This document shows, piece after piece, positions 1 through 64,000 of a stretch of 64,000 nt of DNA. The notes under the pieces are model-generated. The model was given only the letters and a program-made list of their open reading frames with translations, was not told the DNA's origin and made no database searches. Origin of the DNA: Planobispora longispora. Lineage in GTDB: Bacteria; Actinomycetota; Actinomycetes; Streptosporangiales; Streptosporangiaceae. Every line of letters starts with the position of its first letter. The first letter of the stretch is position 1. The stretch is taken from positions 62,001 to 126,000 of the forward strand of contig NZ_BOOH01000021.1 in the NCBI RefSeq assembly GCF_016863135.1, written 5' to 3'. A program made the translations under genes and the position numbers.

Positions 1-391
1 ACCCGGGGAGGGTCTCCGCGGTGAAGGCGTCGCCGACGTAGCTCCAGTCGGTCAGGTTCCGCGACCGGGAGATCGGCAGGTAGTGCCGCTCTCCCTCGCC
101 CTCCCGCAGGGGGTCGCTGGTCCCCACGGCGTACCACCAGCCGTCCTCGCCGCGGACGATCGCGGGGTCGGCGTAGGTGTCGGCGAAGGTACGGCTGACC
201 GGGTTGCTGTAGGTCCCCGGCCTTCCGCCGGAGGCCGGGACGGGCCCGGCCGGGGCCGGATCACCCGACGCCGGGACGGCCGGCGCGGGAGCGGCCGGCG
301 CGCCCGGGGCCGCGGTGGCCGGCGCCGCCGCGAGCAGGCAGGCTGATCCCGCCAATGCCATGATCACGCGTTGGACGACTCTGATGACCAT
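1..391 (-). CDS. GH43 glycoside hydrolase (arabinanase-like), partial
   Basis: Start of a secreted family 43 glycoside hydrolase, probably acting on arabinan or arabinoxylan outside the cell; the gene runs off the left edge and 130 codons are visible. Residues 1-28 look like a Sec signal peptide (MVIRVVQR, then a hydrophobic Ala/Leu core). A Pro/Ala linker follows to about residue 58, then the first propeller blade with TYADPAIV (context of the family's catalytic base Asp) and WWYAVGTSD. The ATG at 391 has GGAAGAGG just upstream. A LacI-type double operator lies about 60 bp upstream, so sugar-induced expression is likely. The exact substrate cannot be told from the fragment. Confidence 0.8.
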   Translation of the reverse strand, partial: MVIRVVQRVIMALAGSACLLAAAPATAAPGAPAAPAPAVPASGDPAPAGPVPASGGRPGTYSNPVSRTFADTYADPAIVRGEDGWWYAVGTSDPLREGEGERHYLPISRSRNLTDWSYVGDAFTAETLPG

Positions 392-450
392 GAAGACCTC
401 TTCCGCTCCGGCCCCCGAGCCCTGCCTGGACGATCCTTTCGCCAGCCATT

Positions 451-478
451 TGTACAACGTTGTATTCAACGTTGTACA
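451..478. promoter_or_regulatory. Double LacI-family operator
   Basis: A perfect 12-bp inverted repeat, TGTACAACGTTG and CAACGTTGTACA, separated by TATT. Each arm is itself centred on AACGTT, the CpG-centred core usual for LacI/GalR repressors, with the two centres 12 bp apart. It lies upstream of the GH43 gene starting at 391 and behind the end of the peptidase gene at 515, so the GH43 gene is the only plausible target. The repressor itself is not in the window. Confidence 0.7.
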
Positions 479-514
479 TAGCTCATCCCCTTTCCGGTCC
501 CGGCGGGTACGGCG

Positions 515-2368
515 TCACACCCGGGCGGGGACGATCAGGTGCCGTTCGAGCCACGCGACGACGTTCCTGACGAAGGCCGCCCGGTTGGCGGGCCGCCTGA
601 TCTCGTGCCCCTCGTCCTCGAACAGCAGGTACTCGCAGGGCACCCCCCGGCCCCGCGCGGCCTGGACGGCCTGCTCGGCCTCGCGCACCGGGACGTTGGT
701 GTCATGGGCGCCGTGCACGACCAGCAGCGGGGCGGTCAGCCGGTCGAAGGAGCGCAGGGGCGACAGGGCGCGCAGCAGGTCGCGGTCGTCGCGGGGATGG
801 CCGTACTCGCTGACGGCGGCCGCGGCGATCCACGGCTCGGTCCGCGCGTAGAAGGTCTCGAAGTCGGAGATGCCGCAGACGTCGACCCCGGCCCGGAAGA
901 GGTCGGGGCGGGTGACGAGGGCGGCCAGGGTCAGGTAGCCGCCGTACGACCACCCCATGCAGGCGATCCGGGCGGGGTCGGCGAGGCCGAGCCGTGCCAG
1001 CTCCTCGGCGCAGTCGGCGGCGTCGTCGATCGCGCGGAAGCGCAGCGCGTGGTTGTCGGCGTCGCGGAAGGCCCGGCCGGAGCCGGAGGAGCCGCGGACG
1101 TTGGGCGCGAACACCCCGATCCCGGCGGCCAGCAGGTTCTGGTACAGCGGGTTGAAGGTGGGGCGTTCCTGGTACTCCGGGCCGCCGTGCAGGTACATGA
1201 GGAAGGGCGACGGCGCCTGCGTCCCCGGGACCCGGTAGAGCCATCCGCTCAGCTCCACGCCGTCCCGCGCCGGGAAGCGCACGAGCTCCGGCTCGACCGC
1301 CTCGGCGAGCGCGTCCGCCCCCGCGACCCGGCGGTAGAGGCCGGTCGCCAGCTCGCACAGGAGCACGTGGGGAGGGCGGCCGGGTCCCTCGGCGCCGAGC
1401 ACGGCCAGGCAGCCGTCCAGCGACACCCTGATCGAGGTCACCACGTCGGCGGGCGGAGGGGGGAGCGGGTGCAGCGCGCCGGTGTCCGTCTCGATCAGTT
1501 CCAGCTCCGACCTGCCGGAGACGTTCCACACCAGTACGGCGCGGTCGCCGTCGGCGCTGAGGGCGAACTGGTCCAGATCGGCGTCCGGGCGCTCGGCCAG
1601 CGTGTCCGTCCGGCCGTCCCCCCGCACCGCGACCAGCGCGGGCCGGTCGCGGCCGGCGTCGGACAGCAGGTAGACGGTCATCCCGTCGGGGGAGAGGATG
1701 CCGTAGTCGGTGGAGCCGGGCAGCCCCGTCAGCAGGGGCCGTTCCCCCGGCGGCCGGTCCTCGGCCGGGGTCCGCCCGTCCGGTGTGGAACGTTCCGAAC
1801 CGCCCGCCAGATCCACCACGGACATCCTCCGCACGCCGCGCGGGCCGCGCCGCAGCAGCATCCGCCGGTGGTCGCGGCTGATCGCGGCCGGATGCGTCAG
1901 CGGACCGGCCGCGACGACCTCCCGGCTGCCTGAGACGGCGTCGACCAGCACCGCCTCGGTCACGCCCGACGCGGAGGTCTCGGCGACGAGGAGGAGCTCT
2001 CCGCGCCCCGTCCAGCGCACGAACGACGCCGATCCGCCCGCGGGGGCGGCCAGCGGCCGCAGATCCGTGCCGTCGGGCCGGACCGTCCAGACCTGCGCGT
2101 GCTCCCCGCCGCCCGGCACGACGCGGACCGCCAGCCGCCTGGCGTCGGGGGACCAGCCCACGTCGGCGACCGGCTCCGGTCCGGTGTCGACCGGCCACGC
2201 CTCCGCCTCCCCGGTCAGGGGCTGGACCCAGACGCGGGGCGAGCCCCCGGAGTCGCCCACGAAGGCGACGGCGCTCGCGTCGGGCGCCAGGGCGGGAGCC
2301 CGGCAGTGCCAGGCGGCCAGGCTCGCGTCCGCCGGAAGGTGCGGGCGGACGCCGAGGATATGCGTCAT
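515..2368 (-). CDS. S9 family prolyl oligopeptidase-like peptidase
   Basis: A 617-residue serine peptidase of the S9 (prolyl oligopeptidase/acylaminoacyl peptidase) type, cleaving short peptides in the cytoplasm (no signal peptide). The N-terminal half is a beta-propeller of WSPDARRLAV and LSPDGMTVYL-type blades. The C-terminal alpha/beta hydrolase domain has Ser474 in GWSYGG, Asp556 in HGAHDTNVP and His588 in EDEGHE. The ATG at 2368 overlaps the stop of the amidotransferase gene by ATGA and has AAGGAG upstream, so it is translationally coupled. It is the last gene of a ligase-ligase-amidotransferase-peptidase cluster, which suggests that it hydrolyses the product of those enzymes. Confidence 0.9.
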   Translation of the reverse strand: MTHILGVRPHLPADASLAAWHCRAPALAPDASAVAFVGDSGGSPRVWVQPLTGEAEAWPVDTGPEPVADVGWSPDARRLAVRVVPGGGEHAQVWTVRPDGTDLRPLAAPAGGSASFVRWTGRGELLLVAETSASGVTEAVLVDAVSGSREVVAAGPLTHPAAISRDHRRMLLRRGPRGVRRMSVVDLAGGSERSTPDGRTPAEDRPPGERPLLTGLPGSTDYGILSPDGMTVYLLSDAGRDRPALVAVRGDGRTDTLAERPDADLDQFALSADGDRAVLVWNVSGRSELELIETDTGALHPLPPPPADVVTSIRVSLDGCLAVLGAEGPGRPPHVLLCELATGLYRRVAGADALAEAVEPELVRFPARDGVELSGWLYRVPGTQAPSPFLMYLHGGPEYQERPTFNPLYQNLLAAGIGVFAPNVRGSSGSGRAFRDADNHALRFRAIDDAADCAEELARLGLADPARIACMGWSYGGYLTLAALVTRPDLFRAGVDVCGISDFETFYARTEPWIAAAAVSEYGHPRDDRDLLRALSPLRSFDRLTAPLLVVHGAHDTNVPVREAEQAVQAARGRGVPCEYLLFEDEGHEIRRPANRAAFVRNVVAWLERHLIVPARV

Positions 2369-4155
2369 CGAACTCCTTGGGCTTGCAGCCACAACTCCAG
2401 GAGTCCAAGGTGCCACAGCACGTTGACGCCGACCGGCGTACGGTGCTCGTTGGGCGCGTCGAGCAGCCGCGCCACATATGACCGGTCGAACAGGCCGCGG
2501 GCGCGCGCGGCGGGCGCGTTCAACGCGTCGCGGACGAGCTCCAGCAGCGGCCCGTCGACGTGCCGTACGGCGGGGACCGGGAAGTACCCCTTGGTCCGGT
2601 CGACGACCTCGGCGGGCAGCAGCTTGCGGGCGATGTCCTTGAGCACGCCCTTGCCGCCGGAGGCCAGCTTGAGCTCCGGCGGGCAGGCCGCGGCCAGCTC
2701 GACCAGGTCGTGGTCGAGGAACGGGGTCCGGGCCTCCAGGCCGAAGGCCATCGTCATGTTGTCCACCCGCTTGACCGGGTCGTCGACCATCATGGCCTCG
2801 ACCTCCAGGCGCAGCACCGCGTCCAGCGCGGTCTCCGCGCCGGGCGCCGCCAGGTGGCGCCGGACGAACGCGCCGCTGGCGTCCTCGCCGATCAGGTACT
2901 CGGGCGAGAGGATCTCCGCCATGGCCTCGTGCTGGCGGTCGAAGAACTCGCGGGCGTAGACGGCGGCGGCCTGCTCGCGCGCCACGCCGGCCAGCGGCGG
3001 GAACCAGCTGTAGCCGGCGAAGACCTCGTCGGCGCCCTGTCCGGACTGCACGACCGTGACGTGCTTGGCGACCTGCTCGGACAACAGGTGGAAGGCGACG
3101 CAGTCGTGGCTGGCCATCGGCTCGCTCATCGCCCGCACCGCGCGCTCCAGGGCGGGCACCAGCCACGCGTCCTCGACGCGGAGGCGGTGGTGGCGGGTGC
3201 CGAAGCGCTCGGCCACCAGGTCGGAGTAGACGAACTCGTCCCCGGCGAGGCCGCCGGCCGGCTGGAACCCGATGCTGAAGGTCGACAGCCCCTCCTGACC
3301 CTCCTCGGCCAGCAGCGCGACGATCAGGCTGGAGTCCAGGCCGCCGGAGAGCAGCACGCCCACCGGCACGTCGGCGACCATGCGCCGCCGCACGGCCGCG
3401 CGCAGCCGTTCCAGCACGGCCTCACGCCAGTCGTCGGCGCCCATCCCGGCGTACTCCGGCAGGGCCGAGCGGGTGTAGGGCGGCCGCCAGTAGCGGCGGT
3501 CCCGGGTCGTGCCGTCCGCCTCGACGGTCCGCACCGTGGCCGGCGGGAGCTTGCGGACTCCGGCCAGGATCGTGCGCTCACCCGGCACCAGCGAGTGGAA
3601 GGTCATGTAGTGGTGCAGGGCCACCCGGTCGATGTCGCCGCCCACCCCTCCGCCGGCCAGCAGCGCGGGCAGCGAGGAGGCGAAGCGCAGCCGGCCGGCG
3701 TCGCGGGTCAGGTACATCGGCTTGATGCCCATCCGGTCCCGGGCGAGCGTCAGACGGCCGGTGTCCCGCTCGAAGATCGCAAAGGCGAACATGCCCTTGA
3801 ACCGCTCCACGCAGTCGGGTCCCCAATGGTGGAAGGCCTTCAGCAGCACCTCGGTGTCGGAGGACGAGAAGAAGCGGTATCCCCGGCCCCGCAGTTCCTC
3901 GCGGAGCTCCCGGTAGTTGTACAGGCAGCCGTTGAACGCCGCCGTCAGGCCCAGGGCGCTGTCCACCATGGGCTGGGCCGCCTTCTCCGACAAGTCGATG
4001 ATCTTCAGACGGCGGTGGCCGAGGGCGACCGGCCCCAGCGACCACAGCCCCGACCCGTCGGGGCCGCGCTCGTGCATGGCGTCGGTCATCCGGCCCACGG
4101 CGCCGATGTCCGCCGTCCGCCCGTCGAATCGGATCTCACCGCTCAGCCCGCACAT
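2365..4155 (-). CDS. AsnB-like glutamine amidotransferase (NAGGN amidotransferase type)
   Basis: A 596-residue class II glutamine amidotransferase/asparagine synthetase homologue. Cys2 (MCGLSGEIRFDG) is the N-terminal nucleophile that releases ammonia from glutamine. The C-terminal synthetase domain carries the PP-loop SGGLDSS near residue 270 and uses ATP to amidate a carboxylate. The N-terminus resembles the N-acetylglutaminylglutamine amide branch (AsnO/'trio' amidotransferase) more than housekeeping AsnB; this is a reading from memory, not a search. It lies downstream of two GCS2 ligases and overlaps the S9 peptidase, so the acceptor is more likely a small peptide than free aspartate. An ordinary asparagine synthetase remains possible. 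Confidence 0.85.
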   Translation of the reverse strand: MCGLSGEIRFDGRTADIGAVGRMTDAMHERGPDGSGLWSLGPVALGHRRLKIIDLSEKAAQPMVDSALGLTAAFNGCLYNYRELREELRGRGYRFFSSSDTEVLLKAFHHWGPDCVERFKGMFAFAIFERDTGRLTLARDRMGIKPMYLTRDAGRLRFASSLPALLAGGGVGGDIDRVALHHYMTFHSLVPGERTILAGVRKLPPATVRTVEADGTTRDRRYWRPPYTRSALPEYAGMGADDWREAVLERLRAAVRRRMVADVPVGVLLSGGLDSSLIVALLAEEGQEGLSTFSIGFQPAGGLAGDEFVYSDLVAERFGTRHHRLRVEDAWLVPALERAVRAMSEPMASHDCVAFHLLSEQVAKHVTVVQSGQGADEVFAGYSWFPPLAGVAREQAAAVYAREFFDRQHEAMAEILSPEYLIGEDASGAFVRRHLAAPGAETALDAVLRLEVEAMMVDDPVKRVDNMTMAFGLEARTPFLDHDLVELAAACPPELKLASGGKGVLKDIARKLLPAEVVDRTKGYFPVPAVRHVDGPLLELVRDALNAPAARARGLFDRSYVARLLDAPNEHRTPVGVNVLWHLGLLELWLQAQGVR

Positions 4156-4257
4156 CTAGTCATCCCTCACGTAGTCATGGTCGTTCTCGAAGCCCCGCGT
4201 CATGCTCGTCAAGCCCCGCACACGATCGTTCTCAAGCCTCCGCCCGCGGGACGGACC

Positions 4258-5391
4258 TCACGCCGCCCCGGCGGGGGCGCCCGCCCAGTCCTCGCGCTGT
4301 GTCTCGGCCAGGAGGAGATCGACGACGTCGGCCGCCCCGCCGTCCCGGGCGAAGACCTTCCGCTGCCGGGCGGAGGAGCTCCCGCGCGCCAGCGCCTCCC
4401 GGGTCAGGGCCGTGACCAGCTCCCAGTCGCCGGCGCTCTCCAGCTGCGGCCGGAGGCCGTCCACCATCCGCCCGATCACCTCGGCGGCCGGCCGGGGATC
4501 GCCGCCGTCCGGGTCGACGAGCTCGTCCTCCAGGCCGGAGCGCGCCGCCCGCCACGTCGCGGCGCGCACCAGCTCCGGCTGGACGTCGTGGGGGCGCCCC
4601 TCCCGCACCGCCTCCAGCTCGCGGGCCACCAGCGCGCGGAACAACCCGGCGATCAGCACGATGTCGCTCACCAGGGGGCAGGAGTCGCATATCCGCAGCT
4701 CCACGGTGGGGACGTGCGCCGAGGGCCGGATGTCGAAGTAGATCATTCCGGGGTCGGTGATCGTGCCCGACCGGATGAGCTCGGCGATCGCCTCGTCGTA
4801 CTCCGCGGCCGACGCGTACTCGGGCATGGGCCCGGCGGTGGGCCAGCGCTGCCAGACGAGGGGGCGGTAGGCGGCGTACCCGGTGTCCTGTCCCAGCCAG
4901 TACGGCGAGCTGGTGCTCAGCGCGAGCAGCACGGGAGCCCAGGGGGCGAGGCGGTGGGCGACGGCGACGGCCAGTTCCCGGTCCCCGATCCCGGCGTGCA
5001 CCTGGGTCCCGCAGATGAGCTGCTCACGGGTGAGCGCCTGATAGTCGTCGAGCATCTGCTCGTAGCGGGGGTCCGGGGAGATCTTCAGCGCCTCCAGGTC
5101 CACGAGCGGCACGCTCCCGGCGGCCACGATTCCCAGTCCCAGCCCGTCCGCCGCCCGGATCGCCATGCGGCGCAGGTCGGTCAGCTCGCCGGCGAGGTCC
5201 TCCAGACGGGTGAAAGGGCTGCTGTTGGCCTCCACCACCGAACGCTGCAATTCGGGGGAGAACCGGTCCTGGGGCAACTGCTCCAGCAGGAGGCCGGACC
5301 GGGGCACGAGGTGCCTGGTCTGGACGTCCACGACGTGGAATTCCTCTTCGACGCCGACTGTGATCGGATTCGCCTGACCCGCCATTCCCAT
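4258..5391 (-). CDS. Carboxylate-amine ligase, GCS2/YbdK family (second copy)
   Basis: An ATP-dependent carboxylate-amine ligase of the glutamate-cysteine ligase type 2 family, about 377 residues, the usual length. The family joins a carboxylate (often the gamma-carboxyl of glutamate) to an amine. Visible motifs are the metal/ATP motif TVGVEEEFHV near the N-terminus, CGTQVHAGIGD in mid-protein, and STSSPYWLGQDTGYAAYR followed by WQRWPTAGP. An in-frame ATG lies 39 bp further upstream (5430), but those codons are AT-rich and match no family N-terminus. I chose 5391; 5385 is also possible. It forms a tandem pair with the next gene upstream and precedes the amidotransferase. Confidence 0.85.
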   Translation of the reverse strand: MGMAGQANPITVGVEEEFHVVDVQTRHLVPRSGLLLEQLPQDRFSPELQRSVVEANSSPFTRLEDLAGELTDLRRMAIRAADGLGLGIVAAGSVPLVDLEALKISPDPRYEQMLDDYQALTREQLICGTQVHAGIGDRELAVAVAHRLAPWAPVLLALSTSSPYWLGQDTGYAAYRPLVWQRWPTAGPMPEYASAAEYDEAIAELIRSGTITDPGMIYFDIRPSAHVPTVELRICDSCPLVSDIVLIAGLFRALVARELEAVREGRPHDVQPELVRAATWRAARSGLEDELVDPDGGDPRPAAEVIGRMVDGLRPQLESAGDWELVTALTREALARGSSSARQRKVFARDGGAADVVDLLLAETQREDWAGAPAGAA

Positions 5392-5476
5392 CACCCCAGA
5401 AATACGCTGATTAAATAGAGTTTTTGTCATCTGCCCAAAAAAGACCTTCCTGAACTGCTATGACGTAATTAGCCCG

Positions 5477-6691
5477 TCATGAGGCGAGAAGCGGTACGGC
5501 GGTGACGGCTCCGGGCGCGGTCTGACGCCCCATCCACGCCACCATGTCGTGCAGGTTGCGCCGCTGGTCGTACACCGCGCGCTGGCGCGCCGCCCCCGAC
5601 CCCAGGCAGCGCAGCAGGAAAAGCCGCTCGGTCACCATCGGCAGGTCCCCGGCGGCCGCCAGCGCCGGGCCGATGCGCGCCATGAGCCCGTCGACCAGGC
5701 GCCAGGCCGGCACCGGCGTCCCCGTGACCGGGTCCAGGCCCTCTCCCTCCAGCCCGTCACGGGCCGCCCGCCAGTAGGCCGCCTCCAGCAGCGCCTCCGG
5801 CGGGCGGGGCGGGGGCGTCCCGGAGCGGATGTCGCGCAGCACGGTCGCCACCAGCGCCCGCACGATCGCGGCGTAGGCGACGGCCTCCTCGGCGGTGGCG
5901 CACACGTCGGCGACCCGCACCTCGACCGTGGGCAGGTGGTGGGAGGGACGCGCCAGCCAGTACACCATCGCCTCGTCCAGGATGACGCCGGAGCGGATCA
6001 GCGCGTCCACGGTGGCGCGGTACTCGGCGGCGGAGCCGAGCAGCGGCGGCGGGCCGACGGTGGGCCAGCGTCCCCAGGCGACCGCCCGCCAGCTGGCGTA
6101 TCCGCTGTCGCGGCCGGCGGTGAAGGGGGAGTTGGCCGTCAGCGCCAGCAACGTGGGGAACCAGGGCCGCAGGTGGTTGCAGACCTGCACGGCCTCCTCA
6201 CGGTCGGGCACCTCGACGTGGACGTGGCAGCCGCAGCACTTCTCCCCGCGGGCGATGGCGCCGTAGACGCGGGCTATCCGCCGGTAGCGCGGCTCGTCGG
6301 CGACGGGCGCGTCGCTGGCCGAGTGCTCGAAGGGGGCCGAGCCGCAGGCGGTCAGTCGGCAGCCCTCCCGCCGCGCCGCGCCGGACAGCTCCGACCGGAG
6401 CCGGACCAGTTCCCGGCGGAGCGCGCCGAGATCGGTGTGCGGGCTGGAGGCGGTCTCGATCTGGCAGGCCGCGAACTCCCGCTGCACCCGGTCGGGACGG
6501 CGCACCTCGGCCATGATCCGGGCCGCGCGCGGGGCCGTCCGGCCGGTACGGGGGTCGAAGAGGAAGAACTCCTCCTCCACGCCTACCTGCGGTGCTTCCG
6601 CGACGGACGGGGCCGGTACGGTCCGGCCGGTGCCGAGAGCCGGAGGCGCGTCGCCCTCCGGCCGCGGGGATACCGAGCGCCTGTGCGTCAC
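5477..6691 (-). CDS. Carboxylate-amine ligase, GCS2/YbdK family (first copy)
   Basis: A second GCS2-family ligase, 404 residues with a 35-residue low-complexity N-terminal extension before QVGVEEEFFLFD. It has the same landmarks as its neighbour (CGCHVHVEVPDREE; TANSPFTAGRDSGYASWR; WGRWPTVGPPP), but the two have clearly diverged, so they probably use different substrates or act in sequence. The start is GTG at 6691 with a G-rich ribosome site. It is the first gene of the four-gene minus-strand cluster. A glutathione- or EgtA-type role cannot be excluded, but no partner for either pathway is nearby. Confidence 0.85.
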   Translation of the reverse strand: MTHRRSVSPRPEGDAPPALGTGRTVPAPSVAEAPQVGVEEEFFLFDPRTGRTAPRAARIMAEVRRPDRVQREFAACQIETASSPHTDLGALRRELVRLRSELSGAARREGCRLTACGSAPFEHSASDAPVADEPRYRRIARVYGAIARGEKCCGCHVHVEVPDREEAVQVCNHLRPWFPTLLALTANSPFTAGRDSGYASWRAVAWGRWPTVGPPPLLGSAAEYRATVDALIRSGVILDEAMVYWLARPSHHLPTVEVRVADVCATAEEAVAYAAIVRALVATVLRDIRSGTPPPRPPEALLEAAYWRAARDGLEGEGLDPVTGTPVPAWRLVDGLMARIGPALAAAGDLPMVTERLFLLRCLGSGAARQRAVYDQRRNLHDMVAWMGRQTAPGAVTAVPLLAS

Positions 6692-6903
6692 CCCTGCCCC
6701 CCCGGTCGTGGTCGGTCCGCCCAGCCGCGCTGAGCTGCACTGATTCGCTGCCCCGTGGCGGAGGTCTCACACATGCGCGGCCGGTGCCGTAGGCCGCCGG
6801 GCGCTTGCGTCGGCGCGGAGGGGTGAACCCCCGCCCCCGCCGCGGCCTCCCGCCGGCGGGATCGGCGGGAAAAGTGTCGGGGCTCTCTGGTAGACGTGGG
6901 CCC

Positions 6904-7272
6904 ATGGGTGTGAGCGTCGATGAGTTCCTGCAGATGTTGAACAAGCTGCCCGAGGTCGCGCAGAGCGACGGCGGCGAATGGGTCTCGCTGAAGGTGCGCG
7001 GCAAGGGGTTCGGCTACCTGTGGGAGCGCACGGAGACCGTCGGGCTCAAGGCGACGATCGACGAGCAGATCGCGCTGGTGGCGGAGCGGCCGGAGGTGTT
7101 CGAGGTCCAGTTCACCACGGGCCGGTTCGGCTGGGTCGTGGTGCACCTGGACAAGATCGACTCAGATGAGCTGTTCGAGCTGGTCGCCGAGGCGTGGTGC
7201 CTGACGGCCCCCAGGCAGATGGTCGACGCCTTCGAGGCCGAGCTGGGAGTGGCGGGCGGGGCCGGGCGATAG
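6904..7272 (+). CDS. MmcQ/YjbR family protein
   Basis: A 122-residue small cytoplasmic protein of the MmcQ/YjbR (CyaY-like fold, DNA-binding-like) family. Characteristic stretches are the N-terminal helix VDEFLQMLNKLPEV, FEVQFTTGRFGWVVVHL, and the C-terminal helix in which ELFELVAEAWCLTAPRQMV corresponds to the family's 'eawr..apk' ending. The ATG at 6904 is the natural start; a GTG two codons later is an alternative. Its function is unknown. It stands alone, divergent from the ligase cluster and convergent with the phosphotransferase gene. Confidence 0.8.
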   Translation: MGVSVDEFLQMLNKLPEVAQSDGGEWVSLKVRGKGFGYLWERTETVGLKATIDEQIALVAERPEVFEVQFTTGRFGWVVVHLDKIDSDELFELVAEAWCLTAPRQMVDAFEAELGVAGGAGR

Positions 7273-7353
7273 CGGGCCCGACGGGGCGGGGCCGGTGACG
7301 GTGGACCGGGCGGGCCGGGGGCGGGCGTCGCCGGGATGCGGCGGGCCGCCGGG

Positions 7354-8220
7354 TCAGGCGTCGGCGAAGGTCCTGTCCAGGTGCGCCAGCCCGCTCTCCG
7401 TGTAGTGCCGGGCGCCGGTGCGCACGCCGTACGCGATGTCCTGGAGCAGGGTGCAGCGCGCGTAGAAGACGGCCCGTTCGAGATCGGCCCCGTCCCAGCG
7501 CCCCCCGTAGGAGGCCAGCGTCAGGTCGAGGACCTCCGGGCCGAGGTCCCGGTAGATGAGGGCGAGGTCGTAGGCGGGGTCGGCGATCGCCGCGTCGGTC
7601 CAGTCGATGATCCCGGTGACGGCGTCCGTTCCCGGGTCCACCAGCACGTGCTCGTCGCCCAGGTCGTTGTGGCAGAACACCAGGGCGCGCGGTCCCGCCG
7701 CCGGGGGCGTGCGGCCGAGGAAGCCCTCGACGGCACGGCGGGCCGTCGCGGACATCAGCTCCGCGATCTCCCGGTAGTCCTCCCCGGCCTCGCTCAGCCA
7801 CGCCTGCGGCGGTTCGAAGTCCCGCTCGGCCACCTTCTCCATCTCCGCGACGGGAGCCAGGTGCAGGCTGCTGAGGAACGCGCCGAGCACGGGCGCCAGC
7901 CGGGCCGGATCGGCCACCCGGTGCTCGCTCATCGGCACGCCGGGGAGCTTGGCGTAGGCCATGACGCCGGCCTCGGCGTCGGCGAAGAGCGGTTCCGGGA
8001 CCGGCAGGGGGGACAGCCGGGCCACGGCGGCGAGCAGGTCCGCCTCGCGCCGCACCGACTCGCCCCGCAGGGAGGGGTCCGGCTCCTTGCTCCGCCGGAC
8101 GATCAGTTCGCCGTTGACCTCGTAGGCGACGTTGTCCCACCCCTCGCCCAGCCGGGTGACGGACCTGACCTCGTAGCCGGGCAGGCGGTCGCCGAGCAGC
8201 GCTCCGATCGCGTCGATCAC
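7354..8220 (-). CDS. APH-family phosphotransferase
   Basis: A 288-residue kinase-fold phosphotransferase of the aminoglycoside/macrolide/homoserine kinase-like (APH) family. It has the GEGWDNVAYEV nucleotide-binding loop at the N-terminus, the catalytic Brenner motif CHNDLGDEHVLVD near residue 190, and the metal-binding IIDWTDAAIADPAYDLA near residue 210. Sequence alone does not show whether it inactivates a drug or phosphorylates a metabolite. Macrolide 2'-phosphotransferases share this motif pattern. It is a single gene with its stop in a short convergent gap. Confidence 0.85.
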   Translation of the reverse strand: MIDAIGALLGDRLPGYEVRSVTRLGEGWDNVAYEVNGELIVRRSKEPDPSLRGESVRREADLLAAVARLSPLPVPEPLFADAEAGVMAYAKLPGVPMSEHRVADPARLAPVLGAFLSSLHLAPVAEMEKVAERDFEPPQAWLSEAGEDYREIAELMSATARRAVEGFLGRTPPAAGPRALVFCHNDLGDEHVLVDPGTDAVTGIIDWTDAAIADPAYDLALIYRDLGPEVLDLTLASYGGRWDGADLERAVFYARCTLLQDIAYGVRTGARHYTESGLAHLDRTFADA

Positions 8221-8289
8221 ATCCCCACCCTAGCGAGCCGGACGAGCGGCTCGCGGAGACCGCGGGAGGGCGGCCGGTGCGCGGAGGGC

Positions 8290-8805
8290 TCAGCCGACGT
8301 CACCGGTCGAGCCGTCGGTCAGCTCGCGCAGGATGTCGGCGTGCCCGGCGTGCCGGGCGGTCTCCTCGATCAGGTGCACGTAGATCCAGCGGAGCGAGAC
8401 CCGGACCAGCCGGGGATGGGGCACCGTGTGGTCGAGGGCGAAGCCGGCGGCGGTCTCCCTGGACAGCGCGCAGACCCGCTCGTACTCCGCGATCAGGGAC
8501 TCGACGGTGTCGTGCTCGTCGAGGATCCAGCCCTCCTCGCCCTCGGGCGGGAGCTCCTCCTCCGTGCGGCGGGCCAGGACGCGCTGGAACCACCGCAGCT
8601 CCATGACGGTCAGGTGCTTGACCAGTCCGGCCGGCGTGGTCAGGGAGGGCACGCGCCTGAGGCGGGCGTCCTCCTCGGAGAGCCCGCGGACCTTGCGGAC
8701 GATCGTCGCGCGGTGGAAGTTCAGGAACGTCTCCAGGACTGTGCGCTCCCCGTCCACGGAGGCCGCCGCCACGGCGAGCAGGGGGTCGTTCATCGTTGCG
8801 CCCAT
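8290..8805 (-). CDS. DinB/DUF664 family protein
   Basis: A 171-residue four-helix-bundle protein of the DinB-like DUF664 group, which in actinomycetes includes metal- and mycothiol-dependent enzymes. The histidines expected to bind metal are visible in KHLTVMELRWFQ and in HLIEETARHAGHADILRE. There is no clear ribosome site at the ATG at 8805; TACCTA 10 bp upstream could be a -10 box for a near-leaderless message. An ATG four codons in is the alternative start. Its substrate is unknown. Confidence 0.8.
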   Translation of the reverse strand: MGATMNDPLLAVAAASVDGERTVLETFLNFHRATIVRKVRGLSEEDARLRRVPSLTTPAGLVKHLTVMELRWFQRVLARRTEEELPPEGEEGWILDEHDTVESLIAEYERVCALSRETAAGFALDHTVPHPRLVRVSLRWIYVHLIEETARHAGHADILRELTDGSTGDVG

Positions 8806-8997
8806 TGCGCCACGTTAGGTAATTCCCCCGGCGGAGACAACGCCCGCCGCGGAGGGGCGGCCCTTCCGACGCCCGCGCGCGTCCTCCCGTGCGCATTTTT
8901 ACGTGGTCGGTCCGGCCCGGTCCGGTGAGCATCGGTGAACCGGCCGTGATCGCGCGCGCCGGGCACGGGAGACGGGCATCCGGGGATGGGAAGGCCG

Positions 8998-9987
8998 ATG
9001 GGCGAGGTGGGGGAGCGGGTTCCGCTCGGCAGCAGGACGCTTTTCGCCACCGGGGACGTGGACGAGGCGCGCGAGCGCGTGGCCCGGGTGTTCTGCCCGC
9101 ACCGGCTGGAGCCGGGCGGCGGCGTCTCCCGGCTGGCCGCGCGGTTCAACTCCGCCGGCCTCGGCGCCGTACGGCTGAGCTACCTGGACTACGGGGCGGA
9201 CGTCCGCATCGAGCCGGGCGAACTGGAGTCGTTCTTCCTCGTGCAGATCCCGCTGGCCGGACGCAGCCTGATCCGGTGCGGAGGCCAGGAGATCGTCTCG
9301 ACGCCCCTGCTGGCCTCCCTGCCGTCGCCGTCGGAACACCTCGACATGCGCTGGGAGGCGGGCTGCCCCCAGCTGATCGTGAAGTTCGAGCGGGCCGCCG
9401 TCGAGGGCGCCCTGGAGCAGCTGCTCGGGGAGCGGCTCGACCGGCCGGTCGTCTTCGGCCTGGGCCTGGACCTGACCGCGGGCTGGGCGCGGTCCTGGCG
9501 GGCGATGGTCGACCTGGTCGTCGGCGAGGCCGAGCACGACGACGGGCTCGCCGCGCAGCCGCTGGCGGCCGCCCACCTGGAGAACGCGCTGCTCTCCTCC
9601 CTGCTCACCATGCAGCCGTCCAACTACCTGGCGCGGCTGAACACCCCCCGCCCGCCCGCCGTGCCCAAGGTGGTGCGCCGGGCGATGGAGTTCATCGACG
9701 GCCACGCCCACGAGCCGCTGACGACCGAGGACGTCGCCCGCGCCGTGGCGGTCAGCGGACGCTCGCTCCAGGAGGGGTTCCGCCGCCATCTCGGTCTCAC
9801 CCCCATGGGGTACCTCAGGGACGTGCGGCTGGACCGGGTCCACCAGGAGCTGCTGGCGGGCGACCCCGCCCGGTGCACCGTGACGGGCGTGGCCATGCGG
9901 TGGGGCTTCCCGCACCAGGGGCGATTCGCCGCGCTCTACCGCGCGCGGCACGGGCGGACGCCGTCGCAGACGCTGCGCGGGCACTGA
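8998..9987 (+). CDS. AraC family transcriptional regulator
   Basis: A 329-residue DNA-binding regulator. Residues 1-200 form a cupin-like AraC-binding-2 sensor; the C-terminal 100 residues carry two helix-turn-helix units (LTTEDVARAVAVSGRSLQEG and CTVTGVAMRWGFPHQGRFAA, ending YRARHGRTPSQTLR). I prefer the ATG at 8998 because GGGAAGG sits just before it; an ATG at 8986 is in frame. It lies immediately upstream of the styrene-type monooxygenase genes on the same strand and is the obvious candidate activator for them. The ligand is unknown. Confidence 0.88.
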   Translation: MGEVGERVPLGSRTLFATGDVDEARERVARVFCPHRLEPGGGVSRLAARFNSAGLGAVRLSYLDYGADVRIEPGELESFFLVQIPLAGRSLIRCGGQEIVSTPLLASLPSPSEHLDMRWEAGCPQLIVKFERAAVEGALEQLLGERLDRPVVFGLGLDLTAGWARSWRAMVDLVVGEAEHDDGLAAQPLAAAHLENALLSSLLTMQPSNYLARLNTPRPPAVPKVVRRAMEFIDGHAHEPLTTEDVARAVAVSGRSLQEGFRRHLGLTPMGYLRDVRLDRVHQELLAGDPARCTVTGVAMRWGFPHQGRFAALYRARHGRTPSQTLRGH

Positions 9988-10193
9988 CGGTGGCGCGGCG
10001 GGCGGTGCGGGCGTCGGCGCGGCGGGCGGCGCGGGGGGCGGCGCGCCCGGGGCCGGGGCCGGGAAAGTCCGCGCCAGACGGACGTAACCCGCGCTGAGCG
10101 GATATCCCGTACGGCCGCGCCCGCCGTACCTTCTTTCCAGGCGCCGATCGATCACCTCTCCACTCATCACACCCCCGGAAGGGAAACACAGTC

Positions 10194-11417
10194 ATGCGCA
10201 GAATCCTCATCGTCGGCGCCGGGCAGGCGGGCCTCCACCTCGCGGTCGGCCTGCTGCGGAACGGATACGACGTCACCGTCGTCTCCAACCGGACCCCGGA
10301 CGACATCCGCGGCGGCCGGGTCATGTCCAGCCAGGCCATGTTCGGGACGGCCCTCGGCCACGAGCGCGCCCTCGGCCTGGACCTGTGGGCGGACGCCTGC
10401 CCGCCGATCGACGGGATCGAGCTCACCGTGCCCGGACCCGGCGGGGACCGGGCGATCCACTGGGCGGCCCGGCTCGACACGCCCGCCCGCTCGGTGGACC
10501 AGCGGCTGAAGATGCCCGCCTGGATGGGCGAGGTGGAACGGCTCGGCGGGAAGATCGTCATCCAGGACGCGACGGTGGAGGATCTGGAGACCTACGCCGC
10601 CCAGCACGATCTGGTCGTGGTGGCCGCGGGCAAGGGGCCGATCGCCTCGCTGTTCGGGCGGGACGCCGCGCGCTCGCCGTACGACACCCCCCAGCGGGCG
10701 CTGGCCCTGACCTACGTCACCGGTCTCACCCCGCGCCCGGAGCACTCCGCGGTGTGCTTCAACCTGATCCCCGGGGTCGGCGAGTACTTCGTCTTCCCCG
10801 CGCTCACCGTCGGCGGCCCCTGCGAGATCATGGTGTTCGAGGGGCTGCCCGGCGGGCCGATGGACTGCTGGGCCGACGTGCGCACCCCCGCCGAGCACCT
10901 GGCCAGGAGCCGGTGGATCCTGGAGACCTTCCTGCCGTGGGAGGCCGAGCGCTGCGGCGGCGTCGAGCTCACCGACGGGGGCGGCGTCCTGTCCGGCCGC
11001 TTCGCCCCGGTCGTCCGCAGGCCGGTCGCCACCCTGCCCTCCGGGGCCGCGATCCTCGGGGCCGGTGACGTCGTGGTGCTCAACGACCCGATCACCGGCC
11101 AGGGGGCGAACAACGCCGCGAAGTGCGCCACCGCCTACCTCGACGCCATCCTGGAGCACGGCGCGCGGCCGTTCGACGCGGCCTGGATGGAGCGGGCGTT
11201 CGAGCGCTACTGGCGGGACGCCCGGCACGTCACCGCCTGGACGAACGCGCTCCTGGCGCCGCCGCCCCCGCACGTGCTGGAGATCCTGCAGGCCGCGGGC
11301 CGGTCGCCCGAGGTGGCCTCCAGGTTCGTCAACGGCTTCGACGACCCGTCGGACTACGCCGGCTGGTTCATGGACCCCGCCGGCGCGCGCGACTACCTCG
11401 CGCGGACCGGTTCCTGA
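10194..11417 (+). CDS. Styrene/indole monooxygenase oxygenase subunit (StyA-like)
   Basis: A 407-residue FAD-dependent oxygenase of the styrene monooxygenase StyA group, which epoxidises styrene or indole using FADH2 supplied by a separate reductase. The protein begins with the Rossmann motif RRILIVGAGQAGLHLAVGLL. It also shows the group E features RGGRVMSSQAMFG and, near the C-terminus, NDPITGQGANNAAKCATAYL, the second FAD contact. The presumed reductase starts 30 bp downstream. The natural substrate cannot be predicted; an aromatic alkene or indole-like compound is the family expectation. Confidence 0.87.
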   Translation: MRRILIVGAGQAGLHLAVGLLRNGYDVTVVSNRTPDDIRGGRVMSSQAMFGTALGHERALGLDLWADACPPIDGIELTVPGPGGDRAIHWAARLDTPARSVDQRLKMPAWMGEVERLGGKIVIQDATVEDLETYAAQHDLVVVAAGKGPIASLFGRDAARSPYDTPQRALALTYVTGLTPRPEHSAVCFNLIPGVGEYFVFPALTVGGPCEIMVFEGLPGGPMDCWADVRTPAEHLARSRWILETFLPWEAERCGGVELTDGGGVLSGRFAPVVRRPVATLPSGAAILGAGDVVVLNDPITGQGANNAAKCATAYLDAILEHGARPFDAAWMERAFERYWRDARHVTAWTNALLAPPPPHVLEILQAAGRSPEVASRFVNGFDDPSDYAGWFMDPAGARDYLARTGS

Positions 11418-11447
11418 GAACGCGCACCGGGAAACCGAGGAGGCATC

Positions 11448-12119
11448 GTGCGCTCTCTCCGTGACGCCTTCGGGCAGTTCGCGACGGGGGTCGCCGTGGT
11501 CACCACCGCGACCCCGGACGGGGACCGGGCCGGAGTCACCGTCAACTCCTTCACCTCCGTCTCCCTCGACCCGCCGCTGGTCCTGTGGTGCCTGTCCCGG
11601 CGGGCCCCCAGCGCGCCGGTCTTCCTGGAGGCCGGGCGGTTCGCGGTCAACGTCCTGGCCGCGGGCCAGGACCACCTGTCGCGGCGGTTCGCCGCGCCGT
11701 CACCGGACAAGTTCGCCGGGGTGGAGACCCGTCCGCTGCCCGGCGGTCTTCCGGCGCTGGCCGGAGCCCTGGCCAGTTTCGCCTGCCGTACGGTGACCGC
11801 CCACGACGGCGGGGACCACATCATCTTCGTCGGAGAGGTGGAGCACTTCCACCGCTCGGAGGGCGATCCGCTGGTCTTCCACTCGGGGGGCTACGGGATG
11901 TTCTCCGCTCTTCCGGAGAATCCGGGAATTCCGCCGACTCCGGCGGCTCCGGTGGCTCCGGGATCCCAGAGGACTCCCGGAACTCCGAGGACGTCCGGGA
12001 GCCCGAGGGTTCCGAGAGCCGTGCGGGCTCCGGGGAGGGCCGGTCACCGGGAGGAGTCCGGCTCCACCGTGTTCGCGGACCGGTCGCACCGGCCCGACCA
12101 GATCCGCAGCCGATCCTGA
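11448..12119 (+). CDS. Flavin reductase (StyB-like)
   Basis: A 223-residue flavin:NAD(P)H reductase domain protein, partner of the upstream oxygenase. Family landmarks are FGQFATGVAVVTT, the flavin-site VNSFTSVSLDPPLVLWCLS, and the C-terminal part of the domain, HIIFVGEVEHFHRSEGDPLVFHSGGYG (read in pieces). The domain ends near residue 155. The remaining 65 residues are a Pro/Thr/Arg-rich tail of repeated 'GTPRTSG'-like units that extends antisense into the nuclease gene. The start is GTG at 11448 with GGAGG upstream. Confidence 0.87.
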   Translation: MRSLRDAFGQFATGVAVVTTATPDGDRAGVTVNSFTSVSLDPPLVLWCLSRRAPSAPVFLEAGRFAVNVLAAGQDHLSRRFAAPSPDKFAGVETRPLPGGLPALAGALASFACRTVTAHDGGDHIIFVGEVEHFHRSEGDPLVFHSGGYGMFSALPENPGIPPTPAAPVAPGSQRTPGTPRTSGSPRVPRAVRAPGRAGHREESGSTVFADRSHRPDQIRSRS

Positions 12120-12592
12120 CGCGCCCTGGCCTGCTGGAGCCGCATCGCCCGGATGTAGCGGTCGTTGGACCGGTAGAGCAGGGCCCTGGCGTATCCGTGA
12201 CGGATCATGTTGCGGCCGACGGAGACGCCGTTGTAGTTCCACGCGTAGAAGAGGCGGCGCCCGTAGTGGTCCTTGAAGTCCTTGTCCCGCAGCAGGTAGA
12301 TCCGTTTTCCGACGGGCATCAGCTTGGCGGCGCGCTCGGTGGAGGACCTGTACCAGCATCGGCCGGCCTCGGGGGTGTCGAACCCCAGGAAGCGGACGCG
12401 GACGCCGGGGCCGCCCCTGGTCAGCCGGGCGATGATGGTGTCGCCGTCCACGATCCGCAGGACGATCGCCTTCCTCGCGCCCTTCGGCACGCCCGGCGGG
12501 GCGGCCGCGGCGGGCGCGGGGAGGGCGGTGAGGACGACGCCGGTGGCGAGGGCGGTGCCGGACAGCAGGAACGCGCGGAGAGTACCTCTCAC
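12044..12592 (-). CDS. Secreted thermonuclease (SNase-like)
   Basis: A 182-residue staphylococcal-nuclease-like (TNase) protein. The GTG at 12592 has AAGG six bases upstream and opens a signal peptide (VRGTLRAFLLSGTALATG, cleavage near APAAAA). The nuclease core has RIVDGDTIIARL, RVRFLGFDTPEAG with the metal/phosphate-binding Asp and Arg, and DHYGRRLFYAW with the second catalytic Arg. It likely degrades extracellular nucleic acid. Its 3' end overlaps the flavin reductase tail by 76 bp on the opposite strand. Confidence 0.85.
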   Translation of the reverse strand: MRGTLRAFLLSGTALATGVVLTALPAPAAAAPPGVPKGARKAIVLRIVDGDTIIARLTRGGPGVRVRFLGFDTPEAGRCWYRSSTERAAKLMPVGKRIYLLRDKDFKDHYGRRLFYAWNYNGVSVGRNMIRHGYARALLYRSNDRYIRAMRLQQARARQDRLRIWSGRCDRSANTVEPDSSR

Positions 12593-13037
12593 AGAGAACC
12601 TTTCGCTCGCGGGCGGGAGAGCGGACGTGCCGGGGGAGGAGTCCGGGTGAACGCCCGGCCTGGGAGAACACGACGTTCTTCCCCCTGGTCGTCCGAACGT
12701 AACGGGAAGTCTCATCCCGGCTGTGAGCGGCTGTATCGCCCCACCGCTGCACAAGAGGTTCGTACCCGCGATTCTCGGAAGGTTAATCATCCACCATAAC
12801 CCGAGGTGATTTATCCAGCTAATTTAAGGATATGTGGGTATTTCGGGTCGACGCTCCTGGATAATTCTGTCGGAGTGCTTTGTAATTCTTTCCGCTAGGA
12901 AATCCCGGGAAATGGGGATATAGGGGCGGATGCAAAAGGGCGGCCCATCCCGGCCCGGAGCGGCGCGGAGCCGCCCCGTGCTCGCGACCGCCTGTGTTCG
13001 CGGTCGTCCTGCGCTCGTGGTCGTCCTGCGCTCGCGG
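12593..13037. other. Non-coding gap upstream of the nuclease
   Basis: About 445 bp without a supported gene. The part from 12780 to 12910 is much more AT-rich than its surroundings and is probably the promoter and regulatory region of the nuclease gene. No clear dyad operator, small RNA or convincing small reading frame was seen. Confidence 0.5.
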
Positions 13038-13958
13038 TCAGGGGAGGGCGTCCCACGCCTGGGTGGCGAGATCGAGATACTCCGCCCGGTTCAGCGCGCG
13101 GACCTCGAATCCCAGGCCGTTCCGTACGGCGAAGCGGTGCGCGTCCTCCGGGTTCCAGGGACCGGGCAGGTGGTACAGCGGGCAGCCGTGCCCGTCGAGC
13201 ACGAAGAGGCCGCGCAGCCCCTCGTGGCGGTAGAGCGTCAGGCTCGTCGCGGAATCCGGCCCCGGCCCGAGGTCGAGGTCGGTGCGGGCCGCCCCGCGAC
13301 CGGGTGTGACGCGCAGTTTCCTCCGCTTCCCCCGTGGGATCCGCAGCCGGGGACCGTCCGGGAAGCCGACGGTGACGCCGCGCCTGACCTGCCCGGTGTG
13401 CATTCTCCGGCGCAGCGGGGCCAGAACGACGACCAGGGGAGCGAAGAAGATCGCCAGCCACTTGGCGTCCAGGAGGTCCAGCAGCAGGTTCCCCAGCATG
13501 CCCAGCCCCCGCCAGGCGATCCAGCCGGCCGTCGTGGCGACGTAGGCCATCACCAGCAGGCCCGCGACACCCGCGCCGACGGCCGCGATCCGCTTCCAGC
13601 GGGCCAGGCGGGCCGCGGGCAGCCCGGTGAACCGCCCCCAGTCCGGGGCGCGCCCGGCGAGGGTCGCGCGCACCCGCGCGGGCGCGTCGTCCAGGGCGTT
13701 CACGACGGGCACGCCCCGGGTCTCGGCGAAGCCGGTCACATCTCGGGCCCGCCATCTCCCCGGGAAGACGGCGAGCACCAGGCCGTCACGGTCGAGCGCC
13801 GCGAGCCCGTGGACGGTCTTCGTCTTCTTCTCCGTCTCGTCGGAATCGCCGACCTCCTGGGCGTACCGGTAGTGATAGAGGGCCGCGGGCCTGAGCCGTG
13901 CCGGGCCGCCGGCCGCCGGATCGGCCGCCACGAGCGTGTAGCCGTCCCAGGAGAGCAT
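13038..13958 (-). CDS. Unknown membrane protein, possibly frameshifted at the 5' end
   Basis: A 306-residue protein with no recognised domain. Two hydrophobic segments lie mid-protein (AAVGAGVAGLLVMAYVATTA, and LAIFFAPLVVVLAPL after a short amphipathic stretch), followed by a basic patch and a cytoplasmic-looking C-terminal domain ending RAEYLDLATQAWDALP. The first ATG is at 13958 but lacks a good ribosome site. Just upstream, the +1 frame contains protein-like sequence (CEFRVIGDHLVAETP), and AGAAAGGG lies before it. A one-base shift around 13960-13990 may have separated the true N-terminus, either in nature or by sequencing error. Confidence 0.6.
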   Translation of the reverse strand: MLSWDGYTLVAADPAAGGPARLRPAALYHYRYAQEVGDSDETEKKTKTVHGLAALDRDGLVLAVFPGRWRARDVTGFAETRGVPVVNALDDAPARVRATLAGRAPDWGRFTGLPAARLARWKRIAAVGAGVAGLLVMAYVATTAGWIAWRGLGMLGNLLLDLLDAKWLAIFFAPLVVVLAPLRRRMHTGQVRRGVTVGFPDGPRLRIPRGKRRKLRVTPGRGAARTDLDLGPGPDSATSLTLYRHEGLRGLFVLDGHGCPLYHLPGPWNPEDAHRFAVRNGLGFEVRALNRAEYLDLATQAWDALP

Positions 13959-14149
13959 GGTCGCCGGGCAGGGCCTGGAGGCGGGGTCTCGGCGACGAGG
14001 TGGTCGCCGATCACCCGGAACTCGCAGCCGCCCCCGGGGAGAGTCGATGGCCTGTCGGTCAGCGTCCGTGCCCTTTCTGTGCGCGGAACCCTCCGTCTCC
14101 CCACAGGACGGATAAAGCGGAGATAAAGTTCCGGCCCGGAGGGGGCGGG

Positions 14150-14179
14150 GCCGGTGACGTGACGCCACACGTCACCGGC
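14150..14179 (-). terminator. Hairpin terminator after the RTX-repeat gene
   Basis: Perfect 12-bp stem (GCCGGTGACGTG pairing with CACGTCACCGGC) with loop ACGCCA, 65 bp downstream of the stop of the minus-strand gene at 14245. There is no T-run, as is common in high-GC actinomycetes. Confidence 0.6.
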
Positions 14180-14244
14180 TCCGCCTCCCTCCGGGCCGGG
14201 GCGAGCCGTCGTGCGCCGCGGGAGGACCGCGGCGCACGGTCCTC

Positions 14245-14757
14245 CTAGAGCTCGCAGTTGACCTCGGACTCGCCCGCACAGGTGTCCTTGTCGGGTCCGC
14301 CGTCGGTGGTGTCGTTGCCGCCGTTGCCGGTCAGCTTGTCGTTGCCGCTCCCGCCGACCAGGATGTCGCGGCCGGAACCGCCGTTCAGGGTGTCGGCACC
14401 GGCTGAGCCGAACACCTCGGTGAACAGCGCGGTGTTGTTGCTCACCGTGTCGGCGCCGGGCCGGGCGTTGACCATGATGGTCTTGACGCCGAAACAGGAC
14501 ACCGTCTTCGGGCCGTCCTGGGAGCAGTTGGCGCCCGCGGTCACCCCCGTGTCGGAGGTCACGATGATCTTTCCGCTGCTCGGGGTGAGGGTGATGGTGT
14601 CGTCGACGAACGTCCCGACGACGGACATGTTCCCGAACGACCCCACCGTGGCGGTGGCCGTCTCCGCGGCGTGGGCGGGGGAGGCGACGGCGGCGGCGGT
14701 GGACAGGCCGGCCGCGGCCAGTGCCAGCGCGGTGATGGTGCGACGCATACGCGACAT
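14245..14757 (-). CDS. Secreted RTX-type calcium-binding repeat protein
   Basis: A 170-residue exported protein. The signal peptide covers residues 1-30 (MSRMRRTITALALAAAGL, cleavage after AHA). A beta-rich middle with two cysteines is followed by nonapeptide repeats, FGSAGADTLNGGSGRDILVG and GSGNDKLTGNGGNDTTDG, the GGxGxDxLxG pattern that coils into a Ca2+-binding parallel beta-roll. A Cys pair near the end (DTCAGESEVNCEL) may form a disulphide. The ATG at 14757 has AAGGG upstream. No protease or secretion partner is adjacent; a structural or adhesive role is a guess. Confidence 0.82.
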   Translation of the reverse strand: MSRMRRTITALALAAAGLSTAAAVASPAHAAETATATVGSFGNMSVVGTFVDDTITLTPSSGKIIVTSDTGVTAGANCSQDGPKTVSCFGVKTIMVNARPGADTVSNNTALFTEVFGSAGADTLNGGSGRDILVGGSGNDKLTGNGGNDTTDGGPDKDTCAGESEVNCEL

Positions 14758-14943
14758 GACAAAACCCTTATCTGCTCTCTGAGCTGTGGACCGCTCCAGG
14801 GAAGCGGCTGTCCCGGGGAGAGGTCTGTGCCGGATTACGCAGATGGTCCTTTTGCTGGTTGGGCTCCGCGTCTTGACGGCCGGAAGGTTCCCGGGGAAGT
14901 GTCCAGATTGAGGTGGTCCACTGACCCGTGAGGGGAGCCGGCG

Positions 14944-16140
14944 GTGCGGGATGTCCTGGACGCGATCCTGGAGTGGTACTCGGCGGGCCGGACGTTCGGA
15001 CTGGCCACGGTGGTGAGCACGTTCAGGAGCGCGCCCCGCGAGCCGGGCGCGTCGATGGCGGTGTCCGCGGACGGGGAGGTCGTCGGCAGCGTCTCCGGGG
15101 GCTGCGTGGAGGGCGCCGTGTACGAGACGGCCCGGCAGGTGATGGAGTCGGGGCTGCCCGTCCTGGAGAAGTACGGCGTCAGCGACGACGACGCCTTCGC
15201 CGTCGGTCTCACCTGCGGCGGCATCCTGCACGTCTTCGTCGAGCCGGTGGACCGCCGGACCTTCCCCGAACTGGCCGAGGTGGCGGCGGCGGTGGCCGGT
15301 CGCCGCCCGGTCGCCGTCGCGACCGTCGTCACCGTGCCCGGCGCGGCAGGCGGCCCGGGGGCGGGAGGCGGCCCCGGGCCGGACGGTGGTCCGGGTGCGG
15401 AGGGCGGCTCCGGCGCGGGCGCGGCGTCGGTCGTGGCCGGCGCGCGGCGGGTGATCTGGCCGGACCGCGCCTCGGGCACCCTCGGCGCCGAGGGCCTCGA
15501 CGTGGCCGTGGACGACGACGCGCGCGGCATGCTCGCCCAGGGGGTGACCGGCGAACGCCACTACGGGCGGCACGGGGAGCGGCGCATGGACGAGGTCGCG
15601 GTGTTCGTGCGATCGTTCGCGCCGCCGCCCCGCATGCTGGTCTTCGGGGCGATCGACTTCGCCGCGGCCGTGGCGCGCGTCGGCAAGTTCCTCGGCTACC
15701 ACGTCACCGTCTGCGACGCCCGCGGCGTGTTCGCCACCCGCAAGCGGTTCCCGGACGCCGACGAGGTGCTGGTGCGCTGGCCGCACCAGTATCTCCGGGA
15801 GACCGAGGTCGACGGGCGGACGGTGATTTGCGTGCTCACCCACGACCCCAAGTTCGACGTCCCCCTGCTGGAGGTGGCGCTGCGCACCCCGGCGGGCTAC
15901 GTGGGCGCGATGGGCAGCCGCCGTACCCACGACGACCGGATGAAGCGGCTGCGCGAGGCGGGCCTGACCGAGGAGGAACTCGGGCGGCTGCGGTCGCCGA
16001 TCGGCCTGGACATCGGCGCCCGCACGCCGGAGGAGACGGCGGTCTCGATCGCGGCGGAGCTGACCCAGAACCGCTGGGGCGGGACCGGGATGCCGCTGAG
16101 CCGGACCGAGGGCCGGATCCACGGGACGGCCGCGCCGTGA
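14944..16140 (+). CDS. XdhC/CoxI family protein
   Basis: A 398-residue protein of the XdhC/CoxI family, which inserts or sulfurates molybdenum cofactor for xanthine dehydrogenase-type enzymes. The N-terminal XdhC-CoxI domain (residues 1-110) has SAPREPGASMAVSADGEVVG and SVSGGCVEGAVYE. The C-terminal Rossmann XdhC-C domain (about 220-380) has the conserved GYVGAMGSRRTHDDRM and IGLDIGARTPEETAVSIAAE. Between them lies a Gly/Pro/Ala-rich linker of about 30 residues (GGPGAGGGPGPDGGPGAEGG), unusual for the family. No molybdoenzyme genes are adjacent. Start GTG at 14944. Confidence 0.87.
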   Translation: MRDVLDAILEWYSAGRTFGLATVVSTFRSAPREPGASMAVSADGEVVGSVSGGCVEGAVYETARQVMESGLPVLEKYGVSDDDAFAVGLTCGGILHVFVEPVDRRTFPELAEVAAAVAGRRPVAVATVVTVPGAAGGPGAGGGPGPDGGPGAEGGSGAGAASVVAGARRVIWPDRASGTLGAEGLDVAVDDDARGMLAQGVTGERHYGRHGERRMDEVAVFVRSFAPPPRMLVFGAIDFAAAVARVGKFLGYHVTVCDARGVFATRKRFPDADEVLVRWPHQYLRETEVDGRTVICVLTHDPKFDVPLLEVALRTPAGYVGAMGSRRTHDDRMKRLREAGLTEEELGRLRSPIGLDIGARTPEETAVSIAAELTQNRWGGTGMPLSRTEGRIHGTAAP

Positions 16141-16150
16141 CCCGCGGTCC

Positions 16151-16774
16151 TCAGCCGAGGTCGTCGACGGGCGTGCAGGGCTGCACGGGGGTGTGCGCCC
16201 GGGCCAGCCAGCCGCCGAGACGCCAGGGCTTCTGCGCGTTCCCGTTGTCGCGGAACTCCAGCACCAGCGTCTCGCCCGGCCTGATGTGCTCCGGGAAGAT
16301 CCGGAACGTCCGCGCGGAGGTCACCCGGGTGGCCTTGGACGAGCGCGCCTCGTTCACGAGCGCGCGCAGTTCCCCCGCTCCCGCGGCGGGCGGCCCGCCG
16401 TAGGTCGCGTCCACGCCGGCGAACCGCGGGACCGCGCAGCCCTTGCCCGCGGGCAGGAACGTCACGTCGGCCTTGACGCCGGCCGCCCCCAGCCTGGCTT
16501 CCAGCCCGTCGGGGTCGCGCATTTCGTTGACGGTCACCGTGAGCGTGCCGTTCGAGCTCTCGGCCACCGCGTAGGCGGGGGCGCCGTTCCCGATGAGCAG
16601 CGGCGTGACGGCGGCCGCGGCCGCGACACCGGCCGCGACCAGCAGCCGGGGAACGGTCACGAAGCGCCGCCGGGGGCGCATCCCGTCGAGCAGGCGCCGG
16701 CGCGCCCCGGCGAGCTCCTCCGGGGAGGCCGGGGGGATGGCCGCCCACATGGTCTCCAATGAGTTCATCGTCAT
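16151..16774 (-). CDS. CU044_5270-like membrane protein, ECF sigma partner
   Basis: A 207-residue protein with a cytoplasmic N-terminus (residues 1-38, LETMWAAIPPASPEELAGAR), one transmembrane helix (VPRLLVAAGVAAAAAVTPLL) and an extracytoplasmic domain ending in a Cys-containing tail. Its ATG overlaps the stop of the sigma factor gene (ATGA), so the two are co-translated. This arrangement and topology fit an anti-sigma-like or sensor partner, although no classic zinc-finger anti-sigma motif is present. The link with the 'CU044_5270' family is from general resemblance. Confidence 0.75.
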   Translation of the reverse strand: MTMNSLETMWAAIPPASPEELAGARRRLLDGMRPRRRFVTVPRLLVAAGVAAAAAVTPLLIGNGAPAYAVAESSNGTLTVTVNEMRDPDGLEARLGAAGVKADVTFLPAGKGCAVPRFAGVDATYGGPPAAGAGELRALVNEARSSKATRVTSARTFRIFPEHIRPGETLVLEFRDNGNAQKPWRLGGWLARAHTPVQPCTPVDDLG

Positions 16775-17340
16775 TCTTGTTCTTCCCGGTTCAGGGCGTG
16801 GCGGATCTGGAGACGGGCCCGGTTGAGCCGGGAGGCGACGGTGCCCGGCGGGATGGAGAGCGCGTCGGCGACCTCCTGATAGCTCAGTTCGGCCCAGGCG
16901 ACGAGCAGCAGCACGTCGCGATCGGCCGGGGTGAGCGCCAGCAGGGCCCGTGCCAGCGGCCGGTTGACGGCCAGGGTGTTGACTCCGTCCTCTACCTGGA
17001 GACCCGGTATCTCCGCCGGGTGCACGCCGCTGCGGATGTAGGCGCGGTAGAGGTTCGTCTCGGCGCGTCGCCGCTTGCCGATCACGTTGGAGGCGATGCC
17101 GTACAGCCACGGGCGGGCGTCGGAACGGCCCCTGTCGTAATCGCTCCGGTGCTGGAAGGCGGCCAGAAAGGTGTCGGCCACGACGTCCTCCGCCTCGCTG
17201 GGACCCAGTCGCCTGGTCACGTAGCGGTGCAGGAGCGGCGCGTGCCGGTCGAACAGAACGGCGAAGACCTCGGGCTCGTTCAGCGATCTCCCGATGAGGG
17301 TCGCGTCATCGGTCTCGATGACCTCGCGGGTGATTGTCAT
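16771..17340 (-). CDS. ECF RNA polymerase sigma factor
   Basis: A 189-residue extracytoplasmic-function sigma factor. Region 2 spans residues 20-90 (FAVLFDRHAPLLHRYVTRRL, AEDVVADTFLAAFQHR, DARPWLYGIASNVI) and binds the -10 element. Region 4 spans about 125-185 (LLALTPADRDVLLLVAWAEL, SYQEVADALSIPPGTVASRL) and binds the -35 element. It is followed, with a 4-bp overlap, by its membrane partner. The ATG at 17340 is the only start giving the full region 2. Confidence 0.9.
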   Translation of the reverse strand: MTITREVIETDDATLIGRSLNEPEVFAVLFDRHAPLLHRYVTRRLGPSEAEDVVADTFLAAFQHRSDYDRGRSDARPWLYGIASNVIGKRRRAETNLYRAYIRSGVHPAEIPGLQVEDGVNTLAVNRPLARALLALTPADRDVLLLVAWAELSYQEVADALSIPPGTVASRLNRARLQIRHALNREEQE

Positions 17341-17755
17341 GCATGTCGGCCTTTCGTGGCGTCTGCGGTCACCTGTACTTACCGCGCGGGGCCGGAATCC
17401 TTCACCGGATGATCGCCGCCCCCTCGTCCGGGATCTTGCGAAGAGGGCATTGAGATGTATCGCGTCTTGATGGATACTCGGAATCGGATATTCGAAGATC
17501 TCACGATGGTCGAGCCGCGAGGAGGAGGGAAGCCCGGTCGGACCGGCACGGGAAGACCGGTCGGAGATCGGAGGAGATCGAAGAGAGGCCGGCGGGAGCC
17601 GGCCGGAGAAGAAGAACGGCCCCGGCGGGTGCGGCAACACCGCGCCGGGACCGGAAGGTCTCGCGTGGAGGCGAAACCCGGCCTCGTGACAAGGCTCAAC
17701 CCACCATAACGGGCGCGGCCTCCACGCATCGAGTGCGATCGAACGTGGAGGCGTC
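17341..17755. other. Divergent promoter region between sigma factor and hydroxylase
   Basis: About 415 bp with no supported gene. It should hold the promoters of the minus-strand sigma operon and the plus-strand hydroxylase. A small open frame at 17455-17709 has the composition of random Arg-rich sequence and is not accepted. The right end contains three copies of CGTGGAGGC-type sequence (see 17663-17753). The part around 17450-17515 is relatively AT-rich. Confidence 0.5.
17663..17753. promoter_or_regulatory. Repeated GTGGAGGC sites before the hydroxylase gene
   Basis: GCGTGGAGGC at 17663-17672 and its exact inverse GCCTCCACGC at 17718-17727, plus a third copy ACGTGGAGGCG at 17743-17753 that also supplies the ribosome site of the hydroxylase gene. 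The spacing would suit a dimeric regulator binding around the promoter. No regulator is identified. Confidence 0.35.
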
Positions 17756-19390
17756 ATGCAATCGAACTCCGGACACCCCGTCGAGCGGGTGCCCGTCCTC
17801 ATCGTCGGAGCCGGCTACGCCGGGCTGAGCGCGGCGGCGCTGCTGGCCTGGCGCGGTGTCCCCGTCCTGCTGGTCGAGCGGCACGCCGGGACGTCCGTCC
17901 AGCCCAAGGCGTTCGGGGTCAACCAGCGGGCGATGGAGCTGCTCCGCCCGGTCCCCGGCCTCGAACGCGCCCTGGTCGAGATCGCGGAGGGCGTCGGCGA
18001 CGGCGACATGCGGATCGCCATCGCCGCCGACCTGAGCGATCCCGAACCTCAGGTGATCTTCAGCACCCACGGGGGCGACTACGACTTCCTGGCGGAGATC
18101 ACCCCGGTCCCGACGGTCGGGGCGCCCCAGTCGCAGGTGGAACGGGCGCTGCGGGCCGCCGCCGAAGACCTCGGGGCCGAGCTCCGGTTCTCCACCGAGC
18201 TGCTCTCCCTGGAACAGGACGACTCCGGCGTCACCGCGCTGCTGCGCGACTGCGCGACCGGCGCGGAGACGCGCGTGCGCGCCGACTACCTGGTGGCCGC
18301 CGACGGGCACCGCAGCCCGGTGCGCGAGCGGCTCGGCATCCCGGTGACCGGCAGGGGAGAGCTGGGCCGGCTCTGCTCCATCATGTTCGACGCCGACCTG
18401 ACCGGGCTGGCCCCCGATCGGGAGGTGACGCTCTGGTACCTGCAGAACGAGACGTTCAGCGGCGTCATCATCACCGGGACCGGGGCCGGCTCCCACGTGC
18501 TGGGCGTCAACTACGACCCCGCCCGCGGCGAGAGCGAGGCGGACTTCACCGACGAGCGCTGCGTCGAGCTGGTACGGCGCGCCACCGGCCGCCCCGGCCT
18601 GGAGGTGAAGCTCCTCGACCGGACGAGCTTCGCCATGGCCCACGTCCTGGCCGGACGCTACCGCCAGGGCCGGGTCTTCCTCGCCGGCGACGCGGCGCAC
18701 ACGATGCCGCCGACCGGCGGGCAGGGCGGCAGCACCGCGCTGCAGGACGGCTGCGACCTGGCCTGGCGGCTCTGGCTGGTGCTCTCGGGCCAGGCCGGGG
18801 AGGGGCTGCTGGACGCCTACGACGCCGAGCGACGCCCGATCGGAACGCTCACCGCCGACGCCCAGCTCGCCAACCTCGGCGTCCGGATGCCCCCGGCGAT
18901 GCGCGTCGACTATCCGGAGCCGCTCGCCGACCCGTTCGCCGCGATCATCGGCTACCGCTACCACTCACCGATCGTCGTCGGCGAGCCGGGCGACGACGGC
19001 TCCCTCCTGGAGGACCCGCGCGAGCCGACCGGGCGGCCTGGCAGCCGCGCCCCGCACGTCGTGCTGGAACGGGAGGGCGGCACGATCTCCGCCCACGACC
19101 TGTTCGGCTCCGGGTTCGTCCTGCTCGCGGGGGCGGGCGGAGGGGAGTGGGCGCGCGCCGCCGTCTCGGCGGCGGACCGGCTGGGCGTCCGGCTCACGGC
19201 GTACCGGATCGGCCGCGACCTGACCGATCCGGCCGGAGCCTGGGAGCGCCGGTACGGCGTGCGCGCGGACGGCGCGGTGCTGGTGCGCCCGGACGGCTAC
19301 GTCGCCTGGCGGTCGCGCGAGACGGCCGGGGACCCGGAGGGCGTGCTCGAAGGCGTCCTCACCCGCGTGCTCGCCCGTCCGGCGCGCTGA
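17756..19390 (+). CDS. FAD-dependent aromatic hydroxylase (PheA/TfdB, RdmE/TcmG-like)
   Basis: A 544-residue group A flavoprotein monooxygenase. FAD motif GAGYAGLSAAALLAWRG begins at residue 22; the DG motif is VAADGHRSPVRERLG near 180; the second FAD motif is FLAGDAAHTMPPTGGQGG near 308. The C-terminal thioredoxin-like domain (about 400-540) is typical of phenol 2-monooxygenase and polyketide hydroxylases such as aklavinone-12-hydroxylase. In Streptomyces relatives these enzymes hydroxylate aromatic polyketides or inactivate rifampicin-like drugs. No polyketide cluster is present, so detoxification or tailoring by a distant cluster are both possible. Confidence 0.87.
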   Translation: MQSNSGHPVERVPVLIVGAGYAGLSAAALLAWRGVPVLLVERHAGTSVQPKAFGVNQRAMELLRPVPGLERALVEIAEGVGDGDMRIAIAADLSDPEPQVIFSTHGGDYDFLAEITPVPTVGAPQSQVERALRAAAEDLGAELRFSTELLSLEQDDSGVTALLRDCATGAETRVRADYLVAADGHRSPVRERLGIPVTGRGELGRLCSIMFDADLTGLAPDREVTLWYLQNETFSGVIITGTGAGSHVLGVNYDPARGESEADFTDERCVELVRRATGRPGLEVKLLDRTSFAMAHVLAGRYRQGRVFLAGDAAHTMPPTGGQGGSTALQDGCDLAWRLWLVLSGQAGEGLLDAYDAERRPIGTLTADAQLANLGVRMPPAMRVDYPEPLADPFAAIIGYRYHSPIVVGEPGDDGSLLEDPREPTGRPGSRAPHVVLEREGGTISAHDLFGSGFVLLAGAGGGEWARAAVSAADRLGVRLTAYRIGRDLTDPAGAWERRYGVRADGAVLVRPDGYVAWRSRETAGDPEGVLEGVLTRVLARPAR

Positions 19391-19604
19391 GCCGTTCGAA
19401 GAGCTCCAGTGCCGCCCGCCGTACCTCGTCGGGGGTGACGCCGGCGAGCACGGTCCTGGCATGAGAGAGATCCCGGGTGGTGGCGCAGGTGATGGCCACC
19501 GACGCGGCGGCGGCGTGGTCGAGTGATCCGGCCCGGGCGCCGTCGGCGATCTCCTGGGCGGTCGCGGCGAGGTCGAGGTTGTCTCTCTCATGCGGGGCGG
19601 TCAT
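19359..19604 (-). CDS. Small unknown protein divergent from padR
   Basis: An 81-residue acidic, mostly helical protein (TAPHERDNLDLAATAQEIAD, AASVAITCATTRDLSHARTV, DEVRRAALELFERLSAPDG) with no recognised family. It overlaps the 3' end of the hydroxylase gene by 32 bp and is transcribed away from the PadR gene; the two share a 128-bp intergenic region that could hold common control sites. Helical composition and codon use support coding; function unknown. Confidence 0.55.
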   Translation of the reverse strand: MTAPHERDNLDLAATAQEIADGARAGSLDHAAAASVAITCATTRDLSHARTVLAGVTPDEVRRAALELFERLSAPDGRARG

Positions 19605-19732
19605 GGGTTCCTCCTGGGACGGCTGGGGCGGTTGCGAGTCATTGTGCTGGGCTCCCGTCCGCGCGGGGGTGATTTGTGGGATTCCTTGCTCTGGGCATTG
19701 CCTGATAGTACGTCTGGCGTTATATATCGGAT

Positions 19733-20059
19733 ATGGCGCTACGCGAGCAGAGCTATCTGATCCTGCTGGCCCTGTCCGAGGGCCCGCTCCACGGATACGG
19801 CGTGATCAAGGCCGTCCGGGAGCTCTCGGAGGAGCGGGTACGGCTCGGCGCGGGCACGCTGTACGGGGCGCTCGACCGGCTCTCCGGCGACGGCCTGATG
19901 GCCGTGGTCAAGGAGGAGGTCGTGGCCGGGCGCCACCGGCGCTACTACGACCTGACCGGCCACGGCCGCGCGGTGCTGGCCGAGGAGACCGCCCGGCTGG
20001 CCCGGCTCGCCGCCACCGCCCAGCGCCGCCTGAACCTCCGGCCCGCATCGGAGGCGTGA
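19733..20059 (+). CDS. PadR family transcriptional regulator
   Basis: A 108-residue winged-helix repressor of the PadR family: REQSYLILLALSEGPLHGYG opens the DNA-binding domain, LGAGTLYGALDRLSGDGLM is the recognition region, and RRYYDLTGHGRAVLAEETAR the wing and dimer helix. PadR proteins typically repress a nearby membrane or efflux gene on contact with a small molecule. No such gene follows directly; only a 41-codon frame and then the BtrH-like gene. Confidence 0.88.
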   Translation: MALREQSYLILLALSEGPLHGYGVIKAVRELSEERVRLGAGTLYGALDRLSGDGLMAVVKEEVVAGRHRRYYDLTGHGRAVLAEETARLARLAATAQRRLNLRPASEA

Positions 20060-20068
20060 TGACCCGTC

Positions 20069-20194
20069 ATGGCCGACCGCACGCGGATCCGGCACAGGCT
20101 CCGGGCCAAGCACGAGTTCCACCCCGACGGCTCCTCCTACGTGCCCAGGCCGGATATTCTTGGGGACGGCGCCGTCCCGCGCCGGACCTCCTGA
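20069..20194 (+). CDS. Possible 41-residue protein after padR
   Basis: A short open frame starting 9 bp after the padR stop and encoding a basic N-terminal half (MADRTRIRHRLRAKHEFHPD) and a polar tail. The close spacing suggests a small operon partner or the remnant of a larger gene. No family recognised; evidence is only position and start. Confidence 0.25.
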   Translation: MADRTRIRHRLRAKHEFHPDGSSYVPRPDILGDGAVPRRTS

Positions 20195-20345
20195 GCACGT
20201 GCCCACGCCACGAGCCCCCGCGGAGGCAGAGGGGATCGATGTCCTCGGGGCGTGACAGCGGTTCTCCGGTCTGACGAGGCAGTACGGCGGAGCGGGCGCC
20301 GAGCGTGGGAGAGGTGCGCGTGCGCCGCCGCCCCAGGAGCAGGCC

Positions 20346-21689
20346 ATGACCGACCACAAGCACCTCAAGCGCCGCGTCCGCGAGCGGATGGCCAGGACCG
20401 GCGAGTCCTACACCACCGCGCTGCGCCACGTCCTCGCCGCCCGCGAGGCCGTCCCCGACGCCGTTTCCGGACGGCATCCGGAGAGCGGGCAGAGCACGCA
20501 GAACGGGCACGACGAACACGCGGGGCGCAGCGGGCACCACGACGCGGGGCTCCTGCACCGCCTGCTGCCCTCGCACAGCGAGGCGATGCTCGCCGGACTC
20601 GGCGGCGGCATCGGGTTCATGTACGCCGTCTTCGAGTACCGGGGCCACCACCCCATGGTGACGATCGTCGCCCAGGCCCACCCCGAACCCGTGATCCCCG
20701 TGACGCTCGCCCGCGCCGGGATCCCCCACGAGGTGAGCCGGACCGGCTCCGCCCGCGTCGCCGAGCGCGCCCTGCGCGAGACCCTGGCGGCGGGACGGGC
20801 GGCGGTCTGCCGGGTCAGCCGGTTCGCGCTGCCCTGGCGGCCGGGTTTCCCCTTCCCGGACCCGCTGGAGGTCGCGGTCGTCGGCGCCGACGGCGACGAC
20901 GTCCTCGTGCTCGACGCCAGATCCGAGCCGGAGCGGCTGCCGCTCGCGGAGTTCATGACCGCGTGGTCGGCGCTGAAGAAGTCCCGGCACCACCTGATCT
21001 CGATCGCCGGTCCGGCGGTCACCGGCCCGCCGAGGGCCGGTCGGGCGGTCACCGGTCCGGCGGGTGCTGGCCCGGCGGGCGCCGACCTGGCGGCGGCCGT
21101 GCGGGAGGCGATCGCCGGGACCGTCGCCCGGCTCACCGGTCCGGTGCTGGGCACCTCCTTCGACGTCAACTTCGGCCTGTCGGGCATGAACCGGTTCGCC
21201 GGGCAGCTCGGGGATGCCGAGGGGAGGACCGGCTGGGCGCGGCGGTTCGCCGATCCCGAGGCGTTCTTCATCGCGATGACCCGGCTGCACGAGTGCCTGG
21301 AAGCCGAGTACACCGCGCCCGGCGCGACCCGTCCGCTGTACGCCGCCTTCCTTCAGGAGGCCGGGACACTACTCGGCGGTGCGGGCGGTACGGCGTGCGC
21401 CCGGGCGGCCGATCTCTACCGCGAGGCGGGCGAGCTGTGGTCGCGGATCGCGACGCGGGCCGTCGAGCCCTTCCCCCGATACCGGGAGCTGGCGGCGGAG
21501 AAGGCGGAGCTGCTGCTCACCGAGGGGGCCGCGGCGGCCGGGCGGTTGCGGGAGATCGCCGCGACGGGCGCCTACGAGGGCTCTCCGGGCGAGGACGACC
21601 GGACCGGCCTCCTGGCCGAGCTGGCCGGGCTGGCGGCGCGGGCCGTGCGGATCGAGGAGGAGGCGGTGGCGGCGTTGCGGGCCGTCTGA
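20346..21689 (+). CDS. BtrH N-terminal domain / DUF4872 protein
   Basis: A 447-residue protein. Residues 1-32 (HLKRRVRERMARTGESYTTA) match a short module often fused to unrelated actinomycete enzymes. Then comes a BtrH-like acyltransferase/peptidase-fold domain (SEAMLAGLGGGIGFMYAVFE, and RVSRFALPWRP further on) and a C-terminal DUF4872-like helical domain (LAAAVREAIAGT to the end). BtrH moves an acyl group from a carrier protein to an aminoglycoside during butirosin synthesis; here no carrier protein or sugar cluster is present, so the role is open. A Pro/Gly/Ala repeat near residue 225 (VTGPPRAGRAVTGPAGAGPA) is a likely linker. Confidence 0.75.
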   Translation: MTDHKHLKRRVRERMARTGESYTTALRHVLAAREAVPDAVSGRHPESGQSTQNGHDEHAGRSGHHDAGLLHRLLPSHSEAMLAGLGGGIGFMYAVFEYRGHHPMVTIVAQAHPEPVIPVTLARAGIPHEVSRTGSARVAERALRETLAAGRAAVCRVSRFALPWRPGFPFPDPLEVAVVGADGDDVLVLDARSEPERLPLAEFMTAWSALKKSRHHLISIAGPAVTGPPRAGRAVTGPAGAGPAGADLAAAVREAIAGTVARLTGPVLGTSFDVNFGLSGMNRFAGQLGDAEGRTGWARRFADPEAFFIAMTRLHECLEAEYTAPGATRPLYAAFLQEAGTLLGGAGGTACARAADLYREAGELWSRIATRAVEPFPRYRELAAEKAELLLTEGAAAAGRLREIAATGAYEGSPGEDDRTGLLAELAGLAARAVRIEEEAVAALRAV

Positions 21690-21734
21690 CCCGCCGCCCG
21701 ATCCGTTCATCTGAACCGCCCGCGAATAATCAGA

Positions 21735-21762
21735 TGTGATTCCGGGTGATCGTCGCTACCGT
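21735..21762 (+). promoter_or_regulatory. Tentative promoter of the Y-RNA array
   Basis: TGTGAT at 21735 and TACCGT at 21757, 16 bp apart, would place transcription start at about 21769, which is exactly the first base of the 5' strand of Y RNA 1. Matches to sigma-A consensus are weak, so the main support is the position. Confidence 0.3.
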
Positions 21763-21768
21763 TGAAAA

Positions 21769-21846
21769 CGTCGCAGGTGCGAAGAGACCGGCTACTTCTT
21801 TTCGGCAAAGAAAACCACGCCGGGCTCGATCTCGAACTCTGCGGCG
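21769..21846 (+). ncRNA. Y-RNA-like RNA 1 (short, without tRNA-like module)
   Basis: A 78-nt stem-loop RNA. The ends pair over 8 bp (21769-21776 with 21839-21846, one G-U). An internal loop holds GGTGCG on the 5' side and CGATCTCG on the 3' side. A second stem is CCGGC/GCCGG (21788-21792 with 21819-21823), and the apical hairpin TTCTTT/AAAGAA carries loop TCGGC. The motif GGTGCG-N11-TACTTC (21776-21798) is shared with the three following RNAs and is the presumed Ro60-binding part. It lacks the tRNA-like domain. It is the first of four tandem units upstream of the Ro60 gene. Confidence 0.65.
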
Positions 21847-21890
21847 CATGAAGACGACCACACGAACAGACCAATCGAAAACGAATACTT

Positions 21891-22031
21891 CTTCCCCGGT
21901 GCGCAGGCGACGGTTACTTCTTCTCCTCTCAAGAGCGAGACGCGGGTTCGAATCCCGCCGCCAGCCTCGGCTGGTGTCGACTAGCGGCCCAGGTCACGTG
22001 GATTCCGTCACCGACTCCGATCTCGGGGAAG
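21891..22031 (+). ncRNA. Y-RNA-like RNA 2 with permuted tRNA-like module
   Basis: A 141-nt RNA whose ends pair over 8 bp (CTTCCCCG 21891-21898 with CGGGGAAG 22024-22031). An upper stem GGCGACGG pairs with CCGTCACC with one mismatch. Shared motifs are GGTGCG-N11-TACTTC at 21898-21920 and CGATCTCG at 22018-22025. Enclosed in order are a T-arm (GCGGG, loop TTCGAAT, CCCGC, 21942-21958), a short acceptor-like stem closed by a CTCG tetraloop (CCAGC/GCTGG, 21961-21974) and a D-arm-like segment with GAC/GTC. This T-arm, acceptor, D-arm order is that of a circularly permuted tRNA, as known for YrlA Y RNAs. Confidence 0.75.
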
Positions 22032-22048
22032 CCTCAACTTCATACGCA

Positions 22049-22169
22049 CCTCCCGGTGCGACGGCGGCGGTTACTTCAAGGTTCGATCCCTTACACCTCG
22101 ACCTTCGGGGCGTAGCCCAACGGTGGGCGAAACCGCCGTCACCCCGATCTCGGGAGGGACACCGCTTTT
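22049..22169 (+). ncRNA. Y-RNA-like RNA 3 with permuted tRNA-like module
   Basis: Ends pair over 7 bp (CCTCCCG 22049-22055 with CGGGAGG 22151-22157). The upper stem is a perfect 8-bp GACGGCGG/CCGCCGTC. Shared motifs: GGTGCG-N11-TACTTC at 22055-22077 and CGATCTCG at 22145-22152. The module has a T-arm AAGG-TTCGATC-CCTT (22078-22092), an acceptor-like stem CGACC/GGGCG with one mismatch closed by TTCG (22099-22112), T-A as at tRNA positions 8-9, and a D-arm GCCC-AACGGT-GGGC (22115-22128). A T-run at 22166-22169 may mark the 3' end. Confidence 0.8.
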
Positions 22170-22174
22170 CAGAA

Positions 22175-22316
22175 CGCGCCCGGTGCGCAGGCGAGGGATA
22201 CTTCCACTGTTAATGGGGTGGTTGCCGGTTCGAGTCCGGCCGGGGCCTCCGCGGCCCCGTAGCTCAATCGGCAGAGCACCTGTGTGCCTTCGTCGCCTCG
22301 ATCTCGGGCGCGTTTT
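22175..22316 (+). ncRNA. Y-RNA-like RNA 4 with permuted tRNA-like module
   Basis: The clearest unit. Ends pair perfectly over 8 bp (CGCGCCCG 22175-22182 with CGGGCGCG 22305-22312) and TTTT follows directly, giving a built-in terminator. The upper stem is AGGCGA/TCGCCT. Shared motifs: GGTGCG-N11-TACTTC at 22182-22204 and CGATCTCG at 22299-22306. The module is a near-ideal permuted tRNA: T-arm GCCGG-TTCGAGT-CCGGC (22224-22240), acceptor stem CGGGGCC/GGCCCCG of 7 bp (22241-22247 with 22253-22259) closed by TCCGC, T8-A9, and D-arm GCTC-AATCGGCA-GAGC (22262-22277). The anticodon arm is replaced by the Ro60-type stem. Confidence 0.85.
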
Positions 22317-22398
22317 CCGATGGGCGCGGGTTCCCTCCGGCCCGTCCCGGAAAATCCCCCGGAAAAGCCAAGAAAATCGTAGAAAGGAGCTCGCGTCC

Positions 22399-23988
22399 AT
22401 GTCCAAGTTCAACTCGTCCGCAAAGGGGAGCGCCCGCTCCGCCGTCTCCAGCCCCATCACCACCGGGCGCACGCCGTCCGGCCGCACCCACGAGGGCGCC
22501 CCCGGATACGCGCGGGACGCCAAGAGCGAGCTCTTCCTCCTCGCGGTGGCGAACATGGTCGGCGAGGACACTTTCTACGAGAAGGCGGGCGACCGCGACG
22601 AGCGGTTCCGCTCCCTCGTGCACCGGGTCGCGGTCGAGGACGGCGCGTGGATGTCCCGGTTCCTGCCGTGGCTGCGCGGTACGGCGAACATGCGCACCGC
22701 GCCGATCGTCGCCGCCCTGGAGTCAGTCCGGGCACGGCTGGCCGCCGGGGAGCACGGTCTCAACCGGCAGCTGGTCGACGGCGTCCTGCAGCGTGCCGAC
22801 GAGCCGGGCGAGGCCCTCGCCTACTGGATGGCCCGCTACGGCCGCGCGGTGCCCAAGCCGGTCAAGCGCGGCGTCGCCGACGCCGTCCGCCGGCTGTACG
22901 GCGAGCGAAGCCTGCTCAAGTACGACGCCGACACCCGGGGCTTCCGCTTCGGCGACGTGATCGACCTCGTGCACCCCGCTCCGGCCGCGGACAAGCCGTG
23001 GCAGGGTGAGCTGTTCGCGCACGCCCTGGACCGCAGGCACGACCGGGACAAGCCGATCCCCGGCGCGCTGACGACGCTGCGCGCCCGCGCGGAGCTGACG
23101 GCCCTGCCGGTGGAGGAGCGCCGCGCCGTGCTGGCCGACTCCGGCCGGCTGGCCGCCGCGGGCATGACCTGGGAGGCGCTGGCCGGATGGCTCCAGGGGC
23201 CGATGGACGCCCGGGCCTGGGAGGCGGTCATCCCGTCGATGGGCTACATGGCGCTGCTGAGGAACCTGCGGAACTTCGACGCGGCGGGCGTCTCCGACGA
23301 GGTCGCCGCGCGGGTCGCCGCCAAGCTCGCCGACCCGGGCGAGGTCGCCCGCTCGCGGCAGCTGCCGTTCCGGTTCTACTCCGCGTACCGGAACGCGCCG
23401 TCGCAGCGCTGGGGGCACGCGCTGGACAAGGCGCTGGCCCTGGCGACGGGGAACGTGCCGTCGTTCGGCGGCCGGACCCTCGTCCTGGTGGACACCTCGG
23501 CGTCCATGAGCTCGGGCGGGATCTCCGCGCGCAGCACGGTCACGCCGGTCCAGGCCGCCGCGCTGTTCGGCGTGGCGCTCACCGCCCGCGGTGAGCAGGT
23601 CGACCTGTACGGATTCGCCGACGGCGTGTTCCGGCACCGGATCGGCCGCGGCGCGTCCGTGCTGAAGGAGGTGGAGCGGTTCTGCGCGCGGATCGGCGAG
23701 GTCGGGCACGGCACGCAGATCGCCGACTCGGTCCGCCGTACCTACGCCGGGCACGACCGGGTCGTCATCCTGTCCGACATGCAGACCATGGGCGGCCACT
23801 ACGGCGGCGGCGTCACCGGCGCGGCCCCGGCGCACGTCCCCATGTACGGCTTCAACCTGCAGGGATACCGGCACGCGGCGATGCCGACCGGCTCGGGGAA
23901 CCGTCACGAGTTCGGCGGCTTCTCCGACGCGACGTTCCGGATGATCCCGCTGCTGGAGACGGGCACGGGAGCGGGCTGGCCGTTCTGA
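22399..23988 (+). CDS. rsr: Ro60/TROVE domain protein (Rsr)
   Basis: A 529-residue bacterial orthologue of Ro60, a ring-shaped RNA chaperone that binds Y RNAs on its outer surface and single-stranded ends of misfolded RNA in its central hole. The TROVE HEAT-repeat domain covers about residues 40-345 (SELFLLAVANMVGEDTFYE, RTAPIVAALESVRARL, WEAVIPSMGYMALLRNLRNF). The C-terminal von Willebrand A domain has the metal-binding MIDAS motif D365-TSASM. The ATG at 22399 follows AGAAAGGAG by nine bases. It lies just downstream of four Y-RNA-like units. In other bacteria Rsr works with Y RNA and exonucleases in RNA decay and rRNA maturation under stress; no nuclease gene is adjacent here. Confidence 0.95.
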   Translation: MSKFNSSAKGSARSAVSSPITTGRTPSGRTHEGAPGYARDAKSELFLLAVANMVGEDTFYEKAGDRDERFRSLVHRVAVEDGAWMSRFLPWLRGTANMRTAPIVAALESVRARLAAGEHGLNRQLVDGVLQRADEPGEALAYWMARYGRAVPKPVKRGVADAVRRLYGERSLLKYDADTRGFRFGDVIDLVHPAPAADKPWQGELFAHALDRRHDRDKPIPGALTTLRARAELTALPVEERRAVLADSGRLAAAGMTWEALAGWLQGPMDARAWEAVIPSMGYMALLRNLRNFDAAGVSDEVAARVAAKLADPGEVARSRQLPFRFYSAYRNAPSQRWGHALDKALALATGNVPSFGGRTLVLVDTSASMSSGGISARSTVTPVQAAALFGVALTARGEQVDLYGFADGVFRHRIGRGASVLKEVERFCARIGEVGHGTQIADSVRRTYAGHDRVVILSDMQTMGGHYGGGVTGAAPAHVPMYGFNLQGYRHAAMPTGSGNRHEFGGFSDATFRMIPLLETGTGAGWPF

Positions 23989-24026
23989 CGGTGCCGCGGG
24001 GGAGCGGAGGCTCCCCCGCGGCACCG
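23989..24026 (+). terminator. Strong hairpin terminator after rsr
   Basis: A perfect 17-bp stem (CGGTGCCGCGGGGGAGC with GCTCCCCCGCGGCACCG) and loop GGAG begins at the first base after the rsr stop codon. No T-run follows, but stem strength and position are those of an actinomycete terminator. It separates rsr from the gene at 24149. Confidence 0.8.
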
Positions 24027-24079
24027 GGGGTATGCACTCGTATCCCTCCTGTAACAAGCGTCGGCGTCCGTTTGGCGAA

Positions 24080-24097
24080 CAGAACATTCTCGTTCTG
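24080..24097. promoter_or_regulatory. Inverted repeat before the 24149 gene
   Basis: CAGAAC-N6-GTTCTG, 51 bp upstream of the start of the membrane protein gene, inside the only AT-richer stretch there. It could be an operator. It does not fit the LexA box of actinomycetes, where the half sites are four bases apart. Confidence 0.3.
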
Positions 24098-24148
24098 GAA
24101 TGATCCTCCTGATATCCCGTAGGACATCGAGCTGACGGACCAAAACTC

Positions 24149-25411
24149 ATGCCCCTTATCGATGAGATCGCCGCTTATGTGACCGAAAAGCCGATCGGGA
24201 CCGCCGTCATCTGTGTGGTCGCCCTGATCGCCCTGGTCTTGGGCTATTTCGTCGTCCGTGCCGTCGCTCGCGTGGCGACCCGGCTCTTCCACCGCTACGT
24301 CGCGCCCCGTCCGGTGGAGGACATCCTCACGATCGTCGCCGCCAGCATCGCCACCGGCGTGTCCGCCCAGGGCATGTGGCGCTTCTCCAGCGACGTCCTC
24401 GGGTTCGACGGGCCGCTGCGGCTGCTGCTCTTCGCGTTCATCGAGGTCGCCGTGATCACCAGCGCGGTCCGGGCCCGGCGCAACATGCGGGAGAACTTCT
24501 CGGCGGGCATCGACGGCATCGCGGTGTGGGCGCTCACCGGCCTGACCGCGGTGCTGTCCAGCATGGACGCCCGCAGTCCCGCCGAGGCCGTGTTCCGCCT
24601 GGCCGCCCCGCTGGTGGCCGCGTGGCTCTGGGAGCGCGGCATGGCGATCGAGCGGCACCGCATCACCGGGCGCGGACGGATCCACTGGCGGCTCACCCCC
24701 GAGCGCATGCTGGTCCGCATCGGGCTGGCCGAGGTCAGCGACCGTACGGCGAGCGAGGTGGACGCGCACCGGAGGCTGACCCGGGTCGCGCTGGCCGCCA
24801 AGAAGGCCCGGCAACTCCGCGAGGCCGGGGCGCCCGAGCGGAAGATGCGCGCGGCGCTGGCCAAGCTGGACCGGGAGATGGACCGGGCGGTGGAGCACAC
24901 CGGCCTGGCGGCCGACCCGGCCCGCCAGGAGGCGCTGCTGGCGCAGATCGGGGCGCTCTACAACACCTCCGCCCTGATCGACCTGCGCCCGCCCGTCCCG
25001 TGGGCGCCCGAGTCCGAGGTCCCGTCGCCGGCGCTCCCCGCCCCGCCGCCCGTCGTGGGGGTCCTCGACGACGACGACGAGGAGGCCGGGCCGGCGGGCG
25101 AGGACGCCGCCGCGCAGGTCTCCGACCCGGCGCAGCGGGCGCTCCTGATGCGGGCGGCCCGGGAGTACTGGGACAAGCAGATCGAGCGCAAGTTCGTCCC
25201 CCGCGCGACCGACATCGCCCACGAGACCGGCATGCCGCTGGCCATCGCCCGCAAGTGCCGTGCCCTGTGGAAGCTGGAGCCGCGCGCCCACGCCCTGATC
25301 GAGGCCGCGCGCGAGCACGGCATCGTCGACACCGGGACCTTCCCGGCGATCGAGGTGCCCGAACCGGCGATGGCGGCCAACGGGACGGGCACCGGCTCCG
25401 CCTCCGCCTGA
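24149..25411 (+). CDS. Multi-pass membrane protein, DUF2637/Spd-like
   Basis: A 420-residue protein with about five hydrophobic segments in the first 165 residues (AVICVVALIALVLGYFVV; DILTIVAASIATGVSAQGMW; LLLFAFIEVAVITSA; GIAVWALTGLTAVLSS; AAPLVAAWLW). A charged helical region follows, then an Asp-rich spacer near residue 310 (DDDDEEAG). The C-terminal helical domain (PRATDIAHETGMPLAIARKC) has a helix-turn-helix look. The membrane part resembles DUF2637/Spd proteins of actinomycete plasmids and integrative elements. No other transfer genes are present, so this may be an old remnant or a chromosomal family. Function unknown. Confidence 0.65.
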   Translation: MPLIDEIAAYVTEKPIGTAVICVVALIALVLGYFVVRAVARVATRLFHRYVAPRPVEDILTIVAASIATGVSAQGMWRFSSDVLGFDGPLRLLLFAFIEVAVITSAVRARRNMRENFSAGIDGIAVWALTGLTAVLSSMDARSPAEAVFRLAAPLVAAWLWERGMAIERHRITGRGRIHWRLTPERMLVRIGLAEVSDRTASEVDAHRRLTRVALAAKKARQLREAGAPERKMRAALAKLDREMDRAVEHTGLAADPARQEALLAQIGALYNTSALIDLRPPVPWAPESEVPSPALPAPPPVVGVLDDDDEEAGPAGEDAAAQVSDPAQRALLMRAAREYWDKQIERKFVPRATDIAHETGMPLAIARKCRALWKLEPRAHALIEAAREHGIVDTGTFPAIEVPEPAMAANGTGTGSASA

Positions 25412-25500
25412 GACGGGTGATCGTCGCATTTCCGCCAGGTCGGCGGGGTGATCAACGGTGTCAGGGGTAGGTAGGGGACTCCCGGAGATTGGAGGGGGCC

Positions 25501-26376
25501 ATGACTGAGCCTGAGACCGCGAGCGTTTTCTTCATCGGGAACGCGACCACGCTGATCCGCTACGGCGGGTTCACCCTGTTGACCGATCCGAATTTCCTCC
25601 ACCGAGGCCAGCGGGCCTACCTGGGCTACGGGCTGAGCTCCCGGCGGCGCACCGATCCGGCGATCGAGATCGGGGAGCTGCCGCCGCTGGACGCGGTGGT
25701 GCTCTCCCATATGCACGGCGACCACTGGGACCGGGTGGCCCGCCGCGGCCTGGACAAGGACGTGCCCGTCGTCACCACGACCCAGGCCGCCGGCCGGCTC
25801 CGCCGCCAGGGATTCGGCCAGGCGCAGGGGCTGAACACCTGGCAGCAGCACGAGCTGCGCCGGGGCGACCGCACGCTGACGATCACCTCGCTGCCGGGAT
25901 GCCACGCGCCGGGTGCGCTGCGGGCGCTGCTGCCGCCCGTCATGGGCAGCATGCTGGAGTTCGCCCGCAACGGGCGGGTGGAGTTCCGCCTGCACATCAG
26001 CGGCGACACCCTGATGAACCGGGAGCTGGACGCGATCCCGCGCCGGTATCCCGACATCGACGCCGCCATCCTGCACCTGGGCGGGACCAAGGTCCTCGGC
26101 ACGACGGTGACCATGGACGGCAGGCAGGGCGCCGACTGGCTCTACCTGATCGACCCCCGGACCGTCATCCCGGTCCACTACGACGACTACGAGGCGTTCA
26201 CCTCCTCGCTCGACGACTTCCGGGAGGAGGTCGCCCGGGTCCGGATGGCCGACCGGGTGCGCTACGTCGCCCGGGGCCAGACCGTCCACCTGCCCGTACG
26301 GCCGAGGCAGCCGGGAGACTGGGCCACGGTCGGGGCGGGACGGAGCGTCTTCGGGGCCTCGGAGCCCGGCCGTTGA
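25501..26376 (+). CDS. MBL-fold metallo-hydrolase
   Basis: A 291-residue beta-lactamase-fold hydrolase of the UlaG-like/RomA branch. The zinc ligands are in LSHMHGDHWDRV; further ligands are expected at LPGCHAPG, HISGDTLM and IPVHYDDYEAF. Such enzymes hydrolyse phosphoesters, lactones or N-acyl phospholipids; the substrate here is not predictable. The ATG at 25501 has GGAGGGGG two bases upstream; an in-frame TTG at 25489 is less likely. The small acidic protein gene follows 60 bp later. Confidence 0.87.
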   Translation: MTEPETASVFFIGNATTLIRYGGFTLLTDPNFLHRGQRAYLGYGLSSRRRTDPAIEIGELPPLDAVVLSHMHGDHWDRVARRGLDKDVPVVTTTQAAGRLRRQGFGQAQGLNTWQQHELRRGDRTLTITSLPGCHAPGALRALLPPVMGSMLEFARNGRVEFRLHISGDTLMNRELDAIPRRYPDIDAAILHLGGTKVLGTTVTMDGRQGADWLYLIDPRTVIPVHYDDYEAFTSSLDDFREEVARVRMADRVRYVARGQTVHLPVRPRQPGDWATVGAGRSVFGASEPGR

Positions 26377-26436
26377 CCGGGGCGCTGATCCGGTGAGAGC
26401 CGGCAGGAGAAGCCAGACGGGAGAGGAGAACATCAG

Positions 26437-26631
26437 ATGACCGAGACGGATCCGGAGAACACGCCCGACCCCGCCGTGCCGTACGAGCCGCCGGCCCAGG
26501 TCCCGGACGATCGTGAGGACTCGGCGGGGAGCGACGTCGCCGACGGGCAGGACCCGGCCGGCCCCCCCGCCGACGTCCCCGACGACCGCAAGGCCGCCGG
26601 GCGTTCGGGGATGCCCGACCAGGAGGGGTGA
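26437..26631 (+). CDS. Small acidic disordered protein
   Basis: A 64-residue protein rich in Asp, Pro and Glu (TETDPENTPDPAVPYEPPAQ; VPDDREDS; DVPDDRKAAGRSG) with no predicted fold or export signal. GGAGAGGAG lies at a proper distance from the ATG, which is the main reason to accept it. VPDDR occurs twice. Possibly co-transcribed with the MBL hydrolase gene. Confidence 0.55.
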   Translation: MTETDPENTPDPAVPYEPPAQVPDDREDSAGSDVADGQDPAGPPADVPDDRKAAGRSGMPDQEG

Positions 26632-26758
26632 CCGGGGCGGGATCCCGGCGCCGCCCCTCCCCGGACCGGGGGACGGGCCCCGGGAGGGGGGCGGCCCCGC
26701 GACCCGGACGGCTCAGGATTCAGGGAGCCGCGACCGCGGGACCGCGGGGGTCCCGGAC

Positions 26759-26827
26759 GGGCCGCCCGGGAAGTTCCGGACGGGCCGCCCGGGAAGTTCC
26801 GGACGGGCCGCCCGGGAAGTTCCGGAC
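26759..26827. repeat. Three tandem copies of a 23-bp repeat
   Basis: Three exact, contiguous copies (26759-26781, 26782-26804, 26805-26827), each beginning GGGCCGCCCGGGAAGTTCC and ending GGAC, with a partial fourth on the left. They lie between two convergent genes and stop 4 bp from the alcohol dehydrogenase stop codon. Each unit contains overlapping palindromes (CCCGGG and GGAAGTTCC), so the array could fold into hairpins and end transcription. Confidence 0.85.
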
Positions 26828-26830
26828 GGG

Positions 26831-28000
26831 TCAGGGAGTGAAGACCGCGCGGACGCAGCCGTCCTCCTTGTTCTTGAACATCTCGTAGCCGCGCGGGGCG
26901 TCCTCCAGCGCCATCGGGTGGGTCAGCAGGTGACTGGCGTCCACCTCCCCCGCGGCCATGCGCTCCAGGAGCATGGGGATGTAGCGCTGGCCGTGCTGCT
27001 GGCCGCTGCGCAGGGTGAGGCCCTTGTTCATCACCGCGCCCATGGGGAACTTGTCGACGAACCCCAGGTACACGCCCAGCACCGAGACGGTGCCGCCCTT
27101 GCGGCAGGCGTGGATGGCCTGGCGCAACGGGAGCCCCCGGTCGGTCTGCAGGCGCACCGCCTGCTTGACCCGGTCGTAGGCGTACTGCGCGCCGGTGCCG
27201 TGCCCCTCCATCCCGACGGCCTCGACGCACACGTCGGGACCCCGGCCGCCGGTCATCTCCTTGAGCGCGTCGAGGACGTCGACCTCCTCGTAGTCCAGCG
27301 TCTCGGCGCCCGTGTGGCGGGCCGTCATCTCCAGCCGCTCGGGGAGACGGTCGATCGCGATCACCCGTTCGGCGCCCAGCAGGAAGGCGGCGCGCGCCGC
27401 CATCTGCCCGACTCCGCCGCAGCCCCACACGGCCACCACGTCGCCGGGCCGGATCCCGGCGATGTCCGCGCCCATCCATCCCGTGGGCACGGCGTCGGAG
27501 GCGAACACCGCGTTGGCGTCGGCCACCCCCTCGGGCACCGGGAAGGCGTTCACGTCGCCGTACGGCACGCGGACGTACTCGGCGTGGCTGCCGGCGAAGC
27601 CGCCCATGGCGTGGGAGTAGCCGAAGATGCCCGCCGTCGCGTGCCCGTTGAGGGTCTCCAGGAACCCCGGGTCGGGGTTGCTGTTGTCGCACAGCGACCA
27701 CATCTCCGCGCGGCAGTTGCGGCAGCGCCCGCAGCCGATGATCGAGCACACGACCACCCGCTCGCCGACCCGGCGGTCGCGGACGTCCGGGCCCGTCTCG
27801 ACCACTTCGCCGAGGAACTCGTGCCCGATGACGTCCCCGGCCATCATGGTGGGCACGTATCCGTCCAGCAGGTGCAGGTCGGACCCGCAGGTCGAGCTGG
27901 CGGTGACGCGGACGATCACGTCCTGGCGGTTGAGGATCCGGGGGTCGGGGACCTCCTCCACCGCGACCTCGTTGACTCCGGTCCAGCACAGCGCCTTCAT
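26831..28000 (-). CDS. Zinc-dependent alcohol dehydrogenase
   Basis: A 389-residue medium-chain dehydrogenase of the formaldehyde-dehydrogenase-like (glutathione-independent) branch. The catalytic zinc is held by Cys in TCGSDLHL, His-Glu in GHEFLGEV and Asp/Cys downstream. The structural zinc is held by four Cys in CSIIGCGRCRNCRAEMWSLC. The NAD(P) Rossmann motif is VAVWGCGGVGQMAA near residue 190. The family converts aldehydes and alcohols with NAD(H). It starts in a 4-bp overlap with the stop of the small membrane-anchored protein gene upstream, so the two are co-expressed. Confidence 0.9.
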   Translation of the reverse strand: MKALCWTGVNEVAVEEVPDPRILNRQDVIVRVTASSTCGSDLHLLDGYVPTMMAGDVIGHEFLGEVVETGPDVRDRRVGERVVVCSIIGCGRCRNCRAEMWSLCDNSNPDPGFLETLNGHATAGIFGYSHAMGGFAGSHAEYVRVPYGDVNAFPVPEGVADANAVFASDAVPTGWMGADIAGIRPGDVVAVWGCGGVGQMAARAAFLLGAERVIAIDRLPERLEMTARHTGAETLDYEEVDVLDALKEMTGGRGPDVCVEAVGMEGHGTGAQYAYDRVKQAVRLQTDRGLPLRQAIHACRKGGTVSVLGVYLGFVDKFPMGAVMNKGLTLRSGQQHGQRYIPMLLERMAAGEVDASHLLTHPMALEDAPRGYEMFKNKEDGCVRAVFTP

Positions 28001-28401
28001 CGCACCCCCCTCCTCATCAGCTGCCGGGACACCGGGACGGCGGCGCGTCCCAGCACGGTCCGGTGCCCCTCCGGCTGACCCTCGACGCGCAGGACCTCGC
28101 CGGTCTCCAGGAACTGCTTCAGCGCCCGGACCTCCTCGCGGACCTTCCCGTCCGCGGCGTGTACGGCGATCTCGGTGCCCCGCCCGCCGGGCGCCGGCGT
28201 GATCCGCACCTCGTGGTGCTCGGTCAGCCTCCCCAGGGCGTCGGGGCGGTTCGCGCCGCTCAGCTCTTCCGGGCCGCAGTCGACGGTGACGGCGAACCAC
28301 TCGGCGGGTCCGGGCCGTACCGCCTTGCGCCTGCGGTATCCGACGGCTATCGCCCCTCCCGCCGCCAGCGCGGCCAGACCGAGGCTCCGCTTCGCGACCA
28401 T
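27997..28401 (-). CDS. Membrane-anchored SRPBCC-like small protein
   Basis: A 134-residue protein with an N-terminal helix (VAKRSLGLAALAAGGAIAVG) followed by RRRK, so it sits in the membrane with most of the chain in the cytoplasm or is exported. The soluble part (WFAVTVDCGPEELSG, EHHEVRITPAPGGRGTEIAV) resembles the ligand-binding SRPBCC/polyketide cyclase fold, but it is short. It is translationally coupled to the zinc alcohol dehydrogenase, so it may bind that enzyme's substrate. Function unknown. Confidence 0.65.
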   Translation of the reverse strand: MVAKRSLGLAALAAGGAIAVGYRRRKAVRPGPAEWFAVTVDCGPEELSGANRPDALGRLTEHHEVRITPAPGGRGTEIAVHAADGKVREEVRALKQFLETGEVLRVEGQPEGHRTVLGRAAVPVSRQLMRRGVR

Positions 28402-28571
28402 GCGTACCTCCTCAGGTCGGTCAGGCATCCCGCCATGCCCCCTGTCCCCCGGGGCAAACCGTCGTTCGCGCCCGGACCGCCGCCCTTCCCGGAGCGGCTG
28501 ACCTGATCCGTCCGGTGCCGGTCCGGTGCGACCCTGAACACGTCCGCGCTCCGGGTTCTAGCGTGGAGGTC

Positions 28572-29579
28572 GTGAACGAGGCGCGGAGCGGTACCGGGCG
28601 GGTGGTCGTACTGGTGCTGCCGGAGGTGAACCTGCTCGATCTGGCCGGTCCGGTTCAGGCGTTCGACGCGGCGGCCCACCTGGGGGCGCCGTACCGGGTG
28701 GAGTACGCCGCCGACACCCCGGAGGTGGTGTCGGCGCAGGGACTGCGCTTCGCCGGGCTGGGACCGCTGGGAGAGCTCGGGCCGGGGGACCTCGCGCTGG
28801 TGCCGGGCCACCGGCTGCACGAGCCCGCGCCGGGAGAGCTCCTGGTCTCCGCGACGGTGGTGGAGTGGTTGCGCGCCGCCTGCCGGGACGGGGCCCGGAT
28901 CGCCTCGGTCTGCAGCGGGGCGGCCGCGCTCGGCGAGGCCGGGCTGCTGGACGGCCGCCGGTGCACCACCCACTGGTCGCTGATCGACGCGATGCGCCAC
29001 CGCTACCCCGCCGCCCGGGTGCAGGACGCGGTGCTGTACGTCCACGACGGGCCGGTGAGCACCAGCGCCGGGATCGCCACCGGCGTGGACCTGGCGCTGT
29101 CGCTCATCGAGCGCGACCACGGTCCGGCGCTGGCCGCCGCCGTCGCCCGCCAGCTCGTGGTCTACCTGCGCAGATCCGGGACGGACGAGCAGATCAGCGC
29201 CTTCCTGCAGTACCGGGCGCACCTCAACGCGGCCGTCCACCGGGTCCAGGACCACCTGGCGCAGAACCTCGGCGCCCCGCACACCCTCGCCGAACTCGCC
29301 GCCGTCGCGCACCTGTCGCCGCGCGGTCTGAGCCGGGCGTTCACCGCCACGATCGGGATCACCCCGCTGGAGTACCGGCAGCGGCTCAGGCTGGAGCTCG
29401 CGGCGACGCTGCTCGCCGAGACCGGCCTGACCGTCGAGACGATCTCGGCCCGGTGCGGGTTCCGCGACCCGCGCCACTTCCGGCGCCTGTTCACCACCCG
29501 GTACGGCATGCCGCCCTCGGAATCCCGGCGCCGTCCCGATCCCGCCCGCCCCGGCTCCGCCCGTCCCGCCGGCCGCTGA
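28572..29579 (+). CDS. GlxA-type regulator: DJ-1/PfpI domain plus AraC helix-turn-helix
   Basis: A 335-residue transcriptional regulator. Residues 10-185 form a DJ-1/PfpI domain with the nucleophile-elbow-like CSGAAALGEAGLLDGRRCTT; residues 225-325 form the AraC DNA-binding domain (HTLAELAAVAHLSPRGLSRA, LTVETISARCGFRDPRHFRR). GlxA regulators control catabolic or stress genes. The start is taken as GTG at 28572; nearby GTGs are possible. It is 110 bp upstream of a membrane protein with the same DJ-1/PfpI domain, which suggests a functional pair. Confidence 0.87.
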   Translation: MNEARSGTGRVVVLVLPEVNLLDLAGPVQAFDAAAHLGAPYRVEYAADTPEVVSAQGLRFAGLGPLGELGPGDLALVPGHRLHEPAPGELLVSATVVEWLRAACRDGARIASVCSGAAALGEAGLLDGRRCTTHWSLIDAMRHRYPAARVQDAVLYVHDGPVSTSAGIATGVDLALSLIERDHGPALAAAVARQLVVYLRRSGTDEQISAFLQYRAHLNAAVHRVQDHLAQNLGAPHTLAELAAVAHLSPRGLSRAFTATIGITPLEYRQRLRLELAATLLAETGLTVETISARCGFRDPRHFRRLFTTRYGMPPSESRRRPDPARPGSARPAGR

Positions 29580-29689
29580 CCGGCGGTTCCGCTCCGTCCG
29601 ATCCCGCCGCCTCACGGGGCCGCGCCCGGAGGACGGGATCGTCCCGCCGGGCGGCGTCCGCCGTGTCCTTCCCGCATCCAGGAGTCATC

Positions 29690-31111
29690 GTGTCAGCTTC
29701 CCGAGCGTTCCCCCGCCGTGCCCGCACGCTGCTGCGCGTCGTGTCCGGCCTCGCGCTGGCCGCCGCCGTCCTGGCCGGGACGGGCCTGGCCGGGGTGGCG
29801 GCGACGATGCGCGAGAGCTTCCCGGCCGCGCCGGGAGCGGCGCCCCCGCGGGGATGGCCCGCGCCGGCTCCGGTCCCGGCCGGGCGCACGGTCGTCGCGG
29901 TGGTGCTCGGCACGACCGGCTCGGTGGTCGGAGACGTGCTCCCGCCGTACGAGGTGTTCGCCCGGTCCGAACGGTTCGCCGTCTACACCGTCTCCGAACG
30001 CCGGGAGCCGGTGGCCCTCTCCGGGGGCCTGCGCGTACTGCCCGACCACACCTTCGGCGAGGTGGAGGCGGGCACGGCGCCGGCGCCGGACGTGGTCGTG
30101 GTGCCCGCGGTGGTCGAGCCCCGGGGAGGGCGGGAGGCGCCGCTGCGGACGTGGATCAGCCGGCAGGCCGGGCGGGGGGCCCGGATCCTCGGGGTGTGCG
30201 CGGGCTCCGACCTGCTGGCCGCGACCGGCGTGCTGGACGGCCGCACCGCGACCTCGTTCTGGGACCGGATCGGCTCGCTTCAGAGCGCCTACCCGCGGGT
30301 GGAGTGGGTGCGCGGCCGGCGCTACGTGCAGTCGGGCCCGATCACCACGACCGCCGGGGTGACCTCGGGCATGGCCGGGGCGCTGCGGCTGGTCGAGCAG
30401 CTGGCCGGGGCGGGGGAGGCCGGGCGGATCGGCCGCGACCTGGCCTACCCGGGCTGGTCGGCGGACGGCTCGACGGAGATCCCGGTCAACGGCCTGGCCC
30501 CGGCCGACCTGCCGTACGGGCTCAACGCGGCCTTCCCGTGGGGGCGCCCGTCCCTCGGCGTCGGACTGGCCGAGGGCGTCGGCGAGATCGACGCCGCCGC
30601 GGTCTTCGAGGTCTACTCGGGCACCTCGTTCGCCGCCCGCGCGATCCCCGTCGCCGCCGGGCGCACGGTCAGGACCCGGCACGGGATGATCCTCGTGGCC
30701 GAACCCGCCGGGGCGGCGACCGCCCCCGTGGACCGGCTGGTCGTGCCGGGCGCCCGGCACGAGGACGAGGCCGGTCCGGAGCTGGTCGCCTGGGCGGCCG
30801 GACGGGGCCTGCCCGTCGAGCTGCCGCACCGGGACCGCGGGGCGGGGGAGTCGGCGTTCGACCCGGTCCTGCGCGACCTGGCCGCCCGCGCCGACCGGGC
30901 GACCGCCCTGGCCACGGCCAAGTTCACCGAATATCCCGCGGCCCACCTGACCTTCACCGGCCCCGCCTGGCCCTGGCGCCCGACCGCGCTGCTCGTGCTG
31001 GCCCTCGCGGTCGCCGCCGGCGCCGCGGCCCTCCCCTCGCGGGCCGCGCGCCGCCTTCCGCGGCGCTTCGCGCGCCGTTTCCTGCGGCGTGGCGCCGCAC
31101 GGCGAGCTTGA
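29690..31111 (+). CDS. Membrane protein with DJ-1/PfpI domain
   Basis: A 473-residue protein with an N-terminal hydrophobic segment (LLRVVSGLALAAAVLAGTGL), a DJ-1/PfpI domain at about 65-235 (VCAGSDLLAATGVLDGRTAT, SGPITTTAGVTSG), a second extracytoplasmic region, and a C-terminal membrane helix (TALLVLALAVAAGAAALP) followed by a very basic tail. The DJ-1 region closely parallels that of the preceding regulator. Membrane-bound versions are often found next to GlxA regulators; no reaction can be assigned. The GTG at 29690 has AGGAG upstream. Confidence 0.8.
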   Translation: MSASRAFPRRARTLLRVVSGLALAAAVLAGTGLAGVAATMRESFPAAPGAAPPRGWPAPAPVPAGRTVVAVVLGTTGSVVGDVLPPYEVFARSERFAVYTVSERREPVALSGGLRVLPDHTFGEVEAGTAPAPDVVVVPAVVEPRGGREAPLRTWISRQAGRGARILGVCAGSDLLAATGVLDGRTATSFWDRIGSLQSAYPRVEWVRGRRYVQSGPITTTAGVTSGMAGALRLVEQLAGAGEAGRIGRDLAYPGWSADGSTEIPVNGLAPADLPYGLNAAFPWGRPSLGVGLAEGVGEIDAAAVFEVYSGTSFAARAIPVAAGRTVRTRHGMILVAEPAGAATAPVDRLVVPGARHEDEAGPELVAWAAGRGLPVELPHRDRGAGESAFDPVLRDLAARADRATALATAKFTEYPAAHLTFTGPAWPWRPTALLVLALAVAAGAAALPSRAARRLPRRFARRFLRRGAARRA

Positions 31112-31200
31112 CCATTTTCGCTTGCTCCGGAAGCACGCGTGATTACCCTGGTCGTTGTGGGTAGCAGGATGGTCACGCGCAACAGATGAAGGAGTAAACC

Positions 31201-31509
31201 ATGGCTCTCCCCACTCTTACCCCCGAACAGCGCCAGGCCGCCCTCGCCAAGGCCGCAGAGACGCGGGCCGCCCGCGCCAAGCTGCTGGCCGACGTCAGGT
31301 CCGGCGCCGTCTCCTTCAAAGAACTGCTCGACCGGGACGACGACATCGCCAAGCGCATCAAGGTGTCCCAGGCGCTGCGCGCACTGCCCGGCGTGGGCAA
31401 CGTGAAGGCCGCGCAGCTGATGGCCAAGGCCGACGTGGACGAGGCCCGGCGCATCGGCGGCCTGGGCGCCCAGCAGCGCCGCAAGCTGATCGAGGCCACG
31501 TCGCGGTAG
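31201..31509 (+). CDS. mihF: Integration host factor, actinobacterial type
   Basis: A 102-residue nucleoid protein of the mIHF/sIHF family. It binds DNA through a helix-two-turns-helix motif, seen here as ALPGVGNVKAAQLMAKADV with the following IGGLGAQQRRKL. The start MALPTLTPEQRQAALAKAAE is typical of the family. AAGGAG precedes the ATG. The gene stands alone rather than next to gmk, where the housekeeping copy usually lies, so it may be a paralogue. Family members influence chromosome compaction, development and antibiotic production. Confidence 0.9.
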   Translation: MALPTLTPEQRQAALAKAAETRAARAKLLADVRSGAVSFKELLDRDDDIAKRIKVSQALRALPGVGNVKAAQLMAKADVDEARRIGGLGAQQRRKLIEATSR

Positions 31510-31562
31510 ACCGCGGCCGATCGGGTCCGGCGTCCGGCCGGCTCCGCGGCGTGGCCGGCCAC

Positions 31563-31581
31563 CCGCCCGGCGTCCGGGCGG
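31563..31581. terminator. Short hairpin between convergent genes
   Basis: CCGCCCGG and CCGGGCGG form an 8-bp perfect stem with a three-base loop in the gap between the mIHF stop (31509) and the oxidoreductase stop (31600). It could end transcription from either side. Confidence 0.4.
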
Positions 31582-31599
31582 CCGGTCCTGCTGCCCCGG

Positions 31600-32913
31600 T
31601 CACCTCGCCCGGCGCCCGGGCTCCGAGCGCTCCGCGGGCTCCGCGAGCTCCGCGGTTTTCGCGCGCTCCACGGGCTTGACGACCTTCGCGAGCTCCGCGA
31701 GCTCCTTGAGCACGGCCCGCGCGGCGCGACGCCCGGAGACGAGCGCGCCCTGGATGGACCCGGTGTCGCGGTGGTCCCCGCAGACGTACCGGCCCGGAGC
31801 GAGCCGGACCGGGCGCCGCAGCGGCATCGGCGGCGGCATCGCGGGCAGCGCGCTCTCGATCGGATACGTGGCGATGTGCTCCCACGAGGCCGTGGTGCCG
31901 TAGATCTCTTCCAGGCGGGCGCGCACCCGTGGTTCGTCGGTGTCGGAGGCGACGCCCAGGACCGAGGTGGCGATCAGCGCCCGGCCGTCCGGGGAGTAGC
32001 CGGGGGCCGCGTCGGTGAGGACGAGCGTGTCGGTGATCACCCCTTCGGAGTCCAGGACCTGGGTGGGCTCCCCCAGGGGAGACTCGGGCGCGGCGTGGTA
32101 GAAGGTCGTGACGGCGCGCATCGCGGGCGCCTCCAGCCCGGGGAGCAGGCGGGCCGCCGTCCCGGGATCGGTGGCCACGACCACCGCGTCGGCGCGGATC
32201 TCCTCGCCCCCGGCGAGGACGACGCCCTCCTCGGTCACGGCCTCGACCGGGGTCTCCAGTGAGATCGCCCGCTCGGGGAGACGGCCGGCGAGCTGGGCCG
32301 GGGCCCGCCCCATGCCCAGCGCGGGCAGGCCGATCGTGCCCAGCGCGAACGAGCGCCAGAACAGGTGGAAGATCCTGCTGGAGGTCTCCAGCTCCCGTTC
32401 CAGCACCACGCCGGAGAGGAACGGGCGGAGCAGGACTTCGATCATCCGGGGGGAGATGCCCCAGCTCCGGAGCTCCTCGGCCGTGGTGCGCTCGGAGCCG
32501 CCTTTGAGCACGGAGGCCGGCAGGGCGATGTCGCGCGCGGTCAGTGCGGCGAGGGCCGCCTTGTCGCGGATGGAGCCCACGTCCGCGAGGGCGCCGCTGA
32601 GGGCGTGCCGGGGATGCCGCCAGGGGAGCATCACCCGCTCCTTGCGGCCGCCGTGGAAGACCAGCAGCCCGGAGCTGAACGCCCGGATGTCCAGGGCCCC
32701 GAGGTCGAACACGCGGCGGCACTCCGGATAGGCGGTGTTGAAGACCTGGAACCCGCGGTCGAGGCGGAAACCCTCCACCACGTCGGTCCGCATCCGGCCG
32801 CCGACCCCGTCGGAGGACTCCAGCACACGGACGGCGACTCCCGCCGCGCGCAGCCTCAGGGCGCAGGCCAGTCCGGCGAGGCCCGCACCGATGACGATCA
32901 CGTTGTCAGGCAT
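31600..32913 (-). CDS. FAD-dependent oxidoreductase (phytoene desaturase/amine oxidase-like)
   Basis: A 437-residue flavoprotein. The N-terminal dinucleotide motif is VIVIGAGLAGLACALRLRAA, continuing to the GR motif ESSDGVGGRMRTD; the C-terminal FAD contact is YVCGDHRDTGSIQGALVSGR. This set is that of the protoporphyrinogen oxidase/phytoene desaturase/amine oxidase superfamily; the substrate is not predictable. The last 40 residues are a charged repeat (ELAELAKVVKPVERAKTAEL) outside the fold. It is a single gene, divergent from a small hypothetical gene. Confidence 0.85.
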   Translation of the reverse strand: MPDNVIVIGAGLAGLACALRLRAAGVAVRVLESSDGVGGRMRTDVVEGFRLDRGFQVFNTAYPECRRVFDLGALDIRAFSSGLLVFHGGRKERVMLPWRHPRHALSGALADVGSIRDKAALAALTARDIALPASVLKGGSERTTAEELRSWGISPRMIEVLLRPFLSGVVLERELETSSRIFHLFWRSFALGTIGLPALGMGRAPAQLAGRLPERAISLETPVEAVTEEGVVLAGGEEIRADAVVVATDPGTAARLLPGLEAPAMRAVTTFYHAAPESPLGEPTQVLDSEGVITDTLVLTDAAPGYSPDGRALIATSVLGVASDTDEPRVRARLEEIYGTTASWEHIATYPIESALPAMPPPMPLRRPVRLAPGRYVCGDHRDTGSIQGALVSGRRAARAVLKELAELAKVVKPVERAKTAELAEPAERSEPGRRAR

Positions 32914-33103
32914 GACCCCACCCCCGTCGACAGAGCGGCCGGCGTGCGCCCGCGGCTTCTGCGGGGCGCCGGCCGTGGTTCATGGCTTTTCCTGACCCGG
33001 CAGGGGGTGGGCAAACGCGCGGAGCCCGCGGAGTTCGGGGCCGCCGGAGTGAGGGGCCGCCGGAGTGAGGACTAGCGCACGTCGTGCCGGGTAACGCGGC
33101 GTC

Positions 33104-33538
33104 ATGAACGAGGATCGTCCTGACCCGCAGCACCGCAGGCCGGAAGGGCTCGACGACGCCACCGTCGAGGCGCTGGGCAAGTTGTCGGAGGCCCTGGAGA
33201 CGACCGAGCGCGCCCGGGGGCACCTGTACACCTTCCATCAGCTCACCGGTCACGCCGACCTGATGCTCGACGAGGCGGTGGAACTGCTGCGCGCCGCCGG
33301 GCACGACGAGTACGCCGACGCGGTCTCCGCCGAGCTGATCGGGCGCAACGTGATCGAAGGCCGCTGGACCTTCCAGATCGTGGAGGACTACGACGACGGC
33401 TACTACCGCTGCTTCCGCCATCTGGAGGAGCGGGCCAGGAACGCGCTGGCGGGCGGTCGCCGCCATCTCCACGAGGCCGGGATGAAGGAACGCCGCCGCA
33501 CGCGCGGCCGCCCCGGTCACGAGGCCGTACCCGACTGA
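33104..33538 (+). CDS. Conserved-looking hypothetical protein
   Basis: A 144-residue protein, charged and helical, with no recognised domain (LGKLSEALETTERARGHLYT, FHQLTGHADLMLDEAVELLR, IEGRWTFQIVEDYDDGYYRC). The ordered, low-gap sequence with aromatic residues speaks for a real folded protein. The C-terminus is basic (KERRRTRGRPGHE). Function unknown. Confidence 0.75.
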   Translation: MNEDRPDPQHRRPEGLDDATVEALGKLSEALETTERARGHLYTFHQLTGHADLMLDEAVELLRAAGHDEYADAVSAELIGRNVIEGRWTFQIVEDYDDGYYRCFRHLEERARNALAGGRRHLHEAGMKERRRTRGRPGHEAVPD

Positions 33539-33639
33539 GTTCCGGCTGCGGGGCCGTGCCCGGCCGGTCCGCGGGCACGGGCCGCGTCCCGGCCGGTGCG
33601 CGGGCATGACGTGCCCCCTTTCGGGGGAGAGGGGGCGGT

Positions 33640-33894
33640 ATGAACGACGAACGTGACACCGCCGAGACCGGTTCCCCGCAGCGGGAAGGCGGTGACCCGC
33701 CGCCCGCCGTCCCGGACGCGGACCTGGGCGAGAGCCGGACGGTGGCGGCGCGGTCGGGAGCCGACACCGACTTCCCCGAGCGGCCCCTCCCGGCGGATCC
33801 GGTCGAGCCCTCCCCGCCGGAAGGCGACGGCGGGGAGGAGGCCGGTGGAGAGGGGACCCAGGCCCCGGAGCCGGACATGGGTCCCTCATCCTGA
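33640..33894 (+). CDS. Small acidic disordered protein
   Basis: An 84-residue Pro/Asp/Glu/Gly-rich protein (NDERDTAETGSPQREGGDPP, SPPEGDGGEEAGGEGTQAPE) without hydrophobic core or signal peptide. A purine-rich ribosome site (GGGGGAGAGGGGG-like) precedes the ATG. It resembles the acidic small protein at 26437 in composition only. Function unknown. Confidence 0.5.
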   Translation: MNDERDTAETGSPQREGGDPPPAVPDADLGESRTVAARSGADTDFPERPLPADPVEPSPPEGDGGEEAGGEGTQAPEPDMGPSS

Positions 33895-33920
33895 CCGTGC
33901 GCCTCCGGTCGCGCGGGCCC

Positions 33921-35069
33921 TCAGACGAAGGCGCCGACCCCGGTGATCGCACGGCCGACGATCAAGCTGTTGATCTCGCGCGTGCCCTCGTAGGAGTAGA
34001 TCGCCTCCGAGTCCGCCACGAACCGGCCCATGCCGTAGTCGAGGACGATCCCGTTTCCGCCCATGATCTCGCGGCCCCAGCCCACGGCCTCGCGCATCCG
34101 GACCGTGCAGAAGGCCTTGGCCATGGCCGAGTGCTCGTCCCGGTAGACGTCCGCGTCCTGGAGCTGCGCCAGCCGCACCACCATGCCGAGTGAGCAGGTG
34201 ACGTTGCCCAGCATGCGCACCAGCAGGTCCTGCACCAGCTGGAAGCCCGCGATCGGCCGGCCGAACTGCTCGCGCTCCTTGGCGTAGGCCAGCGCCGTCT
34301 CGTAGGCGCCCATCATGCAGCCCACCGCCTGCCAGGCGACCCCGCCCCGGGTCTTGCGGAGGATGGCGGCGGTGTCGCGGAAGCTGCCGGCCCCCTGCAA
34401 CCGGTTCGCCTCCGGGACCAGGCAGTTGGTCAGGGTGATGTCGGCATTCTGCACCGTCCGCAGCGCGATCTTGTTCTCGATCTTCACGGCGGTGAGGCCG
34501 GGGGTGCCCTTCTCCACCACGAAGCCCTTGACCTGCCCGTCGGCCTCGTCCTTGGCCCAGACCACGATCAGGTCGGCGAAGGTCGCGTTGCCGATCCACC
34601 GCTTGGCGCCGTTGAGCACCCAGGTGTCGCCCGCACGCCGGGCCGTCGTCCGCAACCCCGCGGCCACGTCGGAGCCGCCCTCGGGCTCGGTCAGGGCGAA
34701 GGCGCCGATCTTCTCCATGGCGGCCATGGGCGGCAGCCACCGCTCCCGCTGCTCCTGCGACCCCAGCCGGTCGATGCTCCCCATCGCCAGCCCGTTGTGC
34801 ACGCCGAAGAACGTCCCCATCGACGGGTCGACCCGGTTCATCTCCAGCACCACGAACCCGGTCAGCAGGCTCCTGGCCCCGCGGTACGGCAGGCCCGCGA
34901 CGTCCAGCTTGGCCAGCTCCGGGATCAGGTGGTGCGGGAACCGGGCGTTCGTCCACATCTCGTCGGCCACCGGCGCGACGTGCTCGGTCATGAACTCCCG
35001 CACCCGCAGCACGGTCTCCCGCTCCTCCTGGTCGAGCAGGTCGAAGTAGTCGTAGAAGTCGCCGAGCAT
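33921..35069 (-). CDS. Acyl-CoA dehydrogenase
   Basis: A 382-residue FAD enzyme that oxidises acyl-CoA to enoyl-CoA and passes electrons to electron-transfer flavoprotein. Family signatures are GAFALTEPEGGSDVAAGLRT near residue 125 and REQFGRPIAGFQLVQDLL near 270. The catalytic base is expected as Glu in SYEGTREINSLIVGRAITG near the C-terminus, as in the glutaryl-CoA/short-chain group; YEGTRE at this position is typical. GAGAGGCGAC precedes the ATG at 35069. It is a single gene. Confidence 0.9.
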   Translation of the reverse strand: MLGDFYDYFDLLDQEERETVLRVREFMTEHVAPVADEMWTNARFPHHLIPELAKLDVAGLPYRGARSLLTGFVVLEMNRVDPSMGTFFGVHNGLAMGSIDRLGSQEQRERWLPPMAAMEKIGAFALTEPEGGSDVAAGLRTTARRAGDTWVLNGAKRWIGNATFADLIVVWAKDEADGQVKGFVVEKGTPGLTAVKIENKIALRTVQNADITLTNCLVPEANRLQGAGSFRDTAAILRKTRGGVAWQAVGCMMGAYETALAYAKEREQFGRPIAGFQLVQDLLVRMLGNVTCSLGMVVRLAQLQDADVYRDEHSAMAKAFCTVRMREAVGWGREIMGGNGIVLDYGMGRFVADSEAIYSYEGTREINSLIVGRAITGVGAFV

Positions 35070-35133
35070 CGTCGCCTCGCCTCTCTCGTGTGCGTCATGT
35101 GCCCGCCCCACTGCCCGGGGGAGAGGAAAGCAA

Positions 35134-35168
35134 GCGGCTCCGGCCCCGCCGAGCGGGGCCGGAGCCGT
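35134..35168 (-). terminator. Hairpin terminator after the 35229 gene
   Basis: A perfect 15-bp stem (CGGCTCCGGCCCCGC with GCGGGGCCGGAGCCG) and loop CGA, about 60 bp past the stop of the minus-strand secreted-protein gene and before the acyl-CoA dehydrogenase start. A second hairpin with 10-bp arms (35187-35196 and 35212-35221) sits between it and the stop. Confidence 0.75.
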
Positions 35169-35228
35169 ATCGTGCGCCTGCCGGGAGCGGTGACCGGTCA
35201 CCTGCCGGGAACGGTCACCGCGAGCCGG

Positions 35229-35978
35229 TCATCGGTGCCAGCGCTTGACCTTGACCCAGTCCGGGCGGCTGACGCTGTCGTCGAGCCTGCGGTCGCCGTC
35301 GAAGACGGCGCGGAACTCACCGCTCCGGACCGCGCGGGAGGTGGCCTTGAACTTGCCGTCCCACCGGGTGTCGGCCGAGGTCACGTACTTCCAGGCGCTG
35401 GAGCCGTCGGCCTGGAAGTAGATGTCCACTTCCTCGTGCCGCACCCCGCGCCACTTCCAGTGGTCGCGGGCCTGCAGACGGCCGGCGAAGTAGACCGTGT
35501 TGCCCTTGCGGAGCGGCTCCGGCCCGGCGTTGAAGTCGACCAGACGGGTGTCGGCCTTCCTCCAGCCGTGGACGTACTTGACGGTGAAGCCGGCCGTGTC
35601 GGTCAGCTTCTTGCCGTCCTTGCCGTAGGCGTCGGCGACCGCGATCCAGCGGCCGCGGTAGTCGGACTTGTCGAAGCTGGTGACGAAGCGCCACAGCTCG
35701 CCGTCGCGGACGAGCTTCGCCTCCTTCGCCACGAGGGTGTGAGGGGCGTCGGTGTCCGGCCGGAGGTGGAGCTCGACGCGCTCCGCCTCGGTGGTGCGGA
35801 TCTCGATGGCGACCCTCGCGTCCCGGTTGCCCCGTACCACGACGGGGTTCGGGCTCACTTCGGTGATGTTCACACTGAGCTCGGCCTGAGCGGCGGAAGC
35901 CGTACCGGCTCCGGCGGTCAGGACCAGAGAGGCACCCGCGGCCGTGGCCAGGGCGCCTGCGGCGATTCTCTTGAACAA
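35229..35978 (-). CDS. Secreted protein with two Ig-like beta domains
   Basis: A 249-residue exported protein: signal peptide 1-30 (FKRIAAGALATAAGASLVLT, cleavage after ASA), a beta-domain at about 32-135 (SVNITEVSPNPVVVRGNRDA, AIEIRTTEAERVELHL, WIAVADAYGKDGK) and a second one at about 140-249 ending in a basic patch (DWVKVKRWHR). No enzymatic motif is visible. The two halves look like related Ig-like/beta-sandwich repeats. It may coat the cell surface or inhibit an enzyme; function unknown. Confidence 0.78.
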   Translation of the reverse strand: MFKRIAAGALATAAGASLVLTAGAGTASAAQAELSVNITEVSPNPVVVRGNRDARVAIEIRTTEAERVELHLRPDTDAPHTLVAKEAKLVRDGELWRFVTSFDKSDYRGRWIAVADAYGKDGKKLTDTAGFTVKYVHGWRKADTRLVDFNAGPEPLRKGNTVYFAGRLQARDHWKWRGVRHEEVDIYFQADGSSAWKYVTSADTRWDGKFKATSRAVRSGEFRAVFDGDRRLDDSVSRPDWVKVKRWHR

Positions 35979-36201
35979 GGTCGTTCCTTTCCCCGTTGCT
36001 TCGGAAGCGACGCTCGGGGTGATCGCTTCCAGGGGGTTAACGCGCGGGCGGCGAGGGACGGGTGGGGTAAAGGCTAGGTAAATGAGGCGTCAAGTCTCTT
36101 TTTGATCACGATTGTGCCGCTGGACCGCAGGTCGTTCGGGCATTTTGTCTGGTTGTGGATACGGCAGAAAAAATCCGCAGACTGTCCGATTTGTCGGGAA
36201 T

Positions 36202-36255
36202 ATGGCTTGCGTGTCGCCTGGGAAACCGTTCGGTGTCCTCGCCCGGGGCCGGTAG
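36202..36255 (+). CDS. Possible 17-residue leader peptide of the ABC-F gene
   Basis: A short open frame, MACVSPGKPFGVLARGR then TAG, ends 9 bp before the ABC-F start. ABC-F antibiotic-protection genes are often induced through ribosome stalling on such leader peptides, so the position is suggestive. GGGA just before the ATG is a weak and close ribosome site, and no clear alternative hairpins were worked out. Confidence 0.3.
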   Translation: MACVSPGKPFGVLARGR

Positions 36256-36264
36256 CGTTCCCTC

Positions 36265-37902
36265 ATGAGCGCCACCATCGTCGCCAAGGACCTGGCCGCC
36301 GGACACGGCGACCGCGCCCTGTTCTCCGGGCTCGACCTGGTCGTCGCCCCGGGGGACGTCGTCGGCCTGGTCGGCGTGAACGGGGCGGGCAAGTCCACCC
36401 TGATGCGGATCCTCGCCGGGCTGCTCCCTCCGGAGCACGGCGCCGTACGGCTCAGCCCGCCCTCGGCCACGGTCGGCTACCTTCCGCAGGAGCGCGAACG
36501 CCGGGCCGACGAGACGGTCGCCGCCTTCCTGGCCCGGCGGACCGGGGTGGCCGGCGCGCAGCGCGCGCTGGACGCCGCCACCGAAGGGCTGGTCGAGGGC
36601 CGCCCCGGAGCCGACGACGACTACGCGGCGGCCCTGGAGCGGTGGCTGGCCCTGGGCGGCGCGGACCTGGAGGACCGGGCCGCCGAGGTCGTCGCCGACC
36701 TCGGCCTGGAGGTGAGCCTCGACCGGCCGATGACGGCCCTGTCGGGCGGCCAGGCCGCCCGCGCGGGCATGGCCTCGCTGCTGCTCAGCCGCTACGACGT
36801 CTTCCTGCTCGACGAGCCCACCAACGACCTCGACCTGGACGGCCTGGAGCGGCTCGAACGCTTCGTCTCCGGCCTGCGCGCCGGGACGGTCCTGGTCAGC
36901 CACGACCGCGAGTTCCTGGCCAGGACGGCCAACCGGATCGTCGAACTCGACCTGGCCCAGCAGCGGATCCGCGCCTACGGCGGCGGCTACGAGTCCTACC
37001 TCGCCGAGCGCGAGGTCGCCCGGCGGCACGCCCGCGAGGAGTACGAGGAGTACGCCGACACCGTCGCCGACCTCAAGGCCCGCGCGCTGAAGCAGCGCAA
37101 CTGGATGGAGAAGGGCGTCAAGAACGCCCGGCGCAAGGCCACCGACGGGGACAAGATCGGCCGCAACTTCCGCGTCGAGGCGACCGAGAAGCAGGCCGCC
37201 AAGGCCCGTCAGACGGAGAAGCTGATCGAGCGCATGGAGGTGGTCGAGGAGCCCCGCAAGGAGTGGGAGCTGCGCATGGAGATCGCCGTGGCGCCCCGGG
37301 CCGGGGCGGTCGTGGCGACGCTGCGCGAGGCGGTCGTGCGGCGCGGCGCGTTCACCCTCGGCCCGGTGGACCTCCAGGTCGGCTGGGCCGAGCGGGTGGC
37401 GATCACCGGGGCCAACGGCTCGGGCAAGAGCACGCTGCTGGCCGCCCTCCTGGGCCGCCTCCCGCTGGACGGGGGACAGGCCTCCCTCGGTCCCGGAGTG
37501 GTCGTCGGCGAGGTGGACCAGGCGCGCGGGCTCTTCCTCGGCGAGGAGCCGCTGCTGGAGGCCTTCGCCTCCGCCGCGGGCGGCATGGTCCCGGCGGACG
37601 TCCGTACGCTCCTGGCCAAGTTCGGCCTGCGCGCGGCCCACGTGCTCCGCCCCGCCGGGACCCTCTCGCCGGGCGAGCGCACCCGGGCCGCGCTCGCGCT
37701 GCTCCAGGCCCGGGGCGTGAACCTGCTCGTCCTGGACGAGCCGACCAACCACCTGGACCTGCCCGCCATCGAGCAGCTGGAGTCGGCGCTGGCCTCCTAC
37801 CCGGGCACGCTCCTGCTGGTCACCCACGACCGCCGGATGCTGGAGGCCGTCCACACCGCCCGCCGCCTCCACGTCGAGGACGGGAAGGTCACCGAGCTCT
37901 GA
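36265..37902 (+). CDS. ABC-F family ATPase
   Basis: A 545-residue soluble protein with two ABC domains and no membrane segments. Walker A motifs are GVNGAGKST (about residue 37) and GANGSGKST (about 387). Signature motifs are LSGGQAARAGMASLL and the degenerate LSPGERTRAALALLQ. Walker B regions are FLLDEPTNDLD and LVLDEPTNHLD. Between the domains is the charged P-site-tRNA-interaction linker (RNWMEKGVKNARRKATDGDK). ABC-F proteins act on ribosomes, as translation factors or by displacing antibiotics. The linker type and stand-alone context would suit a resistance-type protein, but this is not proven. Confidence 0.92.
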   Translation: MSATIVAKDLAAGHGDRALFSGLDLVVAPGDVVGLVGVNGAGKSTLMRILAGLLPPEHGAVRLSPPSATVGYLPQERERRADETVAAFLARRTGVAGAQRALDAATEGLVEGRPGADDDYAAALERWLALGGADLEDRAAEVVADLGLEVSLDRPMTALSGGQAARAGMASLLLSRYDVFLLDEPTNDLDLDGLERLERFVSGLRAGTVLVSHDREFLARTANRIVELDLAQQRIRAYGGGYESYLAEREVARRHAREEYEEYADTVADLKARALKQRNWMEKGVKNARRKATDGDKIGRNFRVEATEKQAAKARQTEKLIERMEVVEEPRKEWELRMEIAVAPRAGAVVATLREAVVRRGAFTLGPVDLQVGWAERVAITGANGSGKSTLLAALLGRLPLDGGQASLGPGVVVGEVDQARGLFLGEEPLLEAFASAAGGMVPADVRTLLAKFGLRAAHVLRPAGTLSPGERTRAALALLQARGVNLLVLDEPTNHLDLPAIEQLESALASYPGTLLLVTHDRRMLEAVHTARRLHVEDGKVTEL

Positions 37903-37989
37903 GGCGCCGCTCCGGCGCGGGGAGGCGGACGGAGTTGCGGACCGGCCGCCCGGCGTCGGATGGAGCGGCCCGGCGTCGGACGGGACGGG

Positions 37990-38928
37990 TCAGCGGCCCA
38001 GCTTCAGGTAGAGCTTGTAGGCCCGGTCGCCGAGGTAGGGCGAGGAGTTCCAGGTCGTGACACCGCTGGAGTTCATCCACTTCATGCTCTGCACGCCGAC
38101 GAGGTAGCCGGTCCCGGTGGCCGAGGAGTAGTTCCGGATCCACGGGCCGCCGCTCGAACCGCCGTTGAGCGTGCAGCGGGCGAACCTGTGCCGCGCGACG
38201 CGGGCGGCGGGCACGGTGTCGAGCTCGGTGGTCCGCGAGCAGCCCACCACGCGCGAGCCGTTCCACGGGTACTCGGCGGGGTAGCCGTAGATCAGCACGC
38301 TGACCTTGGCGGGCTGGTTCCACCGGATGCCCTGGGCGCCGACCACGTTCGCGACGTTCCTGCCGCGGTACTTGCCGACGGTCACGAACGCGTAGTCGTA
38401 GTCGGGGTCGTAGGACCTGGCCCACTCGGGCTCGATGACCGCCTTGGTCATGGTCCAGACGCCGTACGGCCTGAGGTGCTTGCCGCGGCTGTAGGAGTAG
38501 CCGGGGATGAAGATCCAGTTCTTGGCCCACCGCTTGGCGTCGTACACGCAGTGCGCGGCGGTGGCCAGCAGGTTGCGGCCCCGGGAGTTCACGACGCTCG
38601 CCGAGCACGAGTAGTCCCGGCCGCCCATGGTGAAGAAGACCTTGCCGACGCTGCGCGGCTGCTTCGTCCCCCTGATCGACAGCGGTGTGACGGTCCTGGC
38701 CAGCGCGGTGGGCGCGCCGGTCGCGCGGATGGCGCGGAGGGGGCTGCCCTTGCGGGGGGCGACCGGGCGGGCCGAGCCCATCCGGTCACTGGTCCAGTAG
38801 CCGGAGACGTCGCTCGCCGCGGTGTTCTGCGGCACGGCGTGGCTGACGGGCTCGGGGCTGACGAGGGCGAGGGAGAGCACGAGGGCGAGCATGGGCGTCC
38901 TAGGGTCAAGGGTCCTTAAAGCGGACAT
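37990..38928 (-). CDS. Secreted trypsin-like serine protease
   Basis: A 312-residue exported chymotrypsin-fold protease. The signal sequence (TPMLALVLSLALVSPEPVSH) is followed by a pro-region to about residue 90. The catalytic triad is His in LLATAAHCVYD, Asp in the PDYDYAFVTV region and Ser in LNGGSSGGPWI. Cys pairs at SCSASV/AAHC and GCSRT/FARC would form disulphides. There is no ribosome site at the ATG at 38928; an ATG at 38892 has AGGA upstream but would give a signal peptide without a charged start. An inverted repeat overlaps the promoter. Confidence 0.85.
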   Translation of the reverse strand: MSALRTLDPRTPMLALVLSLALVSPEPVSHAVPQNTAASDVSGYWTSDRMGSARPVAPRKGSPLRAIRATGAPTALARTVTPLSIRGTKQPRSVGKVFFTMGGRDYSCSASVVNSRGRNLLATAAHCVYDAKRWAKNWIFIPGYSYSRGKHLRPYGVWTMTKAVIEPEWARSYDPDYDYAFVTVGKYRGRNVANVVGAQGIRWNQPAKVSVLIYGYPAEYPWNGSRVVGCSRTTELDTVPAARVARHRFARCTLNGGSSGGPWIRNYSSATGTGYLVGVQSMKWMNSSGVTTWNSSPYLGDRAYKLYLKLGR

Positions 38929-38930
38929 AA

Positions 38931-38951
38931 ATCTATAAAACGCCTATAGAT
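38931..38951. promoter_or_regulatory. ATCTATA inverted repeat at the protease promoter
   Basis: ATCTATA (38931-38937) and TATAGAT (38945-38951), separated by seven bases, lie 3-23 bp before the protease start codon. The arms also resemble -10 boxes (TATAGA, TATAGG) on the minus strand, so the element may be a promoter with an operator overlapping it. Confidence 0.4.
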
Positions 38952-39136
38952 GCTTATATCGCCCAGAGAAAGATCTACCGAGCGGATGCCGTACCGAGAC
39001 CGTCCGGCCGGGCGGATCGCGACGGGCGCGCGGAGGCGGGTCCATGCCGCGGGCCGGGGCGGAAGGGGAGTTGACCTCAAGCGTGGTCGAGGTTGCAGAC
39101 TGGCGTGCGACACGCCGCGCAGCCAGGAGTAACGCC

Positions 39137-39709
39137 ATGCTCGACATCGCCGTCATCACCGCCACCAGTCCCGAGGGCCGCTCGGGGGCGAACGTGAGCC
39201 GGTGGTTCCTCGGGCGGGCCGGGCTCCGGGCGGACCTGAACGTGGACGTCATCGACCTCAACCGGATCGCGCTGCCGCCGCTCCACCCCCGGCGCCCGCC
39301 CGCCGAGACCGACGCGGCCACGCGGGAGCTCGCCGCGCGGATCGGCGCCGCCGACGGGTTCGTGGTGATCACGCCCGAGTACAACCACGCCTATCCGGCC
39401 GCGCTCAAGCTGGCCGTCGACGCGGTCCGCGGGGAGTGGGCGGCCAAGCCCGCCGGGTTCGTCTCGTACGGCGGCCAGTCCGGCGGCCTGCGGGCCGTGG
39501 AGCAGCTCCGGCTCGTCTTCGCCGAGTTGCACGTGGTCACCCTCCGCGACACCGTGAGCTTCCACCGGGTGGAGGGCCAGTTCGACGAGGAGGGGGAGCC
39601 GGTCGATCCGGCCGGGGTCAACGGGGCGGCCAAGGTGCTGCTGGACCAGCTCATCTGGTGGGGGACCGCACTGCGGGAGGCTCGGGCGGCCCGGCCGTAC
39701 GACATCTGA
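39137..39709 (+). CDS. NADPH-dependent FMN reductase
   Basis: A 190-residue flavodoxin-fold oxidoreductase: AVITATSPEGRSGANVSRWF binds the FMN phosphate, FVVITPEYNHAYPAALKLAV is the hallmark 'PEYN' loop, and FVSYGGQSGGLRAVEQLR contacts the flavin ring. Members reduce quinones, azo dyes, metals or free flavin. The ATG at 39137 has AGGAG upstream. It is a single gene 106 bp before the ABC exporter gene. Confidence 0.88.
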   Translation: MLDIAVITATSPEGRSGANVSRWFLGRAGLRADLNVDVIDLNRIALPPLHPRRPPAETDAATRELAARIGAADGFVVITPEYNHAYPAALKLAVDAVRGEWAAKPAGFVSYGGQSGGLRAVEQLRLVFAELHVVTLRDTVSFHRVEGQFDEEGEPVDPAGVNGAAKVLLDQLIWWGTALREARAARPYDI

Positions 39710-39815
39710 GGGCGGCCGGGTCCGGGGCGCCGGAGAGCCGGGCGGCGGCCGAAATACGGGTGAAATATCCCACAGGAGAGGATAGGGCAGAGTTCTATCC
39801 TGATTTGGGGGATTT

Positions 39816-41576
39816 GTGGTCGGCGCTCTCGATCATCGCTACCGGGGCGAGCACCCCATCCGCACGCTCATCTACCTCTTCGCCGGAGAACGGCGCAAAC
39901 TCCTTGCCGCGGTCTTCGCCTTCCTGGTCAAGCACAGCCCCATCTGGGTGCTGCCGTTCGTCACCGCCAACATCATCGACGTCGTGGAGGGCCGCGGAAG
40001 CATCACCGGCCTGTGGGTCAACGCGGGGGCGCTGCTGGCCCTGCTCCTGCTGAACTACCCCCTCCACCTCCTCTACGTGCGCTGCCTGCACGGCGCCATC
40101 CGGCGGGTGGGCACGGGCCTGCGCACGGCGCTCTGCCGCCGCATGCAGCACCTGTCCATCGGCTACCACTCGCGGGTCAGCGCCGCCGTGCTCCAGACCA
40201 AGGTCATCCGCGACGTCGAGAACATCGAGCAGACCACCCAGCAGACCGGCGACATGGGGCTGTCCGCGCTGACGACGCTGGCCGGCGGCCTGGTGATGGT
40301 CGCCTTCCGGGTGCCGCTCGCGATCCCGGTCTTCCTGGTGGTCGTGCCCGCCGCCGCGTACCTGGTCATCAGGCTCCGCACCCGCATGCGCGAGGACAAC
40401 GAGAGCTTCCGCCGCGAGGTGGAGAAGATGTCCGCCCGGGTCAGCGAGATGACCACGCTGATCCCCATCACCCGGGCGCACGGCCTGGAGCGCGACGCGC
40501 TGCACCGGGTCGACGGGACCCTGAGCAGGGTGCTGAGCAAGGGGCTCCGGCTCGACCTGCTCAACGGCAGCTTCGGCGCGCTGGCCTGGATCCTGCTCAA
40601 CACCATCGGCGCCGCCGTCCTGGCCGGCTCCGCGCTCGTGGCCTACTACCAGGTCATCCCGATCAACGTCGGGGACGTGGTGATGCTGAGCACCTTCTTC
40701 CCCATCCTCACCTCGGCGGTCACCTCCCTGCTCAGCCTGACCCCGGTGATCAACAAGGGACTGGCGTCCGTGCGGTCGGTCGGCGAGGTGCTCCAGGCCC
40801 CCGACCTGGAGCACAACGCGGGCAAGACCGAGGTGGCCGCGGTCCGGGGCGAGGTGGAGTTCCGCGACGTCGAATTCGGCTACGGCGAGGACGGCGGGGG
40901 CCCGGCCGTGCGGGACTTCACCCTGAAGGTGGCCCCCGGCGAGACGATCGCCCTGGTCGGGCCCTCCGGGGCGGGCAAGTCGACCGTGCTCAACCTCGTC
41001 ATCGGCTTCCTGCGGCCCACCGCCGGGCGGATCCTGCTCGACGGTCGGGACATGGAGACCCTGGACCTGCGCACCTACCGCCGGTTCCTGTCGGTCGTGC
41101 CGCAGGAGTCCATCCTCTTCGAGGGCAGCATCAGGGAGAACGTCACCTACGGCCTGGCCGGCGTCCCGGAGGAGCGGGTACGGCGGGCGCTGGAGGACGC
41201 CAACGCCATGGAGTTCGTCGACCGGCTCCCGAACGGGCTCGACACGGTCGTCGGGGAGCGGGGCGCCCGCCTGTCGGGCGGGCAGAAGCAGCGCCTGGCC
41301 ATCGCCCGCGCCCTGATCCGCGACCCGCGCGTGCTGATCCTGGACGAGGCGACCTCCGCGCTGGACACCCGGTCCGAGGCGCTCATCCAGCAGGCGCTGG
41401 CCCGCCTGGTCGCCGGGCGCACGGTCTTCGTCGTCGCCCACCGCCTGTCCACCATCCGGGGCGCCGACCGCATCGTGGTGATGCGGGACGGCGGGATCGA
41501 GGAGATCGGCACCCACGAGGAGCTGGTACGGCTGCGCGGCGTCTACGCCGGACTCCAGGGCGCCCAGCTCGCCTGA
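39816..41576 (+). CDS. ABC exporter, fused permease and ATPase
   Basis: A 586-residue half-transporter. The membrane domain (about 15-320, six helices such as KLLAAVFAFLVKHSPIWVLP and ALLALLLLNYPLHLLYV) is followed by an ATPase domain with Walker A GPSGAGKST, signature RLSGGQKQRLAIARAL, Walker B VLILDEATSALD and H-loop VAHRLST. It should work as a homodimer that exports lipids, peptides or drugs. The start is GTG at 39816 with GGGGG upstream. No natural-product genes are next to it. Confidence 0.9.
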   Translation: MVGALDHRYRGEHPIRTLIYLFAGERRKLLAAVFAFLVKHSPIWVLPFVTANIIDVVEGRGSITGLWVNAGALLALLLLNYPLHLLYVRCLHGAIRRVGTGLRTALCRRMQHLSIGYHSRVSAAVLQTKVIRDVENIEQTTQQTGDMGLSALTTLAGGLVMVAFRVPLAIPVFLVVVPAAAYLVIRLRTRMREDNESFRREVEKMSARVSEMTTLIPITRAHGLERDALHRVDGTLSRVLSKGLRLDLLNGSFGALAWILLNTIGAAVLAGSALVAYYQVIPINVGDVVMLSTFFPILTSAVTSLLSLTPVINKGLASVRSVGEVLQAPDLEHNAGKTEVAAVRGEVEFRDVEFGYGEDGGGPAVRDFTLKVAPGETIALVGPSGAGKSTVLNLVIGFLRPTAGRILLDGRDMETLDLRTYRRFLSVVPQESILFEGSIRENVTYGLAGVPEERVRRALEDANAMEFVDRLPNGLDTVVGERGARLSGGQKQRLAIARALIRDPRVLILDEATSALDTRSEALIQQALARLVAGRTVFVVAHRLSTIRGADRIVVMRDGGIEEIGTHEELVRLRGVYAGLQGAQLA

Positions 41577-41988
41577 CCCCGACCCGCCGGGCTGCGGGCG
41601 TCCGGCTCGCCTGACCCGCGCCGCTCTCCGGACGGGCCTTTTCCGGGGAGGGCGCCCCGGAGGGGTCCGGCCGCCCGCGGTCCGGTGGCCGGACGCACGC
41701 CCCCGTGATGCGTGCGGGCCGTCGGCCGGACCGCGGGCGGCGCGGCGGTGGCGCCGGGCCACCGGATGGGAGGCTCCCGCCGGCGAGCTGCGGAGGACAC
41801 CGGGCACGGGGTTCTTCGGACATGGCCGGAGGTGGGCCGGTCCGAGAGGGGCCTCCCATCGGAGAGCCATCCTTCCTCACCGGACGCGGGCGGCCGTAGT
41901 GCGTGGTGCGCCGGATGGCCGTGCGCGGCGCATGCCCATAAAGTGCGTTCTGCATATTGTCCGCATGACGGGGCGGTGATACCGGGGG
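41577..41988. other. Gap between ABC exporter and histidine kinase
   Basis: About 412 bp without a supported gene. It contains a long imperfect hairpin (41671-41740) and, further right, a 9-bp inverted pair ATGGGAGGC/GCCTCCCAT about 90 bp apart. A more AT-rich stretch just before 41989 probably holds the histidine kinase promoter. Confidence 0.5.
41671..41740. repeat. Long inverted repeat (70-bp hairpin)
   Basis: The outer arms are perfect over 15 bp (CCGCCCGCGGTCCGG 41671-41685 with CCGGACCGCGGGCGG 41726-41740). The inner arms GCACGC/GCGTGC (41695-41700 with 41710-41715) form a second stem with a 9-base loop. About 95 bp past the ABC exporter stop, it may end its transcript. Confidence 0.7.
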
Positions 41989-43956
41989 ATGGCCGTGAGC
42001 GGGGCCGTACGGGCCGGCGCGCTTCCACCGCTGGTGGGAGCGTGCTCCCCGGTGCTCTTCGTCCTGCTCGGCGGGGTCAGCGCCTTCGTCGCCCTGTTCC
42101 GGATGGAGCCCATGTTGTTCGGCGGGGCGGTCATGTCCGCGCTCCTGGTCGCCGCCGTGTACGCGGCGCAGGTGTTCGTCGCCCTGCGGGGCCGGTCCTG
42201 GCGGGCCGTCGCCGCCCAGGGGTTCCTCTGCTGGGCCCCGGTGATCGTCTTCCGGGGGAACTGGGTGGTCCTGGACGGGTTCCTGGTCGCCGCCGTCCTA
42301 GGAGGCGTCCGCGGCGTGCTCCGGTGGCCGCTGTCCGTCCTGGTCACCGTCGCCGGGACGGCGCTGCACACCCGGGTGTTCTCGCTGTCGTGGCCCGAGG
42401 CGGGGCAGGAGCTCGCGGCCCTGTGGACCACCCTCAACGTCGCGGCCTTCGCCTACGGCGTCCCCCGCCTGGCGGGGCTGGTCAGGCGGCTCCACGAGAC
42501 CCGCGACGAGCTGGCGCGCCTGGCGCTGGTGCAGGAGCGCCTGCGTTCCTCCAGCCGGCTGCACGAGGTGCTCGGCGCGAGCCTGGCCACCATCACCGCC
42601 ACCCTCGGCAGGACCTCCCGGCGGATGCGCGCCGCCCCGAGGGCTCGCGGGACGGCCTCCCGCGTTCCCGTGACGCCGGGAGCCCGGCGGCGGGTCTGCG
42701 ACGCTCCCGCGACGATCCCGGCCGCGGCGCTCCCCGGGGTGGAGGCCGGGCTGGAGACGGTCTCCGCGCTGGCGCGGGAGACGCTCGCCCGGGTGCGGGA
42801 GATGGCCGACAGCTACCGGGAACCGGTGGCGTCCCCGCCGGACGGGGACGCCGACGCCCCGCGGGCGGGATGGATCGTCATCGGCATGTCGACGGCGGCC
42901 CTGGTGATCTGGCCGATCCTCGACATCCCCCACCACCGGATCGTCGCCCTCACCGTTCTCGTGGCGATCGCGGCGGTCCACATCGTCATGATCGCCCGTC
43001 CGCGCCGGGCCGGGTGGCTGCTGCCGCTCCAGGCGTTCCTGGCCCTCGCGCCCCTGCCCCTTTTCGGCCCGGACTGGATGGCGGCGACGGCCCTGCTCGG
43101 CGCGTCGATCCTGATCACGCTGAGCGGTCCGGGAGCCTGGTCGCTGGCCGCGGCGGCCGGGGCGCTCGGCGCGTTCTGGCCGCGGGCCGGAACGGACGAG
43201 ATCGACCATCTCCACCGGCTCCTGCCGAACTGGCTGTGGATCGTCGCCTTCGCCGTCCTCTCCCAGCTGACCCGGCTCCTGATCGACCTGGCCGACGCCC
43301 GGGGGCGGGTGGTGCGGATGACGGTCCTGACCGAGCGCCTGCGCGTCGCCAAGGACGTCCACGACCTGATGGGGTTCGGATTGTCGGCGGTGGCGCTCAA
43401 GTGCGACCTGGCCCGGAGGCTGCTCGCCACCGACCCCGCGGCGGCCCGCGCCCATCTCGCCGAGGCGCTGCGGATCGCCGGGAACGCCGGGCGGGACCTG
43501 GGAGCGCTGGCCCGCGGTGACCGGGAGCTGTCGCTGGAGGAGGAGATCGCCGCGGCCCGTCAGGTCCTCGCCTCCGCCGGGATCGAGGTGCGGGTCGAGA
43601 CCTCCGGCGCCGTACCGGCCGGTGCGGGGGCGGTGCTGGCCCCGGTCCTGCGCGAGGCCGTGACCAACGTGCTGCGGCACAGCGCCGCCCGCCGTGTCGT
43701 CGTCACCTGTGTGGCCGACGGCCCCGTACGGCTCCGCGTCACCAACGACGGGGCCGTGGCGGCTCCCGCCGTCCGGGAGGGCACCGGCCTGGCCAACCTG
43801 GAGGCGCGGGTCTCGGCCGTCGGCGGGAAGCTGGCCGCGGAGCGGGAGTGCGACCGCTTCAGCGTGGTGGCCGAGGTGCCGGTCGCGAGGGGAGAGAGCT
43901 CGCGGGGAGAGAGCTCGCAGGGGGAGGGGCCGCGGGGAGGGAAGCCGCCGGGGTGA
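41989..43956 (+). CDS. Sensor histidine kinase with two HisKA_3-like motifs
   Basis: A 655-residue NarL/DesK-type kinase with a duplicated layout. Module 1: about five membrane helices (15-170), then a coiled region with RLHEVLGASLATI (His192) but no ATPase domain after it. Module 2: further membrane helices (about 290-430), the phosphoacceptor motif AKDVHDLMGFGLSAV (His458), and an ATPase domain with the N-box LREAVTNVLRHS and G-box GTGLANLEARV. Only the second module is a complete kinase. GTG at 41995 is a possible start with better ribosome-site spacing. The C-terminus ends in Ser/Gly repeats (RGESSRGESSQGEGPRGG). The likely partner is the convergent LuxR-type regulator. Confidence 0.88.
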   Translation: MAVSGAVRAGALPPLVGACSPVLFVLLGGVSAFVALFRMEPMLFGGAVMSALLVAAVYAAQVFVALRGRSWRAVAAQGFLCWAPVIVFRGNWVVLDGFLVAAVLGGVRGVLRWPLSVLVTVAGTALHTRVFSLSWPEAGQELAALWTTLNVAAFAYGVPRLAGLVRRLHETRDELARLALVQERLRSSSRLHEVLGASLATITATLGRTSRRMRAAPRARGTASRVPVTPGARRRVCDAPATIPAAALPGVEAGLETVSALARETLARVREMADSYREPVASPPDGDADAPRAGWIVIGMSTAALVIWPILDIPHHRIVALTVLVAIAAVHIVMIARPRRAGWLLPLQAFLALAPLPLFGPDWMAATALLGASILITLSGPGAWSLAAAAGALGAFWPRAGTDEIDHLHRLLPNWLWIVAFAVLSQLTRLLIDLADARGRVVRMTVLTERLRVAKDVHDLMGFGLSAVALKCDLARRLLATDPAAARAHLAEALRIAGNAGRDLGALARGDRELSLEEEIAAARQVLASAGIEVRVETSGAVPAGAGAVLAPVLREAVTNVLRHSAARRVVVTCVADGPVRLRVTNDGAVAAPAVREGTGLANLEARVSAVGGKLAAERECDRFSVVAEVPVARGESSRGESSQGEGPRGGKPPG

Positions 43957-44014
43957 GCAGGGCGCCGGGGTGAGCAGGGCGTCGGGGTGAGCAGGGCGCC
44001 GGGGTGAGCGGGGC
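43947..44014. repeat. Four tandem 17-bp repeats across the kinase stop codon
   Basis: Units at 43947-43963, 43964-43980, 43981-43997 and 43998-44014 follow GCCGGGGTGAGCAGGGC with one or two changes. The first includes the kinase stop codon (TGA in GGGTGAGC). They fill most of the gap to the convergent regulator gene. A change in copy number or a one-base change would alter the kinase C-terminus. Confidence 0.8.
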
Positions 44015-44043
44015 ATCGGGTGGGACGTCGGAGCCGGGCGCCG

Positions 44044-44649
44044 TCAGAGCCACCCGGCCTCGGTGGCGATCCGGACGGCGTCCATCCGGTTGCGCGCGTT
44101 CAGCTTGCTCACCGCCGAGGCGAGGTAGTTGCGCACGGTGCCGTGGGAGAGGAACAACTCCGCCGCCACCTGGGCGGGTCCGGCCCCGGACGCGATCAGC
44201 CTCAGCACCTCGGTCTCCCGCGCGGTGAGCGGGTTGTCCGGCGCGTCCAGCGCCGCCACCGCCAGCCGGGGGTCCACCACCCGTTCGCCGGCCACGACGT
44301 CGCGGATCGCGGCGGCCAGCTGCGCCGGGTCGCTGTCCTTCGGCAGGAATCCCGCCACGCCCGCGCCGAGCGCCCGCCGCAGGTGCCCGGGGCGGCTCAG
44401 CCCGGTCAGGATGACGGTACGGCAGGCGGGCAGCCGCTCGGCGAGCTCGGCGGCGGCGGTGATCCCGTCGACCCCGGGCAGGTCGACGTCCAGCACGGCG
44501 ACGTCCGGGGTGTGCTCCAGCGCCGCCGGGAGGATGCCGTCGCCGTGGCTCACCCGGGCCACGACGGTGAGATCCTCTTCGAGGTCGAGCAGGGCCGCCA
44601 GCGCCTCCAGCAGGATGCGCTGATCCTCGGCCAGGAGAACCTTGATCAC
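44044..44649 (-). CDS. NarL/LuxR-type response regulator
   Basis: A 201-residue response regulator: receiver domain 1-120 with Asp54 in [10 protein letters not shown] as phosphoacceptor, Thr in VILTGLS and Lys in FLPKDSD; LuxR helix-turn-helix 135-200 ([35 protein letters not shown]). It resembles DesR-type regulators. It lies tail-to-tail with the histidine kinase gene, an unusual but workable arrangement for a pair. Confidence 0.9.
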
Positions 44650-44705
44650 CTAAGCGATTTTGCCACCTTTGTTCGAGGGTAGAGGGCGGGCGAAGGAGGC
44701 ACACC

Positions 44706-45440
44706 ATGCGAGTACTGGGCATCGACATCGGAGGATCAGGAGTCAAGGGCGCCCCGGTGGACCTGGAGAGGGGCGAGCTGACCGAGGAGAGGTTCCGGAT
44801 CCCGACCCCCGTCCCGGCCGTACCCGAGGCGGTGGCGGAGGTGGTCGGGCAGATCGCCGGGCACTTCTCCTGGACCGGGCCGATCGGGGTGACGTTCCCC
44901 GGGGTCGTCCTGGACGGCATCACCACGACCGCCGCCAACCTGGACCCCGGCTGGATCGGGAGGGACGCGCGGGGGCTGTTCTCCGCGGCGACGGGGCAGC
45001 CCGTGGTCGTGCTCAACGACGCCGACGCCGCGGGGCTCGCCGAGGTGGCGGTCGGCGCGGCCAAGGGGGAGGCGGGAGTGGTGCTGATGCTGACGTTCGG
45101 CACCGGGATCGGCAGCGCCCTGTTCATCGACGGGCGTCTCGTCCCCAACACCGAGCTCGGCCACCTCGAGATCGACGGCAAGGAGGCCGAGAAGCGCGCC
45201 TCCGACCACGCCCGGGAGCACCACGACCTGAGCTGGCCGGAGTGGGCGGCGCGGGTCGAGGAGTATCTCCGCCACGTCGAGATGCTGTTCTCGCCCTCGC
45301 TGATCGTCATCGGCGGCGGAGTCAGCAAGAAGTCCGAGAAGTTCCTGCCGCTGGTGAGGGTCCGCACCCGGGTCGTCCCGGCCGTGCTCCGCAACAGCGC
45401 CGGGATCGTCGGAGCCGCCATGGCCGCGTCGGCCCTTTAA
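44706..45440 (+). CDS. ppgK: Polyphosphate glucokinase
   Basis: A 244-residue ROK-fold kinase that phosphorylates glucose using inorganic polyphosphate (and often ATP). Visible signatures are the phosphate loop [16 protein letters not shown] at the N-terminus, the catalytic Asp in [36 protein letters not shown], and [12 protein letters not shown] near the end. The length is typical. The gene is divergent from the response regulator, with 56 bp between them. With the cellulase at 47 kb it fits growth on cellulose-derived glucose, though not as one operon. Confidence 0.93.
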
Positions 45441-45448
45441 CGGTCTTA

Positions 45449-45498
45449 TCCGGCATATGCCGGAAAGGCCGTTCAGACTTTGATCCGGTTTTGCCGGA
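45449..45498 (+). terminator. Pair of palindromes after ppgK
   Basis: TCCGGCATATGCCGGA (45449-45464, perfect) and TCCGG-TTTTG-CCGGA (45484-45498) lie directly behind the ppgK stop. Two similar CCGG-stem hairpins in a row suggest a terminator; a binding site for a regulator of the next gene is also possible. Confidence 0.45.
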
Positions 45499-45565
45499 CA
45501 TGCCCCCTGACCCGGGTAGATAGCGGGAGCCAGCACGATCTGATCTGACGGGACGGGGAGACACT

Positions 45566-46138
45566 ATGCGGCCGAAAGGTGGCGCCGGGCGCTGGATCGG
45601 CGCGGCGGTCGCCGCGATCGCCGTGGCGGTGTTCCCCGCCGGGACGGCGTTCCCCGCGGGAACGGCCGCCTCTCCCGCTCCGGTGGAGGACGTGGAGGTC
45701 TCGCCGTACCGGGTCGAGGCCGGGGGGAGCCTCGACGTCGTCGCGCACGACTGCGGCGCGCCCGCCGTCGCCACGTCGGAGGCGTTCCAGGGCGAGGCCG
45801 GGCTCACCGGGGGAAGCGAGGGCAACCCGGCCGGGTCCGCCCAGGTGGCCCACCAGGCCGAGCTCGGCCGTCACGTCGTCGAGGTCGTCTGCGAGGGCAA
45901 CGGCGTCACCCTCTACGGGGCCTTCGAGGTCGTCGCCGGCGGCGGCCCGGACACCGGCGGCGGCGGTCTCGCCCTGCCGGGCGGCGTGCCGGGAGAGGGC
46001 GGCGTGTCAGGAGAGGGAACCGGCCTGCCGACCGGGAGGACCGGCGCGGCGGGACTCTGGGCCGCCTGCGGGATCGCCGCCGCGCTCGCCGGCGGAGGCG
46101 CGCTGGTCCTGGTACGGCGGCGCCGGAACGCGAGGTGA
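45566..46138 (+). CDS. Surface protein with sortase-type C-terminus
   Basis: A 190-residue exported protein: signal peptide (GRWIGAAVAAIAVAVFPAGT), a small beta-domain at about 40-125 (VEVSPYRVEAGGSLDVVAHD, HVVEVVCEGNGVTLYGAFEV) with two Cys, a Gly-rich stalk, then GLPTGRTGAAG (LPTG at residue 154), a membrane helix (LWAACGIAAALAGGGALVLV) and RRRRNAR. This is the layout of a sortase substrate, but the motif LPTGRTG departs from LPxTG. The stop codon overlaps the GTG start of a class F sortase gene, which supports the assignment. Confidence 0.8.
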   Translation: MRPKGGAGRWIGAAVAAIAVAVFPAGTAFPAGTAASPAPVEDVEVSPYRVEAGGSLDVVAHDCGAPAVATSEAFQGEAGLTGGSEGNPAGSAQVAHQAELGRHVVEVVCEGNGVTLYGAFEVVAGGGPDTGGGGLALPGGVPGEGGVSGEGTGLPTGRTGAAGLWAACGIAAALAGGGALVLVRRRRNAR

Positions 46139-46917
46139 GGGGCGCCGGGAGGACCGTCCCGGCGCTGGGACTCGGGATCGTCCTGCTGGTCGCGGGATGC
46201 CGGGGGGTGACGGGCGAGGAGGCGGACCCGGCGCTGGCCCGTTCCCTGCCGATCGCCGCGCCCGCCCCGCCGGGAGGCTCAGCCGCGCCGGCGTGGCCGG
46301 AGGACTCCGCCGCGGCCGCCTCGCGGGGAGACTCCACCGGGGGCTCCACCGCCTCCGGGACGCCCGGCCGACAAAAGAAGGGGGCCGGGGCCGCCTCGCG
46401 CTCCCGGTGGCCCGCTCCGCTGCCCGGCCGGCCCGGCCCGGCCGAACCGGTGGCGCTCGTGGTCCCGAGAGCCGGGGTCAACGCCCCGATCACCTGGATC
46501 GGCCCGGCGCGCGACGGCGTGCTGGACGCGCCGCCGCTCTGGCGCGCCGACGTCGTGGGCTGGGACCGCTCCGGCCCGGCGCCGGGCGAGGACGGGCCGG
46601 CGGTCGTCGTCGGCCACCTCGACACCAGGACCGGTCCCGCGGTGTTCGCCCGGCTGCCGGGCGTCGCACGGGGTGACGCGGTGGCCGTGGTCCGCTCGGA
46701 CGGGACCGTGGTGGTCTTCCGGGTGTCGTCGATCGAGCGGGCCCGCAAGGACGCCTTCCCGGTGAGCCGGGTCTACCGGGTCCGGCCGTACCCGACGATC
46801 CGGCTCGTGACCTGCGGAGGCCGTTACGACCGGGAGCGCCAGTCCTACGAGGACAACCTGATCGTCTACGGGGACTTCGCCGCCTGGTACCGGCTGTCGG
46901 ACTTCCCCGGCGGGTGA
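46135..46917 (+). CDS. Class F sortase with lipobox-like N-terminus
   Basis: A 260-residue sortase that should cut the sorting signal of the preceding protein and attach it to the cell wall. The N-terminus has a hydrophobic segment ending LVAGC (Cys22), which fits a lipoprotein signal and is unusual for a sortase. A long Ser/Ala/Pro linker runs to about residue 95. In the catalytic domain His161 is in VVGHLDT, Cys227 in LVTCGG, and Arg233 or Arg235 in YDRERQSYEDN. The start GTG overlaps the upstream stop (GTGA), so the pair is translationally coupled. Confidence 0.88.
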   Translation: MRGAGRTVPALGLGIVLLVAGCRGVTGEEADPALARSLPIAAPAPPGGSAAPAWPEDSAAAASRGDSTGGSTASGTPGRQKKGAGAASRSRWPAPLPGRPGPAEPVALVVPRAGVNAPITWIGPARDGVLDAPPLWRADVVGWDRSGPAPGEDGPAVVVGHLDTRTGPAVFARLPGVARGDAVAVVRSDGTVVVFRVSSIERARKDAFPVSRVYRVRPYPTIRLVTCGGRYDRERQSYEDNLIVYGDFAAWYRLSDFPGG

Positions 46918-47059
46918 GGCGGACGGCCGGACGGCGGGCCGGCTGCTGAAACTTTCATCGGGTTGTGCGAGCGTTCCATCAGGTCAGGGTTGGTGAAGGC
47001 GTCATCGAGCCGTCCGCCGGAGGTCGGATGCTGTACACACAACGGAAACATCCGCACGA

Positions 47060-47073
47060 TGGGAGCGCTCCCA
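47060..47073. promoter_or_regulatory. CebR/CelR operator
   Basis: TGGGAGCGCTCCCA, a perfect 14-bp palindrome identical to the site bound by the cellobiose-responsive LacI-type repressors CelR/CebR in Thermobifida and Streptomyces. It lies 23 bp upstream of the cellulase start codon, where a bound repressor would block transcription; cellobiose would release it. Confidence 0.92.
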
Positions 47074-47095
47074 CCCCCATCTGGAGATGACACCC

Positions 47096-49405
47096 ATGAG
47101 AGCACATCCGCGCCGCCTAGCCTGGCGGAACCGGGCTGCGACCACGGCGGCCGTACTGGTCGCCGCGGCGGGCCTCGCCGCCGGTCAGGCAGGGACCGCG
47201 CACGCGGCCGTCGCCTGCGACGTCGCCTACTCCACCAACGACTGGCAGGGCGGCTTCACCGGCAACGTCACCATCAAGAACCTCGGTGACGCGATCGACG
47301 GCTGGACCCTCGGCTTCACCTTCACCGCGGGCCAGAGGGTTCAGCAGGGCTGGTCGGCGACCTGGTCCCAGCCCGCGGGCTCGGACAAGGTCACCGCGAA
47401 GAACCTCGACTGGAACGGCAAGCTGGCCACCGGCGCCTCCACGAGCATCGGCTTCAACGGCTCATGGACCGGCTCCAACCCCAAGCCGACGGACTTCACG
47501 GTCAACGGCGTCGCCTGCGGCGGACAGCCCCCGGTCAACCAGGCCCCGACCGTCAGCCTGACCAGCCCGGCGAGCGGCTCCACGCACGCCGCGGGCGCGG
47601 CCGTGCCGCTCTCCGCGACGGCCTCCGACGACGGCGCGGTCAGCAAGGTCGAGTTCTACGTCGACGGCGCGCTCGTCGGCACCGACACCAGCGCCCCCTA
47701 CTCCCACTCCGCCACGGGCCTGTCCTCCGGGGCCCACACCGCCAAGGCCAAGGCCTACGACAACGGCACCCCGGTCCTGAGCAAGGAGAGCACCGAGGTT
47801 CCCTTCACGGTCGGCGGAACGGGCAACCCGTCGATCGTCGCCTCGCCCACCTCGGTGAGCGTTCCCGAGGGCGGCAGCAAGACCGTCGGGTACAAGCTGA
47901 GCCAGGCGCCGTCGGGCAACGTCACGGTCAACCTGTCCAAGACCGGTGACGCCGACCTCACGATCGCGCCCTCCTCGCTGACCTTCACCGCCTCCAACTG
48001 GAACACCGCGCAGAACGTGACGGTCTCCGCCGCCGAGGACTCCGACGAGGCGAACGGCACCGCCACCATCGCGGCCGCCGCCACCGGCCACACCGGCGCC
48101 TCGGTCACCGCGACCGAGGAGGACAACGACGGCGACACGCCGCCGGTCGGCGAGCACGTCGACAACCCCTACGACGGGGCCACCGGTTACGTGAACCCGC
48201 AGTGGTCGGCCAAGGCCGCCGCCGAGCCGGGCGGCGCCGCGGTGGCGAACATCTCCACCGGCGTGTGGCTGGACCGGATCGCGGCCATCGAGGGCAGTGC
48301 CTCGGCGATGGGCCTGCGCGCCCACCTGGAGGAGGCCCTGAAGCAGGACGCCGCCAACGGCAGCAAGCCGCTGACGATCCAGTTCGTCATCTACAACCTG
48401 CCCAACCGCGACTGCTCGGCGCTGGCCTCCAACGGCGAGCTGCTCATCGCGCAGAACGGCCTGAACCGATACAAGAACGAGTACATCGACCCGATCGCCG
48501 CCATCATGAAGGACCCGAAGTACGCGGCCCTGCGGATCGTGACGATCATTGAGATCGACTCGCTGCCCAACCTGGTCACCAACCTCAACGTGGCCAAGTG
48601 CCAGGAGGCCAAGGACAGCGGCGCCTACGTCGACGGCATCCGCTACGCCCTGGACAAGCTGCACGCCATCACGAACGTCTACACCTACATCGACGCCGCC
48701 CACCACGGCTGGATCGGCTGGGACACGAACTTCGGCCCCTCCGCCGCGCTGTTCGCCACCACCGTCGCCGGCACCGCCAAGGGCTTCGACAGCGTCGACG
48801 GCTTCATCACCAACACCGCCAACTACTCGGCGCTGCGGGAGCCGCACTTCACCATCAACACCACCGTCAACGGCCAGACGGTCCGCCAGTCCAGGTGGAT
48901 CGACTGGAACTTCTACGTCGACGAACTCACCTTCGCCCAGGCCTTCCGCCAGGAGCTCATCCGGCGGGGCTTCAAGTCGAACATCGGCATGCTGATCGAC
49001 ACCTCCCGCAACGGCTGGGGCGGCGCCGCCCGCCCGTCGGCGCCCAGCACCTCCACGGTGGTAGACACCTTCGTCAACGACTCCCGGGTCGACCGCCGCA
49101 TCCACGCCGGCAACTGGTGCAACCAGAGCGGCGCGGGCCTCGGCGAGCGGCCGCAGGCCAACCCGGCCGCCGGCCTGGACGCCTACGTCTGGATCAAGCC
49201 TCCGGGTGAGTCCGACGGCTCCAGCAAGTTCATCCCGAACGACGAGGGCAAGGGCTTCGACCGGATGTGCGACCCGACCTACGAGGGCAACGAGCGCAAC
49301 GGCAACAACAAGAGCGGCGCCCTGCCGGACGCCCCGATCTCCGGACAGTGGTTCTCCGCCCAGTTCCGGGAGCTGCTCAAGAACGCCTACCCGCCCGTCC
49401 AGTAG
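47096..49405 (+). CDS. GH6 cellobiohydrolase with CBM2 and two beta-sandwich domains
   Basis: A 769-residue secreted cellulase. In order: signal peptide (1-38), carbohydrate-binding module family 2 (about 39-146, DWQGGFTGNVTIKNLGD and the aromatic residues of GWSATWSQP), an Ig-like domain (about 150-240, KVEFYVDGALVGTDTSAPYS), a second beta domain (about 247-345, SVPEGGSKTVGYKLSQAPSG), and the GH6 catalytic domain (about 350-769). The acid catalyst is expected as Asp488 in IIEIDSLPNLVTN; the substrate tunnel region includes DAAHHGWIGWDTN. The two-loop exo-type pattern suggests a cellobiohydrolase. The ATG at 47096 has GGAG nine bases upstream. Controlled by the CebR box. Confidence 0.93.
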   Translation: MRAHPRRLAWRNRAATTAAVLVAAAGLAAGQAGTAHAAVACDVAYSTNDWQGGFTGNVTIKNLGDAIDGWTLGFTFTAGQRVQQGWSATWSQPAGSDKVTAKNLDWNGKLATGASTSIGFNGSWTGSNPKPTDFTVNGVACGGQPPVNQAPTVSLTSPASGSTHAAGAAVPLSATASDDGAVSKVEFYVDGALVGTDTSAPYSHSATGLSSGAHTAKAKAYDNGTPVLSKESTEVPFTVGGTGNPSIVASPTSVSVPEGGSKTVGYKLSQAPSGNVTVNLSKTGDADLTIAPSSLTFTASNWNTAQNVTVSAAEDSDEANGTATIAAAATGHTGASVTATEEDNDGDTPPVGEHVDNPYDGATGYVNPQWSAKAAAEPGGAAVANISTGVWLDRIAAIEGSASAMGLRAHLEEALKQDAANGSKPLTIQFVIYNLPNRDCSALASNGELLIAQNGLNRYKNEYIDPIAAIMKDPKYAALRIVTIIEIDSLPNLVTNLNVAKCQEAKDSGAYVDGIRYALDKLHAITNVYTYIDAAHHGWIGWDTNFGPSAALFATTVAGTAKGFDSVDGFITNTANYSALREPHFTINTTVNGQTVRQSRWIDWNFYVDELTFAQAFRQELIRRGFKSNIGMLIDTSRNGWGGAARPSAPSTSTVVDTFVNDSRVDRRIHAGNWCNQSGAGLGERPQANPAAGLDAYVWIKPPGESDGSSKFIPNDEGKGFDRMCDPTYEGNERNGNNKSGALPDAPISGQWFSAQFRELLKNAYPPVQ

Positions 49406-49436
49406 TCCCCACCGCTGACGCGGCCCGGTAGAGCAC

Positions 49437-49475
49437 GCGGCCCCGCCGCTCCCCGCCAGGGAGCGGCGGGGCCGC
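49437..49475 (+). terminator. Hairpin terminator after the cellulase gene
   Basis: A perfect 17-bp stem (GCGGCCCCGCCGCTCCC with GGGAGCGGCGGGGCCGC) and a five-base loop, 31 bp past the stop codon. Confidence 0.82.
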
Positions 49476-49657
49476 ACCGCGTGCGGGGGCCGGCGGGGGC
49501 CGACCGCGTGCGGGGCCGTACCGCGTGAGACGGCGGGGAACGGCGAGGAGGCGGCGCGCCCGTGCCGGCGGATATTGGGATGCGTCGGGGGAAGGAGTCA
49601 GGCACCATGGGCGGTTGGCTCCTGACCGATGGGCCGAAAGTATCCTGGCAAGTAATC

Positions 49658-52600
49658 ATGGGAACGCCTCCGTTGACACCTCCACTCGCCGAGCTCCGCA
49701 CCCGCCTGCCCGAGCTGACGCTCCGCGACCAGCGGCGCCTGGGGCGGCGGCTGGACGGCGCCCGCAAGGTCAGGAACCGCGCGGCCCAGCAGAAGATCGC
49801 CGAGGAGATCGGCGCCGAGATCGACCGGGCCGAGCAGCGGATCGCCGCACGGCGCGCGGGCGTGCCGGAGGTGACCTATCCCGAGGCCCTGCCGGTCAGC
49901 CAGCGCCGGGACGACATCCTGGCGGCCATCCGCGACCACCAGGTCGTGATCGTCGCCGGTGAGACCGGCTCGGGCAAGACCACCCAGATCCCGAAGATGT
50001 GCCTGGAGCTGGGCCGGGGCGTCAAGGGCCTGATCGGGCACACCCAGCCCCGCCGGATCGCGGCCAGGACCGTGGCCGAGCGCGTCGCCGAGGAACTGGA
50101 CACCCCGCTCGGCGAGGCGGTGGGCTACAAGGTGCGCTTCACCGACCAGGCGGGCGAGGGCACGCTCGTCAAGGTCATGACCGACGGCATCCTGCTGGCC
50201 GAGCTCCAGGGCGACCGCGACCTCGTCCAGTACGACACGCTGATCATCGACGAGGCGCACGAGCGCAGCCTCAACATCGACTTCATCCTCGGCTACCTCA
50301 AGCAGCTGCTCCCGCGCCGCCCCGACCTGAAGGTGATCATCACCTCGGCGACCATCGACCCGGAGCGCTTCTCCCGGCACTTCGGCGACGCCCCGATCGT
50401 GGAGGTGTCCGGCCGGACCTACCCCGTCGAGGTGCGCTACCGGCCGGTCGGCGAGGACGACGACCAGATCCAGGCCATCGGCAACGCGGTGGACGAGCTC
50501 TGCCTGGAAGGCCCCGGCGACATCCTGGTCTTCCTCAGCGGCGAGCGGGAGATCCGCGACACCGCCGACGCCCTGTCCAAACGCAAGGACGTCGAGATCC
50601 TGCCGCTGTACGCCCGGCTCTCGGCCGCCGAGCAGCACCGGGTCTTCCAGCCGCACCGGGGCCGCCGCGTCGTGCTGGCCACCAACGTGGCCGAGACCTC
50701 GCTGACCGTGCCCGGCATCAAATACGTGGTCGATCCCGGCTTCGCCCGCATCTCCCGCTACAGCCACCGCACCAAGGTCCAGCGCCTGCCGATCGAGGCC
50801 GTCTCGCAGGCCTCGGCCAACCAGCGCAAGGGCCGCTGCGGCCGCGTCTCCGAGGGCGTGTGCATCCGGCTCTACGAGGAAGAGGACTTCCTGGCCCGGC
50901 CGGAGTTCACCGATCCGGAGATCCTCCGTACGAACCTCGCCTCGGTCATCCTGCAGATGACCTCCATCGGCCTGGGCGACATCGCCGCCTTCCCGTTCGT
51001 CGAGCCGCCGGACCAGCGCCAGGTCAAGGACGGCATGGACCTGCTGCGCGAGCTCGGCGCGTTCGACGAGGCCAAGCGGATCACCCCGCTGGGCCGCAAG
51101 CTCGCCGGGCTCCCGGTGGACCCCCGCCTGGCCCGGATGGTGCTGGAGGCCGACCACAACGGCTGCGTCCGCGAGGTCATGGTCATCGCCGCCGCCCTGT
51201 CGATCCAGGACCCGCGCGAGCGCCCGGCCGACAAGCAGCAGGCCGCCGACGAGATGCACCGGCGCTTCGCCGACAAGGAATCGGACTTCCTGACCTACCT
51301 GACCCTCTGGAACCACCTGCAGGACAAGCAGAAGGAGCTGTCCTCCAGCGCCTTCCGCCGCCTGTGCAAGGCCGAGTTCCTCAACTACCTGCGCGTGCGC
51401 GAGTGGCAGGACGTCTACAGCCAGCTGCGGCAGATGTCGAAGTCGCTCGGCGTCACGCTCAACAGCACGCCCGGCGACGAGCAGAAGATCCACGTCTCGC
51501 TGCTGTCCGGCCTGCTGTCGCACATCGGCGTCAAGGACATCGACAAGAAGGGCCCCCAGGAGGGGCAGCGCCGTCCCATCACGGAGTATGTCGGCGCCCG
51601 CAACGCCCGCTTCGCCATCTTCCCCGGCTCCGCGCTGGCCAGGAAGCAGCCGCTCTGGGTGATGTCCGCCGAGCTGGTGGAGACCTCCCGGCTCTGGGCC
51701 CGGGTCAACGCCAAGATCGAGCCCGAGTGGGTCGAGCCGCTGGCCCAGCACCTGATCAAGCGCACCTACTCCGAGCCGCACTGGGAGAAGAAGCAGGCGT
51801 CCGTGGTGGCCTACGAGAAGGTCACGCTGTACGGCGTGCCGATCGTGGCCCAGCGCAAGGTCAACTACGGCCGCATCGACCCGGAGACGAGCCGCGAGCT
51901 GTTCATCCGGCACGCCCTGGTCGAGGGCGACTGGGAGACCCACCACGCCTTCTTCAAGGAGAACCGCAAGCTCCTGGAGGAGGTCGAGGAGCTGGAGGAG
52001 CGCGCCCGCCGCCGCGACATCCTCGTCGACGACGAGACCCTGTTCGACTTCTACGACCAGCGCGTCGGCCAGGAGGTCGTCTCCGGGCGGCACTTCGACT
52101 CCTGGTGGAAGAAGGCGAAGCAGGCCGACCCCGACCTGCTCAGCTTCGAGAAGTCGATGCTCATCAGCGAGACGGCCGGGGACGTCAGCCAGCGCGACTA
52201 CCCCGACGTCTGGCGGCAGGGCGGGCTCAGGTTCCCGCTGACCTACCAGTTCGAGCCCGGCGCCGACGCCGACGGCGTCACCGCGCACATCCCGCTCTCG
52301 CTGCTCAACCAGGTCAACGTCGAGGGCTTCGACTGGCAGATCCCCGGATTGCGCGAGGACCTGCTCACCGCGCTGATCCGCTCCCTGCCCAAGAACATCC
52401 GGCGGAACTTCGTGCCCGCCCCCAACTACGCCAAGCAGGTGCTCCAGCGGGCCGAGCCCACCCAGGAGCCGCTCCTGGCCGTGCTGGAGCGGGAGCTGCT
52501 GAATCTCACCGGCATCCAGGTCCCGCGTGAGGCGTGGCAGCTCGACAACGTCCCCGACCACCTGAAGATCACCTTCCGGGTGGTCGACGGCCGCAAGCAC

Positions 52601-53551
52601 AAGCTCGCCGAGAGCAAGGACCTGGCCGAGCTCAAGCGGCGGCTGGCGCCCAAGCTCCGCCAGACCCTCTCCAAGGCCGCGGGCATCGAGCAGACGGGCC
52701 TGACCGCGTGGAGCGTGGGCGCGCTGCCCAAGACGTTCGAGCAGCGGCGGATGAAGGCCTACCCGGCCCTGGCCGACGAGGGCTCCAGCGTGGCCGTGCG
52801 CATGTTCGAGACCGAGGCCGAGCAGCGCCGCGCCATGTGGGAGGGCACCCGCAGGCTGCTGCTGCTCAACACCCCCTCCCCGGCCAAGTGGATCCTCGGC
52901 CGCCTGGACAACCAGGCCAAGCTGACGCTCAGCCGCAGCCCGCACGCCGGCGCCACGGCGCTGTTCGACGACTGCGTCGCCTGCGCCGCCGACAAGCTCA
53001 TGAGCGAGTACGGCGGGCCGGTCTGGGACGAATCCGCCTTCACCACCCTGCACGACAAGGTCCGCGCCGAACTGTTCGACACCGCCGCCGAGGTGGTCGA
53101 GCGGGTCCGGGGCATCCTGGCGGTCTGGCACAGCCTCGGCGCCCGCCTGGCCGAGGCGCGTCCCACCCCCGCGGTGGAGGACATCCGCGAGCAGCTCGCC
53201 AACCTCGTCTACCCCGGGTTCGTCACCGCCACCGGCCACTCGCGCCTGCCCGACCTGACGCGCTACCTGAAGGCGGCCGAGCGGCGGCTGGAGAAGCTCC
53301 CCGACGATCCGTACCGCGACGAGGAGCGCATGCGCCAGGTCCACGACATCGAGGACGACTACCACGACCTGCTCGACAAGCTCCCGCCCGCCCGCCGCGA
53401 CGACGAGGACCTGAAGAAGATCCGCTGGATGATCGAGGAGCTCCGGGTCAGCTACTTCGCCCAGACCCTCGGCACGCCGTACCCCGTCTCCGACAAGCGC
53501 ATCCGCAAGGCGATGGAGAGCGTGGACCTGGGCACGTCGTTCCGGCGTTAG
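49658..53551 (+). CDS. hrpA: ATP-dependent RNA helicase HrpA
   Basis: A 1297-residue DEAH-box helicase. Walker A is GETGSGKTTQIP near residue 100, the DEAH box IIDEAHERSLN near 200, motif III TSAT, and motif VI QRKGRCGRVSEGVC near 390; then come the helicase-associated and OB-fold regions and the long HrpA-specific DUF3418 C-terminus. HrpA unwinds RNA and in E. coli rescues stalled ribosomes. An ATG at 49607 has a better ribosome site (GGAAGGAG), but the 17 codons between are atypical in codon use and TATCCT at 49641 looks like a -10 box, so I prefer 49658. The stop overlaps the convergent gene by four bases. Confidence 0.93.
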   Translation: MGTPPLTPPLAELRTRLPELTLRDQRRLGRRLDGARKVRNRAAQQKIAEEIGAEIDRAEQRIAARRAGVPEVTYPEALPVSQRRDDILAAIRDHQVVIVAGETGSGKTTQIPKMCLELGRGVKGLIGHTQPRRIAARTVAERVAEELDTPLGEAVGYKVRFTDQAGEGTLVKVMTDGILLAELQGDRDLVQYDTLIIDEAHERSLNIDFILGYLKQLLPRRPDLKVIITSATIDPERFSRHFGDAPIVEVSGRTYPVEVRYRPVGEDDDQIQAIGNAVDELCLEGPGDILVFLSGEREIRDTADALSKRKDVEILPLYARLSAAEQHRVFQPHRGRRVVLATNVAETSLTVPGIKYVVDPGFARISRYSHRTKVQRLPIEAVSQASANQRKGRCGRVSEGVCIRLYEEEDFLARPEFTDPEILRTNLASVILQMTSIGLGDIAAFPFVEPPDQRQVKDGMDLLRELGAFDEAKRITPLGRKLAGLPVDPRLARMVLEADHNGCVREVMVIAAALSIQDPRERPADKQQAADEMHRRFADKESDFLTYLTLWNHLQDKQKELSSSAFRRLCKAEFLNYLRVREWQDVYSQLRQMSKSLGVTLNSTPGDEQKIHVSLLSGLLSHIGVKDIDKKGPQEGQRRPITEYVGARNARFAIFPGSALARKQPLWVMSAELVETSRLWARVNAKIEPEWVEPLAQHLIKRTYSEPHWEKKQASVVAYEKVTLYGVPIVAQRKVNYGRIDPETSRELFIRHALVEGDWETHHAFFKENRKLLEEVEELEERARRRDILVDDETLFDFYDQRVGQEVVSGRHFDSWWKKAKQADPDLLSFEKSMLISETAGDVSQRDYPDVWRQGGLRFPLTYQFEPGADADGVTAHIPLSLLNQVNVEGFDWQIPGLREDLLTALIRSLPKNIRRNFVPAPNYAKQVLQRAEPTQEPLLAVLERELLNLTGIQVPREAWQLDNVPDHLKITFRVVDGRKHKLAESKDLAELKRRLAPKLRQTLSKAAGIEQTGLTAWSVGALPKTFEQRRMKAYPALADEGSSVAVRMFETEAEQRRAMWEGTRRLLLLNTPSPAKWILGRLDNQAKLTLSRSPHAGATALFDDCVACAADKLMSEYGGPVWDESAFTTLHDKVRAELFDTAAEVVERVRGILAVWHSLGARLAEARPTPAVEDIREQLANLVYPGFVTATGHSRLPDLTRYLKAAERRLEKLPDDPYRDEERMRQVHDIEDDYHDLLDKLPPARRDDEDLKKIRWMIEELRVSYFAQTLGTPYPVSDKRIRKAMESVDLGTSFRR

Positions 53552-54300
53552 GCGCTCTCGGCCATGGGGGCGAACGGCGAGTCCGGGTCGAGCGGCGGCA
53601 GCGGCACGCCGAGCCGCTCGAACGCCTGGCGCAGCGCGTTCTCGCTGGCGAGGACCAGATCGTAGAGACCGGCCGTGCGCTGCGCCTCGGTGATCTTCGC
53701 AACCAGCTTGGTCAGATCGGTGGCGGTCTCCCGGCGGTCCTCGACCATACGCGCCAGGATGTCGGCGGCCGCGCCGGGGTCCTCGGCGAGCCGCAGCGCG
53801 TAAAGGGTCTCCCAGCTGTGTCCCGCCGCCCGGAGGAAGCCCTCGCACCTCGTGCTGAGCGCGTGGAGCCGCTCCAGACGCAGTTCCGTGGACTCGGCCT
53901 CGGTCACCACCTTGTGCTGCGCGATGAGATTGGTCTGCTGGAGCCTGCGAACCTCCTCGGTGAGGCCGACCTCGACGCGGACCGTCCACGGCCCGTCCCG
54001 CAGCTCCGCCTCCAGCCTCCGGTTCACTTCCCGCTCCGCCGATTCCGGGCGGAAGGCGGGATGCCTGCGGCATGTCTCGCGGACGACGGTCCTGGCGCGG
54101 TCGAGCACCTCCTCCCGCTCGGCGCCGAGGTCGGGTGCGGATCTCCGCGCGCGACGCCCGCCGCCCGCTTCACGGGCGCAGTGGACGGCCACCCGGAAGG
54201 CGAAGCCGTCCCCGGCCGAAGGGGTCTCGAAGGCGAGCTCCGGGGAGCCGGTCGTGTCTGCGGCGTTGGGGTTGTCGAACTTCCACATGAGCGTGAACAC
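53548..54300 (-). CDS. Unknown third protein of the cyclase/STAND-like operon
   Basis: A 250-residue soluble protein. The N-terminal third is beta-rich (TLMWKFDNPNAADTTGSPEL, DGFAFRVAVHCARE). A long helical, coiled-coil-prone stretch follows (VLDRARTVVRETCRRHPAFR, TEEVRRLQQTNLIAQHKVVT) and a helical end (ETATDLTKLVAKITEAQRTA). The beta-then-helix plan recalls SPFH/band-7-type proteins, but I cannot confirm it. GTG at 54300 is 6 bp after the stop of the STAND-like gene, with AGGAG upstream, so it belongs to that operon. Function unknown. Confidence 0.8.
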   Translation of the reverse strand: MFTLMWKFDNPNAADTTGSPELAFETPSAGDGFAFRVAVHCAREAGGGRRARRSAPDLGAEREEVLDRARTVVRETCRRHPAFRPESAEREVNRRLEAELRDGPWTVRVEVGLTEEVRRLQQTNLIAQHKVVTEAESTELRLERLHALSTRCEGFLRAAGHSWETLYALRLAEDPGAAADILARMVEDRRETATDLTKLVAKITEAQRTAGLYDLVLASENALRQAFERLGVPLPPLDPDSPFAPMAESA

Positions 54301-54306
54301 CGGTGG

Positions 54307-56478
54307 TCATCTCCTTGACAGCAGGCCGTCCAGCGCCGCGCGCCGGTCGGCGGTGATCAGCTCCCAGCCGTGCCACGCGCGGAGGGAGAAGCGGAGCGGC
54401 ATGCGCAGATCGGGATGGCGGGCCGCGGTCGTCCGGAAGATCTGGTCGACCACGGGATCGCACTCGGGCCGTCCGGCCCACTGCCCGAGCAGGCGCCACA
54501 CCTCCGGTACGGCGGAGCCGGAGCCGGTGAGCCGTCCCCAGGCGAGCGCATTGCACCACAGTTCCGGCAGTTCGGGCATGTGTCGGTAGCCGGTCAGCGG
54601 GGGACGGTCGGGGTCGCCGGAGGACGGCAGGCAGGCCAGCCAGACGAAGGCGAACGCGGCGGTCCGCCGCAACCCGGGCGAGCCCGACCGAGCCCACGCG
54701 CCGAGCTCGGCGAGAACCCGCTCGGCCGTCGTGGAGGTGTAGATCTCCGCCACGGAAGCCGTGACGGTCAGGTGCAGCGGCCAGTTGCCGGTCGACTGGC
54801 CGGCGGCGGGCGAGAGCAGGATCGTCCTGCGGAACACCTCGAGGGCCCGGCTGACGGCCCGGACGCCGATCTCGGAGCCGTAGACCACGGTGGCGGTGGT
54901 CCGCTTGGAGAGGTTCCCCGTCGACCAGGCGTCGAGGAGCTCATGGACCAGGGGAGCCAGCGCGGGGTTGAGCGCCGCGGCCTCCAGCGTGTATTTCACC
55001 AGGTCCCGCTTGCCCTTGGCGCCGTCCTTGGACCAGCCGTCGAGGAAATTCTCGCGCACGTTCCGGAAATCGCAGGCGGCCAGGTGCGCGACCCCTTGAG
55101 CGGCCCTGATCGCGATCCTCTCGTCGGGCCGCCCGGTGAGTTCGTGCAGCCAGGCGTACAGGGGGCCGCGCAGGACCGGCGCCTCCTCCCAGGCGACCGA
55201 GAGGATCTGGGCCGTCGGATCCTGCCTCAGCAGGACGCGGTGACCCTCGCCCGGCGCGGCGGGAGGGTGGCAGCTCAGCCCGTCGCGATTCAGCCAGGTG
55301 TGCAGGTATCCCCAGACCCGGGGACCTCGCCGGTCCTTATCGTTCTCCACCTCCCGGACGAGCTCGGCCAGGCGCAGCGCGGAGCCGGAGATCTCCGCCT
55401 CGCTCAGACCGTGCAGCACGCCGGCGCTGATGAGGAAGCACTGCCTGGTCTCGTCCGCGTTCTCCCTGCGGAACTCCTGCCGGAGCCGTTCGCGGGGGTC
55501 CAGCCGCAGCGTGCCGAGGACCTCGGGAAGCGACCGCCGCCCGTCACGCAGTCTCGCGGCGATCTCCAGGGCGTACTCGCGGACCCGGGCGGGCCCGTGC
55601 CCGGCGAGCAGGTCCGGCAGCGCCGAGAGGTGCTCGCCGAATCTGTGCTCCGTCCAGAGGCCGGGAGAACCGTCGGCGGCCAGCCAGCGGCGGAACACCT
55701 CCATGGCGTCGGCCGGTTCGTGCTCGACGACCAGGACGTCACGCTCGTACTTCTCGGTCACCAGAATGACGATCCGGCATTTCGCCTCCTCGGCCAGGAC
55801 CTGCAGCCGGTCGATCACGCTGCCGGGAGCGGAGGTCCGGGGCGCGTCGCCGGCGCTGGAATCACCGGGGTTGAAGTCACCGGCATCGAACACGAAGCCC
55901 TTCGCCTCCGAGAGGTCCCCGGCGGTGAGGCCCTCCTCGGTCCGGAGCATGCCCAAGGGGGTGTCCTCCGGGCCCCGTACCGGAGCCGACCAGTCCAGGA
56001 GCGCGCGGTAGGCCGCGCTGGCGCGACCGGTCTCCGGACGCCCGCGCAACAGCACCACCGGGTCCCGGGCCAGCCGGGCGGCCAGCCGCGTGCTCGACGA
56101 GGTGCACACCGTGTAGCGCTCGACATCGCGCACCCTCGCCGGCGGCAGGACGGAGACCGGCCGCGGGGCGGGGCCGGAGCCGTCGTAGAACTGATTGATC
56201 GTCTGGTCGCCGCCGGAGACGTTGGCGTTGCCGCCCTTCCCCGAGATGTCGGCCCAGAGCTGGGGCAGCCCTTCACGGCGGAAGCGGCGCCGCCGCTCGC
56301 TCTGCTCCGTCCGCTCGCGGATGGAGGGCTCGGCGTCCTCCTCCCCGCCCGGGGCGGGTCCGTCCGGCGTTCCGGAATCCTCCCCGGGAGCCGTCTCCTG
56401 CGGGGATTCCTCCGGCGGTTCTTCCGGCGGGAGGTCGGGCTCCTGGCTCCGGGCGTCCGGCGCCCGCTCCGCGTCCAT
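54307..56478 (-). CDS. STAND-like protein with degenerate P-loop and NANVSG tag
   Basis: A 723-residue protein. Residues 1-60 are an acidic Pro/Glu-rich tail, followed by a basic patch (RRRRFRREG). Residues 80-98 are the tag GKGGNANVSGGDQTINQFY. A nucleotide-binding-like domain starts at about 115, with LLRGRPETGRAS (143-154) in the Walker A position but Arg for the essential Lys, and a hydrophobic strand RIVILVTE (235-242) in the Walker B position without an acidic end. The rest (about 300-723) is helical and repeat-like. This fits an inactive STAND (iSTAND)-type signalling protein. It overlaps the cyclase-like gene (TGATG) and shares its tag, so the two probably act together. Confidence 0.72.
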   Translation of the reverse strand: MDAERAPDARSQEPDLPPEEPPEESPQETAPGEDSGTPDGPAPGGEEDAEPSIRERTEQSERRRRFRREGLPQLWADISGKGGNANVSGGDQTINQFYDGSGPAPRPVSVLPPARVRDVERYTVCTSSSTRLAARLARDPVVLLRGRPETGRASAAYRALLDWSAPVRGPEDTPLGMLRTEEGLTAGDLSEAKGFVFDAGDFNPGDSSAGDAPRTSAPGSVIDRLQVLAEEAKCRIVILVTEKYERDVLVVEHEPADAMEVFRRWLAADGSPGLWTEHRFGEHLSALPDLLAGHGPARVREYALEIAARLRDGRRSLPEVLGTLRLDPRERLRQEFRRENADETRQCFLISAGVLHGLSEAEISGSALRLAELVREVENDKDRRGPRVWGYLHTWLNRDGLSCHPPAAPGEGHRVLLRQDPTAQILSVAWEEAPVLRGPLYAWLHELTGRPDERIAIRAAQGVAHLAACDFRNVRENFLDGWSKDGAKGKRDLVKYTLEAAALNPALAPLVHELLDAWSTGNLSKRTTATVVYGSEIGVRAVSRALEVFRRTILLSPAAGQSTGNWPLHLTVTASVAEIYTSTTAERVLAELGAWARSGSPGLRRTAAFAFVWLACLPSSGDPDRPPLTGYRHMPELPELWCNALAWGRLTGSGSAVPEVWRLLGQWAGRPECDPVVDQIFRTTAARHPDLRMPLRFSLRAWHGWELITADRRAALDGLLSRR

Positions 56479-57218
56479 CAGGAGTACCTCTGGTTGATCG
56501 TCTGGTCACGGCCGCTGACGTTGGCGTTGGCGCCCTTCCCGGTGAGGCGGAAGACGTGGCCGGCCGGGGCTCCGGCGTCCTCGGCCGCCCTGGGGCTCCC
56601 GGGACCCGCGGGCTCCGCGGATCCGGGGAGGGCTCCCAGCGCGTGCACGTTGTGACCGGGCAGATGGATGTGAGCGATGTAGCGTTCCTTCTTCTCCGCC
56701 ACCTTCACCCGCCGGAAGTCGTCCTTCGACGGCCCGCCGCGGCTCTGGCCGACGTAGTCCTCGAACGTCCGGTCCGAGATGATCACTCCGAGATCGGCCT
56801 CCGGCCGGGCCCGCATCGCGGCCTTCAGCGCGGCGGCGTTCACCAGCCGGTTGACCTGCACGGCGTGCGCCCCGGGGAAACCGTTCGCCCCGTCGACGAC
56901 GACCGGCCCCTCGTGGACCGAGAGCCGCATCCGCATCCGGGACGTCGCGCTGTTGTACCCGGCCAGGACCTCGTTGAGCTCGGTGACGAAGGAGGTCAGG
57001 ACGGTGACGGCGCCGGTTCCCGGCGGCAGGACGACGAACTGCCCGTCACCCTGCTCCTGCCGTCGCCAGTCGAGCGTGCCGAGCTGCGCCAGTGTCGCCG
57101 CGTGGTCCAGGGCCCGGACCAGATCCCGCTGGAGCGTCGCCTGGCTGTCGCGGTTGCGGCTGCTGTAGTCCTCGATGTCGGCGGCAATCATGATCCGGTG
57201 TTCGGTGCGGTGTTCCAT
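56478..57218 (-). CDS. Class III nucleotide cyclase-like protein with C-terminal tag
   Basis: A 246-residue protein. Residues 8-185 follow the class III adenylate/guanylate cyclase fold: Asp14 in IAADIEDYS and Asp58 in QGDGQFVVLP match the two metal-binding aspartates, and RLSVHEGPVV and GAHAVQVNRLVNAAALKAAM match the later core. The transition-state Asn is present, but the usual Arg four residues on is Asn, so activity is uncertain. A linker leads to the C-terminal tag GKGANANVSGRDQTINQRYS (227-246), nearly the same as in the next protein. The ATG at 57218 has GGAGG six bases upstream. A Crp-like regulator is encoded 80 bp upstream. Confidence 0.75.
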   Translation of the reverse strand: MEHRTEHRIMIAADIEDYSSRNRDSQATLQRDLVRALDHAATLAQLGTLDWRRQEQGDGQFVVLPPGTGAVTVLTSFVTELNEVLAGYNSATSRMRMRLSVHEGPVVVDGANGFPGAHAVQVNRLVNAAALKAAMRARPEADLGVIISDRTFEDYVGQSRGGPSKDDFRRVKVAEKKERYIAHIHLPGHNVHALGALPGSAEPAGPGSPRAAEDAGAPAGHVFRLTGKGANANVSGRDQTINQRYS

Positions 57219-57298
57219 GGAGGGCCTCCGTACGGTGGGATGGGACTCCACCATGAGCCCGATAGAACATGCCGAACCCGGATTAATAGGGCTTCGGG

Positions 57299-58021
57299 TC
57301 AGCGGGCCCTCGGCCGTTCGATCGTGTCGGGGGTCTCGGCGAACTTCGCGAGTTCCCAGGGCTCCACGATGAGCACGCCCCGCCGGCCACGCCGGATCAG
57401 CTTCCGGTCCGCCAATTCCCGCAGGGCCTTCTGCACGGTCGCCTCCTTCGCCCCGATGAGGGCGCCGAGCTCCGCCTGGGTGAGCGGGACTCCCAGGTCC
57501 AGCCCTTGGGCGGCGCGCCGGCCGTGACGCTCCGCCAGCGCCAGGATGAGACGGGCCAGGCGGATGTCGGCCTCGTAGCCCGCGAAGTCGAGCCTGCGCT
57601 GGTTCGCCCAGCGCAGGCGATCGCTGATCAGGCGGTTCAGGGCCAGCCCCGCCTCGGGAGACCTGCGCAGGAAGTCCAGGAAGACCGGGCCTTTGATCAC
57701 GCAGACGGCCGAAGGGCCGCAGGTCGTCACCGTCGCCGAGCGCGGGGCCTCGTTCAGCACCGCCATGTCGCCCACCACGTCCCCGCTCACCCGGACGGCG
57801 AGCAGGATTTCGCTGCCGTTCTCCGCCATCGCGGTGATCTTCACGATCGCGTCGATGAGCAGGAACACCACGTCCCCGCTGTCACCCTGGCGGATGAGCT
57901 CGTGCCCGGCGGGGCGGTGGGCGGTGACCCCCAGGCTCAGCAGCCGGGCTCTGAGCGGGCCGGACAGCAGGGCGAGAAAACTCGCCCGGGCAAACGAGTC
58001 GTTCGACTGGTCCCTCGCCAC
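57299..58021 (-). CDS. Crp/Fnr family regulator
   Basis: A 240-residue regulator with a cyclic-nucleotide-binding domain (about 15-130) and a winged helix-turn-helix (about 170-225, LTQAELGALIGAKEATVQKA). The phosphate-binding cassette reads GDVVGDMAVLNEAPRSATV; the key Arg-Ser is present, while the Glu that contacts the ribose is Asp. Start GTG at 58021 after GGAGGA. It precedes the cyclase-like gene by 80 bp on the same strand, so it may sense the nucleotide made there. Confidence 0.9.
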   Translation of the reverse strand: MARDQSNDSFARASFLALLSGPLRARLLSLGVTAHRPAGHELIRQGDSGDVVFLLIDAIVKITAMAENGSEILLAVRVSGDVVGDMAVLNEAPRSATVTTCGPSAVCVIKGPVFLDFLRRSPEAGLALNRLISDRLRWANQRRLDFAGYEADIRLARLILALAERHGRRAAQGLDLGVPLTQAELGALIGAKEATVQKALRELADRKLIRRGRRGVLIVEPWELAKFAETPDTIERPRAR

Positions 58022-58130
58022 GCACGTTCCTCCGGAGGAGATGTGCCTGTGCTGACGAATCTTTCACCCGCCGCCCGGTTCATCAACCGGGCGGCGGACG
58101 AATCCGGACGCGTGGCGAGGGAACCCGGAG

Positions 58131-60554
<2,424 letters not shown>

Positions 60555-60622
60555 GCGTTCAAGTGTCTCATTGAAGTTCCTATGAATACTTTTCAGCGGA
60601 AGTCGGGGATAATCCTGGGAAT
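60555..60622. promoter_or_regulatory. Shared promoter region of uvrA-like and merR genes
   Basis: This 68-bp divergent region is AT-rich compared with its flanks. It contains TTCAA-N8-TTGAA (an inverted pair) near 60560-60577 and a TTGAAG/TATGAA stretch that could be a promoter with the long spacer typical of MerR control. The exact operator was not resolved. Confidence 0.4.
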
Positions 60623-61495
60623 ATGAACGGCAACCCTCAACCCGCCGGGGAAGCCCGGCCGATGCCGGAGCGGCCGGCGGGCCATCTGCCGGACCGTTCG
60701 GCGGGCCATCGGCCGGGGCGGCCGGGAGGGCGTGCGCCGGCCGGGCTGCGCCCCGTCGACCTGGCCCGGCTGGTGGGCCTCTCGACCCAGCAGATCCGCA
60801 ACTACGCCGACCTGGGCATCCTGCCCCCGGCCCCGCGGACCCCCTCCGGCTACCGCAGGTTCGACACCCGGCACCGCCGGGCCCTGCTCGCCTACCGGGC
60901 GCTGGAGCGGGGGTACGGCCTGCACACCGCCCGATCGATCATGCAGGCCGTCCACGCCGGAGACCTGCCCCAGGCGCTCACCCTCATGGACGCCGGTCAC
61001 GCCGCGCTGCACGAGCAACGGCTCTCCCTGCGGGCGGCGGGCGAGGCGCTGGAGGCCGTCGCGGAGCAGGCGCCGGACGCCGAGGAGGTGCCGCGGCCGG
61101 GCCTGCGGATCGGAGAAGTGGCCGTCTACCTGGGGGTGCGCACCTCCGCCCTGCGGCTGTGGGAGTCCGCGGGGCTGCTGGCCCCCGGGCGCGAGGCGGG
61201 CACGGGATATCGCCGTTTCGACGCGGCGGACGTGCGGGACGCGCGGATGATCCGGCTGCTCCGCCAGAGCCGCTACCCCCTGACCCGCATCAAACCGATC
61301 CTCGACGGTCTGCGCCGCACCGGCGGCAGCGACGCGCTGCGCGCGGCCATCGCGCAGCGCCAGGCCGAACTGATCGAGCGGGCGGCCGTCATGCTCGAAG
61401 GCGCGAGTCTTCTCCACCGGCACCTGGTGGCGCTGGGGCTCGTCCCCGGGGCCCTCGCCGTGGCGGGGGACGGCCCCGTCCAGTCCTGCGAATAA
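60623..61495 (+). CDS. MerR-type regulator with two DNA-binding domains
   Basis: A 290-residue regulator with two MerR helix-turn-helix domains in one chain: residues about 40-105 (RPVDLARLVGLSTQQIRNYA, PSGYRRFDTRHRRALLAYRA) and about 165-230 (RIGEVAVYLGVRTSALRLWE, GTGYRRFDAADVRDARMIRL). A helical spacer of about 55 residues lies between them, and a C-terminal coiled region follows. Normal MerR proteins have one domain and dimerise. The first 38 residues are Pro/Arg-rich. The gene is divergent from the UvrA-like ATPase gene. Confidence 0.87.
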   Translation: MNGNPQPAGEARPMPERPAGHLPDRSAGHRPGRPGGRAPAGLRPVDLARLVGLSTQQIRNYADLGILPPAPRTPSGYRRFDTRHRRALLAYRALERGYGLHTARSIMQAVHAGDLPQALTLMDAGHAALHEQRLSLRAAGEALEAVAEQAPDAEEVPRPGLRIGEVAVYLGVRTSALRLWESAGLLAPGREAGTGYRRFDAADVRDARMIRLLRQSRYPLTRIKPILDGLRRTGGSDALRAAIAQRQAELIERAAVMLEGASLLHRHLVALGLVPGALAVAGDGPVQSCE

Positions 61496-61529
61496 GATTC
61501 GGTGGGCCGGAGCGAAGGGGGAGGGTGCC

Positions 61530-62180
61530 GTGATCCGGGCGCTGGTGTTCGACGTGGGGGAGACCCTGATCGACGAGACGCGGATCTGGTCGCGCTGGGC
61601 GGACCGGCTCGGCGTCACCCGGTTCACCATGCTCGGCGTGCTGGGCGGCATGGCCGCGCTCGACCGGTCCTTCGCCGAGGCGTTCCAGATCGTCAGGCCC
61701 GGGTTCGACGTCGAGGCCGAGCAGGAGGCGTGGAAGCGCGACGACCCCGAGGGGCTCCGGGTGAACTTCGACGCCGACGACCTCTATCCCGACGTACGGC
61801 CCGGCCTGGCCGCGCTCCGCGACCTCGGCTACGAGCTGATCATCGCGGGGAACCAGCCGCCGCAGGCCTACGACGCGCTGACCGCGATGGACCTGCCGGT
61901 GGACGCCGTCTACACCTCCGACGGCTGGGGCGTCGCCAAGCCCGACCCCGCGTTCTTCGCCGAGGTCGTCGCGGTCTCCGGCCGTGAGCCGGGGGAGATC
62001 CTCTACGTGGGCGACCGTCTCGACAACGACGTGCTCCCCGCCCGGGCAGCGGGCATGCGGACCGCCCTGATCCGCCGCGGGCCCTGGGGGTATCTCCACG
62101 CGGCCCGTCCGGAGGCGGCCCAGGCCGACCACGTCGTCTCGGACTTCCCCGGCCTGGTCGCCGCCCTCCGGCGCCGGTAG
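61530..62180 (+). CDS. HAD-family hydrolase
   Basis: A 216-residue haloacid-dehalogenase-fold phosphatase. Motif I is LVFDVGETLIDE (in this family the nucleophile is the first Asp; the usual second Asp is Glu), motif II is IIAGNQPP (Asn-rich instead of Ser/Thr), motif III is the Lys in GVAKPDPAFF and motif IV is YVGDRLDNDV. The substrate is probably a small phosphorylated metabolite. Start GTG at 61530 after GGGGGAGGG; 34 bp after the merR stop, possibly co-transcribed. Confidence 0.87.
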   Translation: MIRALVFDVGETLIDETRIWSRWADRLGVTRFTMLGVLGGMAALDRSFAEAFQIVRPGFDVEAEQEAWKRDDPEGLRVNFDADDLYPDVRPGLAALRDLGYELIIAGNQPPQAYDALTAMDLPVDAVYTSDGWGVAKPDPAFFAEVVAVSGREPGEILYVGDRLDNDVLPARAAGMRTALIRRGPWGYLHAARPEAAQADHVVSDFPGLVAALRRR

Positions 62181-62211
62181 CCGCCCGCCCCGTCGCGGGC
62201 GGGGCGGGCGG
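62181..62211. terminator. Bidirectional hairpin between HAD and DUF5709 genes
   Basis: A 12-bp stem (CCGCCCGCCCCG with CGGGGCGGGCGG) with a 7-base loop fills the whole gap between two convergent genes. Confidence 0.72.
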
Positions 62212-62213
62212 AT

Positions 62214-62528
62214 CTACCGGTCGGACTCGATGTGGATGGCGCGCTCCTCGGCGGACAGGTCGCCGCTGTCGCGGCCGACGTCGATGGCGTAGGACTCACG
62301 CGCCCAGTCGGGGCCGATGCCCGCGTCGGGCGCGACCAGCCGGTCCTCGGAGCGGTGGGCCCGCTCGCGTTCCGGGGCTTCGCGGCGCAGCCGTTCGTCG
62401 AGGGTGTCGCGGTGCTGCGGGTCGTCCTCCACGATCTCATGGTTGAAACCGAGGTCGCTGGTCGCCTGTTCGACCTCGACCGACTGCTCGTCGCTCATCC
62501 CGAAACGGTCGGGAGGCATTTGACTCAT
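62214..62528 (-). CDS. DUF5709 family protein
   Basis: A 104-residue acidic, charged protein. The pattern RDTLDERLRREAPER, then RLVAPDAG, then DSGDLSAEERAIHIESD matches the actinobacterial DUF5709 family, whose function is unknown. Start sites at 62546, 62528 and 62519 are all in frame and none has a strong ribosome site; 62528 is a compromise. Confidence 0.72.
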   Translation of the reverse strand: MSQMPPDRFGMSDEQSVEVEQATSDLGFNHEIVEDDPQHRDTLDERLRREAPERERAHRSEDRLVAPDAGIGPDWARESYAIDVGRDSGDLSAEERAIHIESDR

Positions 62529-62567
62529 ACCGGATAAATACCCCATATCAACTCGAAAAACCGCAGC

Positions 62568-64000
62568 TCACACCCCGAGCGCGGCTCCGATGAGGGAGCG
62601 GGGGTCGGCCGCCCCGGCCGGCACGCCCGAGGGGAGGACGTCGATGAGGTGGGCGTGGCCGAAGGCGGAGCCGTACGGCAGCGCGCCGACGGGGTGGCCG
62701 CGCCGCGCGAGACCCTCGGCCCAGGGGGCGCCCTCCTCCACCTCCACCGCGGCCTCGTCGGGAGCCAGCCAGGCGTCGAAGCCGGTGCCGCCGGAGCCCA
62801 GCCGCCAGCGGGCGGCGCCGATCGCCTCCCCGGGCGTCTGGCCGCAGGCGAGCAGACGGGTGACGACCTGGAGCAGGATCTGCGGCTGGGCGTCGCCGCC
62901 CATGGTGCCCACGACCGCGCGGAGGGACCCGTCCGGGCGGGTGATCAGGGCCGGGACCAGGGTGTGCGGGGGTCGCCGCCCGGGGCCGTACTCGGCGGGG
63001 TGGCCCGGGACCAGGGAGAACCCGATGCCACGGTTGTGGAGGTTGATCCCGGTACGGGGCTCGAAGACCAGGCTGCCGAACCCGGCGGCGTTGGACTGGA
63101 TCAGCGAGACTCCCATGCCGTCGCCGTCCACCGCGCACAGGTAGGTGGTGTCGCCGGCGGCGGCCAGGTCGCGCACCGCGAGCCGCCGGGACGGATCGAC
63201 CAGCGCGCGGCGCGCCGCGGCCGAGTCCAGGGCGGCGGCGACGGACGCGCCCTCGTACAGCAGCTCGGGCCGGTCGTGCCCGGCGACCCGGGCCGACTCC
63301 ACCAGCAGGTGCGCCCAGAGCGGGTCGGACGGGTCCGCGGGCAGGTCGAGGCCCTCCGCGACGGCGAGTGCGAGCAGCAGCAGGTAGCCCTGCGAGTTGG
63401 GCGGCATCGTCCACACGTCGTGCCCGAAGACCCGCGTCCGCAGCGGATCCGTCCACTGCGCGCCGTCCCCGGCGAGGTCGTCCTCGGTATACTCGCCGCC
63501 GCCGACGGCGAGCAGCCCCTCCCCGAACTCGCCCAGGTAGAACCCGTCCCGCCCGCCGGTCAGCGCCTTCAACGCCCGCGCCACACCCGGCCGCCGGATC
63601 AGCTCACCGGCCGACCGCGCGGAGGCGAAGTCCTCGCACAGCGGGCCGACCGTCGGCAGGGCGGGAGCCAGCAGCGGCGAGGCGGGGAAGCCGTCGGTGG
63701 CGTAGCCGATCGCCGGGGCCAGCACCTCGGTCAGCGGCAGCCTGCCGTACCGGCCGTGCAGGGCCAGCCACCCGTCCGCGCAGCCGGGCACCGGCACGGA
63801 ACGGACGTCGTGGTGGAACGGCATGCGCTCGTGCCCCTCGGCCCGCAGCCGCTCCGGGTCGGCGCCCGACCCCGCCCGGCCGGAGGCGTTGAGCGCCGCG
63901 GGCGCGCCGGACCCGTCGTGCACCAGGGCGAACAGGTCTCCGCCCAGACCGCACATGTGCGGTGCGGTCACCGCCAGCACGGCGTTGGCCGCGACCGCGG
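62568..64000 (-). CDS. Gamma-glutamyltranspeptidase family protein, partial
   Basis: An Ntn-hydrolase of the gamma-glutamyltransferase family, cut at its N-terminus by the right edge (477 codons visible). It reads in frame through ANAVLAVTAPHMCGLGGDLF, the typical large-subunit start region. The self-cleavage/nucleophile Thr is expected in LAAAGDTTYLCAVDGDG near the middle, followed by MGVSLIQSNAAGFGS and the substrate-loop-like GTMGGDAQPQILLQVVTRLL. It hydrolyses or transfers gamma-glutamyl groups. In principle it could act on gamma-glutamyl compounds such as those made by the GCS2 ligases, but it is 56 kb away. Confidence 0.88.
   Translation of the reverse strand, partial: AVAANAVLAVTAPHMCGLGGDLFALVHDGSGAPAALNASGRAGSGADPERLRAEGHERMPFHHDVRSVPVPGCADGWLALHGRYGRLPLTEVLAPAIGYATDGFPASPLLAPALPTVGPLCEDFASARSAGELIRRPGVARALKALTGGRDGFYLGEFGEGLLAVGGGEYTEDDLAGDGAQWTDPLRTRVFGHDVWTMPPNSQGYLLLLALAVAEGLDLPADPSDPLWAHLLVESARVAGHDRPELLYEGASVAAALDSAAARRALVDPSRRLAVRDLAAAGDTTYLCAVDGDGMGVSLIQSNAAGFGSLVFEPRTGINLHNRGIGFSLVPGHPAEYGPGRRPPHTLVPALITRPDGSLRAVVGTMGGDAQPQILLQVVTRLLACGQTPGEAIGAARWRLGSGGTGFDAWLAPDEAAVEVEEGAPWAEGLARRGHPVGALPYGSAFGHAHLIDVLPSGVPAGAADPRSLIGAALGV

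Follow-up and report, generated by a model that had tools for sequence, protein, structure and literature searches.

What a single Ro60 protein does with several different RNAs is the question raised by this locus of Planobispora longispora, where four Y RNA-like units stand in tandem ahead of one Ro60 gene (Table 1). The role of bacterial Ro60-Y RNA particles outside Deinococcus has been described as an open question (PMC7790460). In Deinococcus, a Y RNA tethers PNPase to Ro60 (PMC8394870, PMC4726728, PMC7790460). In the Y RNA YrlA, a stem binds Rsr, and DusA and TruB modify the D and T loops of a tRNA-like domain composed of D, T and acceptor arms (PMC8394870). Permuted tRNA domains have been described before in Y RNAs linked to Ro60, phages included (PMC11472068, PMC12282133). 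We analyzed the whole 64,000-nucleotide stretch of DNA (the window) and compared the array with its relatives in bacteria and phages.

A tandem array ahead of a Ro60 gene

The order proposed in an earlier note, with Y RNA-like genes in front of a Ro60 gene, holds: a TROVE gene lies 3′ of the array. Its protein matched PF05731 (E 3.8e-14, best stretch residues 270-330), two TROVE entries of the PDB (E 2e-23) and Deinococcus RSR (2nvo, E 3.9e-4). The longest open frame begins at 22123; the start was set at an ATG, 22399, that is conserved in relatives. The nearest of the 80 Ro60 relatives kept was that of Planobispora rosea (94% protein identity).

Table 1. Features of the array and its Ro60 gene in the window. 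Bits are scores with covariance model R1, whose training set contained both unit 2 and unit 4.
Feature	Positions	Strand	Description
Y RNA-like unit 1	21768-21847	+	Short, without tRNA-like module; hairpin TTCTTT/AAAGAA atop Ro60-type stem; MFE -32.3, z -3.3; 37.6 bits
Y RNA-like unit 2	21890-22032	+	Ro60-type stem and permuted four-arm tRNA module; 119.5 bits (training unit)
Unit 2 anticodon arm	21921-21937	+	TTCTC / loop CTCTCAA / GAGCG; 4 of 5 pairs, one U-C mismatch
Unit 2 anticodon	21928-21930	+	Glu CUC
Unit 2 T arm	21942-21958	+	GCGGG TTCGAAT CCCGC
Unit 2 acceptor stem	21959-21976	+	3′ strand first, short closing loop
Unit 2 D arm	21979-21995	+	Glu-like GACTAGCGGCCCAGGTC
Y RNA-like unit 3	22047-22159	+	Minimal permuted tRNA elbow, without anticodon arm; 56.4 bits
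Unit 3 T arm	22078-22092	+	
Unit 3 acceptor stem	about 22094-22113	+	
Unit 3 D arm	22115-22128	+	
Y RNA-like unit 4	22174-22313	+	Ro60-type stem and permuted four-arm tRNA module; 136.6 bits (training unit)
Unit 4 anticodon arm	22202-22218	+	TTCCA / loop CTGTTAA / TGGGG; 5 of 5 pairs, two G-U
Unit 4 anticodon	22209-22211	+	Asn GUU
Unit 4 T arm	22224-22240	+	GCCGG TTCGAGT CCGGC
Unit 4 acceptor stem	22241-22259	+	CGGGGCC / loop TCCGC / GGCCCCG
Unit 4 D arm	22262-22277	+	GCTC AATCGGCA GAGC
Ro60 (TROVE) protein gene	22399-23988	+	529 aa; PF05731 and PDB TROVE matches

The limits of the units were set from a strict pattern together with matches to R1 (see below). The places given for the four units in the earlier note were right, but its end of unit 3, 22169, lies about 10 nt too far. 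The motif 5′-GGTGCG-N11-TACTTC, said to be common to all four, was found at 21776, 21898, 22055 and 22182, one per unit. These are its only occurrences in the window, with none outside the array even at one mismatch (0.13 expected), and none of 100 shuffles of the window attained four copies. The shared motif of the 3′ strand, CGATCTCG, was likewise present, at 21827, 22018, 22145 and 22299; taken singly it is unremarkable (17 in the window against 7.2 expected). Searching the whole genome with the motif returned six places: units 2, 3 and 4, plus three sites that each carry 3 mismatches; unit 1 is too distant from the search pattern to be listed.

Paired ends had been claimed for every unit. 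The pairs CTTCCCCG/CGGGGAAG, CCTCCCG/CGGGAGG and CGCGCCCG/CGGGCGCG are present, but unit 1 needs an insertion, as its CGCAG/CTGCG pairing is possible only beyond an AACT insertion. For the claimed covariation of this closing stem, four units of one genome are a thin basis, but it was borne out by relatives. We aligned 44 long units (alignment A1), of which the window supplied 2 and 35 relative loci the other 42; 39 units had passed a loose hairpin and loop filter, of which L002:3523 and L003:3501 were removed, and seven were added by eye. Across these, the closing stem is 89.4% paired, and two-sided changes with pairing kept occur in 6 of its 9 pairs. The paired ends are kept in related genomes.

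The number of units, which the earlier note took to be exceptional, is toward the high end yet ordinary. Among 80 Ro60 loci, the strict pattern, which overlooks units at contig ends or with changed motifs and a few of whose called units overlap, gave no unit in 11 loci, one in 15, two in 28, three in 19, four in 5 and five in 2; thus 7 of the 80 have four or five. By hand count of R1 matches, 13 of the 80 have four or more units 5′ of Ro60 (12 with four, one with five).

The flanks and spacers of the array also have features in common with relatives. By eye, we spotted AATAATCAGATGTG ... GCTACCGTT at 21725-21765 (+), 5′ of unit 1, and the same or a like pair is found ahead of unit 1 in loci L001, L002, L004-L007, L061 and L068. 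These elements are possibly a single promoter region of the array. A promoter and terminator scan gave nothing useful, its sigma-70 part finding no site at 21725-21765. The spacers between units are often alike in relatives, for example in L005, L008, L009 and L014 (by eye), with the pattern CACAACTT[CG]A followed by TATGCACC or GAGCGTGCC; such a spacer is possibly a processing site of a common precursor. Also by eye, a terminator-like hairpin was seen right before the Ro60 start codon in L004, L005, L008, L015 and L061. Its 3′ arm contains a likely ribosome binding site, and the hairpin might control Ro60 translation in these relatives. On the other side of the array, the gene at 20346-21689 encodes BtrH_N and DUF4872 domains and has no visible link to it.

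Permuted tRNA modules

Each unit was aligned locally to permuted versions of the tRNAs encoded in the same genome, with 200 shuffles of the unit as the null. The scores were 26.6 for unit 2 (null maximum 18.0), 18.2 for unit 3 (16.7) and 35.4 for unit 4 (17.8), and unit 1 gave no permuted-tRNA signal (9.0 against a mean of 9.8 over its 200 shuffles). The best matches were tRNA-Ser for unit 2, tRNA-Pro for unit 3 and tRNA-Leu for unit 4; in unit 2 Glu took second place, and in unit 4 Asn took third.

From 5′ to 3′, unit 4 reads closing stem, GGUGCG, second helix, anticodon arm, T arm, acceptor stem, D arm and stem. We read it as a whole tRNA whose chain is open between D arm and anticodon arm. 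The same reading gives two points missing from the earlier note: an anticodon arm accompanies the permuted tRNA of units 2 and 4, and unit 3 is a permuted tRNA elbow. The T-loop motif TTC[GA]ANT is present in all 44 aligned units, and a G at the D-loop GG position in 43. The minimum free energy folds of units 2 and 4 pick other registers at the anticodon arm, and that of unit 4 lacks separate T and D arms.

Comparison with known Y RNAs and tRNAs

As in YrlA-type Y RNAs, the array lies beside a Ro60 orthologue and a conserved stem is formed by the paired 5′ and 3′ ends. In such RNAs, permuted T, acceptor and D arms are carried by at least one Y RNA of a species; here they are found in units 2, 3 and 4 and are missing from unit 1. 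The T loop and D-loop GG provide the predicted sequence context for modification by DusA and TruB. YrlA itself (RF02553; Salmonella structure 6CU1) shares the Ro60-adjacent position, the end-paired stem and the permuted T, acceptor and D arms (PMC8394870, PMC11472068). The layout that we take as canonical for YrlA is opened inside the anticodon stem and has no anticodon loop. Units 2 and 4, in contrast, are opened between the D and anticodon arms and add a complete anticodon arm; the Rfam YrlA consensus has no anticodon hairpin.

The covariance-model search suggested in the earlier note was partly successful: with RF02553, unit 4 scored 47.8 bits (E 1.5e-9), but this is below the gathering score of 69. 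Unit 2 scored at chance level (14.6 bits, E 6) and units 1 and 3 were unlisted. At the gathering score, Rfam had no hit in the window, nor in 10 additional loci, of which nine were bacterial and one was from a phage. Because the gathering score is not reached, we call the units YrlA-like and not members of RF02553.

Two other known systems resemble the array. The Deinococcus RYPER also combines a Ro60 orthologue with an adjacent Y RNA whose stem binds Ro60 and whose module tethers (PMC4726728, PMC8394870); the window's array differs in having four different modules. The Salmonella rsr-yrlBA-rtcBA operon likewise joins Ro60 with Y RNAs, in a context of tRNA damage (PMC7790460). In the genome of the window, by contrast, rtcB sits on a different contig. 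Units 2 and 4 have all four arms of a tRNA, with U33 in most A1 units, and differ from a tRNA in their permuted order, closed acceptor end and embedding in a Y RNA stem. What they appear to add to known Y RNAs is an anticodon arm obeying tRNA loop rules. A literature search by title returned nothing on an anticodon arm in Y RNAs; an earlier mention may exist.

Covariation and frequency of the anticodon arm

With a 38-pair structure, 94.0% of the cells of A1 were paired, and covariation was 0.532, against at most 0.121 when partners were slid. RNAalifold, given A1 and no structure, returned the same arms including the 7-nt anticodon loop. The anticodon stem alone was 92.7% paired and had 31 two-sided changes against 0-8 when slid, all confined to two pairs (columns 38-48 and 39-47); pair 36-49 is invariant. 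For this stem, measures that count pairs or pair types did not exceed shuffles.

Because the A1 units were chosen for a hairpin at that place, A1 is unusable for counting how frequent the arm is. Of the 88 units that combine a T arm with a leader of 18-45 nt, 41 had a canonical anticodon arm, against 3.7 from shuffles. When geometry alone was considered, a 7-nt loop was the best hairpin in 29 of 75 distinct leaders; of these 29 loops, 25 have U33, 25 R37, 25 A38 and 23 C32. For unit 4 of the window, the geometry-only test favours a 10-nt loop. In its nearest orthologues (L001, L002), the top pair of the anticodon stem is an A-C mismatch.

The covariance model R1 was built from the 44 A1 units and was used to collect units from further genomes and viral contigs. 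Since it was trained on arm-bearing units, the sets gathered with it favour the arm; it does not favour particular letters at positions 36 and 37 jointly beyond the content of A1. Two alignments of R1 matches comprise the best 150 of 220 and the best 150 of 212 hits. Of 161 further bacterial long units that have a T arm (the 44 A1 units left out), 107 have the hairpin, as do 149 of 205 once the A1 units are included and 81 of 114 units from viral contigs, the latter being the best 80 of 233 viral-contig relatives.

In the 80 Ro60 loci, the best 150 of 187 R1 matches were sorted automatically into unit types, for two of which we coined the names type I and type II. Type II units, with an anticodon hairpin and U33, account for 58 of these 150. 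Another 32 are type I, which we take as the canonical YrlA layout: the anticodon stem pairs the strand after the D arm with the strand before the T arm, and in 29 of the 32 its register is that of a tRNA, with one base following the D arm and five preceding the T arm. The remaining types comprise 25 units of intermediate length, elbows among them, 18 further long ones and 17 short ones. L001:3774 and L002:3812, the orthologues of unit 4, were sorted as type I solely through one mismatched pair.

Distribution in bacteria and phages

An R1 match at E 1e-10 was obtained in 58 of 394 genomes of the class. The true count is lower, because these include 61-62-bit matches of a kind that proved to be tandem tRNA-Asn genes in the two cases fetched. 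Matches above 80 bits occur in several families of the class. In a draw of 296 genomes from the phylum, 8 had a match at E 1e-9, all but one inside the class; the sole match outside (G729) had 57 bits. The Acidimicrobiia loci L065 and L070 also have arm-bearing units. That all order-wide R1 matches are Y RNAs was rejected: two repeated matches of 61-62 bits were fetched and both were tandem tRNA-Asn genes. Many order-wide matches near E 1e-4 to 1e-8 are taken as ordinary tRNAs, and the order tally, 240 of 297 genomes with an R1 match, was not used as a count of Y RNAs.

Among 50,697 phage records, 67 had a Ro60 match at E 1e-5. Because prophage edges or host DNA may account for some of the IMG/VR contigs, we examined 10 records of named phages. 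All ten had full-length R1 matches near Ro60 (best per record, 49.5-106.9 bits), situated 5′ of Ro60 in nine and downstream of it in Arthrobacter phage Atuin. Nine of the 21 units in these phages passed the hairpin test, across 9 of the 10 records, and 8 of the nine have U33; the other 12 have no hairpin by the same test.

Several phages have long tRNA arrays around Ro60. In Streptomyces phage Kela, an RNA ligase gene (L374:2729-3481; PF09414, E 2.5e-17) separates the Y RNA matches from Ro60. The other loci of a set of 170 (80 bacterial, 80 viral-contig and 10 phage) contained no relative of this ligase at E 1e-4. In the same set rtcB was near Ro60 in 3 loci, all among the 80 bacterial ones, which were searched within the fetched flank; the three come from two Acidimicrobiia isolates.

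An annotated tRNA overlaps a unit in 4 of the 10 phages: VanLee (Arg-tct), GiJojo (Arg-cct), Alone3 (Ser-gct) and Frankenweenie (Pro-tgg). The overlapping annotations are at L371:3204-3275, L365:3269-3343, L367:3274-3347 and L372:3245-3335. In the window, ARAGORN called a tRNA-Asn gene at 22177-22250, which we rejected because its arms are permuted. Such calls would fit units that are broken or pseudo tRNA genes, or permuted tRNA genes processed into working tRNAs. A tRNA gene has the 5′ acceptor strand first and the 3′ strand last; here this order is reversed and the acceptor end is closed, and the arms, in the order anticodon arm, T, acceptor and D, are enclosed by a conserved end-paired stem next to Ro60. 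Given these features, we consider it highly improbable that the units are tRNA genes of either sort, and the tRNA features ahead of phage Ro60 genes that overlap units are probably misannotated.

A held loop frame with a free anticodon

The loops follow rules known from tRNAs. In further bacterial loops (A1 excluded), U33 is present in 93 of 107 and A38 in 85 of 107; with A1 included the counts are 133 and 127 of 149, and in viral-contig loops U33 and A38 are each found in 68 of 81. Positions 36 and 37 are linked. Among further bacterial loops with U33 (A1 excluded), G37 occurs in 23 of 25 with G36 versus 3 of 68 without it; the corresponding fractions are 23/26 versus 9/107 for bacterial loops with A1 included and 17/19 versus 3/49 for viral-contig loops. 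Since the bacterial and viral sets are kin, with 10 loops common to both, a Fisher p calculated on units is too small. For distinct U33 loops pooled, G37 was found in 22 of 27 with G36 versus 9 of 52 (p 6e-8), and six other position pairs in these distinct pooled loops were unlinked (p 0.25 to 1). Genuine tRNA loops of the units' own genomes have G37 in 14 of 15 with G36 versus 1 of 38 without.

The anticodon, in contrast, is free. There are 34 different anticodons at positions 34-36 among bacterial U33 loops and 25 among viral ones, and the commonest bacterial one is GUU (16 of 133). The triplet changes at 0.35-0.43 steps per sequence, against a 95th percentile of 0.36 and a maximum of 0.44 for body columns, and U33 and A38 at 0.11 and 0.14. 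A first count had put 34-36 above all body columns, on trees that had been built from those columns. When each body block was left out of its own tree the excess vanished, and diversifying selection on the anticodon was rejected. We also rejected the idea that each unit mimics one particular isoacceptor, as body and anticodon disagree: the module body agreed with the isoacceptor of its anticodon in 10 of 111 units, compared with 8.4 when shuffled.

It is possible that anticodon arms were repeatedly copied from tRNA genes and that the loop rules reflect descent with no present function. In support of copying, 68 of 126 loops are identical to a genuine loop of their own genome; by unit, 68 of 111 U33 loops match exactly (shuffled mean 46.3, maximum 58), and by distinct loop, 16 of 51 match, which is not in excess (mean 11.5, maximum 19). 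Of the 8 closest pairs in the body tree that differ at G36, 7 also differ at G37, against 5 of the other 42 pairs. The tandem tRNA-Asn genes of Streptomyces, four bases apart (L265, L266; the genus is our assignment from survey groups), score 61.5-61.8 bits with R1, and a slice from the anticodon arm of the first tRNA to the D arm of the second gives the layout seen here. Under the model given below as well, such genes may be the source of the permuted module, and GUU, an Asn anticodon, is the commonest one in the bacterial set. Against functionless copying, bodies and loops disagree in isoacceptor, many rule-abiding loops (for example TTAGGGA) have no counterpart among the tRNAs of their own genome, and the arm is formed in several families and in phages. 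We consider functionless copying distinctly improbable.

U36A37 is a target for t6A and G36G37 for m1G. The 36-37 rule might therefore reflect enzymes that modify position 37 as the partners, the loops being kept modifiable and the Y RNA recruiting or storing the enzymes. In line with this, YrlA is modified by DusA and TruB (PMC8394870). A single enzyme fails to explain the spread of anticodons, and we regard such partners as quite unlikely.

The modules might instead be purely structural, a PNPase tether or gate as in Deinococcus: a rigid elbow, with the anticodon arm an inherited strut whose sequence is immaterial. PNPase tethering has been demonstrated in Deinococcus (PMC8394870, PMC4726728, PMC7790460), unit 3 and many relatives have no anticodon arm, and the anticodon triplet evolves like the freest sites. 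A strut, however, gives no reason for U33, A38 and the G36-G37 rule to be held in the bacterial and viral sets while positions 34-36 change. We think this explanation unlikely.

A model for the array

The reading that we favour, and think somewhat probable, is that the array encodes four bacterial Y RNAs loading one Ro60, with modules that serve as tRNA surrogates. A tRNA form in shuffled order that keeps an anticodon arm, and does so in phages too, suggests that it stands in for tRNAs. The four units would be transcribed and, probably, processed together. In their common end-paired stem, the conserved GGUGCG/GAUCUC internal loop would be the Ro60 site, and each unit would join this same stem to an effector module of its own. 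The modules differ, and therefore one Ro60 could be loaded with different RNAs, as the earlier note had suggested. Because the tRNA is opened between the D and anticodon arms, units 2 and 4 would display a real anticodon loop; unit 3 would show only the tRNA elbow (T, acceptor and D), and unit 1 none of it.

As tRNA surrogates, the modules could bring tRNA-handling proteins to Ro60 or keep them occupied, acting as tethers or as decoys. Candidate partners are modification enzymes, anticodon nucleases, repair ligases and PNPase. Units 2 and 4 would offer what a nuclease or an enzyme of the anticodon loop reads. The units display different anticodon loops, and phages have the same device.

A narrower version of the tRNA-surrogate reading is that four-arm Y RNAs are decoys for anticodon nucleases, held by Ro60. 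U33, A38 and the 36-37 rule would be the features read by such a nuclease or by a position-37 enzyme. The anticodon would be free to differ from one species or paralogue to the next, which would let host and phage each match the tRNA under attack. The phage units lie amid the phages' own tRNA genes, in Kela also next to an RNA ligase, which would suit this role. Hughes and colleagues reported that the anticodon nuclease induced by DNA damage leaves Salmonella YrlA uncut, and proposed YrlA as a possible competitive inhibitor (PMC7790460). The lack of cutting weighs against the tRNA-surrogate reading. We put the decoy version forward tentatively and consider it somewhat unlikely.

Implications

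At its gathering score, Rfam missed RNAs of this kind both in the window and in the 10 further loci searched, and some annotated tRNA genes right before phage Ro60 genes (4 of 10 records) may be misread Y RNAs. The link of Ro60 to tRNA repair operons has so far been unexplained. If Y RNAs in many actinobacteria and phages show real anticodon loops, the question becomes which protein reads the loop.
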